NCBI GenBank assembly: GCA_030448265.1
Contig: JAUJNG010000003.1
Span: 1-64,000 of the forward strand
Length of the DNA stretch: 64,000 nt
Source of the DNA: Abditibacterium sp.
Lineage (GTDB): Bacteria; Armatimonadota; Abditibacteriia; Abditibacteriales; Abditibacteriaceae
Direction of reading: 5' to 3'
Shown here piece by piece: positions 1 through 64,000 of this stretch (its first letter is position 1; every line of letters begins with the position of its first letter). The notes beneath the pieces were generated by a model that saw nothing but the letters and a program-made list of their open reading frames with translations, did no database searches and had not been told where the DNA came from. The translations under genes were made by a program, and so were the position numbers.

Positions 1-173
1 ACGACCCGCACGCCGACCAGGTTCTGCCGCGTGGCTTCCCCCACCTCGACGGCCCCCGCGCGTGTTTCGTGCAGCAGCCGCTTTCCCCCCCGCTCCCCGC
101 AGTCCCCTCCGCCGCGCCCCCCCCCCTATCACCCGTTCCGAATTCGCTCAAGCTTTAACTAGCTGGAGAAAAC
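1..173. other. C-rich leader of the window, no supported gene
   Basis: No gene can be supported here. The first ~130 bases are extremely C-rich, with C runs of seven or more near 85 and 117, unlike the rest of the window. The stretch reads open on the minus strand for about 28 codons at its left edge, which could be the end of a truncated gene. It may equally be a low-quality contig end. Confidence 0.4.
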
Positions 174-209
174 TGTCACTGATTCCTCGTCGTGCCTCCT
201 CGGAATGAC
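174..209. repeat. Dispersed repeat resembling 'GTCATTCCGAGGAGG' type
   Basis: On the minus strand this reads GTCATTCCGAGGAGGCACGA followed by CGAGGAATC, a short repeat type I recall from intergenic regions of many environmental bacterial genomes. It overlaps an ATG at 205 that would otherwise be taken as the start of the MscS gene, which is why the start at 244 is preferred. Confidence 0.4.
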
Positions 210-243
210 AGACTGCGGCTTCCTTGATTGCGCTCTTTTTATC

Positions 244-1476
244 GTGACTTTCCGATTTTTGTTCCTTCTTCTTCTCGCGTTCAGCGTGCCCGCGCGCGCC
301 CAAAACGCCGCGCCAACCGAAGTCGCGCCGGTGCGCGTCGAGGGACGCCGGCTTTTCGATGTCGGGCCGCGCGGCCCGACAAGTGGCGCGGCGCGCGCGG
401 CGCGCATCGAGCGGCGGTTGCGAAATCTCATCGACAGCGACGCGCCCATCGCGCCTTTTTCGCCCTCTGCTGTGAAATTCAAAAACGGCGAATACCTAAT
501 TTCAATCGGCGGGGTTCGCGTGCTGAGCGTCACGCGCGCCGACTCCGATGACGCGGGACAAAGCGCGCGCGAATTGGCGCTTTCTCAGGGCGCGGCGCTT
601 TCGCAAGCCGTGCGCGATGCGCGGGCGGCGCGGAGTAACCCACTGCGCGGCGCGGCGATTTTGATGGGCCAGTCGCTGCGCGAGTTGAGGGAGATGATTT
701 TCTCGCTCCTGCCGCGCGTTTTTGCGGCCATTTTGCTGGCGCTTTGCTTTTGGATCCTCGCCAAATACGCGCGTCGCATGGCCCACAACGCCACCAAACG
801 CTTCGATTTCGATCCCAACCTGCGCGCTTTATCGCTCGCGCTCTCCTTTTATGGCGTGTGGTTCGTCGGGATTTTGGCGATTCTGTCGGCGCTGGGCTTG
901 GATTCGAGTTCGCTGGCGGCGGCTGTCGGCGTGTCGGGTTTTGTGCTGGGATTCGCTTTTAAAGACATTTTGTCGCACTTTTTAGCGGGCATTTTGCTTT
1001 TAATTAGCGGCAAAATCAGCATCGGCGATCACATCGTGGTGCGCGAATTTGAAGGCACGGTCGAGCGCATCGAACTGCGCGCGCTCGAACTGCGAACCGA
1101 CGACAACCGCCTCGTCATCATCCCCAACGCCGATGTTTTTGCGGCGCCCATCACTTCCAACACCGATTCGCCGCACCGCCGCCGCTCGTTCACCGTCACC
1201 CTCGCGCCCGACGCCGACATCGAAGCGGCTCAAAACTTGGTGGTCGAAGCGCTGCGAAGCACGCAGGGCGTGCTGGACGACCCCGCGCCTGATGCCATCA
1301 TCGCAGATTTGACCCCGACCGGCGTTTTGCTGCGCGCGCGTTTTTCGACGCTCTCGCTGCGCTCCGATTTCGCACCCGTGAGCAGCGAGTGCATGAAAAA
1401 CGTCCAAATCGCCTTTCGAGTCGCCGGTTTCGCGGGGCATAGTGAGAAAGTCGAAGCAGACGAAGAAGCGACATAA
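244..1476 (+). CDS. MscS-family small-conductance mechanosensitive channel
   Basis: Membrane channel that opens under membrane tension to release small solutes in hypo-osmotic shock. From the GTG at 244 the product has 410 residues: a hydrophobic start that reads as a signal peptide ending ARAQ, a periplasmic stretch of ~120 residues, two or three membrane helices, the Gly/Ala-rich pore helix (AAAVGVSGFVLGFAFKDI), then the beta-domain signature GDHIVV and the segment IPNADVF. An in-frame ATG at 205 would add 13 residues but lies in a dispersed repeat; neither start has a clear ribosome-binding site. The last ten bases run into a palindrome. Family assignment is secure; the gating properties are unknown. 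Confidence 0.88.
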   Translation: MTFRFLFLLLLAFSVPARAQNAAPTEVAPVRVEGRRLFDVGPRGPTSGAARAARIERRLRNLIDSDAPIAPFSPSAVKFKNGEYLISIGGVRVLSVTRADSDDAGQSARELALSQGAALSQAVRDARAARSNPLRGAAILMGQSLRELREMIFSLLPRVFAAILLALCFWILAKYARRMAHNATKRFDFDPNLRALSLALSFYGVWFVGILAILSALGLDSSSLAAAVGVSGFVLGFAFKDILSHFLAGILLLISGKISIGDHIVVREFEGTVERIELRALELRTDDNRLVIIPNADVFAAPITSNTDSPHRRRSFTVTLAPDADIEAAQNLVVEALRSTQGVLDDPAPDAIIADLTPTGVLLRARFSTLSLRSDFAPVSSECMKNVQIAFRVAGFAGHSEKVEADEEAT

Positions 1477-1562
1477 AGTCGCAGCCAACGAAAGTCTCGG
1501 CCTTCGCCGACACACCCCGTCAACGAAGGTTGACGATTTCGTTGGCTGCGAAGGATGTCGCT
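1467..1562. repeat. Cloverleaf-type palindrome at mscS/oxyR 3' ends
   Basis: An outer stem (1467-1473 with 1556-1562) and a 14-bp stem (1480-1493 with 1537-1550) enclose two perfect small hairpins, 1498-1509 (CGGC/GCCG) and 1518-1535 (CGTCAAC/GTTGACG). It sits between convergent mscS and oxyR and overlaps the mscS stop codon. It may act as a bidirectional terminator, although there is only a short T run at 1561-1566. Confidence 0.75.
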
Positions 1563-1564
1563 TT

Positions 1565-2491
1565 TTAAATCGCCATCAACGCCTCATCAATCTCCAACCC
1601 GCCCAGAAAATTCGCCAATGCTTCGGCGTCGCCGATGCGCGCACCGCGCCGCGACACCGCGATGCCCAACGTCCGGCTCGGCGCCGGAGCGCGAAAGGGC
1701 AGGTATTTCACCATTTCGCGGCCCCTGTCGAAATGCACCGCCATCGCGGGCACCAGCGCCGTGCCAATTTTGGCTTTCACCATGAAACGCAGCGTTTCCA
1801 GACTGGTGGCGTGGATGCAGCCGCTTTGAGAATCGCCGCCGCACAGTTCGAGGGTTTGGTCGCGCAGGCAGTGGCCGTGTTCGAGCAAAACCATCTCGCG
1901 CGCTTTCAAATCGGCGACACCCACGCTTTCCCGCGCCGCCAGAGCGTGCGATTGCGGCACCGCGAGGGCCAGTTCTTCCTGCAAAATCGGAAATTCGAGC
2001 AGATCAGCTTCGTGAAGCGGCAGCGACAAAAACGCCGCGTCGATTTCCCCAGCGCGCAGGCGTTCGAGCAGTTTGTCGCTGATTTCTTCGCGCAGAATCA
2101 ATTCTAAATTCTCGAATTTGTTCGTCACCGCCGCGAAAATGTGCGGCAAATAATAAGGCGCGACGGTGGGAATGATGCCGAGCCGAAACCGGCCCGTCAA
2201 AGTTTTGCGCTTGCGCCCCGAAAGCTGCGCCAGACGCGAGAGTTCGCCCAGCGCGAGGTGCGCCTGCTCCACGACGAGAGCGCCGCGCGGCGTGAGGTCG
2301 CAGCGACGCGAAGTGCGCTCGAAAATCTTGGTTTTGAGGCAGACCTCGATTTTTTGGATCGCCGCCGAGAGCGAAGGCTGCGAAATGCCCAGTTCCTGCG
2401 CCGCGCGCCCGAAATGGCGGTGCTGCGCGAGCGCCGCTAAAGCCCGCAGGTCGCGCAAAGAGAGTGCATCCAGTTGATCTATCGGATTCAT
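1565..2491 (-). CDS. oxyR: OxyR, LysR-type peroxide-sensing regulator
   Basis: LysR-family activator that senses hydrogen peroxide through a reversible disulfide. The 308-residue product has an N-terminal winged helix-turn-helix (about residues 11-70, with HFGRAAQELGISQPSLSAAI) and a periplasmic-binding-like effector domain. The motif GHCLRDQTLELC places Cys208 and Cys217 at the same spacing as the redox cysteines 199 and 208 of E. coli OxyR, and ATSLETLRFMV follows as in OxyR. It is divergent from the catalase gene with 132 bases between the two starts, the classic arrangement of OxyR with a target. No strong ribosome-binding site is visible before the ATG. Confidence 0.93.
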   Translation of the reverse strand: MNPIDQLDALSLRDLRALAALAQHRHFGRAAQELGISQPSLSAAIQKIEVCLKTKIFERTSRRCDLTPRGALVVEQAHLALGELSRLAQLSGRKRKTLTGRFRLGIIPTVAPYYLPHIFAAVTNKFENLELILREEISDKLLERLRAGEIDAAFLSLPLHEADLLEFPILQEELALAVPQSHALAARESVGVADLKAREMVLLEHGHCLRDQTLELCGGDSQSGCIHATSLETLRFMVKAKIGTALVPAMAVHFDRGREMVKYLPFRAPAPSRTLGIAVSRRGARIGDAEALANFLGGLEIDEALMAI

Positions 2492-2506
2492 CTATGGATA
2501 GCATAG
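2479..2506. promoter_or_regulatory. Candidate OxyR operator in the oxyR-katA intergenic region
   Basis: The half-site tetranucleotides CTAT (2479, 2492) and ATAG (2498, 2503) cluster immediately upstream of and across the oxyR start. CTATG-GATAG-CATAG at 2492-2506 is an inverted repeat. OxyR sites are built from ATAG/CTAT elements, so autoregulation and control of the divergent catalase are plausible. The spacing does not match the full four-element consensus, so this is tentative. Confidence 0.35.
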
Positions 2507-2623
2507 AAAGAATCGGCTTGAGGCATCAATCTCCCTATCCTAAGCTGTTGGGTGAAAGAGCGGGCACTCAACTTGAGCGGCCAGGCGCCGCTCTTTGAGA
2601 CTTTCCCACGAGGTAACATTGTC

Positions 2624-4282
2624 ATGAACGAATTTCCTACCAGCGAAAAAGCCACCGATGAAGAAGTGCATCAGCGCGCCGAGGGCAGCACCGGCCTTAA
2701 CGGCGCTGGAGAGAACACCCCGACGCCCGTTGAAGCGCCTTCTCAAAACGGGAGCGCGCCGCACGTCGAAACTCCGGTTTTGACCACGCGCCAGGGCCAT
2801 CCGGTTTACGATAACCAGAACCTGCGCACCGTCGGCAATCGCGGGCCGACCACGCTCGAAAACTACCAGTTCCTCGAAAAAATCACCCATTTCGACCGCG
2901 AACGCATTCCCGAACGGGTCGTTCACGCGCGCGGCGCCGGAGCGCACGGATTTTTCGAAGCCACCGGCATGGTGGGCGATGAGCCGATTTCGAAATACAC
3001 CCGCGCCAAATTGTTCCAGCAAAGGGGGAAGCGCACCCCGATGTTCATTCGCTTTTCGAGCGTGACGCATGGCGGCCACTCGCCCGAAACGCTGCGCGAT
3101 CCGCGCGGCTTCGCTTCCAAGTTCTACACCGAAGACGGCAACTGGGACTTGGTGGGCAACAACCTCAAAATTTTCTTTATCCGCGACGCCATCAAGTTCC
3201 CCGACCTGATTCACGCTTTTAAACCCGATCCGGTCACCAACCGCCAGGATTCGCGGCGCATCTTCGATTTTCTGTCGTTTATTCCCGAATCCACCCATAT
3301 GGTAACGTGGCTTTTCAGTCCGTGGGGCATTCCCGCCGATTATCGCCACATGGAAGGTTCGGGCGTCAACACCTACAAATGGGTCAACAGCGAAGGCGTT
3401 GGAACCCTCGTCAAATATCATTTCGTGCCCAAACTGGGCGTGCATAACCTGACGCAGAAGCAGGCTGAAGAAATTCAGGCCAAAAACATCAACCACGCCA
3501 CGCAGGATTTGTATGAAGCCATCGAGCGCGGCGAATTTCCCGAATGGGAATTTTGCGTGCAGTTGATGGAGGACGGCGAGCATCCCGAACTCCCTTTCGA
3601 CCCGCTCGACGACACCAACATCTGGCCCGAAGACCAGTTTCCGCTTCTGCCTGTGGGCCGCGTGGTTTTGGATCGCAATCCGGTGAATTACTTCGCCGAA
3701 GTCGAGCAGGCCGCGTTTGGAACCGGCGTTCTGGTGGACGGCCTCGATTTTTCCGACGACAAAATGCTTCAGGGCCGCACGCTGTCCTATTCCGATACGC
3801 AGCGTTATCGCGTCGGGCCGAACTACCTGCAACTGCCCATCAACGCGCCCAAAACCCACATCGCCACCAACCAGCGCGACGGGCAAATGACTTATCATGT
3901 GGATGGCGTCGAAGCGGGCGAAAATCCGCACGTCAACTACGAGCCGAGCAGTTTGAACGGCCTGCGCGAAGCACCCAACGCGCCCGTTCCCCACACGCCG
4001 TTCGTGAGCGGCAACCTGGTGCGCGAACCGGTGGCGCGGCGCAACGTGTTCCAGCAGGCGGGCGAGCGTTACCGTTCGTTTCAGGATTGGGAGCGCGACG
4101 AGTTGATTACAAATCTGGTCGAGAACCTCAAAATCTGCAACCGCGACATTCAGGAGCGGATGCTGGGCCATTTTCTGCGCGCCGATCAGGATTACGGCAC
4201 GAGGGTGGCGCAAGGTCTGGGAATTGATCCCGCGAGCGTGCCGTTGCCGCCGGTCGAGGCCGACGCTCGGCCTTACAAATGA
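2624..4282 (+). CDS. katA: Monofunctional heme catalase
   Basis: Degrades hydrogen peroxide to water and oxygen. The 552-residue product carries the distal heme motif [21 protein letters not shown] (catalytic His101), the Asn-containing segment [20 protein letters not shown], and the proximal heme-ligand motif [17 protein letters not shown] with Tyr389. The ATG at 2624 is chosen because GAGGT lies nine bases upstream; an open frame reaches back to 2552 but has no such site. The first ~50 residues are Pro/Gly-rich and polar, an extension before the catalase fold. A strong terminator follows 13 bases after the stop. It is divergent from oxyR, so peroxide induction is likely. Confidence 0.96.
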
Positions 4283-4295
4283 GAAGTGAAGGTTG

Positions 4296-4330
4296 AAAAA
4301 GCCCGTTTCGCACTGCGAAACGGGCTTTTT
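4296..4330 (+). terminator. Rho-independent terminator of katA
   Basis: AAAAAGCCCGTTTCGC pairs with GCGAAACGGGCTTTTT around a three-base loop, ending in a T run, 13 bases after the katA stop. Confidence 0.92.
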
Positions 4331-4380
4331 CTCTGGGAGTGCGGGCAGAATGCCCGCGTTTTTCGTTGGGTTGCAGCTTC

Positions 4381-4464
4381 GAGAACGCGAAGCGTGAGCG
4401 AGTGAGGCGTAATTGCCAGGACAAAGTTGCAGTTACGCCTCACTCGCTCACGCTTGGCGTTCTC
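4381..4464. repeat. Palindrome overlapping the 3' end of the Thg1-like gene
   Basis: A 22-bp perfect arm (4391-4412 with 4433-4454, containing AGCGTGAGCGAGTGAGGCG) is extended by an outer 8-bp arm (4381-4388 with 4457-4464). The right arm encodes the last five codons and stop of the minus-strand Thg1-like gene. Confidence 0.8.
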
Positions 4465-5215
4465 CAAGCCGTTGGCGCAACCACGCCCCAAAATCATCGC
4501 CAAAAGGCAATTCGCGCTCGAAAACCAGACGTTTGCGCCGCGCCATCACGCTTGCGCCGCTTTTTCGATCCGTCGCTTCTTTCTCGAAAGTTTCGTAAAA
4601 CGCCGCAAAACCGCGCGTTTGCCAGCGCGGGAGCGCCTCGAAATCGACGTCATTTTCGCTCAGAAACTCGCGTTTTTGCGCGAGTGAGAGACCGTCCAAC
4701 CGCTTGGTCGCCGCTCTGGGCGAAAGACCCTGGCGCCGCAAAATCCAGTAGCAATGCGCGCCCAGCGCGTTGCGCGCCGCGTCCGCCTGGCGCCAGCGAA
4801 AATAATCGACGGCGCCGTTTTCGTCCTCGACATTCGACAAACGGCAATCGAACGCACCCAGACTGCCCAACGAGAGCGAAAAGCACGCGCTGGCTTCTCC
4901 GGCCAGAACTGAGAGGATTTTGCGGGTTTTGCGCTCGAAGGGAATCCCGTCTGGCTCGAAAAGCAGGGAGATTTCGTCCGACTGGCTGTAGCCCATCCGC
5001 AAGGTGAAGCCGCAACCGAACAAGTGCGCGAGTGCGTGGCTCATCGCGTCGTGGAAACGAAGGTCGAAAGGTTTTTCGAGCGTCAAAAGTTCTTTGGTGA
5101 GCCGCGTGAAGCCGCGCCCGTCGAGGCGCGCGACCCACAGGCCGTGCTTTGAAAGCCGCGTTTCGTTGGGAGTTTCCCTGGCGCGCATTGCGGCATCTAA
5201 ATCTTCAAATTTCAC
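4448..5215 (-). CDS. Thg1-like tRNA 3'-5' nucleotidyltransferase (TLP)
   Basis: Member of the tRNA(His) guanylyltransferase superfamily, which adds nucleotides in the 3'-5' direction. In bacteria such Thg1-like proteins are credited with repair of 5'-truncated tRNAs. From the GTG at 5215 the product has 255 residues, usual for the family. The metal-binding carboxylates are present: Asp32 in ARLDGRGF and Asp80-Glu81 in YSQSDEISLLF, followed by FDCRL and DYFRWRQADAARNAL. The GTG is chosen because GAGGAG stands seven bases upstream and its start overlaps the end of the upstream kinase gene by 11 bases, indicating translational coupling. A longer frame reaches 5278 but lacks support. Confidence 0.88.
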   Translation of the reverse strand: MKFEDLDAAMRARETPNETRLSKHGLWVARLDGRGFTRLTKELLTLEKPFDLRFHDAMSHALAHLFGCGFTLRMGYSQSDEISLLFEPDGIPFERKTRKILSVLAGEASACFSLSLGSLGAFDCRLSNVEDENGAVDYFRWRQADAARNALGAHCYWILRRQGLSPRAATKRLDGLSLAQKREFLSENDVDFEALPRWQTRGFAAFYETFEKEATDRKSGASVMARRKRLVFERELPFGDDFGAWLRQRLGERQA

Positions 5216-5654
5216 GATTCCACTCCTCGATTTGGAAGCCCGCCGTGCCTTGGTTCCAGACCGAAAAGATCGCTTCAAAACCTTCGGCGAAATCGGGTTT
5301 TTCGAGGCGCGCGAGAGTGTTTTTCAGCGCGATGGGCGGCACGCGCGCCCGTCCACGTCGCGCCGCGTTGCGAAGCGCGCTGGCGGTGTAGTCCGGCTCG
5401 AAATAATAGCCGAATGCGCGAAAACCGCTCGCCGTGGTCAGTTCCAGAACGCGGCGGCGCTCAAATCGCGTGGCGTTGGTGTTGTCCCACACGAAGCGCA
5501 TTTTGGCTTCGAGGGCGGCGCGAATCAGGATGGCCTCACGGTGGCGGGTGCGCAGTTGGTCGAGATTGACGCGCAGGTGGGTGTCGAAAAAGGTGTGGCG
5601 ATAAAAAGTCGATTTGCCCGCGCCCTGCACTCCGATCAAGAAAATCGCTTCCAT
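5205..5654 (-). CDS. Polynucleotide-kinase-like P-loop ATPase
   Basis: A 149-residue P-loop protein of the small AAA/T4-Pnk-like kinase type. It has Walker A at residues 8-16 (GVQGAGKST), then LRVNLDQLRTRHRE and VWDNTNATRFERRRVLE, the pattern of kinases that phosphorylate nucleic-acid 5' ends or small molecules. It is the first gene of a two-gene operon and overlaps the Thg1-like gene by 11 bases. Thg1 enzymes activate a 5'-monophosphate, so a 5'-OH kinase would supply their substrate; this functional link is inference. The ATG at 5654 is preferred over an upstream TTG because it begins directly at the P-loop strand. Confidence 0.8.
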   Translation of the reverse strand: MEAIFLIGVQGAGKSTFYRHTFFDTHLRVNLDQLRTRHREAILIRAALEAKMRFVWDNTNATRFERRRVLELTTASGFRAFGYYFEPDYTASALRNAARRGRARVPPIALKNTLARLEKPDFAEGFEAIFSVWNQGTAGFQIEEWNREI

Positions 5655-5799
5655 GTTTGGAGTATGGTGCGCTTTTCTGGAGCAAAAGTGCGTTTTGGGC
5701 AAGGGGAGTGTCTATTGGGAGTTTTATTTGCATGATGCCGTGCCCCAGTGTTGACCCGTGTTCGCGGCACAGCACTCAAAAGAACTCAAGGAGAACATC

Positions 5800-6420
5800 A
5801 TGGCTAACGACAATATGCAGCATGGAATCGACGATAATCCCTCCGGCGACGCCGGAAAAGGCGCGGCTTTGGGCGGTCTGGGCGGCGCGGGAGTCGGCGC
5901 TGTGGCCGGTTCGGCGGCTGGCCCCGTTGGAACTGTGGCCGGCGCGGTCGTCGGCGGTTTGGCCGGTGCGGGCGCGTCGGGCGCGGCGGTTGCGGCGGTC
6001 GATCAAGTCGATAACGACAACACAGTGACCGGTGTTGGCGGCGGCGCAACTGGCGATGTGAACCCGATGATGGGCGGGGCCAGCAGTGGCACTCACGTTC
6101 ACGCCGATGGCACGGTGCATTCCAACGCTGACCACACACCAGGCGGCTTGGGCGAAACCAACCTGACCAGCACCGGCACCACGGGAATGGGAAGCAGCAT
6201 GGCCGACACCTCTGTTGGCGGTCACAACGTCGTGACCGGCGATGAAGCCGACACCAACGCGGGCAAAGCCGGACTTGCGGGCGGCGCTCTTGTGGGCGGC
6301 ACCATTGGCGCGGCGGTGGCTGGGCCGGTTGGCGCGGTCGTGGGCGGCGTGATCGGTTCGCTCACCGGCGGAGCCGCAGGCGATGCCGCCGAAGCGGACG
6401 CCGAAAACAACGCTCGGTAA
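5800..6420 (+). CDS. Glycine-zipper repeat protein, first of a tandem pair
   Basis: A 206-residue Gly/Ala-rich protein with no signal peptide. Two glycine-zipper segments (about residues 18-70 and 155-200, with GGLGGAGVGAVAGSAAGPVG and GPVGAVVGGVIGSLTGGAAG) flank a polar Ser/Thr/His/Gly middle. Glycine zippers form tightly packed membrane or amyloid-like helices, but the function is unknown. The start is set by AAGGAG seven bases upstream of the ATG. It is clearly paralogous to the next gene: both begin with a variant of HGIDD and contain GGHN(I/V)VTG. Its leader is also similar to that of its paralogue. A terminator follows. Confidence 0.8.
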   Translation: MANDNMQHGIDDNPSGDAGKGAALGGLGGAGVGAVAGSAAGPVGTVAGAVVGGLAGAGASGAAVAAVDQVDNDNTVTGVGGGATGDVNPMMGGASSGTHVHADGTVHSNADHTPGGLGETNLTSTGTTGMGSSMADTSVGGHNVVTGDEADTNAGKAGLAGGALVGGTIGAAVAGPVGAVVGGVIGSLTGGAAGDAAEADAENNAR

Positions 6421-6465
6421 ACGAGACCGATAGCAGCTTCTGCATCGTGTGTGCAGAACAGCAAG

Positions 6466-6499
6466 AAAAAGGCGCAGCGATTTTTGCTGCGCCTTTTTT
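6466..6499 (+). terminator. Terminator after the first glycine-zipper gene
   Basis: AAAAAGGCGCAGC and GCTGCGCCTTTTTT form a hairpin with a short T-rich loop. Confidence 0.9.
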
Positions 6500-6694
6500 G
6501 GTTGTCAAACTGCGGTTTTCGGCTCGCAAAAATGGATTTGAGTGCTGCATTCCGAGCAGAAAAATTGCTGTTTCTTTAAGAAATCGCTTTTTTGGTCTTG
6601 GGAAGTGTCAATGGAAGTTTTGGGATTTCTATTTGCATCACGCCGCGTCTCAGTGTCGCGATGTGCGGCACTCAAACGAGACAAGGAGAAGATC

Positions 6695-7513
6695 ATGGCT
6701 GACAACACTCAACATGGAATTGACGATGATTCGTCGGGCGATGCGGCGAAAGGCGCCGCTCTGGGCGGTCTGGGCGGCGCGGCGGTCGGCGCGGCGGCGG
6801 GTTCGCTGATGGGGCCGGTCGGAACGGTCATCGGCGCGGCGGTCGGCGCGATTTCGGGCGCGGTCGGTTCGGGCGCGGCGGTCGCGGCGGTTGACGCCGT
6901 AGACAATGACGACACCGTTTCGGGCGTCGGCGGCGATGCGGGCGGCTCCAGCATGGGCGGCTCCAGCATGGGCAGCAGTATGTCGGGTGGCGGCGAAGGT
7001 GGCGGCCACAACATCGTCACCGGCGAGGAAGCCGAGACCGATGCTGGCAAAGGCGGCCTGGCGACGGGCGCTCTGGCGGGCGGAGCGATTGGCGCTGCCG
7101 TTGGCGGGCCGGTGGGCGCCGTCGTGGGCGGGGTGGCCGGTTCTCTGGCGGGCGGCGTCGCGGGCGATGCCAGCGAAGCAGGCGACGACATGAGCGGAAC
7201 TACGGGCGGTTCGACTCCCTACGGTTCGCAAGGCTACGGCGGCACCCTGAACGCCCCAGATCTTACGCCAGGCAACGATGTCCCAAGCATCCAAACCGGC
7301 GACAGCACGACGGCAGGCCCCGATATGCGTGGCATAAACGAAAAACTCGCGGACGCCTTCACTGGCGACGCCACCGACGACAAAACGGGCGGCGTGGTGG
7401 TCAGCGGCCCGCTTCAGGATGACACGGGTGTCGTTGCAGGCGGCAGCGTTCTGGAAGACGACGATACCATTCGCACTCAGAGCGGCACGGGCGGCGACCG
7501 CACCGTCATCTAA
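6695..7513 (+). CDS. Glycine-zipper repeat protein, second of a tandem pair
   Basis: A 272-residue paralogue of the preceding gene, sharing the N-terminal HGIDD...SGDA...KGAALGGLGGA block and the second glycine zipper. It has an extra ~85-residue polar C-terminal tail rich in Gly, Asp and Thr. The middle contains short repeats of GGSSMGSSM type. AAGGAG lies eight bases before the ATG; the frame runs further upstream to 6542 but without a site. No secretion signal is seen. Separate terminators mean each gene can be transcribed alone from its own similar leader. Role unknown; a stress or envelope protein is only a guess. Confidence 0.8.
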   Translation: MADNTQHGIDDDSSGDAAKGAALGGLGGAAVGAAAGSLMGPVGTVIGAAVGAISGAVGSGAAVAAVDAVDNDDTVSGVGGDAGGSSMGGSSMGSSMSGGGEGGGHNIVTGEEAETDAGKGGLATGALAGGAIGAAVGGPVGAVVGGVAGSLAGGVAGDASEAGDDMSGTTGGSTPYGSQGYGGTLNAPDLTPGNDVPSIQTGDSTTAGPDMRGINEKLADAFTGDATDDKTGGVVVSGPLQDDTGVVAGGSVLEDDDTIRTQSGTGGDRTVI

Positions 7514-7561
7514 CTCGTTTTTCGGTTCGCCCTCCAAAGCGAGAAAACACATCAAACCCAG

Positions 7562-7595
7562 AACCACCGCGAATATCGCGGTGGTTTTGGTTTTT
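7562..7595 (+). terminator. Terminator after the second glycine-zipper gene
   Basis: ACCACCGCGA pairs with TCGCGGTGGT around a three-base loop, followed by TTTGGTTTTT. Confidence 0.9.
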
Positions 7596-7721
7596 CGTGC
7601 GTTGAGGAATATGACGAGGGAGCGAGCCGCCGTTTCGCGCGATGCGGCGCTCTTCGCGGGTGCCGCGCTCACTTTTGTGGCGCCCTCTGGGCGAGGACGA
7701 GGATGGTGTGCGGGCAGAAAT

Positions 7722-7988
7722 TCAGCGCCGCACGCGGATGTGCTTGCCCGCGTCCTGCTTTGCGATCCAGAGCAGAAATTTCTGCATACGCGGCTCGTCG
7801 CGCAGGCGTTCGAGCGAGTTGTATTCGCCGGCGAGCTGCCGGTTGGAAAACAGCGCGTGAATCTGGCGATGGCACGCCCAGCAAATTTCGATGGTTGGCG
7901 TGGTTTCGCCCTTTTTGAGGCGCGAACGCGGTTTGAGATGATGCTCGGTCAACGCCGCGACTTCACGCCCGCACAGCGCGCATTTCAT
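7722..7988 (-). CDS. Small HNH-type zinc protein
   Basis: An 88-residue protein with a zinc-finger-like HNH layout: Cys3-X2-Cys6, His16-His17, then Cys36-X2-Cys39-His40 and His44 (EICWACHRQIHALF). Small HNH proteins of this kind are found singly in many bacterial chromosomes, and their role is not established. A nuclease activity is suggested by the ββα-metal layout but not proven. It lies alone between the glycine-zipper genes (opposite strand) and yvcK, separated from the latter by a palindrome. Confidence 0.75.
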   Translation of the reverse strand: MKCALCGREVAALTEHHLKPRSRLKKGETTPTIEICWACHRQIHALFSNRQLAGEYNSLERLRDEPRMQKFLLWIAKQDAGKHIRVRR

Positions 7989-8024
7989 GCGCGCGCGAAA
8001 TGCAAAAAAGACGCCCTTTTTTGG

Positions 8025-8102
8025 GGAATACGGGAGACGGAATACGGGAGACGGGATATGCGAGACGCGCTCAGCCCTCCCGTATTCCGTCTCCCGTATT
8101 CC
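8025..8102. repeat. GACGGAATACGGGA-family palindrome, copy 1
   Basis: Perfect 26-bp arms (8025-8050 with 8077-8102), each built from two copies of a 14-base unit GACGGAATACGGGA. It abuts the yvcK stop codon. Related copies lie at 10333-10404 and 15187-15257. Confidence 0.92.
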
Positions 8103-9392
8103 TCAAGCCCGTGCCGCGATGCGAAAAATCGCGCCCGCCAGTTTTTGCGAGTTGTGGCGCACCACGTTCGACACGTCGATGAAGGGGCCGTGAATCGGGC
8201 GCACGCCGAGCATTTCGATTTCGGTGTCGTCGGGCGCGATATACCTCGCGCCTTTGGCCTCGTAGCGCGCCAGGACATCGGGCGGCACTTTGCCGGAATT
8301 GAGCAGGACGTGGGTAATCACGCCCTGGCCGATGTGATGAATCAGGGCGCGCACATGGTCGGCGGCGGAAAAATCGAGGGTTTCGTTGGGCTGCGTCATC
8401 ACGTTGCAAACGTAAATTTTCGGGGCTTTAGAGGCTTTGATGGCGGCGGCGATTTCCGGCACCAGCAAATTCGGAATGATCGAGGTGAAAAGCGAGCCTG
8501 GGCCGATAATGATGATTTCGGCTTCTTCAATGGCTTTGACGGCGCCAGGAAGCGGTTTGGGATCGGCGGGCACCAGAGAAACCGCCCTGATTTTCAGTGA
8601 TTCGTTGACCTTGACCTGCCCCTCGATGCGCGTGCCGTCTTCCAATTCGGCGGCGAGGCGCACATCATCGAGAGTCGAAGGCAAAACCCGACCCCGAATC
8701 GCCAGAACTTTGGAGGTTTCGCGCACTGCCTGGTCGAAATCGCCGCTCATCTCGAACATCGCCGCCACGATCAAATTGCCCAGCGAATGGCCCTTCAACA
8801 CGCCCAGACCCTCGAAACGATGCTGGAAAAGCTGCATCATCAAAGGTTCGGCCTCGGCGAGCGCCGCGATGCAGTTGCGTAAATCGCCAGGCGGCAGCAT
8901 CCCGTGTTCGCGCAGCATTCCCGAAGAGCCGCCGTCGTCGGCCATGGTCACAATCGCGGTGATGTTGCTTGAATAGTGCTTCAAGCCGCGCAGCATCGTC
9001 GAAAGTCCGGTTCCGCCGCCAATGGCCACGATGCGCTCTCCGGTGTCAAGGCGGCGCCGTTTGAGCGCGGTTTCGAGAAAATCGGCGCGCGTTTCGCTGG
9101 AATAAACCCGTTCGACCGCTTTATAAACGCCGCGCAGCCCAATCGCCACCGCCGCCACGCCCAGCACCAGACAGCTAAAGCCCAGCGCGACCGTATCGGG
9201 CAAACGCCCCAAGATGCGGTCGGCGATGGTGATGACCCAGAGCGAAAAATCGACCGCGACGTAAGCGAAAGAGAGCGCCGCGCCGAAAATGGTGAGCGCC
9301 AGACCCAGCAGCGCCACCACGCCCCAGCGCTTGACGCCCAGGCCAACCGTGAGCCACTGCATCGCGCGCACTCCGCGCGGCTGGAGTTTCAT
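8103..9392 (-). CDS. yvcK: YvcK/CofD-like family protein (gluconeogenesis factor)
   Basis: Cytoplasmic-domain protein of the YvcK family, which in Bacillus binds UDP-sugars and is needed for normal cell shape and growth on gluconeogenic carbon. The 429-residue product has two N-terminal membrane helices (about residues 20-75). These are followed by the nucleotide-binding GGGTGLSTMLRGLK, the signature MADDGGSSG, PPGDLRNC, and GPGSLFTSIIPNLLV. Its ATG overlaps the rapZ stop by four bases, giving the common rapZ-yvcK order; the third usual partner, whiA, is not in the window. The membrane anchor is a known variant of the family. Confidence 0.93.
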   Translation of the reverse strand: MKLQPRGVRAMQWLTVGLGVKRWGVVALLGLALTIFGAALSFAYVAVDFSLWVITIADRILGRLPDTVALGFSCLVLGVAAVAIGLRGVYKAVERVYSSETRADFLETALKRRRLDTGERIVAIGGGTGLSTMLRGLKHYSSNITAIVTMADDGGSSGMLREHGMLPPGDLRNCIAALAEAEPLMMQLFQHRFEGLGVLKGHSLGNLIVAAMFEMSGDFDQAVRETSKVLAIRGRVLPSTLDDVRLAAELEDGTRIEGQVKVNESLKIRAVSLVPADPKPLPGAVKAIEEAEIIIIGPGSLFTSIIPNLLVPEIAAAIKASKAPKIYVCNVMTQPNETLDFSAADHVRALIHHIGQGVITHVLLNSGKVPPDVLARYEAKGARYIAPDDTEIEMLGVRPIHGPFIDVSNVVRHNSQKLAGAIFRIAARA

Positions 9393-10321
9393 TGCGCGGC
9401 GGCCTCGGAGGACTCCGGCTGGTCGATCTGCGATCCGTTCTGGCGCCGTTCGGTGGCGGGAAAGGGCGCGTGGCGCACCAGATCGCGGTGGGTGGAGGTG
9501 GCGCGAAAACCGCGTTCGCGCAGACGCTGCGCCAGCCAGTTGCTCAGCGCCACGCTGCGATGGCGCCCGCCGGTGCAGCCGACGGCGATGGTGAGATACG
9601 CCTTGCCCTCTTTTTCGAATTCCGGCACCATAAACGAGACGAAATCATCCCATTTTTCTAAGAATCGGCCCGTGACCGGCTCGCGCATCACGTAGTCGAT
9701 GACGGGCTGGCAGTTGCCGTCGAGATGGCCGATTTCGCGGTCGTAGTTGGGGTTGGGCAGGAAACGCACATCGAAAACCAGGTCGGCGCCGGTGGGCGGG
9801 CCGTGTTTGAAGCCGAAACTTTCGACCTGAATCAACATTCCTGGCGCGGCTTCGGCATCGACAAAAGTTTTCTTGATCTCCTCGCGCAGTTCGCGCGGCG
9901 TGACGTGCGAGGTGTTGATGATTTTATCGGCGCGCTCGCGCAGGGGAATGAGCGCTTCGCGCTCGGCGTCGATAGCCTCAGAAAGCCCGCTCGCGCCGTC
10001 ATCGAGGGGATGTTTGCGCCGCGTTTCCTTGAAGCGTTTGAGCAGAGCGTCGTCGTCGCAGTCGAGAAACAGAATCCGCAGTTCGAGCGACGACTGGGTG
10101 ATTTCATCGAGCGCGGCCAGCATTTCGGGGAAAAATTCGCCGCCGCGCGCATCCATTACAATGGCCGCTTTGCCGATTTTGCCGCGCTCCAGAAGTTCGG
10201 CGAAGGAGGGAATCAGTGTCGGCGGCAGATTATCGACGCAAAAATAGCCGAAATCTTCAAAATGGCGGGCCGCCAGACCTTTTCCGGCGCCCGAGAGTCC
10301 GGTGATGACGATGAGTTGCAT
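9389..10321 (-). CDS. rapZ: RapZ/YvcJ nucleotide-binding regulator
   Basis: P-loop protein of the RapZ/YvcJ family, which in E. coli is an RNA adaptor controlling glucosamine-6-phosphate synthase and in Bacillus hydrolyses nucleotides. The 310 residues begin with Walker A GLSGAGKG (8-15), then CVDNLPP and DARGGEFF. The C-terminal half carries DVRFLPNPNYD and GCTGGRHRSV, the conserved RapZ C-terminal domain. The last ~25 residues are a non-conserved polar tail. First gene of an operon with yvcK. The upstream region is occupied by a palindrome whose left arm starts 12 bases from the ATG. Confidence 0.94.
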   Translation of the reverse strand: MQLIVITGLSGAGKGLAARHFEDFGYFCVDNLPPTLIPSFAELLERGKIGKAAIVMDARGGEFFPEMLAALDEITQSSLELRILFLDCDDDALLKRFKETRRKHPLDDGASGLSEAIDAEREALIPLRERADKIINTSHVTPRELREEIKKTFVDAEAAPGMLIQVESFGFKHGPPTGADLVFDVRFLPNPNYDREIGHLDGNCQPVIDYVMREPVTGRFLEKWDDFVSFMVPEFEKEGKAYLTIAVGCTGGRHRSVALSNWLAQRLRERGFRATSTHRDLVRHAPFPATERRQNGSQIDQPESSEAAAQ

Positions 10322-10332
10322 GATTTTCAGGG

Positions 10333-10404
10333 AGACGGGAGACGGAATACGGGAGATGGAAGGAGCGGTTTCAACTCCCGTCTCCCGTATTCCGTCTCCC
10401 GTCT
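10333..10404. repeat. GACGGAATACGGGA-family palindrome, copy 2
   Basis: Perfect 24-bp arms (10333-10356 with 10381-10404). It lies immediately upstream of rapZ and its right arm reaches into the stop codon of the membrane-protein gene. Confidence 0.9.
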
Positions 10405-10786
10405 ACTTCTTTTCCTTTTCGCCGCTAAACAATCCCGACGCCAGCGAGTTGACGACCGACATCACCAGAGCGCCCAGCATCGCGGGCCAGAATCCGCGCA
10501 CTTCAAAGCCGTCGAGCGCGCGCCCGACGCCGTAAAAAAGCGCCGCGTTGAGCAGAAGCGACAGCACCAGATTCCACAGTCCCAGCGTGATGCAGGAAAG
10601 CGGAAGGGTCAAAGCCCCCGCAATAAACATCAAAATCGGCTTGACGAGCGCGTTGGCGACGCCCAGAACCAGCGCCGCGATGAGGGCCGCCGTCGCGCCA
10701 TTGACTTGAATCGCGCCCCCCGACGCGCCCGCGATGAAAAACAGCGCGACGGCGTTGATGATGAGTCGAACGAAGAAAGAAAGCAT
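10403..10786 (-). CDS. Small four-helix membrane protein (Mycobact_memb/'phage holin' family type)
   Basis: A 127-residue integral membrane protein with four hydrophobic helices, including LIINAVALFFIAGASGG and the family-like ANALVKPILMFIAGALTLPL. The C-terminus is charged (SGEKEKK). It resembles the small membrane proteins often labelled 'phage holin family' in non-phage contexts; there is no lysis cassette here, so a holin role is not supported. The ATG at 10786 starts the first helix; the open frame extends to 10903 only through a mobile-element-like repeat. Confidence 0.75.
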   Translation of the reverse strand: MLSFFVRLIINAVALFFIAGASGGAIQVNGATAALIAALVLGVANALVKPILMFIAGALTLPLSCITLGLWNLVLSLLLNAALFYGVGRALDGFEVRGFWPAMLGALVMSVVNSLASGLFSGEKEKK

Positions 10787-10831
10787 GGCAAAAGGACGAT
10801 TCGAGGCAAAATTTAGAATCGCCCTTTTAAT

Positions 10832-10958
10832 TTTAGGAGTTACGCAGTTGAGCGTGCAGGTTCGTAGGGGTGCCGCGAGGCGCGTTTCTGAGACGTTGTT
10901 CATACGCGCCTTGCGGCATCCCTACAAACGGTCAAGATTCAACTGCGTAACTCCTAAA
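10832..10958. mobile_element. MITE-like element with 20-bp terminal inverted repeats
   Basis: Perfect 20-bp terminal repeats (10832-10851 with 10939-10958, TTTAGGAGTTACGCAGTTGA) enclose a second long stem, ~26 bases each side, starting at GTTCGTAGGGGTGCC. The 127-bp element encodes nothing. GGAGTTACGCA ends resemble non-autonomous IS derivatives seen in cyanobacteria and Chloroflexota, from memory. No target duplication was confirmed. Confidence 0.65.
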
Positions 10959-10995
10959 TTTATAGTTTTCTCGCGGTCGGCGTTGGCACAACGAT

Positions 10996-11033
10996 AAAAA
11001 AGCGCCCGCCGAAAGTTTCGGCGGGCGCTTTTT
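10996..11033 (-). terminator. Bidirectional terminator-like hairpin
   Basis: AAAAAAGCGCCCGCCGAAA pairs with TTTCGGCGGGCGCTTTTT. On the minus strand it lies just downstream of the degraded lipoprotein gene. Confidence 0.88.
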
Positions 11034-11052
11034 CGTGTCGGGCGCGAGTTGA

Positions 11053-11225
11053 TCAACCGATGCTGCCGGAAGTGGCGGTGAAGGTGCCGTTGAGGATGAA
11101 GGTGCCGGTAGCGGTGTTGTCAAACGGTGATCCCGTTGCCGCCGCCACAGCCTCCCACCACTAAAAAGCCCAGAGGAAGCGCCACAGCCGACGCTTGCAA
11201 ACGGAGAAAAGGGAAAACTTTTTCA
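11053..11225 (-). pseudogene. Decayed, internally deleted paralogue of the adjacent lipoprotein
   Basis: Read on the minus strand, one frame gives a lipoprotein signal (QASAVALPLGFLVVGGCGGG) matching the signal of the intact gene at 11317-12123 (TSALALPLTFLAAGGCGGGG), and it stops shortly after. A second frame gives GTFILNGTFTATSGS, matching the intact protein's C-terminal DPFILNGTFTATNGS. About 200 codons between these ends are missing, and the start codon frame does not match the signal frame. It is a remnant of a tandem duplication. Confidence 0.75.
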
Positions 11226-11316
11226 TACGTAATGACATCCGCGAGTGAACTGCTTTAATGCAGTGTTTTCTCGTGATTGGCATTGCCCAAAGGCAAAGAA
11301 TCGCTTGCCGGATGGG

Positions 11317-12123
11317 TCAGCGAAAGCTTCGTCGAAATGTTTTTGTAATTACCGTAGTGTCCGTAGTGTCCGTAGTGCCGGTGAAGCCGGTGGAGCCGTT
11401 CGTGGCGGTGAAGGTGCCGTTAAGGATGAAGGGGTCGCGCGCGCCCGATGCGATAATTGGCTGCATTCGCACGTTGGCCACCCGCATTTGCACGCGGCCC
11501 GCATCGCCTGCTGGCGTGATGGTGCCAGGCGCATATCGGGATAGGGTCACGCTGCCGACATTACGCGTGGCAATCCACCGTCCCCCTCCTTGTTGAAAAG
11601 AAAGGCTGGCTTCGGCGGGGCCAGGAGTCAGAGCAAAACTGCCGATCACGTTGAAAACTTGACCTTCCGAGTTGGTGCCGTTGATTCTTCCAACGCTGAT
11701 TTGGAGGGCGGAATTTGAGGATCTCAAGTCTAATATCAATTCATTGGAAAAGCCGAACGCAGATACTGAGGTGAAGTTCAAATTCGGAGAAAAGGGGGTG
11801 GGTGTGGGTGTGGGTATGGCCGTCGCCATGGGCGTTGCGGTGGCAGCGACCGTCGCCGTTGGGGTTGGCGTGGCGTTTGGATCAATTGTCGCGGTAGGAG
11901 CCGGCGTCGTCCCAGCAAGCGGCGTCGGTGTGGGCGTGACGAAACCTCCAATGGGTGTGGGCGAGCCCACAACGACGGGGGGAGGAACGGTGACGCCATT
12001 GCTGCCGCCGCCGCCACAGCCTCCTGCCGCAAGAAAAGTTAGGGGAAGCGCTAAAGCCGAGGTTTGGAGCCACAGGGGAAAAGAAGGAGTTATTTTCACA
12101 GTGATAATGATTTTATCCGCCAC
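11317..12123 (-). CDS. Putative lipoprotein with Thr/Pro-rich linker
   Basis: Exported lipoprotein of unknown function. A signal peptide ends in the lipobox LAAGGC, followed by a Gly run and a ~70-residue linker rich in TPTPT and ATATP repeats, then a ~150-residue beta-rich domain (RIAxxN-free; motifs DLRSSNSALQISVGRING and GRVQMRVANVRMQPI). The tail holds TTDTTDTTV, encoded by three tandem nine-base repeats near 11355. The 5' end may be the GTG at 12123 or the GTG at 12099; both keep the signal peptide. A degraded copy lies just downstream. No domain is recognised. Confidence 0.65.
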   Translation of the reverse strand: MADKIIITVKITPSFPLWLQTSALALPLTFLAAGGCGGGGSNGVTVPPPVVVGSPTPIGGFVTPTPTPLAGTTPAPTATIDPNATPTPTATVAATATPMATAIPTPTPTPFSPNLNFTSVSAFGFSNELILDLRSSNSALQISVGRINGTNSEGQVFNVIGSFALTPGPAEASLSFQQGGGRWIATRNVGSVTLSRYAPGTITPAGDAGRVQMRVANVRMQPIIASGARDPFILNGTFTATNGSTGFTGTTDTTDTTVITKTFRRSFR

Positions 12124-12257
12124 CGCCTGACAAGTCGAGTTTTTAGTTCGAATCTCAATAGAAGCTCAATAGAGTGATAAGCCGACGGTTCAAAAACGTA
12201 ACCTGGAATTAAAGCGAATGGCAAGTGTTCTTAACCCGACGCGCCGAAACTGGGGGC

Positions 12258-12467
12258 ATGAGAATTTTTATTGCTGGAATGCCTCTGCTTGCCTTCGCGG
12301 CCATTTTGTCGTGCGGCATGACAGAGAAATTCGAACTTCGCGCGCGCCTCTCTCAAAGCCAGGCCGCTCTGCCTGAAACCAGACACATTTTAGAGGGCTT
12401 CAAGCCCCCCGCAAACCGCAGGATTCCCTCGCGAAAAGTGCATTCGAACCTGCGGCGGGCGCTGTAG
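12258..12467 (+). CDS. Possible small lipoprotein, doubtful
   Basis: From the ATG at 12258 a 69-residue product begins MRIFIAGMPLLAFAAILSCG, which resembles a lipoprotein signal (ILSC), followed by ~50 polar, basic residues with no recognisable fold. A G-rich stretch stands immediately before the ATG but at poor spacing. It is the only frame offering content in the 12124-12600 gap. It could be spurious. Confidence 0.25.
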   Translation: MRIFIAGMPLLAFAAILSCGMTEKFELRARLSQSQAALPETRHILEGFKPPANRRIPSRKVHSNLRRAL

Positions 12468-12600
12468 CGGTCTGTGCTTTTCGTTGCTGCAACCGTGGGG
12501 AACTTCGCCTCCGGTTGAGCCGGCGTGGAGAGACTTTTAAACCCTGGGAGAAACAAGCCGTCGAGAGCGTGTTTCCAGTTTTGGAATCCCAAGGAAAATT
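12468..12600 (+). promoter_or_regulatory. Leader region of the Arg/Glu-rich secreted protein gene
   Basis: About 130 bases with stem potential: AACCG (12489) with CGGTT (12513), and GTCT (12472) with AGAC (12530). AAGGA lies seven bases before the ATG at 12601. I compared it by memory with c-di-AMP, glycine and SAM riboswitch cores and found no match. It may be just a promoter and leader. Confidence 0.25.
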
Positions 12601-13101
12601 ATGAAATCCACCAAATGGCTCATCGCCCCGCTCGCTTTAACCCTCGGCCTGGTTTCGATTGCGCCGGTTTCGGCCAAACCCAAAGCCGACAAAGGCGCCT
12701 TCAAAGCCGACAAGTTCAAGCAAAACTCCAAGGACGACGAGGCCCGCAATGACGGGGAATACGTGGCTCGTTCGCGGGACGAAGAGCGCGCTCGGCGCAA
12801 CGAAGAACGCCGCCGCGATGAAGCGCGCCGCCGTGACGAAGCGCGTCGCCGCGAGGAGATTCGCCGCCGTGAACGCGAAGAGGCTCGTCAGCGCGCCGAA
12901 GAGCGCCGCCGTGAAGAGGCCCGCCAGCGCGCCGAAGATCGCCGCCGCGACGAAGATCGCGACGAAGACGATGACCGCTACGAAGGCGGCGGACGCGACG
13001 AAAATCGCGGCAACAACGGCGTGCGTGATCGCGGTCAGGGTCGCGGACGCGGCAACGGCCAGGGACGCGGCAATGGCGGTCGCGGTCGCGGCGGACGGTA
13101 A
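12601..13101 (+). CDS. Secreted Arg/Glu-rich low-complexity protein with RG-rich tail
   Basis: A 166-residue protein with a clear signal peptide (cleavage near APVSAKP, residue ~25) and a lysine-rich segment. A ~75-residue block of R(R/E)(D/E)EARRR-type repeats follows, predicted to be a charged single helix or coiled coil, and then a Gly/Arg/Asn tail (GRGRGNGQGRGNGGRGRGGR). The GGR/GRG tail resembles nucleic-acid- or polyanion-binding tails, but the protein should be exported. The ATG has AAGGA upstream. A hairpin follows at 13141. Function unknown. Confidence 0.7.
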   Translation: MKSTKWLIAPLALTLGLVSIAPVSAKPKADKGAFKADKFKQNSKDDEARNDGEYVARSRDEERARRNEERRRDEARRRDEARRREEIRRREREEARQRAEERRREEARQRAEDRRRDEDRDEDDDRYEGGGRDENRGNNGVRDRGQGRGRGNGQGRGNGGRGRGGR

Positions 13102-13140
13102 AACTTCGGGCTGAGCGTGAAAAACCGCTCGGCAACATTC

Positions 13141-13175
13141 AAAGGCCGTCGTGTTCGATGAACACGACGGCCTTT
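13141..13175 (+). terminator. Hairpin downstream of the Arg/Glu-rich gene
   Basis: AAAGGCCGTCGTGTTC pairs perfectly with GAACACGACGGCCTTT around a three-base loop; the T run after it is short. Confidence 0.75.
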
Positions 13176-13195
13176 GGCGTTTGGAATCTTTCGTT

Positions 13196-13306
13196 GCAGC
13201 GAATAAATTCACCGCAACAACGGCGCAAAACCTGCCTTCGCAGGTTGAGGCCCCCAGTCCGCGCCGGCGGACTTCGCGTCGTTGTTGCGGTGAATTTATT
13301 CGCTGC
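13196..13306. repeat. Cloverleaf repeat element A, copy 1
   Basis: Perfect 27-bp outer arms (13196-13222 with 13280-13306, beginning GCAGCGAATAAATTCACCGC) enclose two small perfect hairpins, 13229-13246 (AACCTGC/GCAGGTT) and 13256-13273 (AGTCCGC/GCGGACT). The same element in opposite orientation lies at 54994-55104. No coding content. Confidence 0.92.
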
Positions 13307-13318
13307 CTCCAACCGGCT

Positions 13319-14191
13319 TCACCGCACCACGCCCGAGGCGCGCATCATGCGCCCCACGACATCCTCGGCAGGCGTGTCGCCTGGCGCCAGAACGTAGTTC
13401 ATGCCGTAGCGCAGGCAGAATTTACGCAGATTGGTGGTGTAGTCGTCGAGGTTTTTCTTGTAGGCGCGCAGCAGCGATGCCGAAACCGAAACTTCGCGCA
13501 CGGTGCGGTCTTCGACATCGACCAACTTGAAATCGCCGGTCAAAGTCGGCTCCAACTCTTCGCGCGAGAGAAGCTGCACCACAGTTGTTTCGAAACCGCG
13601 CGCCGCCAGGGTTTTGAGGCCGGTTTCGTAGCCCTCGGCAAAAAGAAAATCGGAAACCACGACCGCGATGCCGCTCCGTTTGGCCTGAAGCGCCAATCGT
13701 TTGCAAACGAGGGGAAAATCGGCTTTTCCCGATGGCTCGCCGGCTTCGAGAAAGCGAAACAGCCGGCCGGTTGCGGCCTTGCCGCGCGAGGGCGGAAAGC
13801 CGCCGCGCAGGGTTTCGCCGAAAAACGAGGCCGAAACGCGGTCGAAGTTGGAGAGCCCGATATAGCCCAGCGCGCCCGCGATTTGCGACGCGGCGCGCAG
13901 TTTGGGCGGATCGCCGAACTGCATTGAGGCGCTGGCATCAATGAGAAGCGTCAAATCGAGGTCTTCCTCTTCCAAAAACATCTTGAGATAGAGCTTGTCG
14001 AAGCGCGCGTAAGCGTTCCAGTCGATGCGGCGAATGTCGTCGCCCGCGTTGTAGGAGCGGAAATCGGCGAATTCCACGCTCGAACCGCGCTTGACGGAGC
14101 GTTTTTCGCCCCTGGAAGCACCCGTAAACGCCTTGCGCGCGTGGAGCGATACGGCGTCGAGTTTTTTGAGTTGCGCGGGAGATAAAAGCAT
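13319..14191 (-). CDS. DUF58 / von Willebrand-type A domain protein
   Basis: A 290-residue cytoplasmic protein of the DUF58 family, usually encoded with MoxR AAA ATPases and thought to take part in chaperone-like assembly. It has SSVEFADFRSYNAGDDIRRID and WNAYARFDKLYLKMFLEEED, the hallmark DUF58 segment. A vWA-like strand follows with the MIDAS-type DASASMQFG. The ATG at 14191 is chosen because it begins the conserved N-terminus and the longer frame only runs into a palindromic repeat. No moxR gene is adjacent in this window, which is unusual for the family. Confidence 0.88.
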   Translation of the reverse strand: MLLSPAQLKKLDAVSLHARKAFTGASRGEKRSVKRGSSVEFADFRSYNAGDDIRRIDWNAYARFDKLYLKMFLEEEDLDLTLLIDASASMQFGDPPKLRAASQIAGALGYIGLSNFDRVSASFFGETLRGGFPPSRGKAATGRLFRFLEAGEPSGKADFPLVCKRLALQAKRSGIAVVVSDFLFAEGYETGLKTLAARGFETTVVQLLSREELEPTLTGDFKLVDVEDRTVREVSVSASLLRAYKKNLDDYTTNLRKFCLRYGMNYVLAPGDTPAEDVVGRMMRASGVVR

Positions 14192-14195
14192 GAGG

Positions 14196-14284
14196 AGCCA
14201 CGGAGAACACAGAGGACACACAGAGAGGCACAGAGAAAAGGAAAGAGAAATCCTCTGTGCCTCTCTGTGTGTCCTCTGTGGCTA
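14196..14284. repeat. CACAGAG-superfamily fold-back, copy at dcd
   Basis: Arms of ~31 bases are made of CACAGAG-type short direct repeats and their complement (left ~14209-14236, right ~14253-14283). It lies between the divergent DUF58 and dCTP deaminase genes and so occupies both promoter regions. Confidence 0.85.
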
Positions 14285-14323
14285 ATTTTTACAGATTTGG
14301 GGGTTGCCAGTAACCTTAAGGCA

Positions 14324-14893
14324 ATGATTCTTTCCGATGTCGATTTGCTGGCCGCGCTCGAAAGCGGCGCGCTTCAAATTTCGCCTGCGCCCGATCTGGA
14401 AACCCAGCTCGGCGCCTGTTCCTTCGATTTAAGATTGGGCAGCGAATTTCGCGTTTTCGAGCGCGCCCGCACCGCGTTCATCGACCCGCGCGACGCCATC
14501 AACTGGGACGAATTCACCCGCGTGGTCACGGTTCCCGACGACAAGCCGTTCATCATGCACCCGCAGGAACTGGTTCTGGCGGCCACCATCGAAGAAATCA
14601 CGCTTCCCGACGATCTGCTGGGACGACTCGAAGGCCGCAGTTCTTTAGGGCGGCTGGGCATCATCGTGCATGGCACGGCGCCGATGTTTTTCCCTGGCTT
14701 CACGGGGCGCTGCGTGCTGGAACTGGGCAACATCGGGCCGATGCCGGTCGCGCTTTATCCTGGGATGCGGATTTGTTCGTTTACGATTGAGAAAATCTCC
14801 TCGCCCTCGTCGCGGCCCTACAAAGGGAAATATAGTGGGCAACAGGGGCCAGTCGGCTCCAAATTGCAGCGCGATGACGAAATGAAAGGTTGA
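14324..14893 (+). CDS. dcd: dCTP deaminase, possibly bifunctional with dUTPase activity
   Basis: Deaminates dCTP to dUTP on the route to dTMP. The 189-residue trimer-type protein has the fold signatures SFDLRLGSEFRV, LLGRLEGRSSLGRLGI, HGTAPMFFPGFTGRC and VLELGNIGPMPVALYPGM, including the catalytic Glu in LELGN. The C-terminal SSPSSRPYKGKYSGQQGP resembles the closing lid of the Mycobacterium/Methanocaldococcus bifunctional dCTP deaminase-dUTPases more than that of E. coli Dcd, so direct formation of dUMP is possible. The ATG at 14324 starts the conserved domain; the upstream frame lies in a repeat. Confidence 0.9.
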   Translation: MILSDVDLLAALESGALQISPAPDLETQLGACSFDLRLGSEFRVFERARTAFIDPRDAINWDEFTRVVTVPDDKPFIMHPQELVLAATIEEITLPDDLLGRLEGRSSLGRLGIIVHGTAPMFFPGFTGRCVLELGNIGPMPVALYPGMRICSFTIEKISSPSSRPYKGKYSGQQGPVGSKLQRDDEMKG

Positions 14894-14906
14894 AAACGAC
14901 AAAACT

Positions 14907-15015
14907 CATTGCGTTCTCGCGCAGAGGCGCGAAGACGCGGAGATTCTGGAGGCAGGAGCCGTGCTAAATCCTTTGTTCTCTCTGTGTCTTCGCGCCTCTG
15001 CGCGAGAACGCAATG
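14907..15015. repeat. Fold-back with CGCAGAGGCGCGAAGACG arms
   Basis: Left arm from 14907 (CATTGCGTTCTCGCGCAGAG) and right arm ending 15015 pair over at least 30 bases. It lies between dcd and tRNA-Phe. Confidence 0.85.
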
Positions 15016-15108
15016 AACCTGGAGCGCGGGGCGTTTCGGTTGACGGTGCGTCGGGCGGGTTGTTAACCTTATGCGTTGCCTCTTCGATGAACTGTGAATC
15101 ATCGCAGC

Positions 15109-15181
15109 GCCTGGGTAGCTCAGTCGGTAGAGCAATGGACTGAAAATCCATGTGTCGGCGGTTCGATTCCGTCCCCAGGCA
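15109..15181 (+). tRNA. tRNA-Phe (GAA)
   Basis: The 73-base gene folds into a full cloverleaf: acceptor GCCTGGG/CCCAGGC, D arm with GCTCAGTCGGTAGAGC, anticodon stem ATGGA/TCCAT around loop CTGAAAA (anticodon GAA), and T arm with GGTTCGATTCC. The discriminator is A and CCA is not encoded. A 30-bp palindrome begins six bases downstream. Confidence 0.97.
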
Positions 15182-15186
15182 GGCTC

Positions 15187-15257
15187 AGAAGACGGAATAC
15201 GGGAGACGGAATACGGGAGCACACATTCCGTATTCCGTCTCCCGTATTCCGTCTTCT
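15187..15257. repeat. GACGGAATACGGGA-family palindrome, copy 3
   Basis: Perfect 30-bp arms (15187-15216 with 15228-15257) and an 11-base loop. Each arm holds two copies of the 14-base unit. Followed by TTTTTT, so it may terminate tRNA-Phe transcription. The aminotransferase ATG is only six bases beyond. Confidence 0.93.
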
Positions 15258-15262
15258 TTTTT

Positions 15263-16372
15263 ATGGTTCCGCTTTTCGACCTCACCCGCCAATATCAGGC
15301 GCTCAAGCCCGAACTCGACGCCGCCGTTTTAGAGGTGTTGGCTTCGGGCCAATATGTGATGGGGCCTGCCGTCGAAGACTTTGAAGCCCAGTGCGCGCGC
15401 GAGTTGGGCGTCAAACACGCCATCGGCGTCGCCAACGGCACCGACGCGCTGCAAATCGCGCTGCGCGCCCTGAAAATTGAGCCAGGCGATGAAGTCATCA
15501 CCACGCCCTTCACGTTTTACTCCGCCGCCGAAGTGACCGCCGACCTGGGCGCGAAGCCGGTGTTCGTGGACATCGAAGCCGACACTTTCAACATTGATCC
15601 CCATCTCATCGAAGCCGCCATCACGCCCCGAACGCGCGCCATCATTCCGGTTCATCTCTTCGGGCATCCGGCGGCGATGCCCGAAATCAATCGCATCGCC
15701 GCCAAACACGATTTGCGCGTTCTGGAAGACTCCGCGCAGGGCTGGGGCGCCTCGCTGGACGGCAAAATGTGCGGCAATCTGGCCGATGCGGGCACGTTTT
15801 CGTTTTTTCCGTCCAAAAACCTGGGCGCGTGCGGCGAAGGCGGCCTGATTTCGACTAACGACGACGACATCGCCCACATCGCGCGCAGTTTGCGGGTTCA
15901 CGGCCAGTCGCGGCGCTATTTTTACGACGAAATCGGCTACAATTCGCGTCTGCACGCTTTGCAGGCCGCGATTTTGAGCGTGAAACTGCCCCACGCGCGC
16001 GCCTGGAACGAATCGCGCCGCCGTCATGCCGCGCACTACTCGCATCTACTGGGCGAAACGCCCTTCATCGTGCCCGCCGAGCGCCCAGGCGCGTGCCACG
16101 TTTACCATCAATACACGCTGCGCCTGCCCGATGCACTCGACCGCGACACAATTTGCGCGCATTTGAGCGAACGGGGCATCGGCTGGGCGATTTATTATCC
16201 GCTTCCGCTTCATTTGCAGCCCGTTTTCGCGGATTTAGGATATAAAGAGGGGCAATTGCCGGTCGCCGAAGCCGCTTCGCGCCAGGTGTTGTCGCTGCCG
16301 GTTTTTCCCGAACTGGAAGAGCGCGAAGTTGAGGAAGTCGGCGCAGCGCTCTTGGAAAAAGCTAAAGGATGA
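15263..16372 (+). CDS. DegT/DnrJ/EryC1/StrS-family sugar aminotransferase
   Basis: PLP-dependent aminotransferase that makes amino sugars for surface polysaccharide or natural products. The 369 residues start MVPLFDLTRQYQAL, typical of the family. They include GVANGTDALQIALRAL (cofactor phosphate contact), DSAQGWGASLDGK, and the PLP lysine in FFPSKNLGACGEGG. HQYTLRL and YYPLPLH near the end fit the UDP-sugar aminotransferase branch. No glycosyltransferase or sugar-oxidase neighbours are present, so the substrate cannot be named. The frame extends upstream only through a palindrome, supporting the ATG at 15263. Confidence 0.92.
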   Translation: MVPLFDLTRQYQALKPELDAAVLEVLASGQYVMGPAVEDFEAQCARELGVKHAIGVANGTDALQIALRALKIEPGDEVITTPFTFYSAAEVTADLGAKPVFVDIEADTFNIDPHLIEAAITPRTRAIIPVHLFGHPAAMPEINRIAAKHDLRVLEDSAQGWGASLDGKMCGNLADAGTFSFFPSKNLGACGEGGLISTNDDDIAHIARSLRVHGQSRRYFYDEIGYNSRLHALQAAILSVKLPHARAWNESRRRHAAHYSHLLGETPFIVPAERPGACHVYHQYTLRLPDALDRDTICAHLSERGIGWAIYYPLPLHLQPVFADLGYKEGQLPVAEAASRQVLSLPVFPELEEREVEEVGAALLEKAKG

Positions 16373-16383
16373 AGGCTATTTTC

Positions 16384-16476
16384 AAAGGCTAAAGGCTAAA
16401 GGATGAAGGCTAAATAAAGCGGAGTTGAGCAAACCCGAAGTGATTTATCCTTTAACCTTCATCCTTTAGCCTTTTT
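16384..16476. repeat. AAGGCTAAAGGATG fold-back
   Basis: Arms of short direct repeats (AAAGGCTAAAGGATGAAGGC, left ~16384-16417; right ~16444-16476) pair with a few mismatches. It ends four bases before the next ATG. Confidence 0.8.
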
Positions 16477-16479
16477 TTC

Positions 16480-17103
16480 ATGGCCCTCGCTCCTTCCGCA
16501 CGCCGTTTTCTCTCGCTGCTCGCTTTGCTGGGCGGCGCCGTTGCGCTTTTTGTGACGCGGCCGCGCTTCACGCCCGCCCTGTCGGAGCGCGGCACCGATG
16601 CGAAAACCGCGACGTGCCTTTCCAACTTGAACCAGATCGCGCGCGCCTACGCGCTTTACGCCCACGATTTCGACGGCAAAATCCCGCGCGGCATCGATCC
16701 CGAAGACCGTAACAGCCCCAGTTCGCAGTTTTATCATTTCAGGAATCCAACGCCTTATCTGCACGAGATTTTGCGGCCCTACGTCGCCTCGCGCCAGGTG
16801 TTTCACTGTCCCGCCGATGTCGGTTGGACGCAAAACCGTCTGCCCAACAGCCAGAGTTCGCTGGAAGATGTGCATCCCTCGTCGTTCGCGAAGTTCGGAA
16901 CTTCCTATTACTGCTGGACGAGATTCGGTTTCGATCAGTTTCGCGCGGTCGATCTGGAAAATCCCGCGCAAACCGTGCTGCTTTTCGATGGCGATTTATG
17001 GCACGGAGACCAAAACCGCTCGCGTCTCAACGCGCTGCTGGCCGATGGAAGCGTTCGTGATCTCTCACCGGCCCAGTTTCAATTTTATTCATCCGCCAAT
17101 TGA
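16480..17103 (+). CDS. Pseudopilin-like secreted protein with H-X9-DG signature
   Basis: A 207-residue protein with one N-terminal membrane helix (about residues 10-25) and a soluble domain resembling the C-terminal part of DUF1559-type prepilins: CLSNLNQIARAYALYAHDFDGK, PYVASRQVFHCPAD, and HGDQNRSRLNALLADGSV. The last motif matches the 'H-X9-DG' processing-associated signature abundant in Planctomycetota, Armatimonadota and relatives. The classic type IV leader (GFTLIE) is absent, so processing by a prepilin peptidase is doubtful. It stands alone between the aminotransferase and hisD. Confidence 0.75.
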   Translation: MALAPSARRFLSLLALLGGAVALFVTRPRFTPALSERGTDAKTATCLSNLNQIARAYALYAHDFDGKIPRGIDPEDRNSPSSQFYHFRNPTPYLHEILRPYVASRQVFHCPADVGWTQNRLPNSQSSLEDVHPSSFAKFGTSYYCWTRFGFDQFRAVDLENPAQTVLLFDGDLWHGDQNRSRLNALLADGSVRDLSPAQFQFYSSAN

Positions 17104-17142
17104 TGCCAGTGAGCCGCCGTGTAAACTTGGCCCCCAACCCTC

Positions 17143-18462
17143 ATGCGAGTTATCCAAGGCACCGCCGCCGCGTGCGCGGCCATCATCGAAGCGAACCAGA
17201 CGCGCGCGTTTTCGGCCAACGGGCCCGTTGAAGCCCAGGTCAAAGCCATCTGCGAAGCGATTCAACTTCGTGGCGACGCGGCTTTGCTCGAACTCACGCG
17301 ACAATTCGATTGTCCCGACCTCGAAATTGAGCAAATTCGCGTTTCGCGCGCCGAAATCGACGCCGCTTTCGACGCTCTGCCCGCCGCCGCGATTCGCGCG
17401 CTCGAACGCGCGGCGCGCAACATCGAAACTTTTCACACCCGCCAGACCGTGCCGGACTGGAGTTTCACGTCCACCGACGGCGCGCTTCTGGGCCAGCGTT
17501 ATATGCCCATCGAGCGCGTCGGTTTGTATGCGCCCAATGCCCGCGCCGCCTATCCCAGCACGGTTTTGATGCTCGCCGTGCCCGCCCGCGTCGCCGGAGT
17601 GCCGCACATCGCGCTCGCCACGCCCGCTTCGCGCGACGGATTGGCGCATCCCACCATTCTGGCGGCGGCTAAAATCGCCGGAATCGAAGAAATCTACAAA
17701 ATCGGCGGCGCGGTTGCGATGGCCGCTTTTGCTTACGGAACGGCGACGGTCGCCAAGGTCGATAAAATCGTCGGGCCGGCCAACATTTACGGCACGCTCG
17801 CCAAAAAATATCTGTATGGCATCGTGGGCATCGACGGGCTTTACGGCCCCTCCGACGCGGCGATTGTGGCCGACGAAGGCGCCAATCCCGCCCAAATCGC
17901 CGCCGATTTAATCGCGCAGGCCGAACACGGCGCCGATTCGTTCGTGTGTCTGCTCACCGCTTCGCCCGCCATCGCGCGCGAGACGCAGGCGCAGGTGACG
18001 GCGCAGACCTCCACTTCGCCGCGCGCCGCCATTTTGCTCGAATCGCTTCAAAACGGCCTGATTTGCTGCGTCGATACGCTGGACGACGCCTGCGCGTTGT
18101 GCGATCTGGTCGCCGCCGAACACGTCGAAATCTGGAGCCACGACGCTTTCGCGCTTTCGGCGCGCATCGGCAGCGCGGGCGCGATTTTCCTCAACACGCC
18201 GGTTCCCCTCGGCGATTACATCGCGGGGCCGTCGCACGCTCTGCCGACCGGCGCCACCGCGCGTTTCGCGTCGGGCGTGGGCATCGACACCTTTCTCAAG
18301 CGCACCTCTCTGGTTGGCGCGCCGCGTGCTACCATCGCCGACTTAGCCGACGATCTGGAAACTCTGGCCCTGCTCGAAGACCTGCCAGGCCACGCCGCCG
18401 CCGTGCGGCGCGCGGCAGAGGGAAATGCAGAAGGGGAGAAGGGGAGTAGGGGAGTAAGATAA
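17143..18462 (+). CDS. hisD: Histidinol dehydrogenase
   Basis: Catalyses the last two steps of histidine synthesis, L-histidinol to L-histidine, with NAD and zinc. The 439-residue protein is of normal length and has YAPNARAAYPSTVLMLAVPA, the NAD-site segment, GPANIYGTLAKKYLYG, the catalytic DLIAQAEHGADS, and GPSHALPTGATARFASGVGI with the zinc-ligand histidine and downstream DTFLKRTS. No other his genes are present, so it is not in a his operon here. The last codons run into a fold-back repeat. Confidence 0.97.
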   Translation: MRVIQGTAAACAAIIEANQTRAFSANGPVEAQVKAICEAIQLRGDAALLELTRQFDCPDLEIEQIRVSRAEIDAAFDALPAAAIRALERAARNIETFHTRQTVPDWSFTSTDGALLGQRYMPIERVGLYAPNARAAYPSTVLMLAVPARVAGVPHIALATPASRDGLAHPTILAAAKIAGIEEIYKIGGAVAMAAFAYGTATVAKVDKIVGPANIYGTLAKKYLYGIVGIDGLYGPSDAAIVADEGANPAQIAADLIAQAEHGADSFVCLLTASPAIARETQAQVTAQTSTSPRAAILLESLQNGLICCVDTLDDACALCDLVAAEHVEIWSHDAFALSARIGSAGAIFLNTPVPLGDYIAGPSHALPTGATARFASGVGIDTFLKRTSLVGAPRATIADLADDLETLALLEDLPGHAAAVRRAAEGNAEGEKGSRGVR

Positions 18463-18520
18463 TCGAAGCGGCAATTTGCAGGCTTGATTCCCACTCCCCT
18501 TCTCCCTTTCTCCCCTTCTC
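18429..18520. repeat. AGAAGGGGAGAAGGGG fold-back
   Basis: Purine-rich left arm (18429-18455) pairs with the pyrimidine-rich right arm (18493-18519) with few mismatches. It contains the hisD stop codon and lies just before the kinase start. Confidence 0.82.
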
Positions 18521-18536
18521 GAATCTGGCAACCTCC

Positions 18537-21500
18537 GTGAATCCAGCGAAAGCATTAGGGAGTCTTGTGTCTTCGCCTTTCGATTCATCTTCACCAATCA
18601 GCCTCACTGCCAGCGAAGAATCTGTCGCTGAAAGTCAAAATCCAACCGAGCGCACCGAAAGCGGACGCACCGAAAGCGCGCGTCTGGACGAGTTGCGGCG
18701 CTACAACATCCTCGATACGCCGTCCGAAGCCGTCTTCGACCGCATCACCAAACTTGCGGCGCGGCTTCTGGATATGCCCATCTCACTGGTTTCGCTGGTC
18801 GACCGCGACCGGCAGTGGTTCAAGTCGTGCTATGGCGTGGACGCGACCCAGACCGGACGCGAGGTGTCGTTTTGTTCGCACGCCATTGAAGTCGACGAGG
18901 TTTTCGTGGTTCCCGATGCCACGCTCGACCCGCGTTTCGCGGACAATCCCTCCGTCACGGGCGAGCAAAACCTGCGTTTTTACGCCGGAGCGCCGCTGCG
19001 AACCTCTCAGGGGCTGGCGCTGGGTTCGCTGTGCGTCGTCGATACCCGCCCGCGCCAGTTTTCCGCCGAACAACGGGCCACATTAACTGATCTGGCGGCG
19101 GTCGTGGTGGACGAACTGGAACTGCGTCTGGCGGCTCAGGCCGTAGAACGCGAGGCCGGCGAACGGCGCGAGGCCCAGCAGTCGCTGCGCCAAAGCGAAA
19201 GTTATCTCGCTCTGGCGCTCGAAGAAGGCAAAATGGGGCTGTTCAACGTGGTTTTGCCCCAGGGAACGATTTCCTGGTCGCCGCAAATGGAGCGGCTCCA
19301 CAGTCTGGAAGTCGGCGCCTTCGACGGCACCCTGGAGATGTTCGAGACCCTGGTGCATCCCGAAGACTGGCCCTCGATTGCGGAAATTTCGCGGCGCGTG
19401 TTGGGAAGCGGCGAAGAATTTCACACCGAATACCGCCATCTCACGCCCCAGGGCGAAGTGCGCTGGCTGGAAGCGCGCGGCACCGCCTCCTTCGAAAATG
19501 GCGTCGTGGCGCGCCTGACGGGCATCACCGTCGATGTGACCGCCCGCAAATTGGCCGAATTGAAACTGCGCGAAAGCCAGACGCGCTTCCAGAACGCCTT
19601 TCGGTTTTCGCCCATCGGCATGGCGCTTACCTCGCCGCAGGGCCGCTGCCTGCAAGTCAACCGCAAGCTGTGCGAGTTTTTGGGCACGGGCGAAGAAGAC
19701 TTGCTGCAAAGCGAATTCGTGGGCCGCACCCATCCCGACGACCTCGCGGCCAATCTGGAACTGGTGCGAAAAGCACTGAGCGGCGAAATTTCTTCCTACG
19801 AAATCGAAAAACGCTATCTTCATCCCGACGGGAGCGTGGTCTGGGCCTTGCTGAGCGCCTCGCTGGTGCGCGATGAGGCCGGAGAACCGCAGTATTTCAT
19901 CTCGCAGATCCAGGATATTTCGGCGCGCAAGCAGGCCGAGTCCAATTTGCGCGCCAGCGAAGCGCGCAAAGCTGCGATTCTGGAAACCGCGCTCGATTGC
20001 ATCATTACCTTCGATGCCCAGAGCCGCATTCTGGAATGGAATCCGGCGGCGGAAACAACCTTTGGCTACGGGCGCGAAGAGGCGCTTGGCGCGCGGTTGC
20101 ACGAACTGATCGTGCCGCCCGAACTGCGCGGCGCGCATCGCGCCGGAATTGAAAAGTGGCAGATCACCGGCGAAGGCCCGATTCTGGGCCAGCGCATCGA
20201 ACTGCCCGCCGTGCGCGCCGACGGCAAGCGCATCACCATCGAAGTGGCCATCGTGCCGATCCCCGACAGCCAGCCGCCGATTTTTACCGGCCATCTGCGC
20301 GATATTTCCGAGCGCCGTGCCAGTGAAGAACGGCTGCGCCTGCTCGAATCGGTTGCTGTCAACGCCAACGACGCGATTCTCATCACCGAGGCCGAACCCA
20401 TCGACTTGCCTGGCCCGCGCATTCTCTACGCCAACGAAGCCTATTTGAAGATGAGCGGCTACACCCTGGAAGAAATCATGGGCCAGACGCCGCGCATTTT
20501 GCAGGGCGATGGCACGGCGCTCGAAGGGCGCGCCGCGATTCGCGCCGCGCTCGAAAAATGGCGACCCATCGTCATCGAAATTGTCAACTACAAAAAAGAC
20601 GGCACGCCGTTCTGGGTCGAGCTTTCGATTACGCCCGTGGCCAACGAAACCGGTTGGTTCACGCACTGGGTTTCCGTTCAGCGCGATGTGACCGAGCGCA
20701 AGCAGATTGAGGACGCCCTGCGCGAAAGCGAAGCGCGTTTCGGGCGCATTGTAGCCAACGTGCCAGGCATGGTTTACCAGTTCATGGCCCAAACCGATGG
20801 CACTTTCCAGTTCACCTATGTGAGCGAGGGCAGCCGCGAAATTTTTGGTCTGGAACCCGAAGAAATCATGGCCGATGCCTATCTGCTCACCAGCCGAGTT
20901 CACCCCGACGACGCTGGGAGTTTCAGCGAATCGGTGATGCGTTCGGCGCAAACCCTGGAAGCCTGGCAGTGGGACGGGCGCTTTGTCTCGCCCGAGGGGG
21001 AGATGAAATGGGTTCGCGGCACCTCGCGGCCCAAGCGCGAAGCCACTGGCGAGGTGGTGTGGGACGGCATTTTGTTCGACATCACGCAGAGCAAACAGAG
21101 CGTGGATACGTTGCAGAACGCCAAAAACGACGCCGAAGCCGCGCGCGAAGAAGCCGAGCGCGCCAACCTCGCCAAAAGCGAGTTTCTCTCGCGCATGAGC
21201 CACGAACTGCGAACCCCGCTTAACGCCATTCTGGGCTTTGGCCAACTGCTCGAAATGGCGGATTTGGGCGAGGACGACGCGCAGAGCGCCGACCAGATCG
21301 TGAGAGCGGGGCGTCATTTGCTCGATTTGATCAACGAGGTTCTCGACATCGCGCGCATCGAATCGGGCAACCTCGCCATTTCGCCCGAAGCGGTGGGCGC
21401 GCGCGAAATCGCGCTCGAAACCGTGTCGCTGGTGCGCCCGCTCGCCGCCGCGCGCGGTATCGAAATTCTCGACGAGCGCGCCAGTAACGCCGCGTGGCAC

Positions 21501-22328
21501 GTTCTGGCCGACCGCCAGCGCCTCAAGCAGATTTTGCTCAACCTGCTCTCCAACGCCGTCAAATACAACCGCGAGGGCGGACTCGTCACCTTTGAAATTC
21601 ACCCCGTTGGCGACAAGGTGCGCCTGTGCGTGCGCGATACCGGAATGGGGATGTCGCCCCAGCTTTTGCGGCGTCTGGGCACGCCTTTCGACCGCCTGGG
21701 CGCCGAAACGACGGGCATTGAGGGCACCGGCGTGGGCCTGGCGGTTTCACAGCGTCTGGCGAGTGCGATGGGCAGCCGCCTGGAAGTGGAAAGCGAAGTT
21801 GGAGTCGGCAGCGCGTTCTGGCTCGATCTGCCGCGCACCAACGACCCCGACGCGCACTTCGAAGCCGTGATTTCATCCGATCATCAGGACGTTGTTTCCA
21901 CGCAGTTAGTGGTGCTTTACATTGAAGATAATCCGTCGAATTTGCAGTTAGTGCAGCGTCTTCTGGCGCGTCGGCCCGAAATCCGCCTGCTCAGCGCGAT
22001 GCACGGCGACGAAGGCTGCGAACTGGCGCTGCTGCATTGTCCCGACCTCATTCTGCTCGATATGCACCTGCCCGATATTTCCGGCCTTGATGTGCTGGCG
22101 CGCCTCAAGCAAAACTCGCGCACCGCCGCGATTCCGGTCGTGGTGTTGAGCGCCGACGCCACGCCGCGCCAGGTGCAGCGCGCCCTCGACGCGGGCGCGC
22201 GCAGCTATATGTCGAAACCGCTCGAAGTGCGCGAGTTTTTCGCCTGCCTCGACCAGACCATGACGCAAAAATCTGCCGAAAAAAGCGACCCCGCGCCAGG
22301 CCCCGCCACCCCCAAGGCTTCCGCATGA
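18537..22328 (+). CDS. GAF-multiPAS hybrid sensor histidine kinase
   Basis: A soluble 1263-residue hybrid kinase with no membrane segments. Order: GAF (about 50-195, [17 protein letters not shown]...), then five PAS/PAC units (~225-875), HisKA with phospho-His in [18 protein letters not shown], HATPase_c ([22 protein letters not shown]), and a C-terminal receiver domain with acceptor Asp in [10 protein letters not shown] and Lys in MSKPLEV. It overlaps the HD-GYP regulator by four bases (ATGA). The start is probably GTG 18537 or GTG 18564, the latter with AGGGAG just upstream. The sensed signal is unknown; the PAS/GAF set suggests small-molecule or redox input. Confidence 0.93.
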
Positions 22329-23452
22329 TTTTGAACCGTTCGCCCCGCGACATCTTCAACGCCAACGCCCACATTTTGATCGTGGACGACGAACCGGCCA
22401 ACGTGCTGCTCTTGCAGCGCATCCTGCGCGGCGCCGGTTACACGCGGCTTTCGAGCGCCGGCGACGGAAATGCGGCCCTCGAAGTGATTGAGAGCGAGCC
22501 GCCCGATCTGGTTCTGCTCGATTTGATGATGCCCCTGCGCGATGGATTCGGGGTTTTGCAGGAAATCGCGCCGCTTTTGCAAGAGGAATATCTGCCCGTC
22601 CTGGTTTTGACCGCCGACGTTTCGCCCGACACCAAGCGCCGCGTTTTGAGCGTGGGCGCCAAAGATTTTCTCACCAAGCCCTTCGACGGCCTCGAAGTGC
22701 TGCTGCGCGTGCAGAACCTGCTTGAAACCCGCTTTTTGACGCTGCAACTGCGCGATCAAAACCGTCATCTCGAAGAGCGCGTCATCGAGCGAACGGCGGC
22801 GCTGAGCGAGTCCAATGAGAAACTGGCGCTGTCCAACGCGCAGTTGCAGCAATCGCAGCGCGCCGTTGAGGAATCGCAAATCGAGGTTTTAGCCCGCCTC
22901 GCGCAGGCCGCCGAACTGCGCGACGATGATACCGGCCAACACACTCAGCGCGTCGCCCTTCTGTCGGCGCGTCTGGGCGAGCGGCTGGGCCTCGAAAAAA
23001 CCGCCATCGAGCTGATTCGCCGCGCCGCGCCCCTTCACGATGTCGGCAAAATCGGCATCTCCGACCTGATTCTGCTCAAACCAGGAAAACTCACGCCCGA
23101 AGAGTTCGACGTGATGAAAACCCACACTTCGATAGGCGGCGGCCTTTTGACGGCGGGCCACTCGCCGTTCGTGGAACTGGCCGAAACCATCGCCCTCACC
23201 CATCACGAACGCTTCGACGGCACCGGTTATCCGCGCGGTTTGAGCGGGAACAATATCCCGCTCGAAGGCCGCATTTTGGCGGTCGTGGACGTGTTCGACG
23301 CCCTCACCCACGAGCGCCCCTATAAAAAAGCGTGGCCCGTCGCGGAAGCGCTCGCCGAAATCGAAAAACAGGCCGGACGCCAGTTCGACCCCGAAGTCGT
23401 GGCCGCGTTTTTGAGTTTGATGCGCGAAGAAGCAGAGGTTTTGGCGACCTGA
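22325..23452 (+). CDS. Response regulator with HD-GYP domain (c-di-GMP phosphodiesterase)
   Basis: Output partner of the preceding hybrid kinase. The 375 residues comprise a receiver domain (17-135, phospho-Asp in LVLLDLMMPL, Lys in FLTKPFDG), a coiled-coil linker (~140-190), and an HD-GYP domain with HDVGKIG and HHERFDGTGYPRG intact, so cyclic-di-GMP hydrolysis is expected. Translation is coupled to the kinase through the ATGA overlap, which makes it very likely that the two form one phosphorelay controlling c-di-GMP. Confidence 0.95.
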   Translation: MILNRSPRDIFNANAHILIVDDEPANVLLLQRILRGAGYTRLSSAGDGNAALEVIESEPPDLVLLDLMMPLRDGFGVLQEIAPLLQEEYLPVLVLTADVSPDTKRRVLSVGAKDFLTKPFDGLEVLLRVQNLLETRFLTLQLRDQNRHLEERVIERTAALSESNEKLALSNAQLQQSQRAVEESQIEVLARLAQAAELRDDDTGQHTQRVALLSARLGERLGLEKTAIELIRRAAPLHDVGKIGISDLILLKPGKLTPEEFDVMKTHTSIGGGLLTAGHSPFVELAETIALTHHERFDGTGYPRGLSGNNIPLEGRILAVVDVFDALTHERPYKKAWPVAEALAEIEKQAGRQFDPEVVAAFLSLMREEAEVLAT

Positions 23453-23546
23453 GGAGCTACGCCGTTAATTTGACGGCCTCGAAGACTTCAAAACTGAAGC
23501 ATCGCTGTGAAGTGCGCCCCAGAGCGCAGCACCAAATCTCACAACT

Positions 23547-25568
23547 ATGTGCCAATTTCATCGTTTTGTCGTGTTGAGCGTTTGCCTCCTTATTTCGGGC
23601 GCGGCAGGGGGCGATGAGCGCACGCCCCGCGAACTCTTGTTCGATGCTGTGGAACACGGCAATGGCGCCGCTCTGGATCGAGCGCTGGCTCGCGGCGCCA
23701 CGCTGGAAACGCGCAACAATGAGGGCGAAACGCCTTTGCTGTTCGCCGTCAAATTTGGCGCGGTGCGAGGCGAGGAATTGCTTCTCCAGCGCGGCGCGAA
23801 CCTCCGTGCGCGCGACCGCGAGGGCGTTTCGGTCTGGCACGCGGCGCAGGAGGAATGCGTTCCACCCCTGGTGCGCTATGGTGCCGATGTCAACGAGCGC
23901 GACACACAGGGCCGCACGCGCTTGATGAGTGGTTACACCGAGGCGCCCGTGCTGCGCCTGCTGCTGAAGCATGGCGCCGACCCCAATTTGCGCGACAACC
24001 AGGGCGAAACGGCGATCATGTCCACCAGACCGCAATACGTTCCGCTTCTGCTCGCGCACTGCGCCGACATCAACGCGCGCGATAAGCGGGGCGAAACCGC
24101 TTTGATGAAGTGGATTTGGAACGGCAACCACTGGTATCGCCGCGACGCCAAGGACGTGGTGATGCTGCTCCGGCACGGCGCGGACGTTCATCTGTCGCAC
24201 CCCCAGGGCAGCGCCGTCGAGCGCGCGGCGAAATACATCAACGTGGACGTTGCCCGCGCCATGCTCCAAGTTGCCGCTTTGACGGCACGCGAACGGGCAC
24301 TGCTGCAACGCGCCATTTTTTCCGCCGCATTGTTCGATGCGGCCCGCGCGGGCGACGCGAAAACCGTGCGCGATTTGCTCCGGCGCGGTGCCAATCCGCG
24401 CATCGTGTTCAATAAGAACGATCAATATGAAAAGGACGGCCTGACGCTGCTGATGATGGCCGCGCAGCGAACACCCGACTGGCCAACCGAAGCCGTCCCA
24501 TCCGCCGTCGCGCGGCGCGAAGAAGCGCGCGATGTCGAGGTTTCGCGCCTGTTGCTGGCGCGCGGCGCCGAGCCGAATTACCAGTTCGAGTTGCCAATCG
24601 GAGGCTTGAACGGCAGTTTCGCGCTGCAATACGCCGCAACCGCGAACAAGCCTCGACTCGCCCAAATTCTGCTGCAACGCGGCGCAAAGGCGAATCTGCG
24701 CGGCGAAGGCGGCGCGACGGCACTCTTTTCCGCCGTCGGCAACCCCGCCGTCGTGCGCGTTTTGCTGCGTGGCGGAGCCGATCCCAACGCGCGCAGTGAA
24801 GGCGGCGCGACGGCGCTTCTTCTTGCCACTGGTCATGGGCACCCTGATGCGGTGCGGATGCTGCTGGCACGAAAAGCCGATCCCAACGCCGAATTGTGGC
24901 CCTATCGCTACTTCACTTACGAATACGTGGCGACACCGCTCATCGCTGTCGTGCATCGTAGCGGGCGCGACCGCCAAAGCAAAGTGGATATGCAAAGCCA
25001 GGGCGTCGGCATCGCGCGAATGCTGCTGCGCGCCGGAGCGCGCGTCAACGAGCGCGATCAGGCGGGCCAAACCGCGCTGCTTCACGCGGCGGCTTACGGC
25101 AATCTGCCCCTGGCGCAACTGCTTTTGCGGACAGGAGCGGCAATCGAAACGCCCAATAATGGAGGTCAAACGCCGCTTATGGCGGCGTGTGCGGGCCGCC
25201 ATTACGGTCTGACAGCAGCCAGTGGCGGCTGGCTGTTGCCGCCTCAGCCCGCCGTTGCCGCGTTGCTGCTGCAACAGGGCGCCAACCCGAACGCGCGCGA
25301 CAAAAACGGCAGCACTCCGCTCATTTTGGCGGCGCGCTATAACTGGCGTTTCAAACTGGGCTACGGCGAGCCGGACGATTACAAACGTATTCCGCCCTAT
25401 TTTCTGCAAAACGCCGCCGCCGCCAAACGATGCCTCGAACTGCTGCTTCGACACGGCGCCAACCCCAACCTGCGGGACAAGAGCGGGCACACAGCGCGGG
25501 ACTGGGCCAAAACAAACGGCAACCGCTCCATGACGCGCCTGCTGGAACGCGCCAGAAGCGGCACATGA
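23547..25568 (+). CDS. Exported ankyrin-repeat protein
   Basis: A 673-residue protein with a signal peptide (MCQFHRFVVLSVCLLISGAAGG) followed by a dozen or more ankyrin repeats over nearly the whole length. The typical pattern is (D)xxGxTxLxxA...LLxxGAxxNxR, e.g. NNEGETPLLFAVKFGAVRGE and DKNGSTPLILAARYN. Ankyrin arrays bind other proteins; the partner is unknown and no catalytic domain is seen. It is followed by a Tat-exported superoxide dismutase 32 bases downstream, so the two may be cotranscribed. In some bacteria ankyrin proteins sit beside catalases and protect periplasmic redox enzymes, which is one idea for its role. Confidence 0.88.
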   Translation: MCQFHRFVVLSVCLLISGAAGGDERTPRELLFDAVEHGNGAALDRALARGATLETRNNEGETPLLFAVKFGAVRGEELLLQRGANLRARDREGVSVWHAAQEECVPPLVRYGADVNERDTQGRTRLMSGYTEAPVLRLLLKHGADPNLRDNQGETAIMSTRPQYVPLLLAHCADINARDKRGETALMKWIWNGNHWYRRDAKDVVMLLRHGADVHLSHPQGSAVERAAKYINVDVARAMLQVAALTARERALLQRAIFSAALFDAARAGDAKTVRDLLRRGANPRIVFNKNDQYEKDGLTLLMMAAQRTPDWPTEAVPSAVARREEARDVEVSRLLLARGAEPNYQFELPIGGLNGSFALQYAATANKPRLAQILLQRGAKANLRGEGGATALFSAVGNPAVVRVLLRGGADPNARSEGGATALLLATGHGHPDAVRMLLARKADPNAELWPYRYFTYEYVATPLIAVVHRSGRDRQSKVDMQSQGVGIARMLLRAGARVNERDQAGQTALLHAAAYGNLPLAQLLLRTGAAIETPNNGGQTPLMAACAGRHYGLTAASGGWLLPPQPAVAALLLQQGANPNARDKNGSTPLILAARYNWRFKLGYGEPDDYKRIPPYFLQNAAAAKRCLELLLRHGANPNLRDKSGHTARDWAKTNGNRSMTRLLERARSGT

Positions 25569-25600
25569 ATTGACCGCAACGCAGCCGGAGCAAATTCATC

Positions 25601-26389
25601 ATGGAAAATTCCGAAAACCCCCGCGAAACCGATCTCGAACGCCGCGCCTTTTTGCAAACTGCCGCGCTCGCGGCGGGCGCCGTCGCCGCCGGCGGCGCTC
25701 TGAGCGGCGCCGAGGCTCAGGTCAGCCAGATCACCATCATCGACTACAAAGCCTTTCCCAGACTGCCCCTGCTGGCGGAAAAGCCGCTCAAGCCTTCGAC
25801 GCTGGCTACCGAGGGCATCAGCCGCAAAACCCACGAAGAACATTTCAAGCTTTATCAGGGCTACGTTCGCAAGACCAACGAAATTTCGGCGCTGTTATCG
25901 GCGGTGACGCGCGACCCCGCCAGAGCCAACCAGATTTACTCCGAAATCCGCGAACTCAAAGTCGAACTTTCGTTCGCTCTGGGCGGCGTCAAAAACCACG
26001 AACTCTACTTCGATATTCTGGGCGGATTGGGAACGCAGCCGCAGGGCCGTTTGCTTGATGAAATCAACCGCAGTTTTGGCGGCCCCGTCGCCTGGGCCGC
26101 CGACATGAAAGCGACTGGCCTCGCCGCGCGCGGCTGGGTGTGGACGGCCTACGACTACGATTTGAAACGCCTCGTCAACTACATTGGCGACAGCCAGAAC
26201 ACTTATCCGATCTGGAACGCCACGCCCATCATTGGCCTCGACGTTAACGAACACGCCTATTATCTCGACTACGGCACGCGGCGCGGCGATTACATCGACG
26301 CTTTTCTGCGAAACCTGAACTGGAACGCCGTCGCGACTCGTTTTTCGCAACTCGGCGCTGCGGCGGGGAATTTAGTAACGCTGGCTTGA
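25601..26389 (+). CDS. Tat-exported Fe/Mn superoxide dismutase
   Basis: Dismutates superoxide outside the cytoplasm. The 262-residue protein begins with a twin-arginine signal (DLERRAFLQTAALAAGAVAAG, residues ~11-31, written here with its key ERRAFLQ). It then carries the SOD fold with metal ligands in THEEHFKLYQGYV, GGVKNHELYFD and DVNEHAYYLDYG. The last motif matches the family signature DVWEHAYY with Asn in place of Trp. Export in folded form through Tat fits a metal enzyme loaded in the cytoplasm. It lies behind the ankyrin gene and ends in a fold-back repeat. Confidence 0.9.
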   Translation: MENSENPRETDLERRAFLQTAALAAGAVAAGGALSGAEAQVSQITIIDYKAFPRLPLLAEKPLKPSTLATEGISRKTHEEHFKLYQGYVRKTNEISALLSAVTRDPARANQIYSEIRELKVELSFALGGVKNHELYFDILGGLGTQPQGRLLDEINRSFGGPVAWAADMKATGLAARGWVWTAYDYDLKRLVNYIGDSQNTYPIWNATPIIGLDVNEHAYYLDYGTRRGDYIDAFLRNLNWNAVATRFSQLGAAAGNLVTLA

Positions 26390-26480
26390 CCAAGCAGAGG
26401 AGATGGGAAGTGAGAGCGAATACAACATCGTTTTCGCTCCAGCAACCAACTCTCCTCCGCTCCTCTGCTCCCCCGCTTGG
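26390..26480. repeat. Fold-back between convergent sod and site-2 protease genes
   Basis: CCAAGCAGAGGAG at the left pairs with CTCCTCTGCT plus GCTTGG at the right, with an inner GAGCGAA/TTCGCTC stem. It fills the whole intergenic space. Confidence 0.75.
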
Positions 26481-27470
26481 CTAATCGTCCCGCATGAGTT
26501 TTTCGAACTGCTTGCGGCGTTTGCGCCTGGCGAACCATTCGAAGGGGTTCAAATCGCGCGTGGAAAACTGGTCATCCTTGGGTTTGGGGGCGCGTTTGCC
26601 GAAGCTGACGCGCGGCAGATTGACGCGAGAGCGGGCGGGATTGGAGTTGCCGCCGTAGTTGCCCGAATACACCCGTTCTTCTTCCCAGGCGCGGTCGGCG
26701 AGTTCGCGCAGGTTCATTTTGGTCTGGTAGCACGTCATGAAACACATCGCCCACAACACCACCATCCACAAACTGCCGCCTCCCAGCGCCAGAAGCCCCA
26801 GAATGGCCGCCGCCGCCATACCGGTGACGCAGGCGATTTCCATCGAGCGGTAATAGCCGAAGCGGGGCCACAGGATCTCTTGCAACATACGCCCGCCATC
26901 GAGCGGGAAAACCGGCGCCAGATTGAAAATCAACAGCGCCAGACTCGTTGAGTAGATCCACCACAAATAAAACGAAACGCCGCTCAGATCAATGGGGAGA
27001 AAAGGAGAAAACGGCGCGAGCGGATTGCCCCACAGCCATTGTCCGCTCGTGATGCGAAGCGCGACGGCGCACACCAGACAGATCACGACGTTGACGAGCG
27101 GCCCGCACGCCGTCCCCACGAACGAGGGCCAGGGCCGGTGCGGTGTTTGAACGAAGGCCAGTCCGCCGAGCGGCCACAGCAATACGTCGTCGCCGCGCCC
27201 GCCCACGCTGCGCGCGCCGAAACAGTGTCCGAATTCGTGGAGTAGAATCACGCCGAACAAAATCGCGCTCGAAACGAGGGCATCCTGAAAGCCCATCCGC
27301 CCAGGCAGCAACACGCGAAAGGCCAGTAAAAGCACCAGAGTCGCGTGAATCCGGACTCGAACGCCCCAGATGGTGCCTATGTAAAACTCGCCGAAAAAAA
27401 GGCGGCGCAAAAAACTTCCGATGTCGTTTCCGCCATTGCTGCGGTTGTAATCGCGGTCTTGAAGTCCCAT
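26481..27470 (-). CDS. Site-2 protease family (M50) membrane metalloprotease
   Basis: Intramembrane zinc protease, 329 residues with about six membrane helices. The zinc-binding HEFGH lies in FGVILLHEFGHCFGAR and the third ligand in NLAPVFPLDGGRM. After the membrane core comes a ~75-residue basic cytoplasmic tail rich in Arg, Lys and Asn. It belongs to the short M50 branch without a PDZ domain (SpoIVFB-like). Substrate unknown; no anti-sigma gene is nearby. Confidence 0.9.
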   Translation of the reverse strand: MGLQDRDYNRSNGGNDIGSFLRRLFFGEFYIGTIWGVRVRIHATLVLLLAFRVLLPGRMGFQDALVSSAILFGVILLHEFGHCFGARSVGGRGDDVLLWPLGGLAFVQTPHRPWPSFVGTACGPLVNVVICLVCAVALRITSGQWLWGNPLAPFSPFLPIDLSGVSFYLWWIYSTSLALLIFNLAPVFPLDGGRMLQEILWPRFGYYRSMEIACVTGMAAAAILGLLALGGGSLWMVVLWAMCFMTCYQTKMNLRELADRAWEEERVYSGNYGGNSNPARSRVNLPRVSFGKRAPKPKDDQFSTRDLNPFEWFARRKRRKQFEKLMRDD

Positions 27471-27605
27471 AAATGACCTGTTTCGTCCTTAGTCTCGAAC
27501 TTTCGGGGGAAGAAACGAAAGTCAGACGCCGACATCCTCGCGCGGTGCCGCCGCGAAAAATCGGGGCCAAATCGGGTTTTGAGGCGTCGCTACGAGCCGC
27601 AAGTC

Positions 27606-29015
27606 ATGAAGAAATACAAAAATCAGGTCGAGGAAAACGAAGACCATCGCCTCGACCGCAACCAAACCGGACGCGATCTGGGCGACCGCGAGGGTTTCGC
27701 GCGCGGCGTGGCCATCAGCGAAATCGAACCCGACTCGGTGGCCCACGAACTCGGCCTTCAAATCGGCGACCGCCTGCTCGAAATCGACGGCCAGCGCGCC
27801 CGCGACGTGTTGCAGCTCAAAAAGGCCGATCTGGGCGAGAAAATAAGTCTCACCGTCGCGTCGGGCGATGAAATCGTGCGCTACGACATCGAAAAAGACA
27901 TTTCCGAGTCGCTCGGCCTGGGTTTCGATGCCGAACTCTTCGACGGCGTCAAGCGCTGCACCAACAAATGCCCGTTTTGCTTCGTTGACCAATTGCCGCC
28001 GCGCGTCAAGGGCGCGCCCAATCTGCGCCGCACGCTTTATGTGCGCGACGACGATTTTCGCCTCTCCTTTTTGCACGGGCATTACATCACGCTCACCAAC
28101 CTGCGCGACGAAGATTTCGTGCGCATCATCGAGGAGCGGTTGTCGCCGCTTTGCGTTTCAGTTCACGCCACCGACCCCGCGACGCGCATCAAAATGGTGG
28201 GCAATCCTTCGGGCGGGCAGATTCTGGAGCGACTCGAATTTCTGATTCAAAACGGCATCCAGATCAACGCGCAAATCGTTTTGTGCCCCGAAATCAACGA
28301 CGGTGCGCAGCTCGACAAATCCATTTCCGACCTCCTGGGCCTCTTTCCTGGCGTGGAATCGGTGGCGATTGTGCCCGCCGGACTCACCAAATTCATGCCC
28401 GTAGAGCGCGGTCTTCGCACGGTGCGAAACGAGGAAGCCGCCGCGATTCTGGATCAAATCGAACCCTATCAAATCGCGGCGAAAAAGCGCTTCGGCTCCC
28501 ATTTCGTCTATGGCAGCGATGAAATGTATCTCCTCGCGGGCCGCCCCATGCCACGCGCCAGCTTTTACGACGGCTTTCCGCAATACGCCAACGGCGTGGG
28601 CACGATTCGCAGTTTTCTCGATGATGTGGCCAAAATTCGCAAGCGTAAAGTGAAAAGTGGCGTTGCGCCAAAAATCACGCTCGTGACGGGCGCTCTGGCC
28701 GCGCCCGCATTGCGCGAACTCGCGGGCGCGCTGCGCGAGGTCAATCTCGCCGATGCCCAGGTCGCGGAAATCAAAAACACCTACTGGGGCGGCAATGTCG
28801 CGTGCGCCGGATTGATTATGGGACAGGAAGTTTTGGCGCAACTGCGCGGTTTCGATGTCGGCGAAATGGTGTTTTTGCCGTCCGATGCCGTCGACAATCA
28901 AAATCGGATGCTGGACGACCTCACGCTCGATGTGTTGTCGCGTCAGTTGGGCGCGCGCGTTCGCAGCGATGCGGCGGGGCCGACTCAGCTCGCGAACCTT
29001 TTGAATCGGAATTAA
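27606..29015 (+). CDS. PDZ-FeS DUF512 protein (radical-SAM-like)
   Basis: A 469-residue protein of the DUF512 family. An N-terminal PDZ-like domain (about 25-100: GVAISEIEPDSVAHELGLQI GDRLLEIDG, here split) is followed by the cysteine cluster KRCTNKCPFCFVDQLP, typical of radical-SAM-type FeS sites. The DUF512 domain has GVESVAIVPAGLTKF and, near the end, NTYWGGNVACAGLIMGQ. The biochemical role is not established; in cyanobacteria and Firmicutes it often neighbours the GTPase gene der, which is not seen here. The ATG at 27606 is preferred to the TTG at 27579. Confidence 0.88.
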   Translation: MKKYKNQVEENEDHRLDRNQTGRDLGDREGFARGVAISEIEPDSVAHELGLQIGDRLLEIDGQRARDVLQLKKADLGEKISLTVASGDEIVRYDIEKDISESLGLGFDAELFDGVKRCTNKCPFCFVDQLPPRVKGAPNLRRTLYVRDDDFRLSFLHGHYITLTNLRDEDFVRIIEERLSPLCVSVHATDPATRIKMVGNPSGGQILERLEFLIQNGIQINAQIVLCPEINDGAQLDKSISDLLGLFPGVESVAIVPAGLTKFMPVERGLRTVRNEEAAAILDQIEPYQIAAKKRFGSHFVYGSDEMYLLAGRPMPRASFYDGFPQYANGVGTIRSFLDDVAKIRKRKVKSGVAPKITLVTGALAAPALRELAGALREVNLADAQVAEIKNTYWGGNVACAGLIMGQEVLAQLRGFDVGEMVFLPSDAVDNQNRMLDDLTLDVLSRQLGARVRSDAAGPTQLANLLNRN

Positions 29016-29027
29016 GTGTGGGGCGTG

Positions 29028-29071
29028 TTGACCGGTTCCCTCCCCCGCAAGCGGGAGAGGGAACCGGTCAA
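29028..29071. repeat. Compact palindrome between convergent genes
   Basis: TTGACCGGTTCCCT pairs with AGGGAACCGGTCAA, with an inner CCCGCAAGCGGG hairpin. The inner part recurs in the large inverted repeats at 36102 and 37662. Confidence 0.88.
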
Positions 29072-29092
29072 TCCACGCTTCATTTCTTCTTC

Positions 29093-32000
29093 TCACTCAC
29101 CCTCGATCAACCGTTTCAACTCCTCGACTTCCACCGGCTTCGTCAAATGAAAATCGAAACCGGCTTCGAGGGCGCGGGCGCGGTCGGAGGGCTGGCCGTA
29201 GCCGGTGACGGCGATCAGGCGCATGGTCTGGCCCTGGGGCAGGGCGCGCAAAGCGCGCGCGACTTGATAACCGTCCATCGCGGGCATTCCGATGTCGATG
29301 AGCGCGGTCTGCGGCTCCCAACTGCACGCCAGCAGCAATCCCTGCGCGCCGTCGTGCGCGATCTGGATGTCGTAAGCCTGGCTTTCCAGCCACGAGGCCA
29401 ACATTCGCGCCGCATCGTGGTTGTCGTCCACCACTAAAACCCGATTTTTTGCCGCATTTTCGCCCGAAAGCGCGGTTTTCGCGTCCACAATCGAGCCTGA
29501 GTCCTGCGAGTCGAAAGCAGGCGAGGCGGCGGGCAAAAGCGGCAGCGCGACCAGAAATTCCGCGCCCCGTCCCAGGCCCTCGGAGTGCGCGCCGACGCGC
29601 CCGCCGTGCATTTCGGCAAGCGATTTCACCAGCGTCAGGCCGATGCCCAGACCGCCCTGGGCGCGGTCGAGGGTGCGGTCGCTTTGCACAAAAAGGCCCC
29701 AGATGGAGTGGAGCATTTCGGCGCTGAGGCCGGTGCCGCTATCGCGCACGCGCAGCATGGCTTCGGCGCCTTCCTGCTGAAGAGACACCGAAATTTGGCC
29801 GCCAGGATCGGTGTATTTGGCGGCGTTGGTGACCAGGTTCGAGACGATTTGACCCAGACGCGCCGGATCGGCATCGACGAGCAAGGGGTCGTCGCAGATT
29901 TCGAGGCGCAGGTCGTGGCGGCGGCTCAAAATGAGCGGGCGCACGCCATCGAGTGCGCTTTGCACGATGGCCGCGAACTCGACGGGGCGGCGGCGCAGTT
30001 CGATGCGCCCGCGCGTGATGCGCGACACGTCCAACAAGTCATCGACCAGGCGCGTGAGTTGGGAAATTTGGCGTCCCAAAATGGCGCGCGGCGTGGCGGT
30101 GAGATTTTTGGCCTCGTCTTCGAGCATTTCGTCGAGCAGGGCGCGCGCGGCGGAAATGGCGGCGAGCGGGTTGCGAAGCTCATGGGCGAGCATGGCCAAA
30201 AACTCGTCTTTGCGCTGGTCGGCGTCTTGAAGTTCGCGGTAAAGCCCCGCGTTTTCGATGGCGATGGCGGCGCGCCGCGCCAGTTCCTGCGCCAGGGGAA
30301 TGTCTTTTTCGCTGAAACGGCGCCCGCTCTGCGCGTAGGAGAAGCCCAGACAGCCCAGAATGCGCCCGCCGATTTCGAGCGGCACAACCAGGGTGGAACG
30401 GTGGCCCGCCTGCGCGGCTTCGGGTGCGTAGGCGGGCGAAACCACCTCACGCCAGATTTCGGGCGTCACCTCGGCGACGAGTTCCGGCTGGCCCGAACGC
30501 ATCACGGTAACGAAACCGCGTGAGGCGCCCGCATCGAGACCGTGTTTGCGGTGCCGCTCCCAGAACTTTTGCACCATTTCGCTCGACTGGTGCGCCGCCG
30601 CGATGATTTCCGGCGCACCAGCCTCGTTCTTGAGCACCACGAAGCACCAGTCGCCCAGCACGGGCACCGCGAGGCGCGCGACACGTTCGAGCGTGGTTTC
30701 GTATTCGAGCGAAGACGACAGAATCGCTCCGGCGTCGGAGAGGAATTTCTGGGCGTCGGCGGCGCGTTTCTGGTCGTCGATGTCGGTCGCCGTCCCGAAC
30801 CAGCGCAAAACTTCGCCGTTTTCGGGGTCTTTGATGGCGACCGCGCGGCACAAAAACCAGCGATATTGGCCGTCGTGACGCCGCAGGCGCGCTTCGAGGC
30901 GGTAAGTGTCGCCCGTCGCGGCGGATTTCTCCCAGAGTTGGCGCGCGATGCCGGCGTCGTCGGGATGGTAGAAATTGTCCCACCGGTCGCGCCCGTCAAA
31001 GTCGGGGCTTTGGCCGGAGTAGTCGAACCAGCGCCGGTTCATGTAGTAGGGCACGCCGCGCGGGTTGCTCGACCACACGATTTGAGGCATGGCGTCGGCG
31101 AGCTGGCGAAAACTGGCTTCGCTTTCGCGCAGCGCGACTTCGATGCTTTTGCGCGCCGAAACATCCGAAACCGAGCCGATGACACGCCTAGGAATGCCGT
31201 CCTCGCCGCGCACGATGAGGCCCCTGTCCCACAGCCAGCGAAAACTGCCGTCGGCGTGGCGGGCGCGATATTCCATGGAAAAATAGTCGCTGCGCGCCAG
31301 GAAGCCGCGAATTTCTTCCTCGGCGCGCGCGCGGTCGTCGGGATGGATTTGTGCGGCCCACCACTGGGCGGTGGGCGGAACCTGAGCCGGATCGTGGCCC
31401 AGAAACTCCTGAAAACCGTCGGAGCGCCACACGGTTTGAGTTTCCCTGTCGTGTTCGTAGATGTAACCCGCGACGGCGCGGGTGGCGAGTTGAAAGCGTT
31501 CGTGGCTTTCGCGCAGTGCCGCACTGTGGCGGCGGCGCTCGGTGATGTCGGTGTGAAGCGCCAGAATGCCGCTGAGTTGCCCGTTCGCATCGCGCAGCAG
31601 GGTCACGTTGACCAGACACCAGATTTCCTGGCCGTTGGCGCACCGGTAGCGGCCTTCCCACTCGTAATAGCGCTGTTCCCCGTGCAGCGCGAGGTTCTGT
31701 TGAGGCACGTCTTGGTCTTCCTCAAAGAGAAAATCGCTGACGGGGCGGCCCAGCATGGCGTCGGGCGTGGTGCCGAGCATCTGCGCCATGCGCGCGTTGA
31801 CGAAGGTGGTGTTGAGAGCGGCGTCGGTCGTCCAAATGCCTTCGGAGGCGGTTTCGACGATGGACTGGTAACGTTCCTGCGAAACGGCCAGCTCGCCGGC
31901 GAAGGTTTCGGCCTGACCGCGCGCGCGATGGAGCGAGCCGCACAGCCCCGCGATAAAGGCGCCGATGGGCAAAAAGAGCGCGAGTTCGATTTGCTGAGCG

Positions 32001-32278
32001 AGCGAAATCGAGTTTTCCGGCGAGTGGGTAACGGCCCAGAGGATGCAGAAAAGCGTGGTGAGCAGCCCTGGCCCCATGCCGCCAAACCACGCCGCAAGCG
32101 CCACGAAAGGCAGCAGCACTTGATAGGGCGTGGCGTCGGCGAGCGGCGCCTTCATGGCCAGCCACGCCAGCGCCGCGCCCACCGCGCACAGGGAGGCAAA
32201 ACCAAAACGCGCCGCATTGGAGCGGCGGGCGCGGCGCAGCCAGGGCGGACTCTGGGGCGTGTCGAGAGGGAGTTTCAT
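29093..32278 (-). CDS. Membrane-anchored PAS/GAF hybrid sensor histidine kinase
   Basis: A 1061-residue hybrid kinase. The N-terminus has three or four membrane helices of DUF4118/KdpD type (residues ~25-120, PYQVLLPFVALAAWFGG). Then come three PAS/PAC units (~140-510), a GAF domain (~525-690), HisKA with LAMLAHELRNPLAAISAA, HATPase_c (NLVTNAAKYTDPGG, GGLGIGLTLVKSL), and a C-terminal receiver with Asp in ALIDIGMPAMDGYQ and Lys in LTKPVEV. The ATG at 32278 is preferred to a TTG at 32311 that would overlap ubiE. No separate response regulator is adjacent, so the output partner is unknown. Confidence 0.92.
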   Translation of the reverse strand: MKLPLDTPQSPPWLRRARRSNAARFGFASLCAVGAALAWLAMKAPLADATPYQVLLPFVALAAWFGGMGPGLLTTLFCILWAVTHSPENSISLAQQIELALFLPIGAFIAGLCGSLHRARGQAETFAGELAVSQERYQSIVETASEGIWTTDAALNTTFVNARMAQMLGTTPDAMLGRPVSDFLFEEDQDVPQQNLALHGEQRYYEWEGRYRCANGQEIWCLVNVTLLRDANGQLSGILALHTDITERRRHSAALRESHERFQLATRAVAGYIYEHDRETQTVWRSDGFQEFLGHDPAQVPPTAQWWAAQIHPDDRARAEEEIRGFLARSDYFSMEYRARHADGSFRWLWDRGLIVRGEDGIPRRVIGSVSDVSARKSIEVALRESEASFRQLADAMPQIVWSSNPRGVPYYMNRRWFDYSGQSPDFDGRDRWDNFYHPDDAGIARQLWEKSAATGDTYRLEARLRRHDGQYRWFLCRAVAIKDPENGEVLRWFGTATDIDDQKRAADAQKFLSDAGAILSSSLEYETTLERVARLAVPVLGDWCFVVLKNEAGAPEIIAAAHQSSEMVQKFWERHRKHGLDAGASRGFVTVMRSGQPELVAEVTPEIWREVVSPAYAPEAAQAGHRSTLVVPLEIGGRILGCLGFSYAQSGRRFSEKDIPLAQELARRAAIAIENAGLYRELQDADQRKDEFLAMLAHELRNPLAAISAARALLDEMLEDEAKNLTATPRAILGRQISQLTRLVDDLLDVSRITRGRIELRRRPVEFAAIVQSALDGVRPLILSRRHDLRLEICDDPLLVDADPARLGQIVSNLVTNAAKYTDPGGQISVSLQQEGAEAMLRVRDSGTGLSAEMLHSIWGLFVQSDRTLDRAQGGLGIGLTLVKSLAEMHGGRVGAHSEGLGRGAEFLVALPLLPAASPAFDSQDSGSIVDAKTALSGENAAKNRVLVVDDNHDAARMLASWLESQAYDIQIAHDGAQGLLLACSWEPQTALIDIGMPAMDGYQVARALRALPQGQTMRLIAVTGYGQPSDRARALEAGFDFHLTKPVEVEELKRLIEGE

Positions 32279-32307
32279 GGGAAGCGAGGCCCAGAAAATG
32301 GAACGGT

Positions 32308-33012
32308 TCAAGTGTCGCCGAAATCACCAGCAAGGTTGCACCCCAGAAACGAAGTGGCGATGCCCCCGCTGTGATTGAACGATCTTACGCCGCAAAAACC
32401 GCTCTGGCGCAGCAAAAATTCGAATTCAGCGCGCGTGAAAAATCCGCCAATCGACTGTGGCAGGTAATTGTAGGCCGAGGCGTGCCCCGAAAGCGCGCGA
32501 CCGAGCGGCGCCTGCACCCAGTTGAAGGCGCCGAACGCCTTTTGGAGCCAAATCGAAGTCGGGCGCATGAACTCCAGCACCAAAAGGCGGCCCTTAGGCT
32601 TCAAAATGCGGCGAATCTCGGCGATTCCCGCGCGCGTGTCCTCGAAATTGCGCGCCCCGAATGCGACGAAAACTGCATCGAAGCTGTCATCGCCAAAAGG
32701 CAATTGCAAAGCATCGGCGGCGACGAGTTGCGGCAAGTTTTTCGTTTGTGCGACCTGGAGCATCGGAACCGCGAAATCGGCGCCCACCACGCGGCACTGC
32801 GGCTGCCTGCGCCGGATTTCGCGCGTCGAATCGCCGGTTCCGCAGCACAAATCGAGAATGAGTTCGCCGCGACGAGGCCGCAACCGCGCGACGGCGCGGC
32901 GGCGCCATAGCCTGTCCTGATCGAAGGAAAGCAGGTGATTGAGCAGGTCGTAGGTGCCCGCGATGTCGCCGAACATCGTTTGCACCGTGTGTTGCGATTT
33001 ATCGAGAGACAT
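32308..33012 (-). CDS. ubiE: Demethylmenaquinone/ubiquinone methyltransferase UbiE/MenG
   Basis: C-methylates the quinone ring in the last step of menaquinone (or ubiquinone) synthesis using S-adenosylmethionine. The 234 residues have MFGDIAGTYDLLNHLLSFDQD, the SAM-binding LILDLCCGTGDSTREI and the UbiE signatures DALQLPFGDDSFDAV and YNYLPQSIGGF. The ATG at 33012 is chosen because upstream codons lie in a fold-back repeat. UbiD lies upstream on the same strand, supporting a quinone role. It is followed after 29 bases by the hybrid kinase. Confidence 0.92.
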   Translation of the reverse strand: MSLDKSQHTVQTMFGDIAGTYDLLNHLLSFDQDRLWRRRAVARLRPRRGELILDLCCGTGDSTREIRRRQPQCRVVGADFAVPMLQVAQTKNLPQLVAADALQLPFGDDSFDAVFVAFGARNFEDTRAGIAEIRRILKPKGRLLVLEFMRPTSIWLQKAFGAFNWVQAPLGRALSGHASAYNYLPQSIGGFFTRAEFEFLLRQSGFCGVRSFNHSGGIATSFLGCNLAGDFGDT

Positions 33013-33113
33013 TTTTAACCACAGAGACACAGGGACACAGAGACACAGAGACACGGAGAGAGAAAAGAGAAATCTCTCCTTGATTCTCTGTGTCTCCGTG
33101 GTTTGAATTTAAG
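33012..33113. repeat. CACAGAGACACAGAG fold-back between ubiD and ubiE
   Basis: Left arm 33012-33061 and right arm 33071-33113 consist of CACAGAGA-type direct repeats and their complement (outer TTAACCACAGAGACAC). It includes the ubiD stop and touches the ubiE start. Confidence 0.85.
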
Positions 33114-34608
33114 GCATTTTAGCGACGATGTGCCCGTTCACCGACGGGCTTTCGATGATCCCGCCCAGTCCCAGTTTGTGCCACATCGCGTCCACTTTGG
33201 AGACGGTTTCGGCGTTCATTTTGACGACATCGGGCCATTCGCGCTCGAAACCTTCGCTGGGCCATTTTTTGGTGGCGTCGATGCCCATTTTGCTGCCGAA
33301 TCCTGGCATCGGCGCGGCGTGATTGAGCGAATCGACCGGCCCTTTCACCATCTGCACATCGCGCATTGGGTCGATGTTGTTGGTCATGCGCCACACCACC
33401 TCACTCCAGTTATGCACGTCCACATCATCATCCACCACGATAATCATTTTGGCGAACATCAATTGTCCCAGTCCCCACAGCGCGTGCATGATTTTGTAAG
33501 CGTGATGCGGATAACGCTTTTTGATGCTCACAATTGCCAGATTATGAAAGGTCGCTTCGACGGGCAGATGCATATCGGCAATTTCAGGCACCTGAGTTTT
33601 GATAAGCGGCAGAAAAATAGTTCCTACCGCGCCGCCCAGGTATCCATCTTCCATTGGCGGGATTCCCACAATGGTCGCCGGATAAATCGGATTCTTGCGG
33701 TGCGTGATACACGTCACATGAAAAACCGGATACGGTTCGACGGGCGTGTAATATCCGGTGTGGTCGCCAAACGGCCCTTCGGGCCGCAGTTCGGACGGCT
33801 CCAGATAACCTTCGATGACATATTCGCAATCGGCGGGCACCTGCACGTCGATGGTCTGGCAGGGCACCATTTCGACCGGCTTGCCGCGCAAAAAACCGGC
33901 GAAGAGCATTTCATCAATCTCTTCCGGCAGGGGCGCCAGCGCGCAAAACGGCAGACACGGATCGCCGCCCAGACACACCGCCGCTTCGACATTGCGTCCC
34001 TTTTCAGTCGCTTCGCGCTGGTGCTGCGCGGCGACTTTGTGGGTTTGCCAGTGCATTCCGGTCGTGTTTTTGTCGTAGATTTGCACGCGATACATCCCGA
34101 CATTGCGCCGTCCGGTGTTGGGATTGTGGGTGAAGACCATCGGCAGCGTCACAAACGGCCCGCCGTCCTGGGGCCAGCAGGTCAGAACCGGCAGTTTCGA
34201 CAAATCCACGTCGTCGCCCTTCCAAATCACTTCCTGACACGGCCCCGTTTTGCCGCGCTTGATGCCCAGGCTTTGAATCGTGGGCAGCATTTTGAGTCCC
34301 ATCTGCGCCATGCCGAGGAGGGAATTGGGCGGTCGCGTGCCGATCAGTTCGCCGATGCGCGCCGCGATGTTGGCGGGTTTGTCGTGCAAAGCGAGCGCGA
34401 GGCGCTCATGCGAACCGAAAAGCCCGATGGCGACGGGCACATCGGGCGTTTCTTTGACGTTTTCAAACAAAAGCGCGGGGCCGGCGGCTTTGATGACGCG
34501 GTCGGCGATTTCGGCGATTTCCAAATGCGTCGAAACCGGATGGGAAATGCGCTTGAGCTGGCCGATTTTTTCGATTTCACGCAAAAACGAGGGAATGTCG
34601 TGTGCCAT
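33109..34608 (-). CDS. ubiD: UbiD-family prenylated-FMN decarboxylase
   Basis: Non-oxidative decarboxylase that uses prenylated FMN, most likely acting in quinone synthesis. The 499-residue length is normal. Conserved segments include HNPNTGRRNVGMYR, EGPFGDHTGYYTP (metal and cofactor contacts with the catalytic Glu-Arg-Glu region), THRKNPIYPATIVG and VVDDDVDVHNWSEVVW. The flavin prenyltransferase partner UbiX is not in the window. With ubiE downstream, a role in menaquinone precursor decarboxylation is likely; the exact substrate (polyprenyl hydroxybenzoate or futalosine-route naphthoate) cannot be read from the sequence. Confidence 0.93.
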   Translation of the reverse strand: MAHDIPSFLREIEKIGQLKRISHPVSTHLEIAEIADRVIKAAGPALLFENVKETPDVPVAIGLFGSHERLALALHDKPANIAARIGELIGTRPPNSLLGMAQMGLKMLPTIQSLGIKRGKTGPCQEVIWKGDDVDLSKLPVLTCWPQDGGPFVTLPMVFTHNPNTGRRNVGMYRVQIYDKNTTGMHWQTHKVAAQHQREATEKGRNVEAAVCLGGDPCLPFCALAPLPEEIDEMLFAGFLRGKPVEMVPCQTIDVQVPADCEYVIEGYLEPSELRPEGPFGDHTGYYTPVEPYPVFHVTCITHRKNPIYPATIVGIPPMEDGYLGGAVGTIFLPLIKTQVPEIADMHLPVEATFHNLAIVSIKKRYPHHAYKIMHALWGLGQLMFAKMIIVVDDDVDVHNWSEVVWRMTNNIDPMRDVQMVKGPVDSLNHAAPMPGFGSKMGIDATKKWPSEGFEREWPDVVKMNAETVSKVDAMWHKLGLGGIIESPSVNGHIVAKMP

Positions 34609-34623
34609 AAGGGGAATCGGTGC

Positions 34624-34664
34624 AAAAAACGACCGCGACGATTGGGGGTTGCGTCGCGGTCGTT
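34624..34664 (-). terminator. Terminator upstream of ubiD, for the minus-strand gene before it
   Basis: AACGACCGCGACG pairs with CGTCGCGGTCGTT; on the minus strand the stem is followed by a T run (34624-34629). It insulates ubiD from the PhoPQ-related gene. Confidence 0.75.
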
Positions 34665-34676
34665 ATGGAAGTGCAG

Positions 34677-34830
34677 AGTTCGCTCGACTAAAGTCGGCGC
34701 TGACCCAGAGGGTGCCCCGCACCTTCGGTGCTAACTTCCCGCCTTCGCGGGAACCACACTGGGATGTTTCGGCGTAGGCCGAAAGTTAGCGAATTATTCG
34801 GCTATAGCGCCGACTTTAGTCGAGCGAACT
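34677..34830. repeat. Cloverleaf repeat element B
   Basis: Perfect 25-bp outer arms (34677-34701 with 34806-34830, AGTTCGCTCGACTAAAGTCG...) enclose three small hairpins: GCACCTTCGGTGC, CCCGCCTTCGCGGG, and TTTCGGCGTAGGCCGAAA. The right arm includes the stop codon region of the next gene. No coding content. Confidence 0.9.
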
Positions 34831-36082
34831 AAAACCGTCCGATTTTTACCCGCGAAGTCAATTTGAGCGGCAAAGTTTCGCCCCTCCAGTTCGCTTCGCC
34901 GTAAATCGCCACAACCGGAGTTTGCGCGGGTGCGGCGGGGATTTTCGCCGCGAAAGTGCCGTCGGGATTGCGCTGCAAAGGAATTTGCTGAAACGGCGTC
35001 TCGCGGAAATCTTTCGAGGCCGAAAACGCATAAAAAAGCTGCGCGGTTGCCGCGCCAGGAGCCTGCAAAGTCCAGCGCTGCCCGTTTTTGGCGAGTTGGG
35101 GCTGTGCGGGCGTTTTTCCGCCCAGAACCTCGCGGCACCAGCTCGCAATCGAGCCGAACACGCTGGGAATCGCATTTTCCATGTAATGGCCCGCGTTCGC
35201 CACATAAAGCAAATTCGCCGGCCCGCGCAAATCGGCGGCGTATAAATCGAAGGCGTCGAGCGTCCAGTAACCGTTGTTGGTGGCGTCGATGATGTATTTG
35301 GGCATCGTCAGGCGCGCGCGAAAATTATACGGATCCCACGTCGCCATCAGTCCCTGTCCCTCTGGCGCGTTCATTTTTTCGAGCAATCCATTGCCGGTGT
35401 AGGCGCGCAGGAGCGGCGAATACTGGCCCCACTGCGCCAGTTGGTTGGGCGCCTGTTTTTCGACGTTCAAGTTGTTGTAGCCAATCGAAACCAGGCCCAT
35501 GACGCGCGGATCGGTCGAGGCGAGCCACGCCGCGAGGCCGCGCTTGGAAAAACCGATCATCACGAACTTTGAGAGCGGTTTTTTCTGCCCTTTCGACCAC
35601 CCTTGCACCGCGTCCATCGCGCGCGTGGCCGATTTCGCCATCGCAAAGGCTAAAGACCAACTCGGATCGCGCGTTTCGAACATCTTTTGCAGCGAGTAGC
35701 CGAACAATCCATCCTCGGTTTTGCCCCAGAGGGGCTGATTGGGCACGCCGTAAACCGTGATGAAAGGCGCGCCAATGTTGTCGGCGGCGAGGCGTCCGGT
35801 GAGGTCGTCCCAGGCGAACGGTTGCGTGCCAAGCTGCATCACCGCGCGGCCAGGAAAGAGCAGCTTTTTGGGCTGGTAAACGCGGATTTCGTGCTGCCAC
35901 CTAACGCCCTGCCAGTTTTGCGAAGTGAGGCTGATGCGCGTGACTTGCGGCGTCTGCGAGAGAATTTTCCAGGCGAAACCGTCGGGCCTTTTTAAGTAGG
36001 TATCGAGTGGCTGGGTTGGGGGCGTCGCGGCGAAAGTCGGGGCGGCGAGGATGAGAGAGAATAAGAAAATGAGAAGGCGCAT
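34829..36082 (-). CDS. Secreted PhoPQ-activated pathogenicity-related (AprA-like) hydrolase, paralogue 1
   Basis: Exported α/β-hydrolase-like protein of the PhoPQ_related family. The 417 residues start with a signal peptide (MRLLIFLFSLILAAPTFA). They carry PLDTYLKRPDGFAWK, VYGVPNQPLWGKTEDGL, the nucleophile-elbow-like GFSKRGLAAW (Ser), YNNLNVEKQ, and PKYIIDATNNGYWTLDAF with the later NAGHYMENA His. The catalytic substrate is not known. It is paralogous to the next gene, separated from it by a large inverted repeat. The ATG at 36082 is set by the signal peptide. Confidence 0.87.
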   Translation of the reverse strand: MRLLIFLFSLILAAPTFAATPPTQPLDTYLKRPDGFAWKILSQTPQVTRISLTSQNWQGVRWQHEIRVYQPKKLLFPGRAVMQLGTQPFAWDDLTGRLAADNIGAPFITVYGVPNQPLWGKTEDGLFGYSLQKMFETRDPSWSLAFAMAKSATRAMDAVQGWSKGQKKPLSKFVMIGFSKRGLAAWLASTDPRVMGLVSIGYNNLNVEKQAPNQLAQWGQYSPLLRAYTGNGLLEKMNAPEGQGLMATWDPYNFRARLTMPKYIIDATNNGYWTLDAFDLYAADLRGPANLLYVANAGHYMENAIPSVFGSIASWCREVLGGKTPAQPQLAKNGQRWTLQAPGAATAQLFYAFSASKDFRETPFQQIPLQRNPDGTFAAKIPAAPAQTPVVAIYGEANWRGETLPLKLTSRVKIGRF

Positions 36083-36101
36083 GAGGATTGGGAACAGACC
36101 G

Positions 36102-36286
36102 CGCTCCGCGGCCCTCACCCGCCTTCGCGGAACTCAGGCACCCTCTCCCGCAAGCGGGAGAAGGATTAGCAGTTTTCCCTGTCACTTTGAGGAACCGCAA
36201 AAGTCGGAGTTACTACTGCTAATCCTTCTCCCGCTTGCGGGAGAGGGTGCCTGAGTTCCACGAAGGCGGGTGAGGGCCGCGGAGCG
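36102..36286. repeat. 72-bp-arm inverted repeat between hydrolase paralogues
   Basis: Arms 36102-36173 and 36215-36286 pair with one mismatch. They contain CCCTCACCCGCCTTCGCGG, an internal CCCGCAAGCGGG hairpin and AAGGATTAGCAGT. Same core as the repeat at 37662. Confidence 0.95.
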
Positions 36287-36303
36287 GGAAGCGGCGAACC
36301 GAG

Positions 36304-37644
36304 TTATTTCTCGCTCTGCCACAACTCCGACGAAAGTCGCAGGGGCAGTGGTTGCGCCGAAATTTCAATTTCACCCCAGGCCGCCGCGAACTTCGCGCCG
36401 CGCGGAAGCAAATCAGCCTCGGCGACGGTGGCGCGATAGGCGCCGTCGCGCGGCTGCAATTCGATGGATTTCCACGTCGCGCGCCGAAAATCGGGGGAAT
36501 TCGAGGAGGCCAGCCACAGCCGCGCCACGCGCGGCGCGCCATCGGTGGAAAGCGAGAAAACGCGGCCTTTTGGGGAGTTTTCGACCTTCAGATTCACTTT
36601 GGGCGCGACCTTGCCTTCGAGGACGCTTCGGCCCCACGCGGCCGCCGTTCCCACCGCCGACGGCACGCCCTGTCCCAGCGAATGCGGCGCGTTGGGAACG
36701 TTGAAGAGGTCGGTCTGGCCCTCCAATCCGGCGCGGTAGAATTGCAGCGCGTCGAGCGGCCAGAAATCGTCATTGGCCGCGTTGATGAGCAGTTTGGGCA
36801 TCGTTAAACGCGCGCGATAATGGTAGGGATCGACCATCGCCACTAACTTTTTGCCGCGCTCCGACCCCATCTGATCGAACAAACCCAGATCGGCATAAGC
36901 CGAAATCATCGGCGAAGTTTCTTTCCAGATGGCGCGCTGGTGGGCGATCTGGAGCGGGATGTTGAGGTTGTTATACACGATGGGCGCCGCGCCAATCACG
37001 CGCTTATCGCCCGCCGCCGCGAGATAGGTCGTCCAGCCGCGCTTCGAGGCGCCCGACACCAAAAACCGCGAGATTTTCGGGCCGCCGTTCTTCCCCGACC
37101 ACTCGCCCAATGCGTCCATCGCTTTGGTGACGCTTTTCGTCATTGGAAACAGAAGCGGCCAGGTTTCATCGCCGGTTTCGAGGTATTTGGCGAAGGTGTA
37201 GGCGATGAGTTCGTCCTCTGTCTTGCCGAATAAAGGCTGGTTGGGCACGCCGTAAACATTGACCACATAAGCGCCCGTCGCATCGGCGAGGGCTTTTCCG
37301 ATGAGGGTTTCGCCCATCGAGCCGCCTCCAAACGGGATATTGAGAAGGGCGGCGTCAGGATGCTTGAGATTGTCAGGCTTGAAAATCTGCAAACGGTGCG
37401 TCCAGGGCCGTCCCTGCCAGGTTTGCGAGGTGAGGCGGAGATTGAAATCGCCATCGGCGAATTCGCCATCGGAGACATCCTGCCATTTGTAGGCGCTTTC
37501 GGGGCGCGCGAGATAAGTATCGAGCGGCGTTTTGACTTCGATGGGAGTTGGCAAGGGCGTTTCGTTTTGCGCGGCGACGGAAACCGTTGTTTCGCGGCAT
37601 CCGGCGAGGGCGAGAAAGAGAAGGGGGAAAAGTTGGGGTTTCAT
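36304..37644 (-). CDS. PhoPQ-related lipoprotein hydrolase, paralogue 2
   Basis: Paralogue of the previous gene, 447 residues, but lipid-anchored: the signal ends in the lipobox LALAGC. Shared blocks are TPLDTYLARPES, VYGVPNQPLFGKTEDELIAY, SGASKRGWTTYLAAAG (nucleophile Ser), YNNLNIPLQ, PKLLINAANDDFWPLDAL and NAPHSLGQ. A C-terminal beta domain follows. The two proteins likely arose by duplication and were then sent to different places (soluble periplasmic versus lipid-anchored). The longer frame upstream runs only through the flanking inverted repeat. Confidence 0.87.
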   Translation of the reverse strand: MKPQLFPLLFLALAGCRETTVSVAAQNETPLPTPIEVKTPLDTYLARPESAYKWQDVSDGEFADGDFNLRLTSQTWQGRPWTHRLQIFKPDNLKHPDAALLNIPFGGGSMGETLIGKALADATGAYVVNVYGVPNQPLFGKTEDELIAYTFAKYLETGDETWPLLFPMTKSVTKAMDALGEWSGKNGGPKISRFLVSGASKRGWTTYLAAAGDKRVIGAAPIVYNNLNIPLQIAHQRAIWKETSPMISAYADLGLFDQMGSERGKKLVAMVDPYHYRARLTMPKLLINAANDDFWPLDALQFYRAGLEGQTDLFNVPNAPHSLGQGVPSAVGTAAAWGRSVLEGKVAPKVNLKVENSPKGRVFSLSTDGAPRVARLWLASSNSPDFRRATWKSIELQPRDGAYRATVAEADLLPRGAKFAAAWGEIEISAQPLPLRLSSELWQSEK

Positions 37645-37661
37645 TGGGATTGTGGAGGCTA

Positions 37662-37875
37662 CCCGCCTGCGGCGGCCCTCACCCGCCTTCGCGGAGCTCA
37701 GGCACCCTCTCCCGCAAGCGGGAGAAGGATTAGCAGTGTTCAGTTCTACTCCGCTTTTGCGGTTCCTCAAATGCAGCTCCTCAAAAGTGAGAACTGAACA
37801 CTGCTAATCCTTCTCCCGCTTGCGGGAGAGGGTGCCTGAGCTCCGCGAAGGCGGGTGAGGGCCGCCGCAGGCGGG
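37662..37875. repeat. 86-bp perfect inverted repeat
   Basis: Arms 37662-37747 and 37790-37875 are exact reverse complements over 86 bases with a 42-base loop. The central ~62 bases of each arm match the arms of the repeat at 36102. It separates the hydrolase gene start from the divergent typA. Confidence 0.97.
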
Positions 37876-37933
37876 AGAAGTTCACCAAACGCGGTTATAA
37901 CCATTAAAACCGCCCTTGTATACTGCCTCCGCA

Positions 37934-39766
37934 ATGAAATCTAACGACAAACAGGCTCTTCCGGTTCGGGAAGACCTCAGAAATATCGCCATAATCGCTC
38001 ACGTCGATCACGGAAAAACCACGCTTGTTGACACTATGCTCGCCCAGGCCCACACCTTTCGCGCCAATCAGGAAGTGCGCGACCGAGTCATGGACTGCAT
38101 GGATTTGGAGCGCGAACGCGGCATCACCATCATGGCGAAAAACGCCTCGCTGCGCCTGCCCTTCGAGGGCAAAGAATTTAAAATCAACATCATCGACACC
38201 CCAGGCCACAGCGATTTCGGCGGCGAAGTCGAGCGCGTTTTAAGCATGGCCGACGGCTGTCTGCTCCTCGTGGACTCCGCCGAAGGCTGCCTGCCGCAAA
38301 CCCGTTTCGTGCTGGGCAAAGCCCTCGAAGCCGGTTTGATACCGATTATCGTAGTCAACAAAATCGACCGCCACGACGCGCGCCCTGAAGCGGTTTTGGA
38401 TGAAATTTACGGTCTCTTCATCGATCTCGACGCCCACGAAGACCAGCTCGATTTCCCCGTCATCTACGCCATCGGACGCGACGGCATCGCCAAAACCGCG
38501 CTTGATGAAGAATCGAGCGATTTACAGCCGCTTTTCCGTGCCATCATCGAAAACGTGCCCGCGCCGCGCGCCGATGTCGGCGCGCCGTTGCAGATGATGA
38601 TTTCCAACCTCGATTACAACGATTTCGTGGGCCGCATGGCCGTCGGACGCATCGTGGCGGGCACCATCAACGCCGGAACCGACGCCACACTCTGCAAACT
38701 CGACGGCACTTTCCAGAAATTCCGCATTTCGGGGCTTTACGGCTTTGAAGGATTGAAAAGAGATGCCATCGAAACGGCGGGCGCGGGCGACATCGTGGCG
38801 GTCGCGGGCTTGGAAGAGATTCACATCGGCGAAACCATCGCCGATGTCGAAAATCCGGCCGCGCTCAAGCCGCTCACCGTTGACGAACCCACCATTTCGA
38901 TGAACTTCGCCGCCAACATCAGTCCGTTCGCGGGCAAAGAGGGCAAATACGTCACGGGCCGCCAGCTCCGCGACCGTCTGGCGCGCGAAGTTCTCACCAA
39001 CGTCGCGATTCGCGTCGAAGATGCCTCCGAACCCGACACTTTCAAGGTTTCGGGGCGCGGCGAACTGCAACTCGCCATCATCATCGAGCAGATGCGCCGC
39101 GAGGGTTTCGAACTTCAGGTGTCGCGTCCCGAAGTCGTCACCCACGTCGAAAATGGCACGGTGATGGAGCCGGTCGAACAGGTTTTTATCGACGTTCCAA
39201 CCGAATACGTCGGTGTCGTGACCGAGGCGCTGGGCCGTCGCAAAGGCACCATGACGCAAATGACCAATCACGGCTCTGGCCGCGTGCGCCTCGAATTTGA
39301 AATTCCCTCGCGCGGCCTCATCGGTTTTCGCTCTCAGTTCCTCACCGAAACGCGCGGCATGGGCCTGCTCAACACCTTGTTTTTGCGCTACGCGCCCTGG
39401 GGCGGCCCGATTCCGCAGCGCGGCAGTGGCGCTCTCGTCGCCGACCGCGCCGGACAAACCACGCCTTTTGCGATGGCGAACTTGCAGGAGCGCGGCACGA
39501 TGTTCCACGAGCCGCAAACGGCGGTTTACGAGGGCATGATCATCGGCGAAAACTCGCGCGACGCCGATTTGAACGTCAACATCACCAAAGAAAAGCAGCT
39601 CACCAACATGAGAAGCTCGACTTCGGAAATCACTACCAAGATTATTCCGCCGTCGCTGATGACCCTGGAGCGCGCCCTCGAATGGATTAACGACGATGAA
39701 TTAGTCGAAGCCACGCCCAAGGGAATTCGATTGCGGAAGAAGAATCTGTCGAGTAATCGGAAGTAG
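37934..39766 (+). CDS. typA: TypA/BipA translational GTPase
   Basis: Ribosome-associated GTPase involved in 50S assembly and stress adaptation. The 610 residues show EF-G-like GTPase motifs: G1 [11 protein letters not shown]3 [13 protein letters not shown]4 VVNKIDR, then domain II, and the TypA-specific C-terminal region ([20 protein letters not shown] and [14 protein letters not shown]). The ATG at 37934 fits the family N-terminus. A small membrane protein gene follows two bases after the stop. Confidence 0.97.
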
Positions 39767-39768
39767 AG

Positions 39769-40056
39769 ATGCGTTGGCTTTTGGCTGGTATCGCCTTTAT
39801 ATTCGTTATTTCGTTTTGGGGAATGCTTGCTAACGGCGCGCCTCCCTTTTACGCGGCATATTATGGTCTTGTTGTTTTGGTAGCTGTTCCAGTTTTGCTG
39901 TTCATTATCGTTGCATCGAATGGGATTGCAGTCGCAGGTGTCTGGATAATGGCCAAGGTTCTCGGTTACTTCCTCCTCTACGTCCTATCTCTTTGGTTTT
40001 CTATAAAAGAGCTAATTGTAAAGCAGCTGGAACGATATCGAAGTGAAAGAAGATAA
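39769..40056 (+). CDS. Small membrane protein downstream of typA
   Basis: A 95-residue protein with three hydrophobic helices (about 3-25, 28-52, 55-75) and a basic C-terminus (KQLERYRSERR). It starts two bases after the typA stop with GGAAG upstream, so it should be cotranscribed and coupled. Its base use is visibly more A+T-rich than typA. No family is recognised. A terminator begins at its stop codon. Confidence 0.65.
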   Translation: MRWLLAGIAFIFVISFWGMLANGAPPFYAAYYGLVVLVAVPVLLFIIVASNGIAVAGVWIMAKVLGYFLLYVLSLWFSIKELIVKQLERYRSERR

Positions 40057-40087
40057 AAAGCGGGCGCGAAATTTCGCGCCCGCTTTT
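40056..40087 (+). terminator. Terminator of the typA operon, repeated type
   Basis: AAAAGCGGGCGCGAAA and TTTCGCGCCCGCTTTT form a perfect stem. Near-identical hairpins follow the next two small genes. Confidence 0.92.
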
Positions 40088-40183
40088 CGTCTGCCGAGTT
40101 TGACTACTAAAAAACGAAAAATCTACGCAAAATGTGTAGATTTTTCGCTTGTGGGATTCAAAGAGAAGAGAGACAATTGCTCT

Positions 40184-40462
40184 ATGACAAATCCCAGTTC
40201 TCAATCGTCGGATCCGTCCAAAGCGGATAACGAATCCAGAAAACGATTTTTTCGCGCGTTGACTCTTTTTGTCGTCGCTGTTACCATCGCACAAATCGCG
40301 TTGGTGGCGGTTACTAAAAGCGGCGCAGATTCTCTCATGGGCGGTTTGTCCAGTTTGTTTCTGGTTTTTGCCTCCCAGGAGGAAAGAATTGAGAAACTGT
40401 GGTGCTTTACTGCTCTTGCTTTCGCGTGTTTAGCCGGTTCCTTTTGGTTTACATATGGCTGA
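40184..40462 (+). CDS. Small two-helix membrane protein
   Basis: A 92-residue protein with a polar N-terminus (SSQSSDPSKADNESRK) and two hydrophobic segments (about 25-45 and 70-90). A+T-richer than the window average. No strong ribosome-binding site. It is bounded by two copies of the same terminator hairpin, so it is a separate unit. Function unknown. Confidence 0.5.
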   Translation: MTNPSSQSSDPSKADNESRKRFFRALTLFVVAVTIAQIALVAVTKSGADSLMGGLSSLFLVFASQEERIEKLWCFTALAFACLAGSFWFTYG

Positions 40463-40465
40463 GAA

Positions 40466-40501
40466 CCAAAAGCGGGCGCGAAATTTCGCGTCCGCTTTTG
40501 G
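40466..40501 (+). terminator. Second copy of the repeated terminator hairpin
   Basis: CCAAAAGCGGGCGCGAAA pairs with TTTCGCGTCCGCTTTTGG with one G-T position. Confidence 0.88.
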
Positions 40502-40522
40502 TTTAAACTGCTGGGAAACCTC

Positions 40523-40918
40523 ATGCGAAATCTGCTTCCTCTCGAATGGCAGCGCCGCCTGGATCTCGCGCAGCGCAGTTCGTCCTGGCGCGCTCAATTG
40601 GAAGCGCGTGTTTTGCGTTTTCTGCTCCGGCGCTATGGCGAACCGAGCGCAATGACGCCCGTTCCCGACCGTCCCTTGTGGCGCGGCCCGTTGCCGCACG
40701 GTCGCGCGAAAATGGTGCTTCCGCCGGAGCAACAACGCCAGCGATTGCAACATTTGGCGGTAGTGGGAAGCGAAGCACAAGTCGAACCGATAACGGCCTC
40801 TGGAAGAAAAATTGAGGAAGCGGCCTGGCGCGAAATGGAGCGCCGCCGCAAGCAACAGGAGCGCCATTGCAAGCAACAGGAGCGCCGCCGTAAGAAGCAG
40901 GAGCGCGGCTACTGGTGA
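40523..40918 (+). CDS. Hypothetical basic protein with KQQER repeats
   Basis: A 131-residue Arg/Gln-rich protein without a signal. The C-terminal ~30 residues repeat a RRKQQER-type unit (RRRKQQERHCKQQERRRKKQ), encoded by visible 18-21-base tandem repeats near 40845-40905. GGGAA lies ten bases before the ATG. A third copy of the terminator hairpin lies 70 bases downstream. No family recognised. Confidence 0.5.
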   Translation: MRNLLPLEWQRRLDLAQRSSSWRAQLEARVLRFLLRRYGEPSAMTPVPDRPLWRGPLPHGRAKMVLPPEQQRQRLQHLAVVGSEAQVEPITASGRKIEEAAWREMERRRKQQERHCKQQERRRKKQERGYW

Positions 40919-40987
40919 AAAACAGACATGGCGAGAAATTTACTTCGCGCGGCGGCGCTCCGACTTGAGGACGGCACCCAAAACCAG

Positions 40988-41017
40988 AAGCGGCGCGAAA
41001 TTTCGCGCCCGCTTTTG
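40988..41017 (+). terminator. Third, degenerate copy of the repeated terminator hairpin
   Basis: AAGCGGCGCGAAAT pairs with ATTTCGCGCCCGCTT with one bulged base. Confidence 0.7.
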
Positions 41018-41064
41018 CTTTGACTGCCAATGACAACCCGCGCGATTTGAGCGAAAATTAGAAC

Positions 41065-41481
41065 ATGAAAACGCGCATTCTCCTTCTCGCCCTCCCCCTG
41101 GTTTTCGCGCCGCTCGCCCACGCTCAGGACGAGGCCGCTCCGCCCGTCCAAACCCAGAAACCGCCCGAAAAACTCGCGCCCGCCGTGCGCGACGCCTTCA
41201 ACTTGCTGATGACTTCAATTCAGGACGACGATTACGCCGGATTTCTGGTCGCCGTCGATGACAACTTCAAAGCCGCTCTGACCAAAAAAATGTTCGATGC
41301 GGTCGTCGCGCAACTCGCGTCGCGCCAGAAAAACGGCTACGAGGCGATTTATCTCGACCATCTCAAGCGCGGGGCCTACACAACGCATCTGTGGAAACTC
41401 GCGTTTCGGGACGGCGGCGACGACATTCTGGCCGAAATGAGCCTCAAAGACGGCAAAATCGGCGGGTTTTTTCTGCGTTAG
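41065..41481 (+). CDS. Periplasmic hypothetical protein
   Basis: A 138-residue protein with a signal peptide ending AHAQ (residue ~21), a Pro-rich spacer, and a ~95-residue alpha/beta domain (DYAGFLVAVDDNFKAALTKK, LDHLKRGAYTTHLWKLAFRD, ending GKIGGFFLR). The pattern resembles the small NTF2/DUF3887-like 'growth' domains, but this is only an impression. The stop codon starts the outer arm of a nested palindrome. Confidence 0.65.
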   Translation: MKTRILLLALPLVFAPLAHAQDEAAPPVQTQKPPEKLAPAVRDAFNLLMTSIQDDDYAGFLVAVDDNFKAALTKKMFDAVVAQLASRQKNGYEAIYLDHLKRGAYTTHLWKLAFRDGGDDILAEMSLKDGKIGGFFLR

Positions 41482-41698
41482 AAAAACCACAGAGACACGG
41501 AGACACAGAGAAATTCAATAGACCTCTTGCAAAAGTGTAGAGCTTTGGATGTTCGTAGGTTTGTAGTAGCGCCGCGAGGCGCGTGTGGAAAGCGTCCACA
41601 GGGTGTCCACGCGCCTCGCGGCCCGCTACTACAAACCGCTTTCGCTACTTTTGCAAGAGGTTTAATAAAAAATCTCTGTGTCTCTGTGGTTTTTCTAA
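41479..41698. repeat. CACAGAGACACGG fold-back interrupted by a MITE-like element
   Basis: Outer arms 41479-41512 and 41673-41698 (TTAGAAAAACCACAGAGACA and complement) belong to the CACAGAG superfamily. Its loop holds the 142-bp element listed separately. Confidence 0.88.
41521..41662. mobile_element. MITE-like element with GACCTCTTGCAAAAGT ends
   Basis: Terminal repeats 41521-41536 and 41647-41662 match in 15 of 16 bases. Inside is a second long stem (TTTGTAGTAGCGCCGCGAGG with its complement). ACCTCTTGCAAAAGT ends are typical, from memory, of IS5-group derivatives. No open frame; target duplication not clear. Confidence 0.75.
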
Positions 41699-42513
41699 CG
41701 AGGCCCTAAACCTGACAACTCCCGAATTTCCTCGCGCAAGGCCGCGATTTCATCACGCAGCGCCCGCACGTTGTCGGCGCCCACGACTTCGGCTTCGGGG
41801 TTCTGGGCGTCGCGGCCCACGAAAAACGTCGCCAGTGTCGCGGTGACGTAGCCGAAAATCGTGAAAGCGAACAGCGAGAGCAGAAAACACAGCGCGCGGC
41901 CCTCGCTGCTCTGCGGCCAGCTTTCCGAGCCTAAAGTGGTCATCAGCATCGCCGTCCACCACAGCGATTGGCCGTAGTTTTGGAAGCCGTCTTCGCCCCT
42001 TTCAAAGGCGAACATCCCCGCCGCGCCCGCGAAGGTCGCGATCAAAGTCAGCGCGACGACATAGCCGAAACCGCGCCGCCCCATCGCGCCGGACAGGGCT
42101 TTCATGCCTCTGTTGAGCGAGGTGACAAGGCGGAAAAAGCGCAGTCCGCGCGCCGCCCGCGCTACGCGCAGCAATCGCACAACGCGCACGATGCGAAACA
42201 CGCGCAGCGCCGGAACGAGGAGCGAAATCGCGGTGAGCCAGTTGGTTTGCAGATAATCCCATTTGTCGGGCGCGAGCGCGAATTTCACCCCGAAATCGAC
42301 CAGAAAAATCACCCAGATCACAGTTCCCAGCGTTTCGAGCGGGTCGCTGAGGCCTTTTGGCACCACAAATTCCCACACCAGAAGTCCCAGCCAAACGAAG
42401 CCGAGCAGCAGCATCGGGGTTTCGAGGCGGTCTTCGATTTGTTCGAGCAGTTGGCGGCGCTCTTCGTTCAGTTCGGATTGCGGGGGCGATTGGTCGGGCG
42501 GAGAAGGGGACAT
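41695..42513 (-). CDS. Voltage-gated-like ion channel with non-canonical filter
   Basis: A 272-residue six-helix ion transporter. Helices S1-S3 are followed by an arginine-rich voltage-sensor helix (RVFRIVRVVRLLRVARAARG), S5, a pore loop and S6. The pore signature reads MTTLGSESWPQSSEGR instead of the potassium TVGYGD, so potassium selectivity should not be assumed. A coiled coil (ALRDEIAALREEIRELSGL) ends the protein and may assemble the tetramer. The gene ends inside the right arm of a palindrome. Confidence 0.85.
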   Translation of the reverse strand: MSPSPPDQSPPQSELNEERRQLLEQIEDRLETPMLLLGFVWLGLLVWEFVVPKGLSDPLETLGTVIWVIFLVDFGVKFALAPDKWDYLQTNWLTAISLLVPALRVFRIVRVVRLLRVARAARGLRFFRLVTSLNRGMKALSGAMGRRGFGYVVALTLIATFAGAAGMFAFERGEDGFQNYGQSLWWTAMLMTTLGSESWPQSSEGRALCFLLSLFAFTIFGYVTATLATFFVGRDAQNPEAEVVGADNVRALRDEIAALREEIRELSGLGPR

Positions 42514-42537
42514 GGCGCTTATTAAGACGGGAATGAG

Positions 42538-42571
42538 AAAAGCCGGACACGCGAGGCGTGTCCGGCTTTTT
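42538..42571 (-). terminator. Terminator of the F5/8C-like gene
   Basis: AAAAGCCGGACACGC pairs with GCGTGTCCGGCTTTT around GAG; T runs on both strands. Confidence 0.9.
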
Positions 42572-42588
42572 GAGATTTGGCGGCGAAT

Positions 42589-44013
42589 TTAACCGGTTTT
42601 GCGGCTCGATTTGACTTTCGATGCGCCTTTGGCGGGCGCGCGGCGCGGCGTGGTGAAAGCGACCGCGTTGGGTTCGGTCATCTGGCGGCGGCGCAGCGTT
42701 TTCAAATCGGTCAAAACCCCGTTGAAACGGCCAATGAGGGCTTCGAGCTGGTCGTTGCTGGCAATGGCTTCGTAAATCTCGATTTCGCCCAGCGAAACGG
42801 CGCGATCCGAGTTGACGTTGGGATCGGCGTTGGGCAAAACCACGCCAGGGCCGTTCGCCTGAAAGATGAAGCGCACATATTTGGCTTCCACGGGGCGAAT
42901 CGTGAAGTCTTGGTTGACCGGCTCGTTGCGAAGGTTGATGGACGCCGCCGATTTCCAGGGGCCGTCTTTGAAGCTGCCGCTCGTGGTCTGCACTTCGACG
43001 CGGCGCGCCCAGCGCAAATCCGACTGGTTGGAAACCGGATTGATGGTGATTTTGCCCACCAGACGAGTGCGGTCGTCGGCGAAACCGAGCGTGACGAACT
43101 CTTTGCCAGGCTCGAAACCCTGCGAGGCCCACCCGCCGGTGCCTTTGCCGTCGGCGGGGCGGAAATTTTGGCCGTCGATGAGGTTGTTGGGGCTAAATTC
43201 GGCGTCGCTGTTGAAAATCGACGAGTAGGCCATCACTTTGCCGCCGTTTTTGGCCGCCGCGACGTTGATATTGGCCGAGCGCGCCGCGCCGCCGAGTTGG
43301 GTAGTTTGCAGCGTGGCGCTCGATAGTCCGGCGCCCGCCGTGTTTTGGACGCCGCCATCGCTTTGCACCTGGCGATAGCGCCGCAAATCGGCGAGGGCGC
43401 TTTCGAGGCGCGAAATCAGGCCGCCCATCGCGTCGGTGTTGTCGATGGCTTCGTAAATTTCGACTTCGCCCAGGCCAACGGCGCGGTCGCTGCCCCAGTT
43501 GGAGCGAAACATCAAACGCACGAAGCGCGCCGAAACCGGCAAAATGGCGAACTCCTGTGGTTCGGGCGAACGCTTCAAAGTGAGCTGCGCGACGGGCTGG
43601 TAAGGCCCTTCGGCGGTTTCGGTCGAGACCTGCACTTCGACATCCTTGGCCCAGCGTTCGGGCGTGAGATCGACGGCGGGATTGAGCACGATTTTGCCGA
43701 TTTTGCGCGTCTGATTGCCCGCGAAAGCGAGCGTCACGGTGTCCATGTCGAGCGAATCGAAGCGGTTGGAGGCCCAGCCTTTGGAGCCGGTGTTGCGCTC
43801 GAAATTGAAGACTTTACCGTCGATGAGATTGGAGGCGGCGAAGGCTTTGTCGTTGTTGATGGTCGAGGAGGACGACAAAACGCGACCGCCATTTTGCGCG
43901 GCGGCGATGTTGGTGGTGTCGGTCGAAAGGGTGCGATTTTGGGCGCTGGCGGTCGCCGGCAACAGCGCGGCGACGGTGGCCAGAGCGACCAAGGGTGAGA
44001 TGAGGAACTTCAT
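42589..44013 (-). CDS. Exported protein with two F5/8 type C-like (discoidin) domains
   Basis: A 474-residue secreted protein. After a signal peptide (cleavage near ATASAQ) come two homologous ~160-residue halves. Each has NIAAAQNGG or NVAAAKNGG, NLIDG, GWAS, a FAG/FAD plus T-RK/RL-GKI-NP block, and a closing DRAVxLGEIEIYEA. This is the F5/8C galactose-binding-like pattern. The halves are joined by an Asp/Ala-rich helical spacer and followed by a basic tail (KVKSSRKTG). Likely carbohydrate or surface binding; no catalytic domain is visible. Confidence 0.75.
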   Translation of the reverse strand: MKFLISPLVALATVAALLPATASAQNRTLSTDTTNIAAAQNGGRVLSSSSTINNDKAFAASNLIDGKVFNFERNTGSKGWASNRFDSLDMDTVTLAFAGNQTRKIGKIVLNPAVDLTPERWAKDVEVQVSTETAEGPYQPVAQLTLKRSPEPQEFAILPVSARFVRLMFRSNWGSDRAVGLGEVEIYEAIDNTDAMGGLISRLESALADLRRYRQVQSDGGVQNTAGAGLSSATLQTTQLGGAARSANINVAAAKNGGKVMAYSSIFNSDAEFSPNNLIDGQNFRPADGKGTGGWASQGFEPGKEFVTLGFADDRTRLVGKITINPVSNQSDLRWARRVEVQTTSGSFKDGPWKSAASINLRNEPVNQDFTIRPVEAKYVRFIFQANGPGVVLPNADPNVNSDRAVSLGEIEIYEAIASNDQLEALIGRFNGVLTDLKTLRRRQMTEPNAVAFTTPRRAPAKGASKVKSSRKTG

Positions 44014-44136
44014 AGGAAAAATTACGGGTGTCTGACAAACGATTTTAGCGCGTGAGGCGCTTTAAGGCGAATTTTCACGCAAACCTTAGCGGAAACCTCC
44101 CCCGCCCCCTCCTTACGAAGGAGGCGGCGGGGGAGG

Positions 44137-45519
44137 TTAAAACGCCGCGCGCGCCGCATCGAAGACTTCGCGCGCGCTCACGCCACGTTCGCGCGCCAGA
44201 CGCTTCACATCCTCCCATTCGGGATGGGCGCGGCGCAAATTCTCTTCGTCCCAGCGCGCGATTTTGACTTTGACTTCGCCGAACTGGGTTTGAACGGTCT
44301 CAAATTCGCGTTTCAAACTGAGGCGTTCAACGTGTGAAACGCGCACGCCCAGCGTAGTGGTTTCGCGCAAAATCGCGCGCAAAATGGCGTCTCGTGCGTT
44401 TTGCGGACACAAAACGCTCAGTTTTTGCGCCGGACGGCCTTTTTTCATCGCAATCGGCGTCGTCCACACATCGAGCGCGCCCTTCTCGAACAGCGACTCG
44501 AAAACCGCCTCGAAAAGCTGCGGATTCATGTCGTCGATGTTGGTTTCGAGCAGGCAAAGCGTGTCCGTTTCCAAACCCGCGATTCGGTTGGAGTCCGTCG
44601 TTTCGCCAATCGAAACGCGCAGGATGTTGGGCCGGTCGGGAAACTCTTTTTTGCCCGCGCCCAGACCGATTTTCTCCATCGTCATTGCGGGCGCAGGGCC
44701 AAAACCTTTGCAAAGCGCCGCCAAAATGCCCGCGCCGGTGGGGGTGACGAGTTCGCCGCGAATGTCGGTCGGCGTCCAGGGCGCGCCTTTGAGAAGTTCG
44801 AGCGTCGCGGGCGCCGGAACCGGCATTCGCCCATGCGCGCAATCGACCCAGCCGCTCGAAAGCGGCAGCGCCGAAGCGTAAATCGCTTCGATGCCGAGAA
44901 AATTGAGGCACCACGCCACGCCGACGATATCGAGCAGCGAATCGAGGCCGCCGATTTCGTGAAAATGGATTTCATCGGGCGTCGAATGATGCAAATACGC
45001 TTCGGCGACGGCGATTTTTTCGAAAATCTGGAGGGAATTGGCTTTGACTTTGGGGTTTAAAGCGCTCTTTTCGATGATGTCGCGGATTTCGCGCATCGAG
45101 CGGCCATGATGATGGTGAGAATGTTCGTGTTCGTGATGATCGTCGGTGTCAAACTGCGTTCTATGAGCTTCATCCTGCTGTATTTTCTCATCCTGATCGG
45201 CGCGGGCGCGGTGGGCGTGTGGGTGTTGACCGCCGTGATGACTCTCCTCGTGAGAGGCGGCGAAAGAGCCATTCGCAATCGGCGCGACGCTCATCGCCGC
45301 GAGTTCGGCGGCGTCGGTGACGCCATGCTGAGAAATGGAGACCGAAACGGCGTGAATTCCCGACCGCAGGACGCTTTCAGCCACGATGTCCCACCCTTCG
45401 ACGGGAAGTGAAGCCAGGCCCGCTTTGAGATCATCGAGCAGCACGCCGCAGTCGAGCAGGGCGGCGAGCGCCATATCGCCCGCGATGCCGGAAAAACAAT
45501 CAAAATACGCGATTTTCAT
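44137..45519 (-). CDS. larC: LarC, nickel-pincer nucleotide cyclometallase
   Basis: Inserts nickel into the pincer nucleotide cofactor of lactate racemase-type enzymes. The 460-residue protein is full-length in one frame, unlike the Lactiplantibacillus gene that needs a frameshift. Family blocks: YFDCFSGIAGDMALAALLD, HFHEIGGLDSLLDIVGVAW, RGELVTPTGAGILAAL, ETNIDDMNPQLFEAV and MKKGRPAQKLSVLC. A histidine-rich stretch (~95-140, with DDHHEHEHSHHHHG) suits nickel binding. The ATG at 45519 is set by the family N-terminus. larB lies just upstream on the same strand. Confidence 0.94.
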   Translation of the reverse strand: MKIAYFDCFSGIAGDMALAALLDCGVLLDDLKAGLASLPVEGWDIVAESVLRSGIHAVSVSISQHGVTDAAELAAMSVAPIANGSFAASHEESHHGGQHPHAHRARADQDEKIQQDEAHRTQFDTDDHHEHEHSHHHHGRSMREIRDIIEKSALNPKVKANSLQIFEKIAVAEAYLHHSTPDEIHFHEIGGLDSLLDIVGVAWCLNFLGIEAIYASALPLSSGWVDCAHGRMPVPAPATLELLKGAPWTPTDIRGELVTPTGAGILAALCKGFGPAPAMTMEKIGLGAGKKEFPDRPNILRVSIGETTDSNRIAGLETDTLCLLETNIDDMNPQLFEAVFESLFEKGALDVWTTPIAMKKGRPAQKLSVLCPQNARDAILRAILRETTTLGVRVSHVERLSLKREFETVQTQFGEVKVKIARWDEENLRRAHPEWEDVKRLARERGVSAREVFDAARAAF

Positions 45520-45527
45520 AGTAGGTA

Positions 45528-45620
45528 GCCACAGAGAACACAGAGGACACACAAAGAGGCACAGAGTTTTTAATTCAATTTCTCTGTGCCTCTTTGTGTG
45601 TCTTCTGTGTTCTTTGTGGC
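45528..45620. repeat. CACAGAG-superfamily fold-back between larB and larC
   Basis: 39-base arms (45528-45566 with 45582-45620) pair with few mismatches. The right arm supplies the last ~17 codons of larB. Confidence 0.88.
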
Positions 45621-46367
45621 TTTTTGAGTTCGTAAGATGGAAGCCACGAAAGCCGCCGCGCCGAAACCGTTGTCGATGTTGACCACCGCGATGCCGTTGG
45701 CGCACGAATTGAGCATTCCGAGCAGCGCCGCCAAACCGCCAAACGCCGCGCCGTAGCCGACGGAGGTTGGAACCGCGACGACGGGAACCGAAACCAGGCC
45801 CGCCACGACGCTGGGCAGGGCGCCTTCCATGCCCGCCACGACGATGAGCGCGCGGCAGTCGCGGATTTGGGGCAGGGTTTCGAGCAAACGATGCAGTCCG
45901 GCGACGCCGACATCGGAAATGCGTGTCACCTCGGCGCCCATCGCTTCGAGGCAGATCGCGGCTTCGTCGGCGACGGGCAAATCACTCGTTCCGGCGCACA
46001 AAACGGCGGCGCGGCCCAGATGGGCTGCTTTTTCGCCTTCGATGAGAATGATGCGCGCTGAATGTTCGTAGCGCGCGGCGGGAATGTCGCTTTGGACGGC
46101 TTCAAAGGCTTCGAGCGAGGCGCGCGTGACCAGAACGGTGTCGCCGCGCCCGTATAAAGTGGCGGCGATGGCGGCGATTTGCGGCGGGGTTTTTCCCTGT
46201 CCGAAGACGACTTCGGGAAAACCCTGGCGCAGGGCGCGGTGGTGATCGACTTTGGCGAATTCGAGGTCTTCAAAGGGCAGATCGCGCAGCGTTTCGAGCG
46301 CGGATTCGACGGACTTTTCGCCGTTTTGGACGTGTTCGAGCAGGGCGCGCAGGCGTTGCGGAGACAT
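45570..46367 (-). CDS. larB: LarB, pyridinium-3,5-biscarboxylate nucleotide synthase
   Basis: Carboxylates and hydrolyses nicotinate adenine dinucleotide in the first step of nickel-pincer cofactor synthesis. The 265-residue protein has the PurE-like C-terminal domain: [44 protein letters not shown], and [20 protein letters not shown] with [19 protein letters not shown]. After the family end (FVASILR) the frame continues ~18 residues ([14 protein letters not shown]...), encoded by the fold-back repeat, so the tail is probably acquired. Neither larA nor larE is in the window. Confidence 0.94.
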
Positions 46368-46500
46368 AATGGTGGGAAGCGAGACGGGGAAATTTTAGCA
46401 GACGCGACGCCACGCAACTTGAAAATGGCGGGCGCGTCGGGTAATATTTGTCGGGCCGCGCGAGTTGTGAGAGTGAAAGTCGAGGGGCGCGGCGGGTTTT

Positions 46501-46851
46501 ATGGGCATCGTTTTATTGGTTTTACAAGTTCTGGCAGCGCTGACTTTCGTCATCCTCATGGCGATTCAGACCGACAAAGCGCAGCAAAGCGGCGTCATGG
46601 GTCTGGGCGGTCAGGGCGGGCGCAACATGGGTTCGATTGATATGCCCGTCGGTGCCGAACGCATTCTTAAACCGATGTCGAAGTGGGTCGCGGTCGGGTT
46701 TTTGTTTCTCTCGGCTCTGGCGGCGATGCACGGCGAAAAGGTGTTGCAGTGGTGGCATTTTCCCATCGCTCTGGCGCTCTACGCCGCGATTATGATGTTT
46801 GGCGACCGTGTCTGGGAAAGTTTTACACGCTTGTTCGGTTCGACCTCTTAA
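46501..46851 (+). CDS. secG: SecG protein-export translocase subunit
   Basis: Accessory subunit of the SecYEG channel. The 116 residues comprise a first helix (MGIVLLVLQVLAALTFVILM), the Gly-rich cytosolic loop (QQSGVMGLGGQGGRNMGSID), a second helix (KWVAVGFLFLSALAAM), and an additional third helix (~85-105) beyond the usual two. tRNA-Leu(GAG) starts nine bases after the stop, as in the E. coli secG-leuU order. No good ribosome-binding site is visible at the ATG. Confidence 0.82.
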   Translation: MGIVLLVLQVLAALTFVILMAIQTDKAQQSGVMGLGGQGGRNMGSIDMPVGAERILKPMSKWVAVGFLFLSALAAMHGEKVLQWWHFPIALALYAAIMMFGDRVWESFTRLFGSTS

Positions 46852-46860
46852 TTTGGTTTT

Positions 46861-46943
46861 GTCGCAGTGGCGGAATGGCAGACGCGCCAGCTTGAGGGGC
46901 TGGTGGGGGCAACCTCGTGGAAGTTCGAGTCTTCTCTGCGACA
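46861..46943 (+). tRNA. tRNA-Leu (GAG)
   Basis: An 83-base class II tRNA: acceptor GTCGCAG/CTGCGAC, anticodon stem CCAGC/GCTGG around loop TTGAGGG (anticodon GAG), a long variable arm (TGGGGGCAACCTCG), and T arm with GTTCGAGTC. Discriminator A; CCA not encoded. Confidence 0.95.
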
Positions 46944-46947
46944 TTGG

Positions 46948-46985
46948 AAAAACTCCCGCGCAATTTCGATTGCGCGGGAGTTTTG
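46948..46985. terminator. Bidirectional terminator after tRNA-Leu
   Basis: AAAAACTCCCGCGCAAT pairs with ATTGCGCGGGAGTTTT. It also lies at the 3' end of the convergent HEAT-repeat gene. Confidence 0.92.
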
Positions 46986-46988
46986 TTT

Positions 46989-48878
46989 TTATATCGCTCC
47001 GTTGACATCGAGATGATAGCGGGAACGGATATTGGCGATGGCGTGCGTTATCCAATAGTGATTGGCGCGGTCGCCCGTCCAATAGTCGCTCAATTTGAGC
47101 AAGAGGGGCAAATCGTCGGGCGTGCCGAAATAAGCGAGTTGAAAAAGGGCGCCGGAACGCGAGCCGAAATTCGGCTCGTTGATCATGCGCCGCAGGAGCG
47201 GAAGCGCCCGCGCGCCTTGCAGTTCGACCAGCAAATCCACGGCACGGCGCCGCACGTCGTCGTTGGGGTGGCGCAGCAGCAATTCGACTTCCCGCTCCGC
47301 CTGCGGCCCGCCGATGCGCACGATGGCGTCGCCCGTGGTGCGCCCAGAGGAATTGGCCAGCAGCGTCGCCAGCGGTTCCAGGGCGCGCGGGTCGCGCTTT
47401 TCGCTCAGACGAAAAACGATCCACGAAATGGCATTAAAAGGAATGGAATCGCGCTTTCGCAAAAGATCGATGAGAGCCGCCGTTTCATCTTCAGAACGCG
47501 CGGCGTGGCGCAGCGGGGACAATTTCTCCCACTGGCGCCGCGTGCTGTCATCGAGAAGCGCGGCAATGGACGTTTCACTCGCGGCATCAGCGAGCCAGCC
47601 AAGCGGCAGCAGAATGGCGTCGAAACTGTCGATGTTGTCGGCTTTTTCGCTCCCCAGGCGCGCGGTGAGAACTGCCGCGGCTCGGTTTCGCGCTTCGGGG
47701 CCGCGTTCAAATAAGGCGGCGAAGGCGATTTGCTGCGATTTTTCCAGGATCCGCTCCGTTTTTCGCTCTAGAACGGCCAAGAGCGGCTCAATGGCCTCGT
47801 CGCCGTGCCAGTCGCGCAGGAGTTTGACGACGTTTTCGGTTTGCACATAATCGCCTTCACGCGCCAATCGCGCCAGATGGGGCAAGACGGCGCGGCGTTC
47901 GCGTTCCATATTGGTGGGGGTCGCTGCGGCGCGAGTTTTGGCGAGGCGCATCGCTACATCAAGGCGCGTCCAATCGTTTGTTGTGGCATCTTCCACAATT
48001 TTCAGCCACAGACGGCGCGCCTGGGCAAATTCGCCCGCTTCGGCGTGCGCTTGAGCGCGTGAATAGGGCGTTTGTGGTCGCAATCCAGCGCGAAGTTTCG
48101 AGTCGCGCTTCGCCAGATAATAGGTCGCGGCGTCCTTCAAATGCGCTTTTTCCAGTGCCGCGCGAAAGGCTTCGGGGACACCGGAAGCGTTGGGGAAGTG
48201 AATCGAGAGTTGGCCGGCGGCTTCGCGCGCGATTTTTTGCTGCGCGGGCGTTGGATCTGCGACGTTCATGCGTTCGAGAAGCCACGGCACGCCGCGCGCG
48301 TCTCCGATTTCGCCCACTAAGCGCACCAGAGAACTTTTTCCGGCTTCGTCGAATTCGTCCAGCGAGTTGAGAAGCAGCGGAAAGTTGTTGGGGTCGCGCA
48401 TTTCGCGCAGTTCCCAGAGGAAATTTTCGGCGTAAAGTGGATTCGAGTTGGGCAGAAGGGCACGCCATGCTTCCAAACGCGCGCGTTCGTCGGGAAGGGC
48501 GGCGATTCTAATCACTTCGCGCAGCGCCTCGATTTGCTCCGGTTTTCCGTAGGTCTCAAGCAGTCGCAATTCGCCTTTTGCATCTGTCTCGAACAACGCG
48601 GCCCAGCCGCGCACGTCGGGCGGCACTGTCGGCCCCATGCGCGGCGATTGCGGGATGGAAATGCCTTCTTTCGCCTCGCCTTTCCAGATTTCGCGGAAAG
48701 TGAGAGTGATTTGACCGCGCTCATCGCGCGGGCCGGAATCTATAAGTGCGATCAGCGTCGCGCGGCGCACATAATCGCTCATCGGGCTGTAGGCGCGCTT
48801 CCATGCCGAGATTGAGGTTGCCGACCAGAGCAGAAGAGCCAAAATGAGCCATTTGGGGAAGAGTTTTCGGGGGTTCAT
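46989..48878 (-). CDS. Exported HEAT-repeat protein
   Basis: A 629-residue protein with a signal anchor or signal peptide (WLILALLLWSATSISAW), a ~100-residue N-terminal domain and then helical HEAT-like repeats through the rest. Units include LVRLVGEIGDARGVPWLLER, EPLATLLANSSGRTTGDAIV and VELLLRHPNDDVRRRAVDLL. The repeats form a scaffold for protein contact; no enzyme domain is seen. Single gene, terminator at each end. Confidence 0.8.
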   Translation of the reverse strand: MNPRKLFPKWLILALLLWSATSISAWKRAYSPMSDYVRRATLIALIDSGPRDERGQITLTFREIWKGEAKEGISIPQSPRMGPTVPPDVRGWAALFETDAKGELRLLETYGKPEQIEALREVIRIAALPDERARLEAWRALLPNSNPLYAENFLWELREMRDPNNFPLLLNSLDEFDEAGKSSLVRLVGEIGDARGVPWLLERMNVADPTPAQQKIAREAAGQLSIHFPNASGVPEAFRAALEKAHLKDAATYYLAKRDSKLRAGLRPQTPYSRAQAHAEAGEFAQARRLWLKIVEDATTNDWTRLDVAMRLAKTRAAATPTNMERERRAVLPHLARLAREGDYVQTENVVKLLRDWHGDEAIEPLLAVLERKTERILEKSQQIAFAALFERGPEARNRAAAVLTARLGSEKADNIDSFDAILLPLGWLADAASETSIAALLDDSTRRQWEKLSPLRHAARSEDETAALIDLLRKRDSIPFNAISWIVFRLSEKRDPRALEPLATLLANSSGRTTGDAIVRIGGPQAEREVELLLRHPNDDVRRRAVDLLVELQGARALPLLRRMINEPNFGSRSGALFQLAYFGTPDDLPLLLKLSDYWTGDRANHYWITHAIANIRSRYHLDVNGAI

Positions 48879-48923
48879 CGTGTTTCAGAGTGCCAGGGGC
48901 GCGGATTTGTTCCCGCGCGCGAG

Positions 48924-48958
48924 AAATGGCCCGCGAATCGGAATTCGCGGGCCATTTT
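48924..48958 (-). terminator. Terminator of pepF
   Basis: AAATGGCCCGCGAAT pairs with ATTCGCGGGCCATTT, 12 bases beyond the pepF stop on the minus strand. Confidence 0.88.
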
Positions 48959-48970
48959 AATTTTTGTGAC

Positions 48971-50779
48971 TCAACCCGCGAGTTTTTCCATTTCCGCGAC
49001 GGTTTCTTCTAAAATATCAATCGCCACGTTAATCGGTTTGGGCGTAGTCATATCGACGCCCGCGCCGCGCAGCAAATCAATTGAAGTTTTCGAGCCGCCG
49101 CCGCGCAAGAACTTCAAATAACGCTCGACTGCCGGCTGCCCCTCGAACAAAATCTGGCGCGCCAGACTCTGCGCCGCCGAAATGCCCGTCGCGTATTGAT
49201 AAACGTAGTAGCCGTAGTAAAAATGTGGGATGCGCGCCCATTCGATGCGCGAAATCTCATCGACATTCACCTGCGCGCCGTAATAGTCGCGGTTGATTTG
49301 CAGATACATTTCGCTCATGGTTTCCGCCGTCAGAGCCTCGTTTTTCTCGATGACTTCGTGCACTTTGAGTTCGAATTCGGCGAAAAGCGTCTGGCGGAAA
49401 AGCGTGGTGCGAAAGCGTTCGGCGGTCTGGTTGAGCAAATACAACTGCAAATCTTTGTCACCGGCTTCGCGCGCTTCTCGCAGCATTTTGTGGCTCAGCA
49501 GGGCTTCGAGCAGAGTCGAAGCGACTTCCGCCACGAAAATGGTGTAGCCCGCGTAAACGTAAGGCTGCGCCTCGCGCGCCATTTGCGAATGCAGGCTGTG
49601 TCCCCACTCGTGAGCGAGGGTGAAAACCGATTCCAATTTGTCCTGATAATTCATCAGGATGTAAGGCGGCGTGAGATAAGAGCCGTCGGAAAACGCGCCG
49701 CTCGTTTTGCCCTCGTTTTCCAGAACATCGACCCATCGCTCCTCAAAACCGCGCTGCAAAACCGCGCTCGGCGCTTCGCCGAGCGGTTCGATGGCTTCCA
49801 GCACCAACTGTTTACCGGTTTCGTAGGAAATGTTGCGCTCGACGTTTTGCACCATCGGAACATACAAATCCCACATCTGCAACTCGTCCAGACCGAGCAT
49901 CTTTTTCCGCAAAGCGAGATAGCGATGCAAAACCGGCAGACGTTCGCGCACGGTTGACAATAAATTGGTATAAACCTCGGTCGGAATCGCGTCGGGGCCG
50001 AGTTCCATGTGCAAAACCGAGGGATATTTGCGAATCCGCGACATCGCGACATGACTTTTCACCGTGCCGCTTAAAGTCGCGGCGAGGGTGTTCTTCCAGC
50101 TTTCGAAAGTGCCGTGCATGGCGCGAAAAGCGTCTTCGCGCACGCGGCGGTCGTTCGACTGGAGGAAGTTGATGTAGGTGCCATGCGTGAGTTCCTGTTC
50201 GACACCGTTTTCGTCGCGGACTTTGGGGAATTTCAAATCGGCGTGGTCGAACATGCGAAACGCCTGTTGCGCGGCGTCGCGGGTTTCGGCGAGTTGGGCC
50301 AGCACTTCCTCGACTTCCGCGCTGCGCGAGTGGGCGCGCGAGCGTTCGAGAGTTTCGAAATAGTATTCGTAGAGCCAGAGTTTTTCTTCTGAAGCGATGA
50401 TCTGGCGCAGTTTTTCGGGTTCGATGGCCAGAATTTCCGGCTCGATCCACGAAGTCGCGGCGGCGCGGCGCGCGTAGAGGCCCGAAACGCGGCTGTAGCG
50501 CGCCTGGGCATCGGAATCGGCGTTGTCGCCCGATTTCATCAGGCTGGCCCACGAATAGAGCTTGCCGATGTTCTGGCCGTTTTCGTCGCGGAAACGGAGG
50601 CATTCCAGCAGGGACTGCGCTTTATCGAGCGTGCCCTTGAACGCCTCGAACGCGGGCAACTGGCTTTCGAGGCGCGCGAAATCGGCTTCCCATTCTTCAA
50701 CGGAAGCGTAAATCGGGGTTAAATCCCAGGTCATTTCGACGGGAATTTCGTGTCTTTTGGGGTTGGTTTTGGTTTCCAT
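48971..50779 (-). CDS. pepF: Oligoendopeptidase F (M3B)
   Basis: Cytoplasmic zinc peptidase that trims peptides of about 7-17 residues. The 602-residue product has the PepF N-terminal domain (WDLTPIYASVEEWEADFARL) and the zinc site LAHEWGHSLHSQMA, with the third ligand Glu in the following EVASTLLEALL. The C-terminal YYGYYVYQYATGISAAQSLA is a family signature. The ATG at 50779 is supported by the conserved start; the open frame to 50878 runs into a fold-back. Confidence 0.95.
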   Translation of the reverse strand: METKTNPKRHEIPVEMTWDLTPIYASVEEWEADFARLESQLPAFEAFKGTLDKAQSLLECLRFRDENGQNIGKLYSWASLMKSGDNADSDAQARYSRVSGLYARRAAATSWIEPEILAIEPEKLRQIIASEEKLWLYEYYFETLERSRAHSRSAEVEEVLAQLAETRDAAQQAFRMFDHADLKFPKVRDENGVEQELTHGTYINFLQSNDRRVREDAFRAMHGTFESWKNTLAATLSGTVKSHVAMSRIRKYPSVLHMELGPDAIPTEVYTNLLSTVRERLPVLHRYLALRKKMLGLDELQMWDLYVPMVQNVERNISYETGKQLVLEAIEPLGEAPSAVLQRGFEERWVDVLENEGKTSGAFSDGSYLTPPYILMNYQDKLESVFTLAHEWGHSLHSQMAREAQPYVYAGYTIFVAEVASTLLEALLSHKMLREAREAGDKDLQLYLLNQTAERFRTTLFRQTLFAEFELKVHEVIEKNEALTAETMSEMYLQINRDYYGAQVNVDEISRIEWARIPHFYYGYYVYQYATGISAAQSLARQILFEGQPAVERYLKFLRGGGSKTSIDLLRGAGVDMTTPKPINVAIDILEETVAEMEKLAG

Positions 50780-50813
50780 AGCTGGGGTGGAAGTCTCGCA
50801 GATTTGGGGCCTT

Positions 50814-50928
50814 AATTTTTCACCGCAAAGACGCAAAGACGCAGAGAAAGAAGAGTGAAAATTATAAAATGGCGGCACAACTTCGCCTTTCCCTCTTCTT
50901 TTTCTTTGCGTCTTTGCGGTGAAAATTT
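50814..50928. repeat. CGCAAAGACGCAAAGACG fold-back
   Basis: Left arm 50814-50855 (TTTTTCACCGCAAAGACGCA...) pairs with right arm ending 50928. It fills the promoter space between divergent pepF and the oxidoreductase gene. Confidence 0.87.
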
Positions 50929-50955
50929 TCTCAGGTTAAGCTGCAAGCGGTTCTT

Positions 50956-52035
50956 ATGAAGAAAAAATGCATTATGCTCGGCGTCGGCGGCATGGCGCGC
51001 TCGTGGATTTTCGATTTCTGGGCGCGTCAGTCGCATCGCATGGAGTTCGCGGCGCTCGTCGATGTCAACGCCGATGCCCTCAAAGCTGTGGGCGAAAAGC
51101 TCGATTTGCCCGCCTCGGCCCTTTTTACCGACGCGCAAAAGGCTTTTGAAAGTGTCGAAGCCGATTTTTGCTGCATCGTGACGCCGCCGCAGTTTCATCG
51201 CGGCGCGGTCGAACTCGCGGCGGCGCGCGGTCTCGATATTCTGAGCGAAAAACCCATCGCCGCGACGTGGCAGGACACGATTTCCATCTACAAAACCGTG
51301 AAAACAGCGGGCGTGCGAATGCTGGTCACGCAGAATTATCGCTACACGCCGCGCATTTTGACGCTCAAAAAAGCCGTCGCCGAATTGGGGCAGGTCAATT
51401 ACGCCGTCGGGCGCTACGCCAGCGATTATCGCGTGCGCGGCAGTTGGGGCGCGAACTTTCGCCACGAAATGCCCCATTCGCTGCTGGTGGAAGGCGGAAT
51501 TCACCACTTCGACCAGCTCCGCAATCTCACAAACGGCGACGCCGAAACGATTTCCGGTTACGAATGGCATCCTGGATTCGTGCGCGGCGCACAAAACGCC
51601 TTTGGCGGCGGCGATTCGTTCGAGGGCGAACCGTGCGCGCTGTTCGTGATGCAGATGCACAACGGCGCTTTCGCTCACTACGAGGGCAACAACCTGGCGA
51701 GCGGAAAAACCAATTCCTGGCATGGCGAAGCCTACCGCGTCGAATGCGAAGGCGGCGCCGCGATTTTAGATTCCGACCACAAAGTGTGGATTCTCTCCCG
51801 TGAAAATGGAGAACTGAGAGAACGCGAAGTTGAACCCGTCGCGGTTGAATTTAGCGGCCACGCCGCGATGCCGCAGCAGTTTCTGGACTGGCTCGAAGGC
51901 GGCGAAACTCCGCCCACGATTTTGGACGACAACATCAAATCCAACGCGACGCTGTTTGCCGCGATTACGGCCAGCGAGGAAAAACGGGTCGTGAACGTGC
52001 GCGAGATGCTGGAAGGGGCTTTGGAGTCTTCTTGA
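50956..52035 (+). CDS. Gfo/Idh/MocA-family oxidoreductase
   Basis: NAD(P)-dependent sugar or cyclitol dehydrogenase, 359 residues. The N-terminal Rossmann fold shows MLGVGGMARSWIFDF and LVDVNADAL. The signature Lys is in ILSEKPIAATW, and the C-terminal sheet includes VEGGIHHFDQLRNLTNGDA with the catalytic His pair. Such enzymes are numerous in polysaccharide-degrading bacteria, so the substrate cannot be specified. The ATG at 50956 is the family start. No linked sugar genes are present. Confidence 0.92.
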   Translation: MKKKCIMLGVGGMARSWIFDFWARQSHRMEFAALVDVNADALKAVGEKLDLPASALFTDAQKAFESVEADFCCIVTPPQFHRGAVELAAARGLDILSEKPIAATWQDTISIYKTVKTAGVRMLVTQNYRYTPRILTLKKAVAELGQVNYAVGRYASDYRVRGSWGANFRHEMPHSLLVEGGIHHFDQLRNLTNGDAETISGYEWHPGFVRGAQNAFGGGDSFEGEPCALFVMQMHNGAFAHYEGNNLASGKTNSWHGEAYRVECEGGAAILDSDHKVWILSRENGELREREVEPVAVEFSGHAAMPQQFLDWLEGGETPPTILDDNIKSNATLFAAITASEEKRVVNVREMLEGALESS

Positions 52036-52125
52036 AAAGCGTGAGGGGCCTGAATGTGCCATTAAAAAGGGCCTAATTGCGCCTTTGAATGGGCCGGTCG
52101 TTGCATTAAATTCGATTGTGCGAGT

Positions 52126-52158
52126 GGTTTTATCGCCCAGCCGTTGGGCGATAAAACC
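52126..52158 (+). terminator. Hairpin after the oxidoreductase region
   Basis: GGTTTTATCGCCCA pairs perfectly with TGGGCGATAAAACC around a five-base loop, without a clear T run. It may be a terminator or a leader structure for the next small gene. Confidence 0.6.
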
Positions 52159-52184
52159 CTCAACCCTTTCAAGGCGGCGCATTC

Positions 52185-52505
52185 GTGGAAGAGATTCAGT
52201 TGGAAATCACCGAGCAAGACATCCAAAACGCCAATCCGCTGCGCTTCGCTGCCAAAAGCCATTTCGAGCAGTTCACCCCCGCGTGTGTGGCGATGGGGCG
52301 CATCACCGGCTCGAAGTGGCACACGGTGGGCACCGTGATGCTGGTCGAAAACCATACGCCCTTTCGGTTTTGCGTGATGCCTCTGGCTCTCAATGAGAAA
52401 CTGGATCGCTTTCTGCTCGATGGCGAGATGGAGTCCTGCTGTTTCGTCGTCACCATCGAACAGTTGAAGCCGCCGCCGCTGCGCCGCCTGCACATGAACG
52501 AATAA
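52185..52505 (+). CDS. Hypothetical protein, 106 residues
   Basis: From GTG 52185: acidic N-terminus (MEEIQLEITEQDIQNANPL), then a compact alpha/beta-looking domain with VAMGRITGSKWHTVGTVMLV and MESCCFVVTIEQLK. No signal peptide or membrane segment. The only upstream purine-rich site (AAGG) is 11 bases away. The composition looks protein-like and the opposite strand offers nothing better. No family recognised. Confidence 0.5.
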   Translation: MEEIQLEITEQDIQNANPLRFAAKSHFEQFTPACVAMGRITGSKWHTVGTVMLVENHTPFRFCVMPLALNEKLDRFLLDGEMESCCFVVTIEQLKPPPLRRLHMNE

Positions 52506-52590
52506 GGCGCACAACAGGGTGATCCCGCCGCGCTCACCGAACTGCGCGCAGGCAACGGCCCGTTTTTGTTGCGGTTTTGAATGCCAAGTC

Positions 52591-54303
52591 CTATTCCCGC
52601 GTCGTGGCGAGCGTGCCGTCGTCGTTGACCCAGAGCGGCGCGCCATCGCGTTGTGCGAAGCCCAGATAAAAGCCCCAGCCGCCGCCACCGCTCGAAACTT
52701 CGACCAGCAGAGTATTTTCGCCCGCCCGCAGCGTGATGGGCGTGCGGTCGTCGTCGGGCTGAGCAACTCGTCCCGTGAGACGTTCCAAAACCAGTTCGCC
52801 GTTGAGATGGACGCGAAGGGTGTCGTCGCTGCCGGTCAAAAGCGTCAACTCGCGGGCCTGGTCGCTGCGAATCGTGGTGTGCGCGTAGGCGACACGGCCC
52901 TCGACCGGCTGGGTGGCTTCGTAGTGAGCGCGCAGGTCGATAAAAGGCGAACGCGAGACTTTGGCCGGACGCGCGCGCAGTTCGGCTTCGCGTTGCGGCG
53001 CGAGGTCAATCGAAGTATTGGCGGACGGCCAGGGAAGGGTGTTTTCGGCGAACTGCCAGGCGCGCACGAAACGTTTGGGATCGAAAAATTCGTCCAGGCG
53101 CGCGAGAGAGCCGTCGGAGCCGAGGTGGAGCCAGAAATTGTCCTCGTCCGCCATGCGAAAATAAAAGCCCCAGCCGCCGCCGACGTTGGAAACTTCGACT
53201 ATCACGTCATTGTGCCCGCGCTGGAGCGAAACCCAGGTGCGGTCTTCGTCCACTCTGGCGACGCGCCACTTGCCGGTTTCGCTCACCAACTGCCCATTGA
53301 CCCAGACGCGCAGCGTGTCGTCGCTGCCCGTGAGCAGCAAAACGCGCCGCGCCGCATCGCTTTCGATGGCGCGGTAAGCGTAGGCGACTTTGCGGTCGGT
53401 CGAACCCGCGCCGCGCGTCAGATCGATAAACGGAGAAAACCAGAGTTGCGCGGGCCGCGCCGCCAGTTGCGTTCTCAATTCCCGCAGCCGCGCCTCATCA
53501 ACGGGAACGAACTCCTCGGTATTGGGCCACGCGAGGGGAGAAGATAAGCGCCACGAGCGCACGAAAGCGCGCTGGTCGAGAAGCTGAGAGGCGCCCGCGA
53601 AGCTGATGCGCCCGTCGTCGTCGATGGCCACGAGCGCGAAATCGCGCCCTCCGGCGATGCGTTGCAGTTCGGCGCGCGTGAAACCGCGACGGCGCGGCGC
53701 TTCGCCGAGGTAGGTCGCAGTGTCGCGCAGCACGCCGTCGCGCTCTATGCTCAGGGCGCGCAAACCGGCGGGCGCTTTGACGTAGATGTCGCCGGTCGAA
53801 AAATCGACTTCAATTGAAGGCGCCGCGAGGTTGCTCTGGGGGCGCGGGTCGGGCTGGAAAAAGGGGTGGAAATTGAGCCGCGCGGCGTTGGCGCGCTCGA
53901 AACGCGATCTGTGGTCATCAGGAAAAGCGAAAGTGCGGTCGCGGCCAGGAATGGGCGGCTCGATCAGGGTGAAATTGCGGTTGAAAAAGTCGTGGCCGCG
54001 CGACATGATGCCGAAGCGATCCCCTGAGTGCGGGAGGTTGAAACAGTGCCCCAACTCGTGCAGCGTGACGCCGATGGTGGTCGCGGCGACGGCCCACAGG
54101 CGGCCTCGTCCCGCGCTGTCGTCGGCGACCTGCGTTTTGTCAACGAGCGTGGGGTTGGAAAACGCGCGCTGCACTTCCTGAAGGCTGCTGGGCCAGGAAA
54201 AAATATCGAGCGCGCTGAAAACGCCGGTGCCGTCGTTGGCGTTGGCGCAGTGCCCCAGCTTGCGCCCCGTCGCGGGATCGTAACCGGCGGTGTTGTTAAT
54301 CAC
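52591..54303 (-). CDS. Zinc metallopeptidase (PF12044-like), C-terminal part of a frameshifted gene
   Basis: 570 residues from a GTG that overlaps the end of the upstream frame. It holds the zinc motif TLHELGHCFNLPHSGDRFGI of the 'putative peptidase' family. After it come two homologous ~165-residue beta modules (each with RPA-(Q/K)-SPFIDL, TGSDDTLRV and GGGWGFY), probably carbohydrate- or protein-binding. By itself it has no signal peptide. The upstream frame (54296-54976) supplies the signal peptide and the start of the same peptidase domain, so the two look like one exported protein cut by a frameshift. Confidence 0.78.
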   Translation of the reverse strand: MINNTAGYDPATGRKLGHCANANDGTGVFSALDIFSWPSSLQEVQRAFSNPTLVDKTQVADDSAGRGRLWAVAATTIGVTLHELGHCFNLPHSGDRFGIMSRGHDFFNRNFTLIEPPIPGRDRTFAFPDDHRSRFERANAARLNFHPFFQPDPRPQSNLAAPSIEVDFSTGDIYVKAPAGLRALSIERDGVLRDTATYLGEAPRRRGFTRAELQRIAGGRDFALVAIDDDGRISFAGASQLLDQRAFVRSWRLSSPLAWPNTEEFVPVDEARLRELRTQLAARPAQLWFSPFIDLTRGAGSTDRKVAYAYRAIESDAARRVLLLTGSDDTLRVWVNGQLVSETGKWRVARVDEDRTWVSLQRGHNDVIVEVSNVGGGWGFYFRMADEDNFWLHLGSDGSLARLDEFFDPKRFVRAWQFAENTLPWPSANTSIDLAPQREAELRARPAKVSRSPFIDLRAHYEATQPVEGRVAYAHTTIRSDQARELTLLTGSDDTLRVHLNGELVLERLTGRVAQPDDDRTPITLRAGENTLLVEVSSGGGGWGFYLGFAQRDGAPLWVNDDGTLATTRE

Positions 54304-54976
54304 CAGATTGCGCGCGTTCCGTCGGAAAACGCGGGTTGACGAAACCCCGAATCACGCCGCCAATCGCGCCTTCGCTGATGCTCTGATAATAGGCGGCCTC
54401 GCGCGGCGCCCGCACGACGTGGACGACGACTTCGCCCTGCGCGTCTTCTTCAAGCCGGAAGGTTTTGCGCCCCCAACCGGCTTCGTTCATGGTTTCCGCC
54501 GTGAAGGTCTGGATCAGGCGCGCCGCCGTTTGCAGTTTGGCGCGGAAGTTTTGCGGGTCGTTGGCGAACTGCGTCGGGTAGCGAGTGTTTCCGCTCGGAT
54601 CGGTGACGTAAATGACGCGCACCATCAGGGGCGTCGTCATCGGCGAGTAGCGCAGCCGAAAGGCCGTTTTTCCCCCCGAAGTGGCAAAAGAAAGGGCATT
54701 GTCGCCTGGCACCAGTTCCATGAGCGCCTTGAAGCGCCCGCCCAAAACTGAAGTCACGAAATGGTTGTTGGCTTTGCTCGACGAGTTGTTATGGAGCGAA
54801 AGCGGCGTTCCATCGGGCAAGTTCACCTGGCCCTCGATGAGGGCGACCGGATAACGCAGCGTTTCGTTGTTTTGCAGGTTGGTGACGCGCAGCGATTGGG
54901 CCGATGCGCTCCACGCAAAAACCCAGATGAGTTGCAGCAGGGCGAAAAAGGCCACACGGCAAGGATGAGTTTTCAT
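54296..54976 (-). CDS. Zinc metallopeptidase, N-terminal part of a frameshifted gene
   Basis: 226 residues starting with a signal peptide (cleavage near WSASAQ); GGAG lies seven bases before the ATG at 54976. It has a beta-rich N-terminal domain, then FRAKLQTAARLIQTFTAETM and GWGRKTFRLEED, which match the start of PF12044-type peptidases, whose HExxH lies further on. It stops at 54296 within GTGATTAA. Deleting one C from the CGCGCGC run at about 54311-54317 would join it to the downstream frame (ER-A-NLVINNTAGYDP). Confidence 0.75.
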   Translation of the reverse strand: MKTHPCRVAFFALLQLIWVFAWSASAQSLRVTNLQNNETLRYPVALIEGQVNLPDGTPLSLHNNSSSKANNHFVTSVLGGRFKALMELVPGDNALSFATSGGKTAFRLRYSPMTTPLMVRVIYVTDPSGNTRYPTQFANDPQNFRAKLQTAARLIQTFTAETMNEAGWGRKTFRLEEDAQGEVVVHVVRAPREAAYYQSISEGAIGGVIRGFVNPRFPTERAQSGD

Positions 54977-54993
54977 TGGTGAACTCCAAAAAT

Positions 54994-55104
54994 AGCAGCG
55001 AATAAATTCGCCGCAAGACAACAAAGTCCGCCTACGCGGACTGGAGGCCCTCAACCTGCGAAGGCAGGTTTTGCGCCGTTGTTGCGGCGAATTCATTCGC
55101 TGCT
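54994..55104. repeat. Cloverleaf repeat element A, copy 2 (inverted)
   Basis: Outer arms 54994-55016 and 55082-55104 pair with one mismatch; the two inner hairpins AGTCCGC/GCGGACT and AACCTGC/GCAGGTT occur in the reverse order of the copy at 13196. It separates the peptidase start from the AAA+ ATPase end. Confidence 0.92.
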
Positions 55105-56372
55105 TAGCGCAACAGCGCCGTCACAATCCCGCCAATTCCAGTCAAAATCCCCACAATCCCCACGCCGAGCGCGATTTTGACCTGTCCGGCCAGACTCAAA
55201 CCGCGCTCGTCGAAGCGCGCTAAATCGGCTTTGATTTCGGCGAAATGACCGTTGACGCGCTCGATGCGCTCGCCCAGGTCGTCTTTGAGCGCCCCACGCG
55301 CCGAGGCGTTAGCCTGTTCGAAGGAATTGAGAATTTCGGGAATCGCCGCGAGCTGCGATTCCATCAAATTGGCGCGTTGGATGACCGTGCCCAGATCTTC
55401 GCCCATGGCACGGTCGTTTTGCGCGAGCTGTTCCCACGCCGCCGACATTCCCGCCATCATCTGGGTGTCGTATTGCGGGCGGGCCGAGCCGTCGCCCTCG
55501 AAAATCGACTGTTCCATCACTCGTTTCGACTGCGCCACGTCCTCGATGCCCGCGATGAAATGGCGCTGGTGAATTTTCTTTTCGCTATCGGGGCCAGGCT
55601 CGGCGGACGCCATTTGCGCGGCCTTGAGAACCGCGTTTTTGATGTCGCCGCCAGGAACGGGGTATCTTTCCGCCAAAAACTTGAAATCGACATCCTGGGC
55701 GAGCGGCGTTTTGCGGGCGTGAAGCTGCACGCGCCAGATTTTCTCGCGCGCCGGAGCGTCGGGCATCTCGAACAAAATGTGGGTGCGGATGCGCCGTTCG
55801 AACGCCGGATCGAAATTGGAGGCCAGGTTAGTGGCGAAAATGACCACGCCAGAGAATTCTTCGAGTTCTTTGAGCAGCACGTTGACAACCGCGTTCGATT
55901 CGCGCTGGTAGCCCTGCGTCACGCTGCCGAAACGGCGCGTGGCGATGGCGTCGGCTTCATCGAAAAACAGCACCGCGTCGGCTTCCGAGGCGGCACGAAA
56001 AATCGCCGCCACGTTTTTTCCGGTTTCGCCGGCCCACAGGCTTTCCATTTCGGCGTAGCGCACGATGAACAGCCGTTTGCCCAGTTCGTAAGCGATGGCT
56101 TCGGCGCAAATCGTCTTGCCGGTTCCTGGCGGCCCCGCGAAGTTGAAGGCCAGGCCCATGCCCGAATTGTGGCGCTCGCCCAGACCCCATTCGCCAAAAA
56201 TCAGACCGGCTTTTTTGATTTGAATGAGCGCGTATTCGAGCTGTTTGTGCGTCGAGGCGGGCAAAATGACATCGGCGAAGGAGCGGCGCGGGATGAGCGC
56301 GTCGGCGAGGTCTTTTTTGGGCGCGACGTTGTTGACGGCGCCAAAGAGAAGATCGCGAAGTGGATTGGCCAT
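55104..56372 (-). CDS. Tail-anchored AAA+ ATPase
   Basis: A 422-residue AAA+ protein of the CDC48/SpoVK kind. It has Walker A GPPGTGKT (80-87), Walker B VLFFDEAD (134-141), sensor 1 IFATNLASNFDPAF (~178-191) and arginine-finger region ERRIRTHI (192-199). A ~110-residue helical stretch (~285-395) follows, then a single C-terminal membrane helix (~399-421). The ATPase should therefore hang from the membrane into the cytoplasm. The ATG at 56372 starts the conserved part; the long upstream frame is shadow. A J-like gene lies just upstream. Substrate unknown. Confidence 0.88.
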   Translation of the reverse strand: MANPLRDLLFGAVNNVAPKKDLADALIPRRSFADVILPASTHKQLEYALIQIKKAGLIFGEWGLGERHNSGMGLAFNFAGPPGTGKTICAEAIAYELGKRLFIVRYAEMESLWAGETGKNVAAIFRAASEADAVLFFDEADAIATRRFGSVTQGYQRESNAVVNVLLKELEEFSGVVIFATNLASNFDPAFERRIRTHILFEMPDAPAREKIWRVQLHARKTPLAQDVDFKFLAERYPVPGGDIKNAVLKAAQMASAEPGPDSEKKIHQRHFIAGIEDVAQSKRVMEQSIFEGDGSARPQYDTQMMAGMSAAWEQLAQNDRAMGEDLGTVIQRANLMESQLAAIPEILNSFEQANASARGALKDDLGERIERVNGHFAEIKADLARFDERGLSLAGQVKIALGVGIVGILTGIGGIVTALLR

Positions 56373-56385
56373 AGTAGGGGCGGTT

Positions 56386-56430
56386 GAGGTGGTTTGGTGG
56401 TTCGGTTGTTGATAACCACCGAGCCACCTC
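56386..56430. repeat. GAGGTGG palindrome between J-like and AAA+ genes
   Basis: GAGGTGG plus GGTGGTT pair with AACCACC plus CCACCTC; the right end includes the J-like stop codon. It could attenuate transcription between the genes. Confidence 0.75.
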
Positions 56431-56869
56431 ACATATATTCCGCATCCCAGAGCGCGGCCTTGAAGCGCGCTTTGAGACCGTTGGAAGCGACCTTGAGGCC
56501 GCGCGAGAGACGATTGGTGGAAACCGCCGTTTGTTTCCAGGCCGGAAAGGGGAGCGCCTGGGGGTCGCCGTTTTCGTGGCGGGCGAGTTGCTGGTCGTAG
56601 GCGAGGCGTGTGGTTTTGTCGAGCAGAACGGGGCGGAAGTCGTGAAGATGACGTTCCAGAAGGCCGATCCACTCGTTTTTGCCGCCGCGCGAAAACGAAA
56701 CGGCGAGCAAATCGGCGCCGCGCGCGGTGATGGCATCGTCAATTTTAGCGCGCGAGGCGTCGCGCTCGATGCCCAGCAGCGCGTAGAAATTGGGGAAGCC
56801 GTCGATTTGCAGCGCAGCTTTGGGTTCCTTGTGAAAAATCGCGTCGCGTCCGAGGGAAAAAACCGGCAT
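56429..56869 (-). CDS. Degenerate J-domain-like protein
   Basis: A 146-residue protein with a J-domain-like pattern: NFYALLGIERDASRAKIDDAI resembles helix I-II of DnaJ and LLDKTTRLAYDQQL resembles helix IV. The HPD triplet that activates DnaK is not present, so it is unlikely to be a normal Hsp40. The C-terminus is basic (RLSRGLKVASNGLKARFKAA). It lies 56 bases upstream of the AAA+ ATPase on the same strand and could be its adaptor; that is inference. Confidence 0.7.
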   Translation of the reverse strand: MPVFSLGRDAIFHKEPKAALQIDGFPNFYALLGIERDASRAKIDDAITARGADLLAVSFSRGGKNEWIGLLERHLHDFRPVLLDKTTRLAYDQQLARHENGDPQALPFPAWKQTAVSTNRLSRGLKVASNGLKARFKAALWDAEYM

Positions 56870-56968
56870 GAGAAAAAGATGGGATGAAAATCTGGCACCG
56901 AAACGACGCGCGGGCAGCGCGGACGTGCCGGAGCGATTTTAGGACAAACTCGAAAAGAGACGAATTTT

Positions 56969-57583
56969 ATGAACGTGCTGGTGCCCTATCAAACCCCGAT
57001 TTCAGAAACCGAATTTCATGATTATTTGTGGCGCAGCGACCTCAAACTCGAATGGTGTCATGGCCTGATGTGGCCCGTTCTGGCAGGAGAGAAAGTTGAG
57101 GCCATAAATATCAAATCGAATGTGGAATGTGGATTTGCCAACCAACTGGACGGTGCATTCGATATTTACAGCAGCACGCTTCAAGTTCGGGTGGAACGAA
57201 GTGGACTTCTGGCTTTTCCCGATGTCATCATTGCCGCACCATTGGCTCGCTATGATACCACGCGGCCTCTCCATCCTTTGCTCGACCCGCTCGTTTTAGT
57301 TGAAATTCTCACTCCTTCGACCGCGCGTTTCGACCTGACCGATAAGTGGGCGCACTACCAACTCATTCCAACGCTGCGCGATTATCTCATCGTGTTTTCC
57401 GACCAGATGCGCGTCCAGCATTACGTCCGCCAGGATGATGGAAGCTGGAACGAACGGGTCTTCGCGCGCCCCGCCGAAGAAATCCAACTGACCGGCATCG
57501 CGGCGCGCCTCACCCTCGCCGAGGTTTACAAGCGCGTGGTTTTCCCCGATGAACCCACTTCGCGCACGCCGCGCCTGATTTAG
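56969..57583 (+). CDS. Uma2-family PD-(D/E)XK endonuclease-like protein
   Basis: A 204-residue protein of the Uma2 (DUF820) family, abundant in cyanobacteria, Chloroflexota and Planctomycetota, with a restriction-endonuclease-like fold. Putative active residues: FPDVII (Asp), LVEILTPST (Glu) and DKWAHY (Lys). Function in cells is unknown. The first half is more A+T-rich than neighbours, hinting at transfer. A fold-back begins just after the stop. Confidence 0.82.
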   Translation: MNVLVPYQTPISETEFHDYLWRSDLKLEWCHGLMWPVLAGEKVEAINIKSNVECGFANQLDGAFDIYSSTLQVRVERSGLLAFPDVIIAAPLARYDTTRPLHPLLDPLVLVEILTPSTARFDLTDKWAHYQLIPTLRDYLIVFSDQMRVQHYVRQDDGSWNERVFARPAEEIQLTGIAARLTLAEVYKRVVFPDEPTSRTPRLI

Positions 57584-57588
57584 GGGAA

Positions 57589-57662
57589 TTTCACACAAAG
57601 AACACAAAGGTGTTCTTGAATTTCTTTGTGTTCTTTGTGCGATCTTTGTTTCTTTGTGTGAA
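57589..57662. repeat. CACAAAGAACACAAAG fold-back
   Basis: Left TTTCACACAAAGAACACAAAG-type arm (57589-57609) pairs with repeated complements (CTTTGTGTTCTTTGTG, TTTCTTTGTGTGAA) up to 57662. Confidence 0.82.
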
Positions 57663-57699
57663 CCGAAATTGAGCATCCGATTTGCTGCCAGCGCGGTTC

Positions 57700-59796
<2,097 letters not shown>

Positions 59797-59805
59797 ACTG
59801 TAGGT

Positions 59806-60015
59806 ATGAGAACTTATGTTGCCGTCGTCGAGAAAAGTCCCGAAACCGGACTTTATGTTGGCTACGTTCCTGGATTTGCTGGCGCGCATTCGCAGGGCGA
59901 AACGCTCGATGAACTCAATGCTAATTTGCGCGAAGTCGTTGAAATGCTGATAGAAGACGGCGAACCGCACTTGCAATCGGAGTTTGTTGGGACGCAGATG
60001 TTTGCTGTGGCGTAG
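59806..60015 (+). CDS. hicB: HicB-family antitoxin
   Basis: A 69-residue HicB-type protein with the short RNase-H-like fold: YVAVVEKSPETGLYVGYVPG and AHSQGETLDELNANLREVVEM. It lacks the C-terminal DNA-binding ribbon-helix-helix of longer HicB proteins. It starts nine bases after the YyaL gene. Its toxin partner hicA lies 121 bases further on, an unusually large gap. Confidence 0.85.
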   Translation: MRTYVAVVEKSPETGLYVGYVPGFAGAHSQGETLDELNANLREVVEMLIEDGEPHLQSEFVGTQMFAVA

Positions 60016-60086
60016 GCTTCATTTTCTCTCCAGGCAGACAGCATGGTGAAAAATAGACTCGTATCATTGACATAGAGGCGGATGAT

Positions 60087-60102
60087 GTCCTCTTGGGAGG
60101 AC
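60087..60102. promoter_or_regulatory. Small inverted repeat between hicB and hicA
   Basis: GTCCTC-TTGG-GAGGAC in the 121-base gap, 35 bases before hicA, with a TTGACA hexamer at 60067. It may be part of a hicA promoter or operator; no convincing -10 follows. Confidence 0.3.
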
Positions 60103-60136
60103 AAAGAGATGGGCGCCATGCACTATCGTTGAATTT

Positions 60137-60361
60137 ATGCCCAGCATTCCTGTTCTTAAGCCGCGCGAAGTCAGCGCTATTTTGCTCCGCCTAAATTTCG
60201 TCATGGTGCGTCAACGCGGTTCCCACAAACAGTTCCGCCATCCCGACGGGCGCGGCACAACTGTTCCCGATCACGGCGGGCGTGATATTTCACCTCAACT
60301 GCTGCGTCAAATCGCCGCCGACATTGGTTTGACCGTCGCCGAATTCATCGCGCACCGATAG
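60137..60361 (+). CDS. hicA: HicA-family mRNA interferase toxin
   Basis: A 74-residue double-stranded-RNA-binding-fold toxin that cleaves mRNA. It carries LRLNFVMVRQRGSHKQFRHP with the catalytic His of GSHKQF, PDHGGRDISPQLLRQIA and IGLTVAEF. It is kept in check by HicB. The order hicB-hicA with an intervening possible promoter could let toxin expression be regulated separately. The next gene starts three bases after its stop. Confidence 0.9.
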   Translation: MPSIPVLKPREVSAILLRLNFVMVRQRGSHKQFRHPDGRGTTVPDHGGRDISPQLLRQIAADIGLTVAEFIAHR

Positions 60362-60364
60362 TTT

Positions 60365-60820
60365 ATGCCCCACATCCACGACCAAATCGACTTCACCGTC
60401 GCCATCTTTATCGTTCACGACAATTGCGTTTTGCTGATTCATCATCGCAAACTCGACAAATGGCTGCCGCTTGGCGGGCATATCGAACTCAATGAAGACC
60501 CCGAAGCCGCCGCACTGCGCGAAGCGCGCGAGGAAAGCGGACTCGAAATCGAACTGCTCGGCCAGCGCCCGCCCACCACCGAAGACGGCACGCGCGCGCT
60601 CCTTGCGCCGCGTTTTCTGGATATTCATCGCATCAGCGAATCGCACGAACACATCGGGATGATTTACTTCGCGCGCGTCCAGAGCGGCGACATTGCGCTC
60701 GAAAAGCGCGAACATCACGCGATTCGCTGGGTTCCAGCGCAAGAATTGGAAGAATTGCAGCCGCCGCTTTCGGGCGCGATTCGCTGGTATTGCCTTCAGG
60801 CTCTGCAAGAAATTTTTTAA
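60365..60820 (+). CDS. Nudix hydrolase
   Basis: A 151-residue Nudix pyrophosphohydrolase. The box G-X5-E-X7-REUXEEXGU is complete at residues 38-60 (Gly38, Glu44, Arg52-Glu53, Glu56-Glu57). The N-terminal IHDQIDFTVAIFIVHDNCVL and the box spacing do not define the substrate. It starts three bases after hicA and ends at a fold-back. Confidence 0.92.
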   Translation: MPHIHDQIDFTVAIFIVHDNCVLLIHHRKLDKWLPLGGHIELNEDPEAAALREAREESGLEIELLGQRPPTTEDGTRALLAPRFLDIHRISESHEHIGMIYFARVQSGDIALEKREHHAIRWVPAQELEELQPPLSGAIRWYCLQALQEIF

Positions 60821-60915
60821 AGCCACAGATCACACAGATGGATTCACAGATGAACACAGATCCATTCAAAAAACATCTGTGTCCATCTGTGAATCCATCT
60901 GTGTGATCTGTGGCT
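60821..60915. repeat. CACAGATCACACAGATG fold-back
   Basis: Arms (left from AGCCACAGATCACACAGATG at 60821; right ending 60915) pair over about 40 bases with one or two mismatches. It begins at the base after the Nudix stop. Confidence 0.92.
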
Positions 60916-60977
60916 AATCCTTGTGAAAAATTGCACAAAGTGTGCGAATTGTGGAAAATAGCTTTTCAGGAGAAGTT

Positions 60978-61589
60978 ATGAACACCTTAATTATTGTCGA
61001 TGTGCAAAACGATTTTTGTCCTGGCGGCGCGCTCGCAGTCGCGCAGGGCGATAGCGTCGTGCCGGTGATCAATTCAATTTTGCCCGCCTTTGATGCGGTC
61101 GTGGCGACGCAGGATTGGCATCCGCGCAACCATCTCAGCTTCGCGGCGAATCACGCGGGCGCGCAGGTCGGGCAGGTGAGCGAACTGGGTGGTTTGCCGC
61201 AGATTCTGTGGCCGGTTCACTGCGTTCAAGGCACGACGGGCGCCGATTTTCATCCCGCGCTCGATATCTCGGGACTGGATGGCGTGTTTCAAAAAGGCAC
61301 GAATCCCAATGTCGACGCTTATTCAGGATTTTTCGACAACGGGCGCGTTCACGCGACGGGTCTGGCGCAATTTCTTAACGGGCGCGGCGTGGGGACGGTG
61401 TTTATTTGCGGTCTGGCCACCGATTACTGCGTGAAATGGACGGCGCTCGATGCGCTGTCGCTGGGATTTGAAACCTTCGTCCTTTCCGATGCGACGCGGG
61501 GCGTCAATTTGCTGCCCACCGATAGCGAAAATGCGCTGCTGGAAATTGTGGCGGCGGGCGGAAAGGTGATTACGAGCGCGCAAATTTAG
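60978..61589 (+). CDS. pncA: Nicotinamidase
   Basis: Converts nicotinamide to nicotinate in NAD salvage. The 203-residue protein has the isochorismatase-like fold with catalytic Asp in IVDVQNDFCPGGAL, metal-site DWHPRNHLSFA, Lys in VFQKGTNP, and nucleophile Cys in GLATDYCVKWTA. The ATG at 60978 has AGGAGAAG directly upstream. Forms an NAD-salvage pair with the downstream pncB. Confidence 0.96.
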   Translation: MNTLIIVDVQNDFCPGGALAVAQGDSVVPVINSILPAFDAVVATQDWHPRNHLSFAANHAGAQVGQVSELGGLPQILWPVHCVQGTTGADFHPALDISGLDGVFQKGTNPNVDAYSGFFDNGRVHATGLAQFLNGRGVGTVFICGLATDYCVKWTALDALSLGFETFVLSDATRGVNLLPTDSENALLEIVAAGGKVITSAQI

Positions 61590-61599
61590 GATTTTATTC

Positions 61600-61678
61600 A
61601 CCACAGAGACACGGAGGCCCAGAGAAAAAAAGGGGGTGTCAACCTCAAAAACCTCTGTGTCTCCGTGTCTCTGTGGTT
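61600..61678. repeat. CACAGAGACACGGAG fold-back between pncA and pncB
   Basis: CCACAGAGACACGGAG (61601-61616) pairs perfectly with CTCCGTGTCTCTGTGG (61661-61676). Confidence 0.9.
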
Positions 61679-61690
61679 CATTTTTAACTT

Positions 61691-63214
61691 ATGAAAAACC
61701 TCTTTTTCGCAGGTTCGAGCGCACTTCTCACTGACCTTTACCAACTCACCATGGCCTACGGCTACTGGAAAAGCGGGCGCGCCGACATCGGGGCCAATTT
61801 TCAGCTTTATTTTCGCAAGCCGCCCTTTGGAAGCGGTTTCTCGGTGGCGTGCGGTCTCGCTCCGGCGCTGGAATGGATCGAGAATTTTTCGTTTGACGCC
61901 TCGGATTTGGAATATCTCGCCACCTTGCGGGGCGCCGATGAGCGGGCGCTGTTCGAGCCGAAATTTTTGGATTATCTGGGCGATTTGAAGCTTGAAATCG
62001 ATGTCGATGCCATGCCCGAAGGCACAATTTGCTTCGCGCAGGAGCCGCTCCTGCGCGTGCAGGGGCCGGTTTTGCAGTGCCAGCTTTTGGAAACGGCCCT
62101 TCTCAATATCCTCAATTTTCAAACCCTGATCGCCACCAAAGCGGCGCGCATCGCTCTGGCGGCGCGCGGCGAGGCGGTGCTGGAATTTGGCGCGCGGCGC
62201 GCGCAGGGCATCGACGGCGCGCTTTCGGCGAGCCGCGCCGCTTTTGTGGGCGGCGTGGCGGCGACATCGAATGTTTTGGCGGGAAAATGCTTCGATATTC
62301 CAGTCAAGGGCACGCACGCGCATTCGTGGGTGATGCTTTTCGATTCGGAGTTGGAGGCTTTCGAAACTTACGCCGACGCTTTGCCCAATAATGTGGTGTT
62401 TCTGGTCGATACCTACGACACCCTCGAAGGCACGCGCCGCGCGGTGGAAATCGGGCGCAAACTGCGCCAGAACGGGCACGATTTGCTGGGGATTCGGCTC
62501 GATTCGGGCGATCTGGCGTATCTCTCGATTGAGGCGCGCAAAATTTTGGACGCGGGCGGCTTTCCCGATGCCACAATCTTCGCTTCGAACGATTTGGACG
62601 AACATCTCATCGCCTCTTTGAAAGAGCAGGGCGCTCAAATCGCGGTGTGGGGCGTGGGGACGCGGCTGGTGACGGGGCACGACCAACCGGCGCTGGGCGG
62701 GGTTTACAAACTCACGGCGGTGCGCGACGCGGCGACACAAAAGTGGGAGCCGCGCGTCAAAATCTCGGAGCAGAGCATTAAAATTTCGACGCCTGGGGTC
62801 ACCGGCGTGCGGCGTTATTTTTCATGCGTTGGCGGCAAGTGCCAAAACGTTGCTGACGCGATTTATGAAATCGGGAGCGAAACGATGGATGGAGCCTCGC
62901 CAAACGAGGTTTTGATCGTCGATCCGCTCGATGCGCTGCATCGCCGCCGCGTGTCGTCGCAGTTGGAGTGCCGCGAGCTGCTGGAAAGCGTGATTCGAGA
63001 CGGAAAACGGGTCAAACCGTCGCCCTCGCTGCTCGAATCGCGCGCCCGCACGCTGGCGGAGCTGGAGGGTTTTTCGTCGGGCATCAAGCGTTTCGTCAAT
63101 CCGCACCAATATCCGGTCGGGTTGGAAGCGGGGCTGCACGAAAAGAAAATGGCCCTCGTGCTGCAAGCGCGCGAACCCAGAAGTGCGACGCCCGATTTCG
63201 CTGTTGAACGCTGA
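61691..63214 (+). CDS. pncB: Nicotinate phosphoribosyltransferase
   Basis: Makes nicotinate mononucleotide from nicotinate and PRPP, using the product of PncA. The 507 residues carry [20 protein letters not shown] at the start, [15 protein letters not shown] [23 protein letters not shown] with the autophosphorylated-type His, and [13 protein letters not shown], as in the bacterial PncB family. It follows pncA with a fold-back in the 101-base gap. A terminator-like hairpin lies at 63281. Confidence 0.95.
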
Positions 63215-63280
63215 AAATTTGCGAAAGTCGCCTCTGGAAAGAGGCACTGTGTGAGAATAAGGCTTAAAATAGAAAATATG

Positions 63281-63300
63281 GCCCGATTTGTCGGGCTTTT
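63281..63300 (+). terminator. Terminator-like hairpin after pncB
   Basis: GCCCGA and TCGGGC pair around a four-base TTTG loop, followed by TTTT. A smaller GCCTC/GAGGC hairpin lies nearer the gene (about 63230). Confidence 0.75.
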
Positions 63301-63382
63301 GTGGTGTGGCTGAAACAAAACGCCTGCTCCTTGAGGCGAATCGGCCCCCAATACCTCATTTTTCACCTGTTCTGGAAAATCC

Positions 63383-64000
63383 ATGTCTCTTTTTTCCCGC
63401 TTGGATCGTGTGCGCGACAAGGCCAAAGCCGATGCTGAAGACGGAGTGTTCGCCGTCCCCGACCTGGGGACGCGCGACACGCCACAAACGCCGCCGCAAC
63501 CGGTCGCGCCCGCCGCAATCAATTCCTCACCCGAACCCGTTGCCGACGGCGTCACTGCGCCGCTTGCGCCCGTCGCTCAAACCGAGGTCGTCGAAACCGA
63601 AATCGTCGAAACCGAGATTGCTGAGACTGCGGTTGTCGAAACTGCGGTTCTAAGTGAGGCTGCGGCGCCTGAAATGGCGGCGCCCTCTCCCGTTTCGCCG
63701 CCCCCTGCGGCACCGGCGCGGGACTTGATGGCTGAAGCGATGGTTGAGCCGGAACCCAAGTCAGCAGTCGAAACGGAAGCGATGGCCGCGCCGGAAGCAC
63801 AAGCCTCGGAAACGGTGTCTGAGCCGGAAGCGACGCAGCCCGCCGCGCCCGCGCGCACACCGTTCGACCGTTTGATGGCCAGTCACAACGAAGCGCCCGA
63901 CGAAGCGGACGCGGCGCCTGTCGCCGAGCCGATGGAAGAGCCGCCAGCGTCGCTTGCGCCGCCAACTGTGGTGCCCGATTTCATGGCATCTCCACCGCCT
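63383..64000 (+). CDS. Partial Glu/Pro/Ala-rich protein, cut by the window end
   Basis: From ATG 63383 an uninterrupted frame runs to the window end (206 codons). It starts MSLFSRLDRVRDKAKADAED, then becomes low complexity: VETEIVETEIAETAVVETAV-type repeats and Pro/Ala/Glu-rich stretches with a recurring FDRLMASHNEAPDEAD-like phrase. There is no signal peptide. It resembles the disordered N-terminal part of a larger protein, but no domain has yet been reached. It starts 83 bases after a hairpin. Confidence 0.55.
   Translation, partial: MSLFSRLDRVRDKAKADAEDGVFAVPDLGTRDTPQTPPQPVAPAAINSSPEPVADGVTAPLAPVAQTEVVETEIVETEIAETAVVETAVLSEAAAPEMAAPSPVSPPPAAPARDLMAEAMVEPEPKSAVETEAMAAPEAQASETVSEPEATQPAAPARTPFDRLMASHNEAPDEADAAPVAEPMEEPPASLAPPTVVPDFMASPPP

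Follow-up and report, generated by a model that had tools for sequence, protein, structure and literature searches.

Two inverted copies of a folded element

We wished to know what kind of element forms the two cloverleaf-like structures in the window (the whole stretch of 64,000 nucleotides that was analysed), whether its folded form is kept, and what could have spread it. The first-pass annotation had described two inverted copies, each with a long outer stem and two inner hairpins, and folding as single-stranded DNA confirmed this design. Fold z-scores ranged from -9.05 to -14.28 against dinucleotide shuffles for both strands of both copies, and 0 of 200 shuffles folded as well. Together with the paired changes counted below against shuffles, these z-scores ruled out chance or composition as the source of the fold. 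The coordinates given for copy 1 were kept; those for copy 2 (54994-55104) were one base too wide at each end and were corrected (Table 1).

We observed that the exchange of A-T for G-C noted in the outer stem is real (copy 1, TTCACCGC/GCGGTGAA; copy 2, TTCGCCGC/GCGGCGAA). It falls on columns 16-99 of our alignment of 30 copies (28 distinct rows), where A-U occurred 21 times, G-C and G-U three times each and another combination once. Two points were absent from the annotation: pairing is weakened in copy 2 (GAATGAATTC versus GAATTTATTC), and one inner stem of this copy is mismatched on its 3' side.

Table 1. Positions of cloverleaf A and its parts in the window
Feature	Position	Strand	Remarks
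Cloverleaf A, copy 1	13196..13306	+	111 bp; bare; both arms of AACAACG type; GAAT end hairpins
Cloverleaf A, copy 2	54995..55103	-	109 bp; bare; hybrid, 5' arm of AACAACG type, 3' arm of another type
Copy 1, outer (REP-like) hairpin, 5' arm, GAATAAATTC	13201..13210	+	from sequence; kept within arms across the family
Copy 1, inner hairpin 1, AACCTGCCTTCGCAGGTT	13229..13246	+	from sequence, fold and family alignment
Copy 1, inner hairpin 2, AGTCCGCGCCGGCGGACT	13256..13273	+	from sequence, fold and family alignment
Copy 1, outer (REP-like) hairpin, 3' arm, GAATTTATTC	13292..13301	+	from sequence; within-arm pairing in the family

The window also carries other repeats. Two large, near-identical hairpins with CTCCCGCAAGCGGGAG lie at 36102-36286 and 37662-37875, and their arms of 86-87 bases are 91-100% complementary. 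Repeats of the CACAGAGACACGGAGA kind are scattered over 14196-14280, 33020-33075, 41488-41527, 45527-45621, 60821-60915 and 61602-61641, and several of them form inverted repeats. There are further three copies of an inverted repeat of AGACGGAATACGGGAG units (8021-8106, 10333-10412 and 15187-15262) and three copies of a GCGGGCGCGAAATTTCGCGCCCGC-like palindrome within 1 kb (40056-41019).

Size of family A

The annotation implied two copies. The pair in the window is real, and the family is far larger than that. A DNA search of the window's own genome, a 4.95-Mb assembly of 43 contigs that is 93% complete, detected at least 40 copies (40 of 142 candidates scored). From 30 of these copies we derived a covariance model (R1), which gave at least 148 matches on both strands together (150 of 5331 first-look candidates scored). 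With this model we located family A at no fewer than 98 places, which is a lower bound, with 97 distinct sequences. The 98 do not include a weak match (C15:1918, E 0.003), and one sequence found at two places was merged. Six of the 97 distinct copies could not be parsed for their ends and were dropped beforehand, so that counts of arms and ends refer to 91 copies. The original observation holds, and it is larger than described.

Pairing within and between arms

The annotation had argued from co-variation that the folded form is maintained by selection or by the copying mechanism, and more copies with paired changes support this. The full structure paired in 97.2% of cells across 28 distinct rows. 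Cells changed on both sides numbered 27 versus 9.6 in shuffles that ignore the relatedness of copies, with 0 of 500 shuffles as high. The count of pairs with two-sided change was less striking (7 vs 4.9, 19 of 500 shuffles as high), and the pair-type measure was also near the edge (38 of 500).

Each arm ends in a small hairpin of its own, GACTnnAGTC or GAATnnATTC, which was intact in 172 of 182 arms. The two types (98 and 74 arms, respectively) differ by one compensated pair, and arms mixing GACT with GAAT were found only 3 times in 182. These end hairpins paired within the arm in 99.7% of cells and had 16 cells changed on both sides versus 4.8 in shuffles; pairs with two-sided change numbered 2, the same as in shuffles, and of the five measures those on pairs and on pair types did not exceed the shuffles. 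The arms also matched each other in 75 of the 91 parsed copies, and in 7 copies both local hairpins were intact though the arms disagreed. Arms drifting apart, which the annotation had named as evidence against its proposal, were seen in a minority (16/91). After the within-arm counts we gave up pairing between arms as the chief constraint, as the best-surviving pairing is inside each arm. The co-variation within the ends suggests which hairpin the enzyme would read.

The loop bases of the local hairpin, which are unpaired there, were the same in both arms of 77 of 91 copies, where 51.6 would be expected. Besides selection, copying of arms or common ancestry therefore plays a part and adds to the between-arm signal. 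One could go further and ascribe the co-variation mainly to arm-to-arm copying or shared ancestry and not to selection for the fold. The loop-base agreement fits this, as do the 9 of 91 copies that are hybrids with one arm of each subfamily and the small excess of two-sided changed pairs over shuffles blind to relatedness. Against it stand the 7 copies that keep both local hairpins despite disagreeing arms, as well as the rarity of mixed arms, and we find this explanation doubtful. The folded form is real and kept.

Y1 transposase genes between half-cloverleafs

The annotation remarked that the shape recalls REP-type transposition substrates. This was borne out by Y1 (HUH) transposase genes lying inside the split design in relatives and in cyanobacteria. 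In Armatimonadota relatives such genes adjoin the elements, and the order is a 5' half-cloverleaf (outer hairpin, stem strand, inner hairpin), the gene and a complementary 3' half; the gene thus sits between the positions of inner hairpins 1 and 2. Four loci are plain split cloverleafs (L256, L266, L267 and L274), and two have complete elements on both sides of the gene (L254 and L328). At L254 (G010, C10) one transposase gene is flanked on either side by three tandem cloverleafs that repeat every 128 bases. The phylum of the window's genome is Armatimonadota: the transposase of G008, a genome assigned to the same phylum, is 100% identical to an NCBI protein named for an Armatimonadota bacterium.

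The search for genes of the transposase clade described in the next section gave matches in 61 of 201 genomes, and loci were taken for the best only. Outside the window's genome, R1 recognised elements beside 6 of 21 clade loci and 0 of 10 other Y1 loci. The same-family genome G002 holds a broken clade gene between two elements recognised by the family-A model. The end of its L266 gene has at least 36 matches in that genome (40 of 72 candidates scored). They form 16 inverted pairs, of which one encloses the gene (495 bases apart), 14 are joined with a spacing of 16-21 bases and one is overlapping. Since these ends enclose the gene at one place (495 bases) and only a spacer of 16-21 bases at 14 others, the joined form amounts to the gene-bearing form minus its gene.

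We then scored the complementarity of the 300 bases on either side of each gene against mispaired flanks. In 19 of 33 clade genes the score passed the 99th percentile of a mispaired control that is inflated by ends common to several loci; 14 failed, among them L076 of the window's genome, and L254 scored low (31) despite its complete elements on both sides. The second, independent set comprised all 21 loci fetched from 21 Armatimonadota genomes with genes not examined before. Here 18 of 21 genes passed the 99th percentile, 16 lay above every mispaired value and 3 failed. Complementary flanks were found at 1 of 7 IS200 loci and, relative to their own control, at 7 of 8 other Y1 genes. Therefore complementarity alone is no marker of the clade's subclass (1.2).

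Enzyme class

The clade signature is DHVH, WQ and Y---Q--HH. In a protein alignment of 20 rows H50, H52, W90, Y110, Q114 and H118 were invariant (20/20), and D49, Q91 and H117 were present in at least 90%. The clade profile matches the solved ISDra2 and ISHp608 transposases, which is what we take some of the matched structure entries to be. In NCBIfam both L076 and the IS200 genes of the window's genome fall into the IS200/IS605 family, and the REP-associated family scores far below its cut-off. The Y---NP motif of the TnpA-Y1 class 2 enzymes of REPINs was not found; the clade has Y---Q--HH in its place.

A 2018 survey (Quentin et al. 2018, PMC6006769) gives DH[IV]H, WQ and Y---Q--HH for TnpA-Y1 subclass 1.2, to which, judged by motifs, the clade would belong. 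The survey describes the subclass as having no REP and generally no terminal IS200 structures, and as hosted mostly by Cyanobacteria and Bacteroidetes (PMC6006769). The clade agrees with it in motifs, in the small size of the protein, in the few copies per genome and in its presence in Cyanobacteria; it differs in that most of the tested genes have complementary, half-cloverleaf-like flanks and that Armatimonadota and Chloroflexota are among the hosts. A literature search, with subscription papers, preprints and supplements largely outside it, returned no REP-like or terminal partner of subclass 1.2, and an earlier description of one may exist. The split cloverleaf is a directly testable candidate substrate for this subclass, described in 2018 without REP or insertion-sequence features, and the element probably gives a poorly understood enzyme group its DNA partner.

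Y1 genes in the genome of the window

We found no gene bearing A-type ends in the window's genome; as the assembly is 93% complete, one may have been missed. Family A copies there are therefore probably orphans of a lost or unassembled enzyme that moved them in the past, or they are served in trans. The one clade gene of this genome, L076, has no family-A element at its locus. Directly upstream of it (L076 1893-2068, C7:135727-135902) lies cloverleaf family B, which has the same plan as A and another sequence, and which occurs at 8 near-full-length places and as two fragments. The stretches retrieved around the nine other Y1 loci contain a family-A element in three cases, of which two seem to be due to insertion into the element.

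IS200 copies seem to be inserted in the TTTATTC/TTCATTC part of cloverleaf arms at L071 (near 1969) and L079 (near 1405; contigs C5 and C33). We considered IS200 as the partner gene and rejected it: the adjoining Y1 genes that were examined are IS200, and L071 and L079 look inserted into arms. The IS200 proteins form a group separate from the clade. The cloverleaf system does not show the combination of a near-identical multi-copy transposase, Y---Q and separate end hairpins that marks IS200/IS605 subclass 1.1.

It has to be asked whether family A depends for its movement on L076 or an IS200 transposase acting in trans. That L076 is the one clade gene found, and that three of the nine other loci have a family-A element, is consistent with such service. 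L076, however, adjoins its own family B, two of the three loci look like IS200 inserted into cloverleaf arms, and IS200 proteins stand apart from the clade, which makes movement by either enzyme improbable.

The same design in other bacteria

The search pattern consisted of the window's two inner hairpins and is uninformative on hosts with other inner hairpins. Among named genomes 40 stretches matched it, 21 of them from one Tildeniella nuda assembly. One stretch comes from an Anaerolineales (Chloroflexota) bacterium and 39 from organisms that are named as, or taken to be, Cyanobacteria. Most stretches have stem strands and an outer hairpin on each side. Near the hairpin foot these carry GTAG, as in GTGTAG-CCGCGATTTTAATCGCC, or, in the Anaerolineales copy, GTTG.

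Half-cloverleaf flanks surround clade genes in Nostoc sp. FACHB-973, UBA11371, Microseira, Plectonema, Trichocoleus and the Anaerolineales bacterium. Of 13 cloverleaf-bearing named genomes, 11 have a clade match at E 1e-10, in 8 of them at E 1e-39 or better. The other two, Tildeniella and Phormidium sp. LEGE 05292, gave no clade gene at E 1e-10. The split-cloverleaf reading accounts for an abundant repeat kind in at least three phyla.

Genomic setting of the copies

Both window copies are intergenic. Copy 1 has an ORF lacking any Pfam match on one side and a DUF58 gene on the other, with a terminator-like hairpin (13141-13175) just before it; copy 2 directly follows the stop codon of an AAA ATPase gene and precedes a peptidase-like gene. 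Such positions, the stable fold (computed as DNA) and the paired changes would suit a host element acting in RNA or DNA, such as a terminator, an mRNA stabiliser or a supercoiling site, for which spread was secondary. The distribution is patchy: under filters stricter than those used for the window's genome, R1 matched in 15 of 60 relatives, with 54 matches in the same-family genome G002 and 0 in the same-genus genome G001. The only matches above the Rfam threshold in the window were two tRNAs, which rules out a known RNA family, and the gene-bearing forms explain the design without any host role. We therefore judge a host element to be very improbable.

Shells and target duplications

Some copies lie within terminal-inverted-repeat shells, of which we distinguished three types. 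In the window's genome they accompany 21 of the 30 copies whose arms are of AACAACG type, a single one of the 52 whose arms are of other types, and one of the 9 hybrids. A shell end is thus present in 23 of 91 parsed copies, and 68 have none of the three types within 45 bases. Shell types one and two occur 60 and 58 times in this genome, while reversed control patterns gave 0 matches. The same shells enclose unrelated palindromic cores, and one shell is empty. We presume IS5 and IS630 to be the names for such shell ends.

The empty-looking T2 shell is a 22-base palindrome with TTA on both sides (L133 1501-1522, C18:113109 of the window's genome). At 41521-41662 of the window a T1 shell (GACCTCTTGCAAAAGTG, TA-flanked) surrounds a different palindromic core that is rich in GCGCCTCGCGGC.

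The annotation advised a check of the flanks for target duplications, and the outcome was divided. Of the 18 shelled copies in Tildeniella, 17 are bordered by identical 3-bp TNA duplications (25% when mispaired). In the window's genome duplications at T2 shells are weak (7 of 19 equal vs 21% when mispaired), and at T1 shells TA was equal in 12 of 17 vs 71% when mispaired, which is uninformative, since nearly all outer dinucleotides are TA. The 68 bare copies there showed no duplication beyond chance: 2 bp were equal in 2 (3.4 expected), 3 bp in 1 (0.97 expected) and 4 bp or more in 0. Their target preference is a weak base bias only. No empty site for a bare copy was found when the homologous regions of window copy 2 were compared in G001, G002 and G003; the ATPase gene aligns in G001 and G002, and the next gene does not.

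That the element is nothing but the centre of conventional miniature inverted-repeat transposons, which DDE transposases (taken to be IS5- or IS630-like) would move, and has no mobility of its own, agrees with the shelled AACAACG-type copies, the other cores in the same shells and the Tildeniella duplications, but is highly improbable given the 68 copies without shells, the near absence of shells beside other arms, the bare copies without duplications and the ends that flank Y1 genes.

Proposed mechanism

Cloverleaf A is built like the joined ends of a Y1 (HUH) transposon without its gene, and we consider it quite likely to be a REPIN-like non-autonomous element spread as single-stranded DNA by a subclass 1.2 enzyme. 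In each end an outer hairpin (the REP-like part) is followed inwards by a strand complementary to the opposite end and by an inner hairpin. Binding of the enzyme would take place at the outer hairpins, its tyrosine would cut and rejoin the ends, and the product would insert into single-stranded DNA without target duplication. Such insertion is known for IS608 and has been proposed for REPINs. One subfamily would have been captured as the core of terminal-inverted-repeat shells and then copied with them by DDE-type transposases. Transposition, strand choice and recognition by the enzyme are the steps that we infer. From the shelled copies one sees how a mobile element can end up as the centre of a second one.

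A broader proposal, to which we give belief and disbelief equal weight, is that subclass 1.2 enzymes move an entire lineage of single-strand transposons with cloverleaf ends in Armatimonadota, Chloroflexota and Cyanobacteria, whose gene-less copies have two engines, being spread by Y1 enzymes and then made repeatedly into cores of DDE-moved miniature elements, in at least two phyla.

Comparison with known systems

We compared the element with three known systems. The first are REPINs, the REP dimers served by RAYT (TnpA-REP). As described in the literature (PMC3116915, PMC6006769, PMC3733652), these are likewise small, palindromic, dispersed, gene-less repeats of high copy number with two inverted end hairpins. 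Family A has all of this, with its at least 98 places and with local hairpins intact in 172 of 182 arms. REPINs further have no target duplication, a feature that our 68 bare copies share, and ends that flank a single-copy Y1 gene with its own repeat family; here the same repeat flanks a Y1 gene in relatives and cyanobacteria and was not found to do so for family A in the window's genome. Cloverleaf A differs from REPINs in its two further inner hairpins and the long stem between the ends (PMC3116915, PMC6006769, PMC3733652), in the foot, which is GT[AG]G in REPINs (PMC6006769, PMC3733652), and in the enzyme motif, Y---NP against Y---Q--HH (PMC6006769).

The foot in the window's genome is mainly TTTG, GTTG or CTTG, and GTAG or GTGG was seen in 0 of the 181 arms listed (of 182); GTAG does occur in cyanobacterial copies and at some Armatimonadota loci. 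Since neither the GT[AG]G foot (in the window's genome) nor a class 2 enzyme was found, we class the element as a variant that works like a REPIN.

IS200/IS605 elements such as IS608 and ISDra2 share a homologous HUH/tyrosine transposase and hairpins near the ends. The cloverleaf ends differ from theirs in being mutually complementary and in having two hairpins apiece. Copies without a gene are also far more numerous than genes, and the IS200 proteins of the window's genome are a separate group.

The shelled copies recall Anabaena variabilis, in which REP dimers were reported to lie inside long palindromes and no palindrome of this kind was found to lack REPs (Di Nocera et al. 2013, PMC3733652). 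The position of these GTAG-15 dimers in mid-palindrome resembles that of our shelled copies. Our copies differ in that there are several shell types, shells around other cores and one empty shell, which together with the 3-bp duplications in Tildeniella point to transposon ends.
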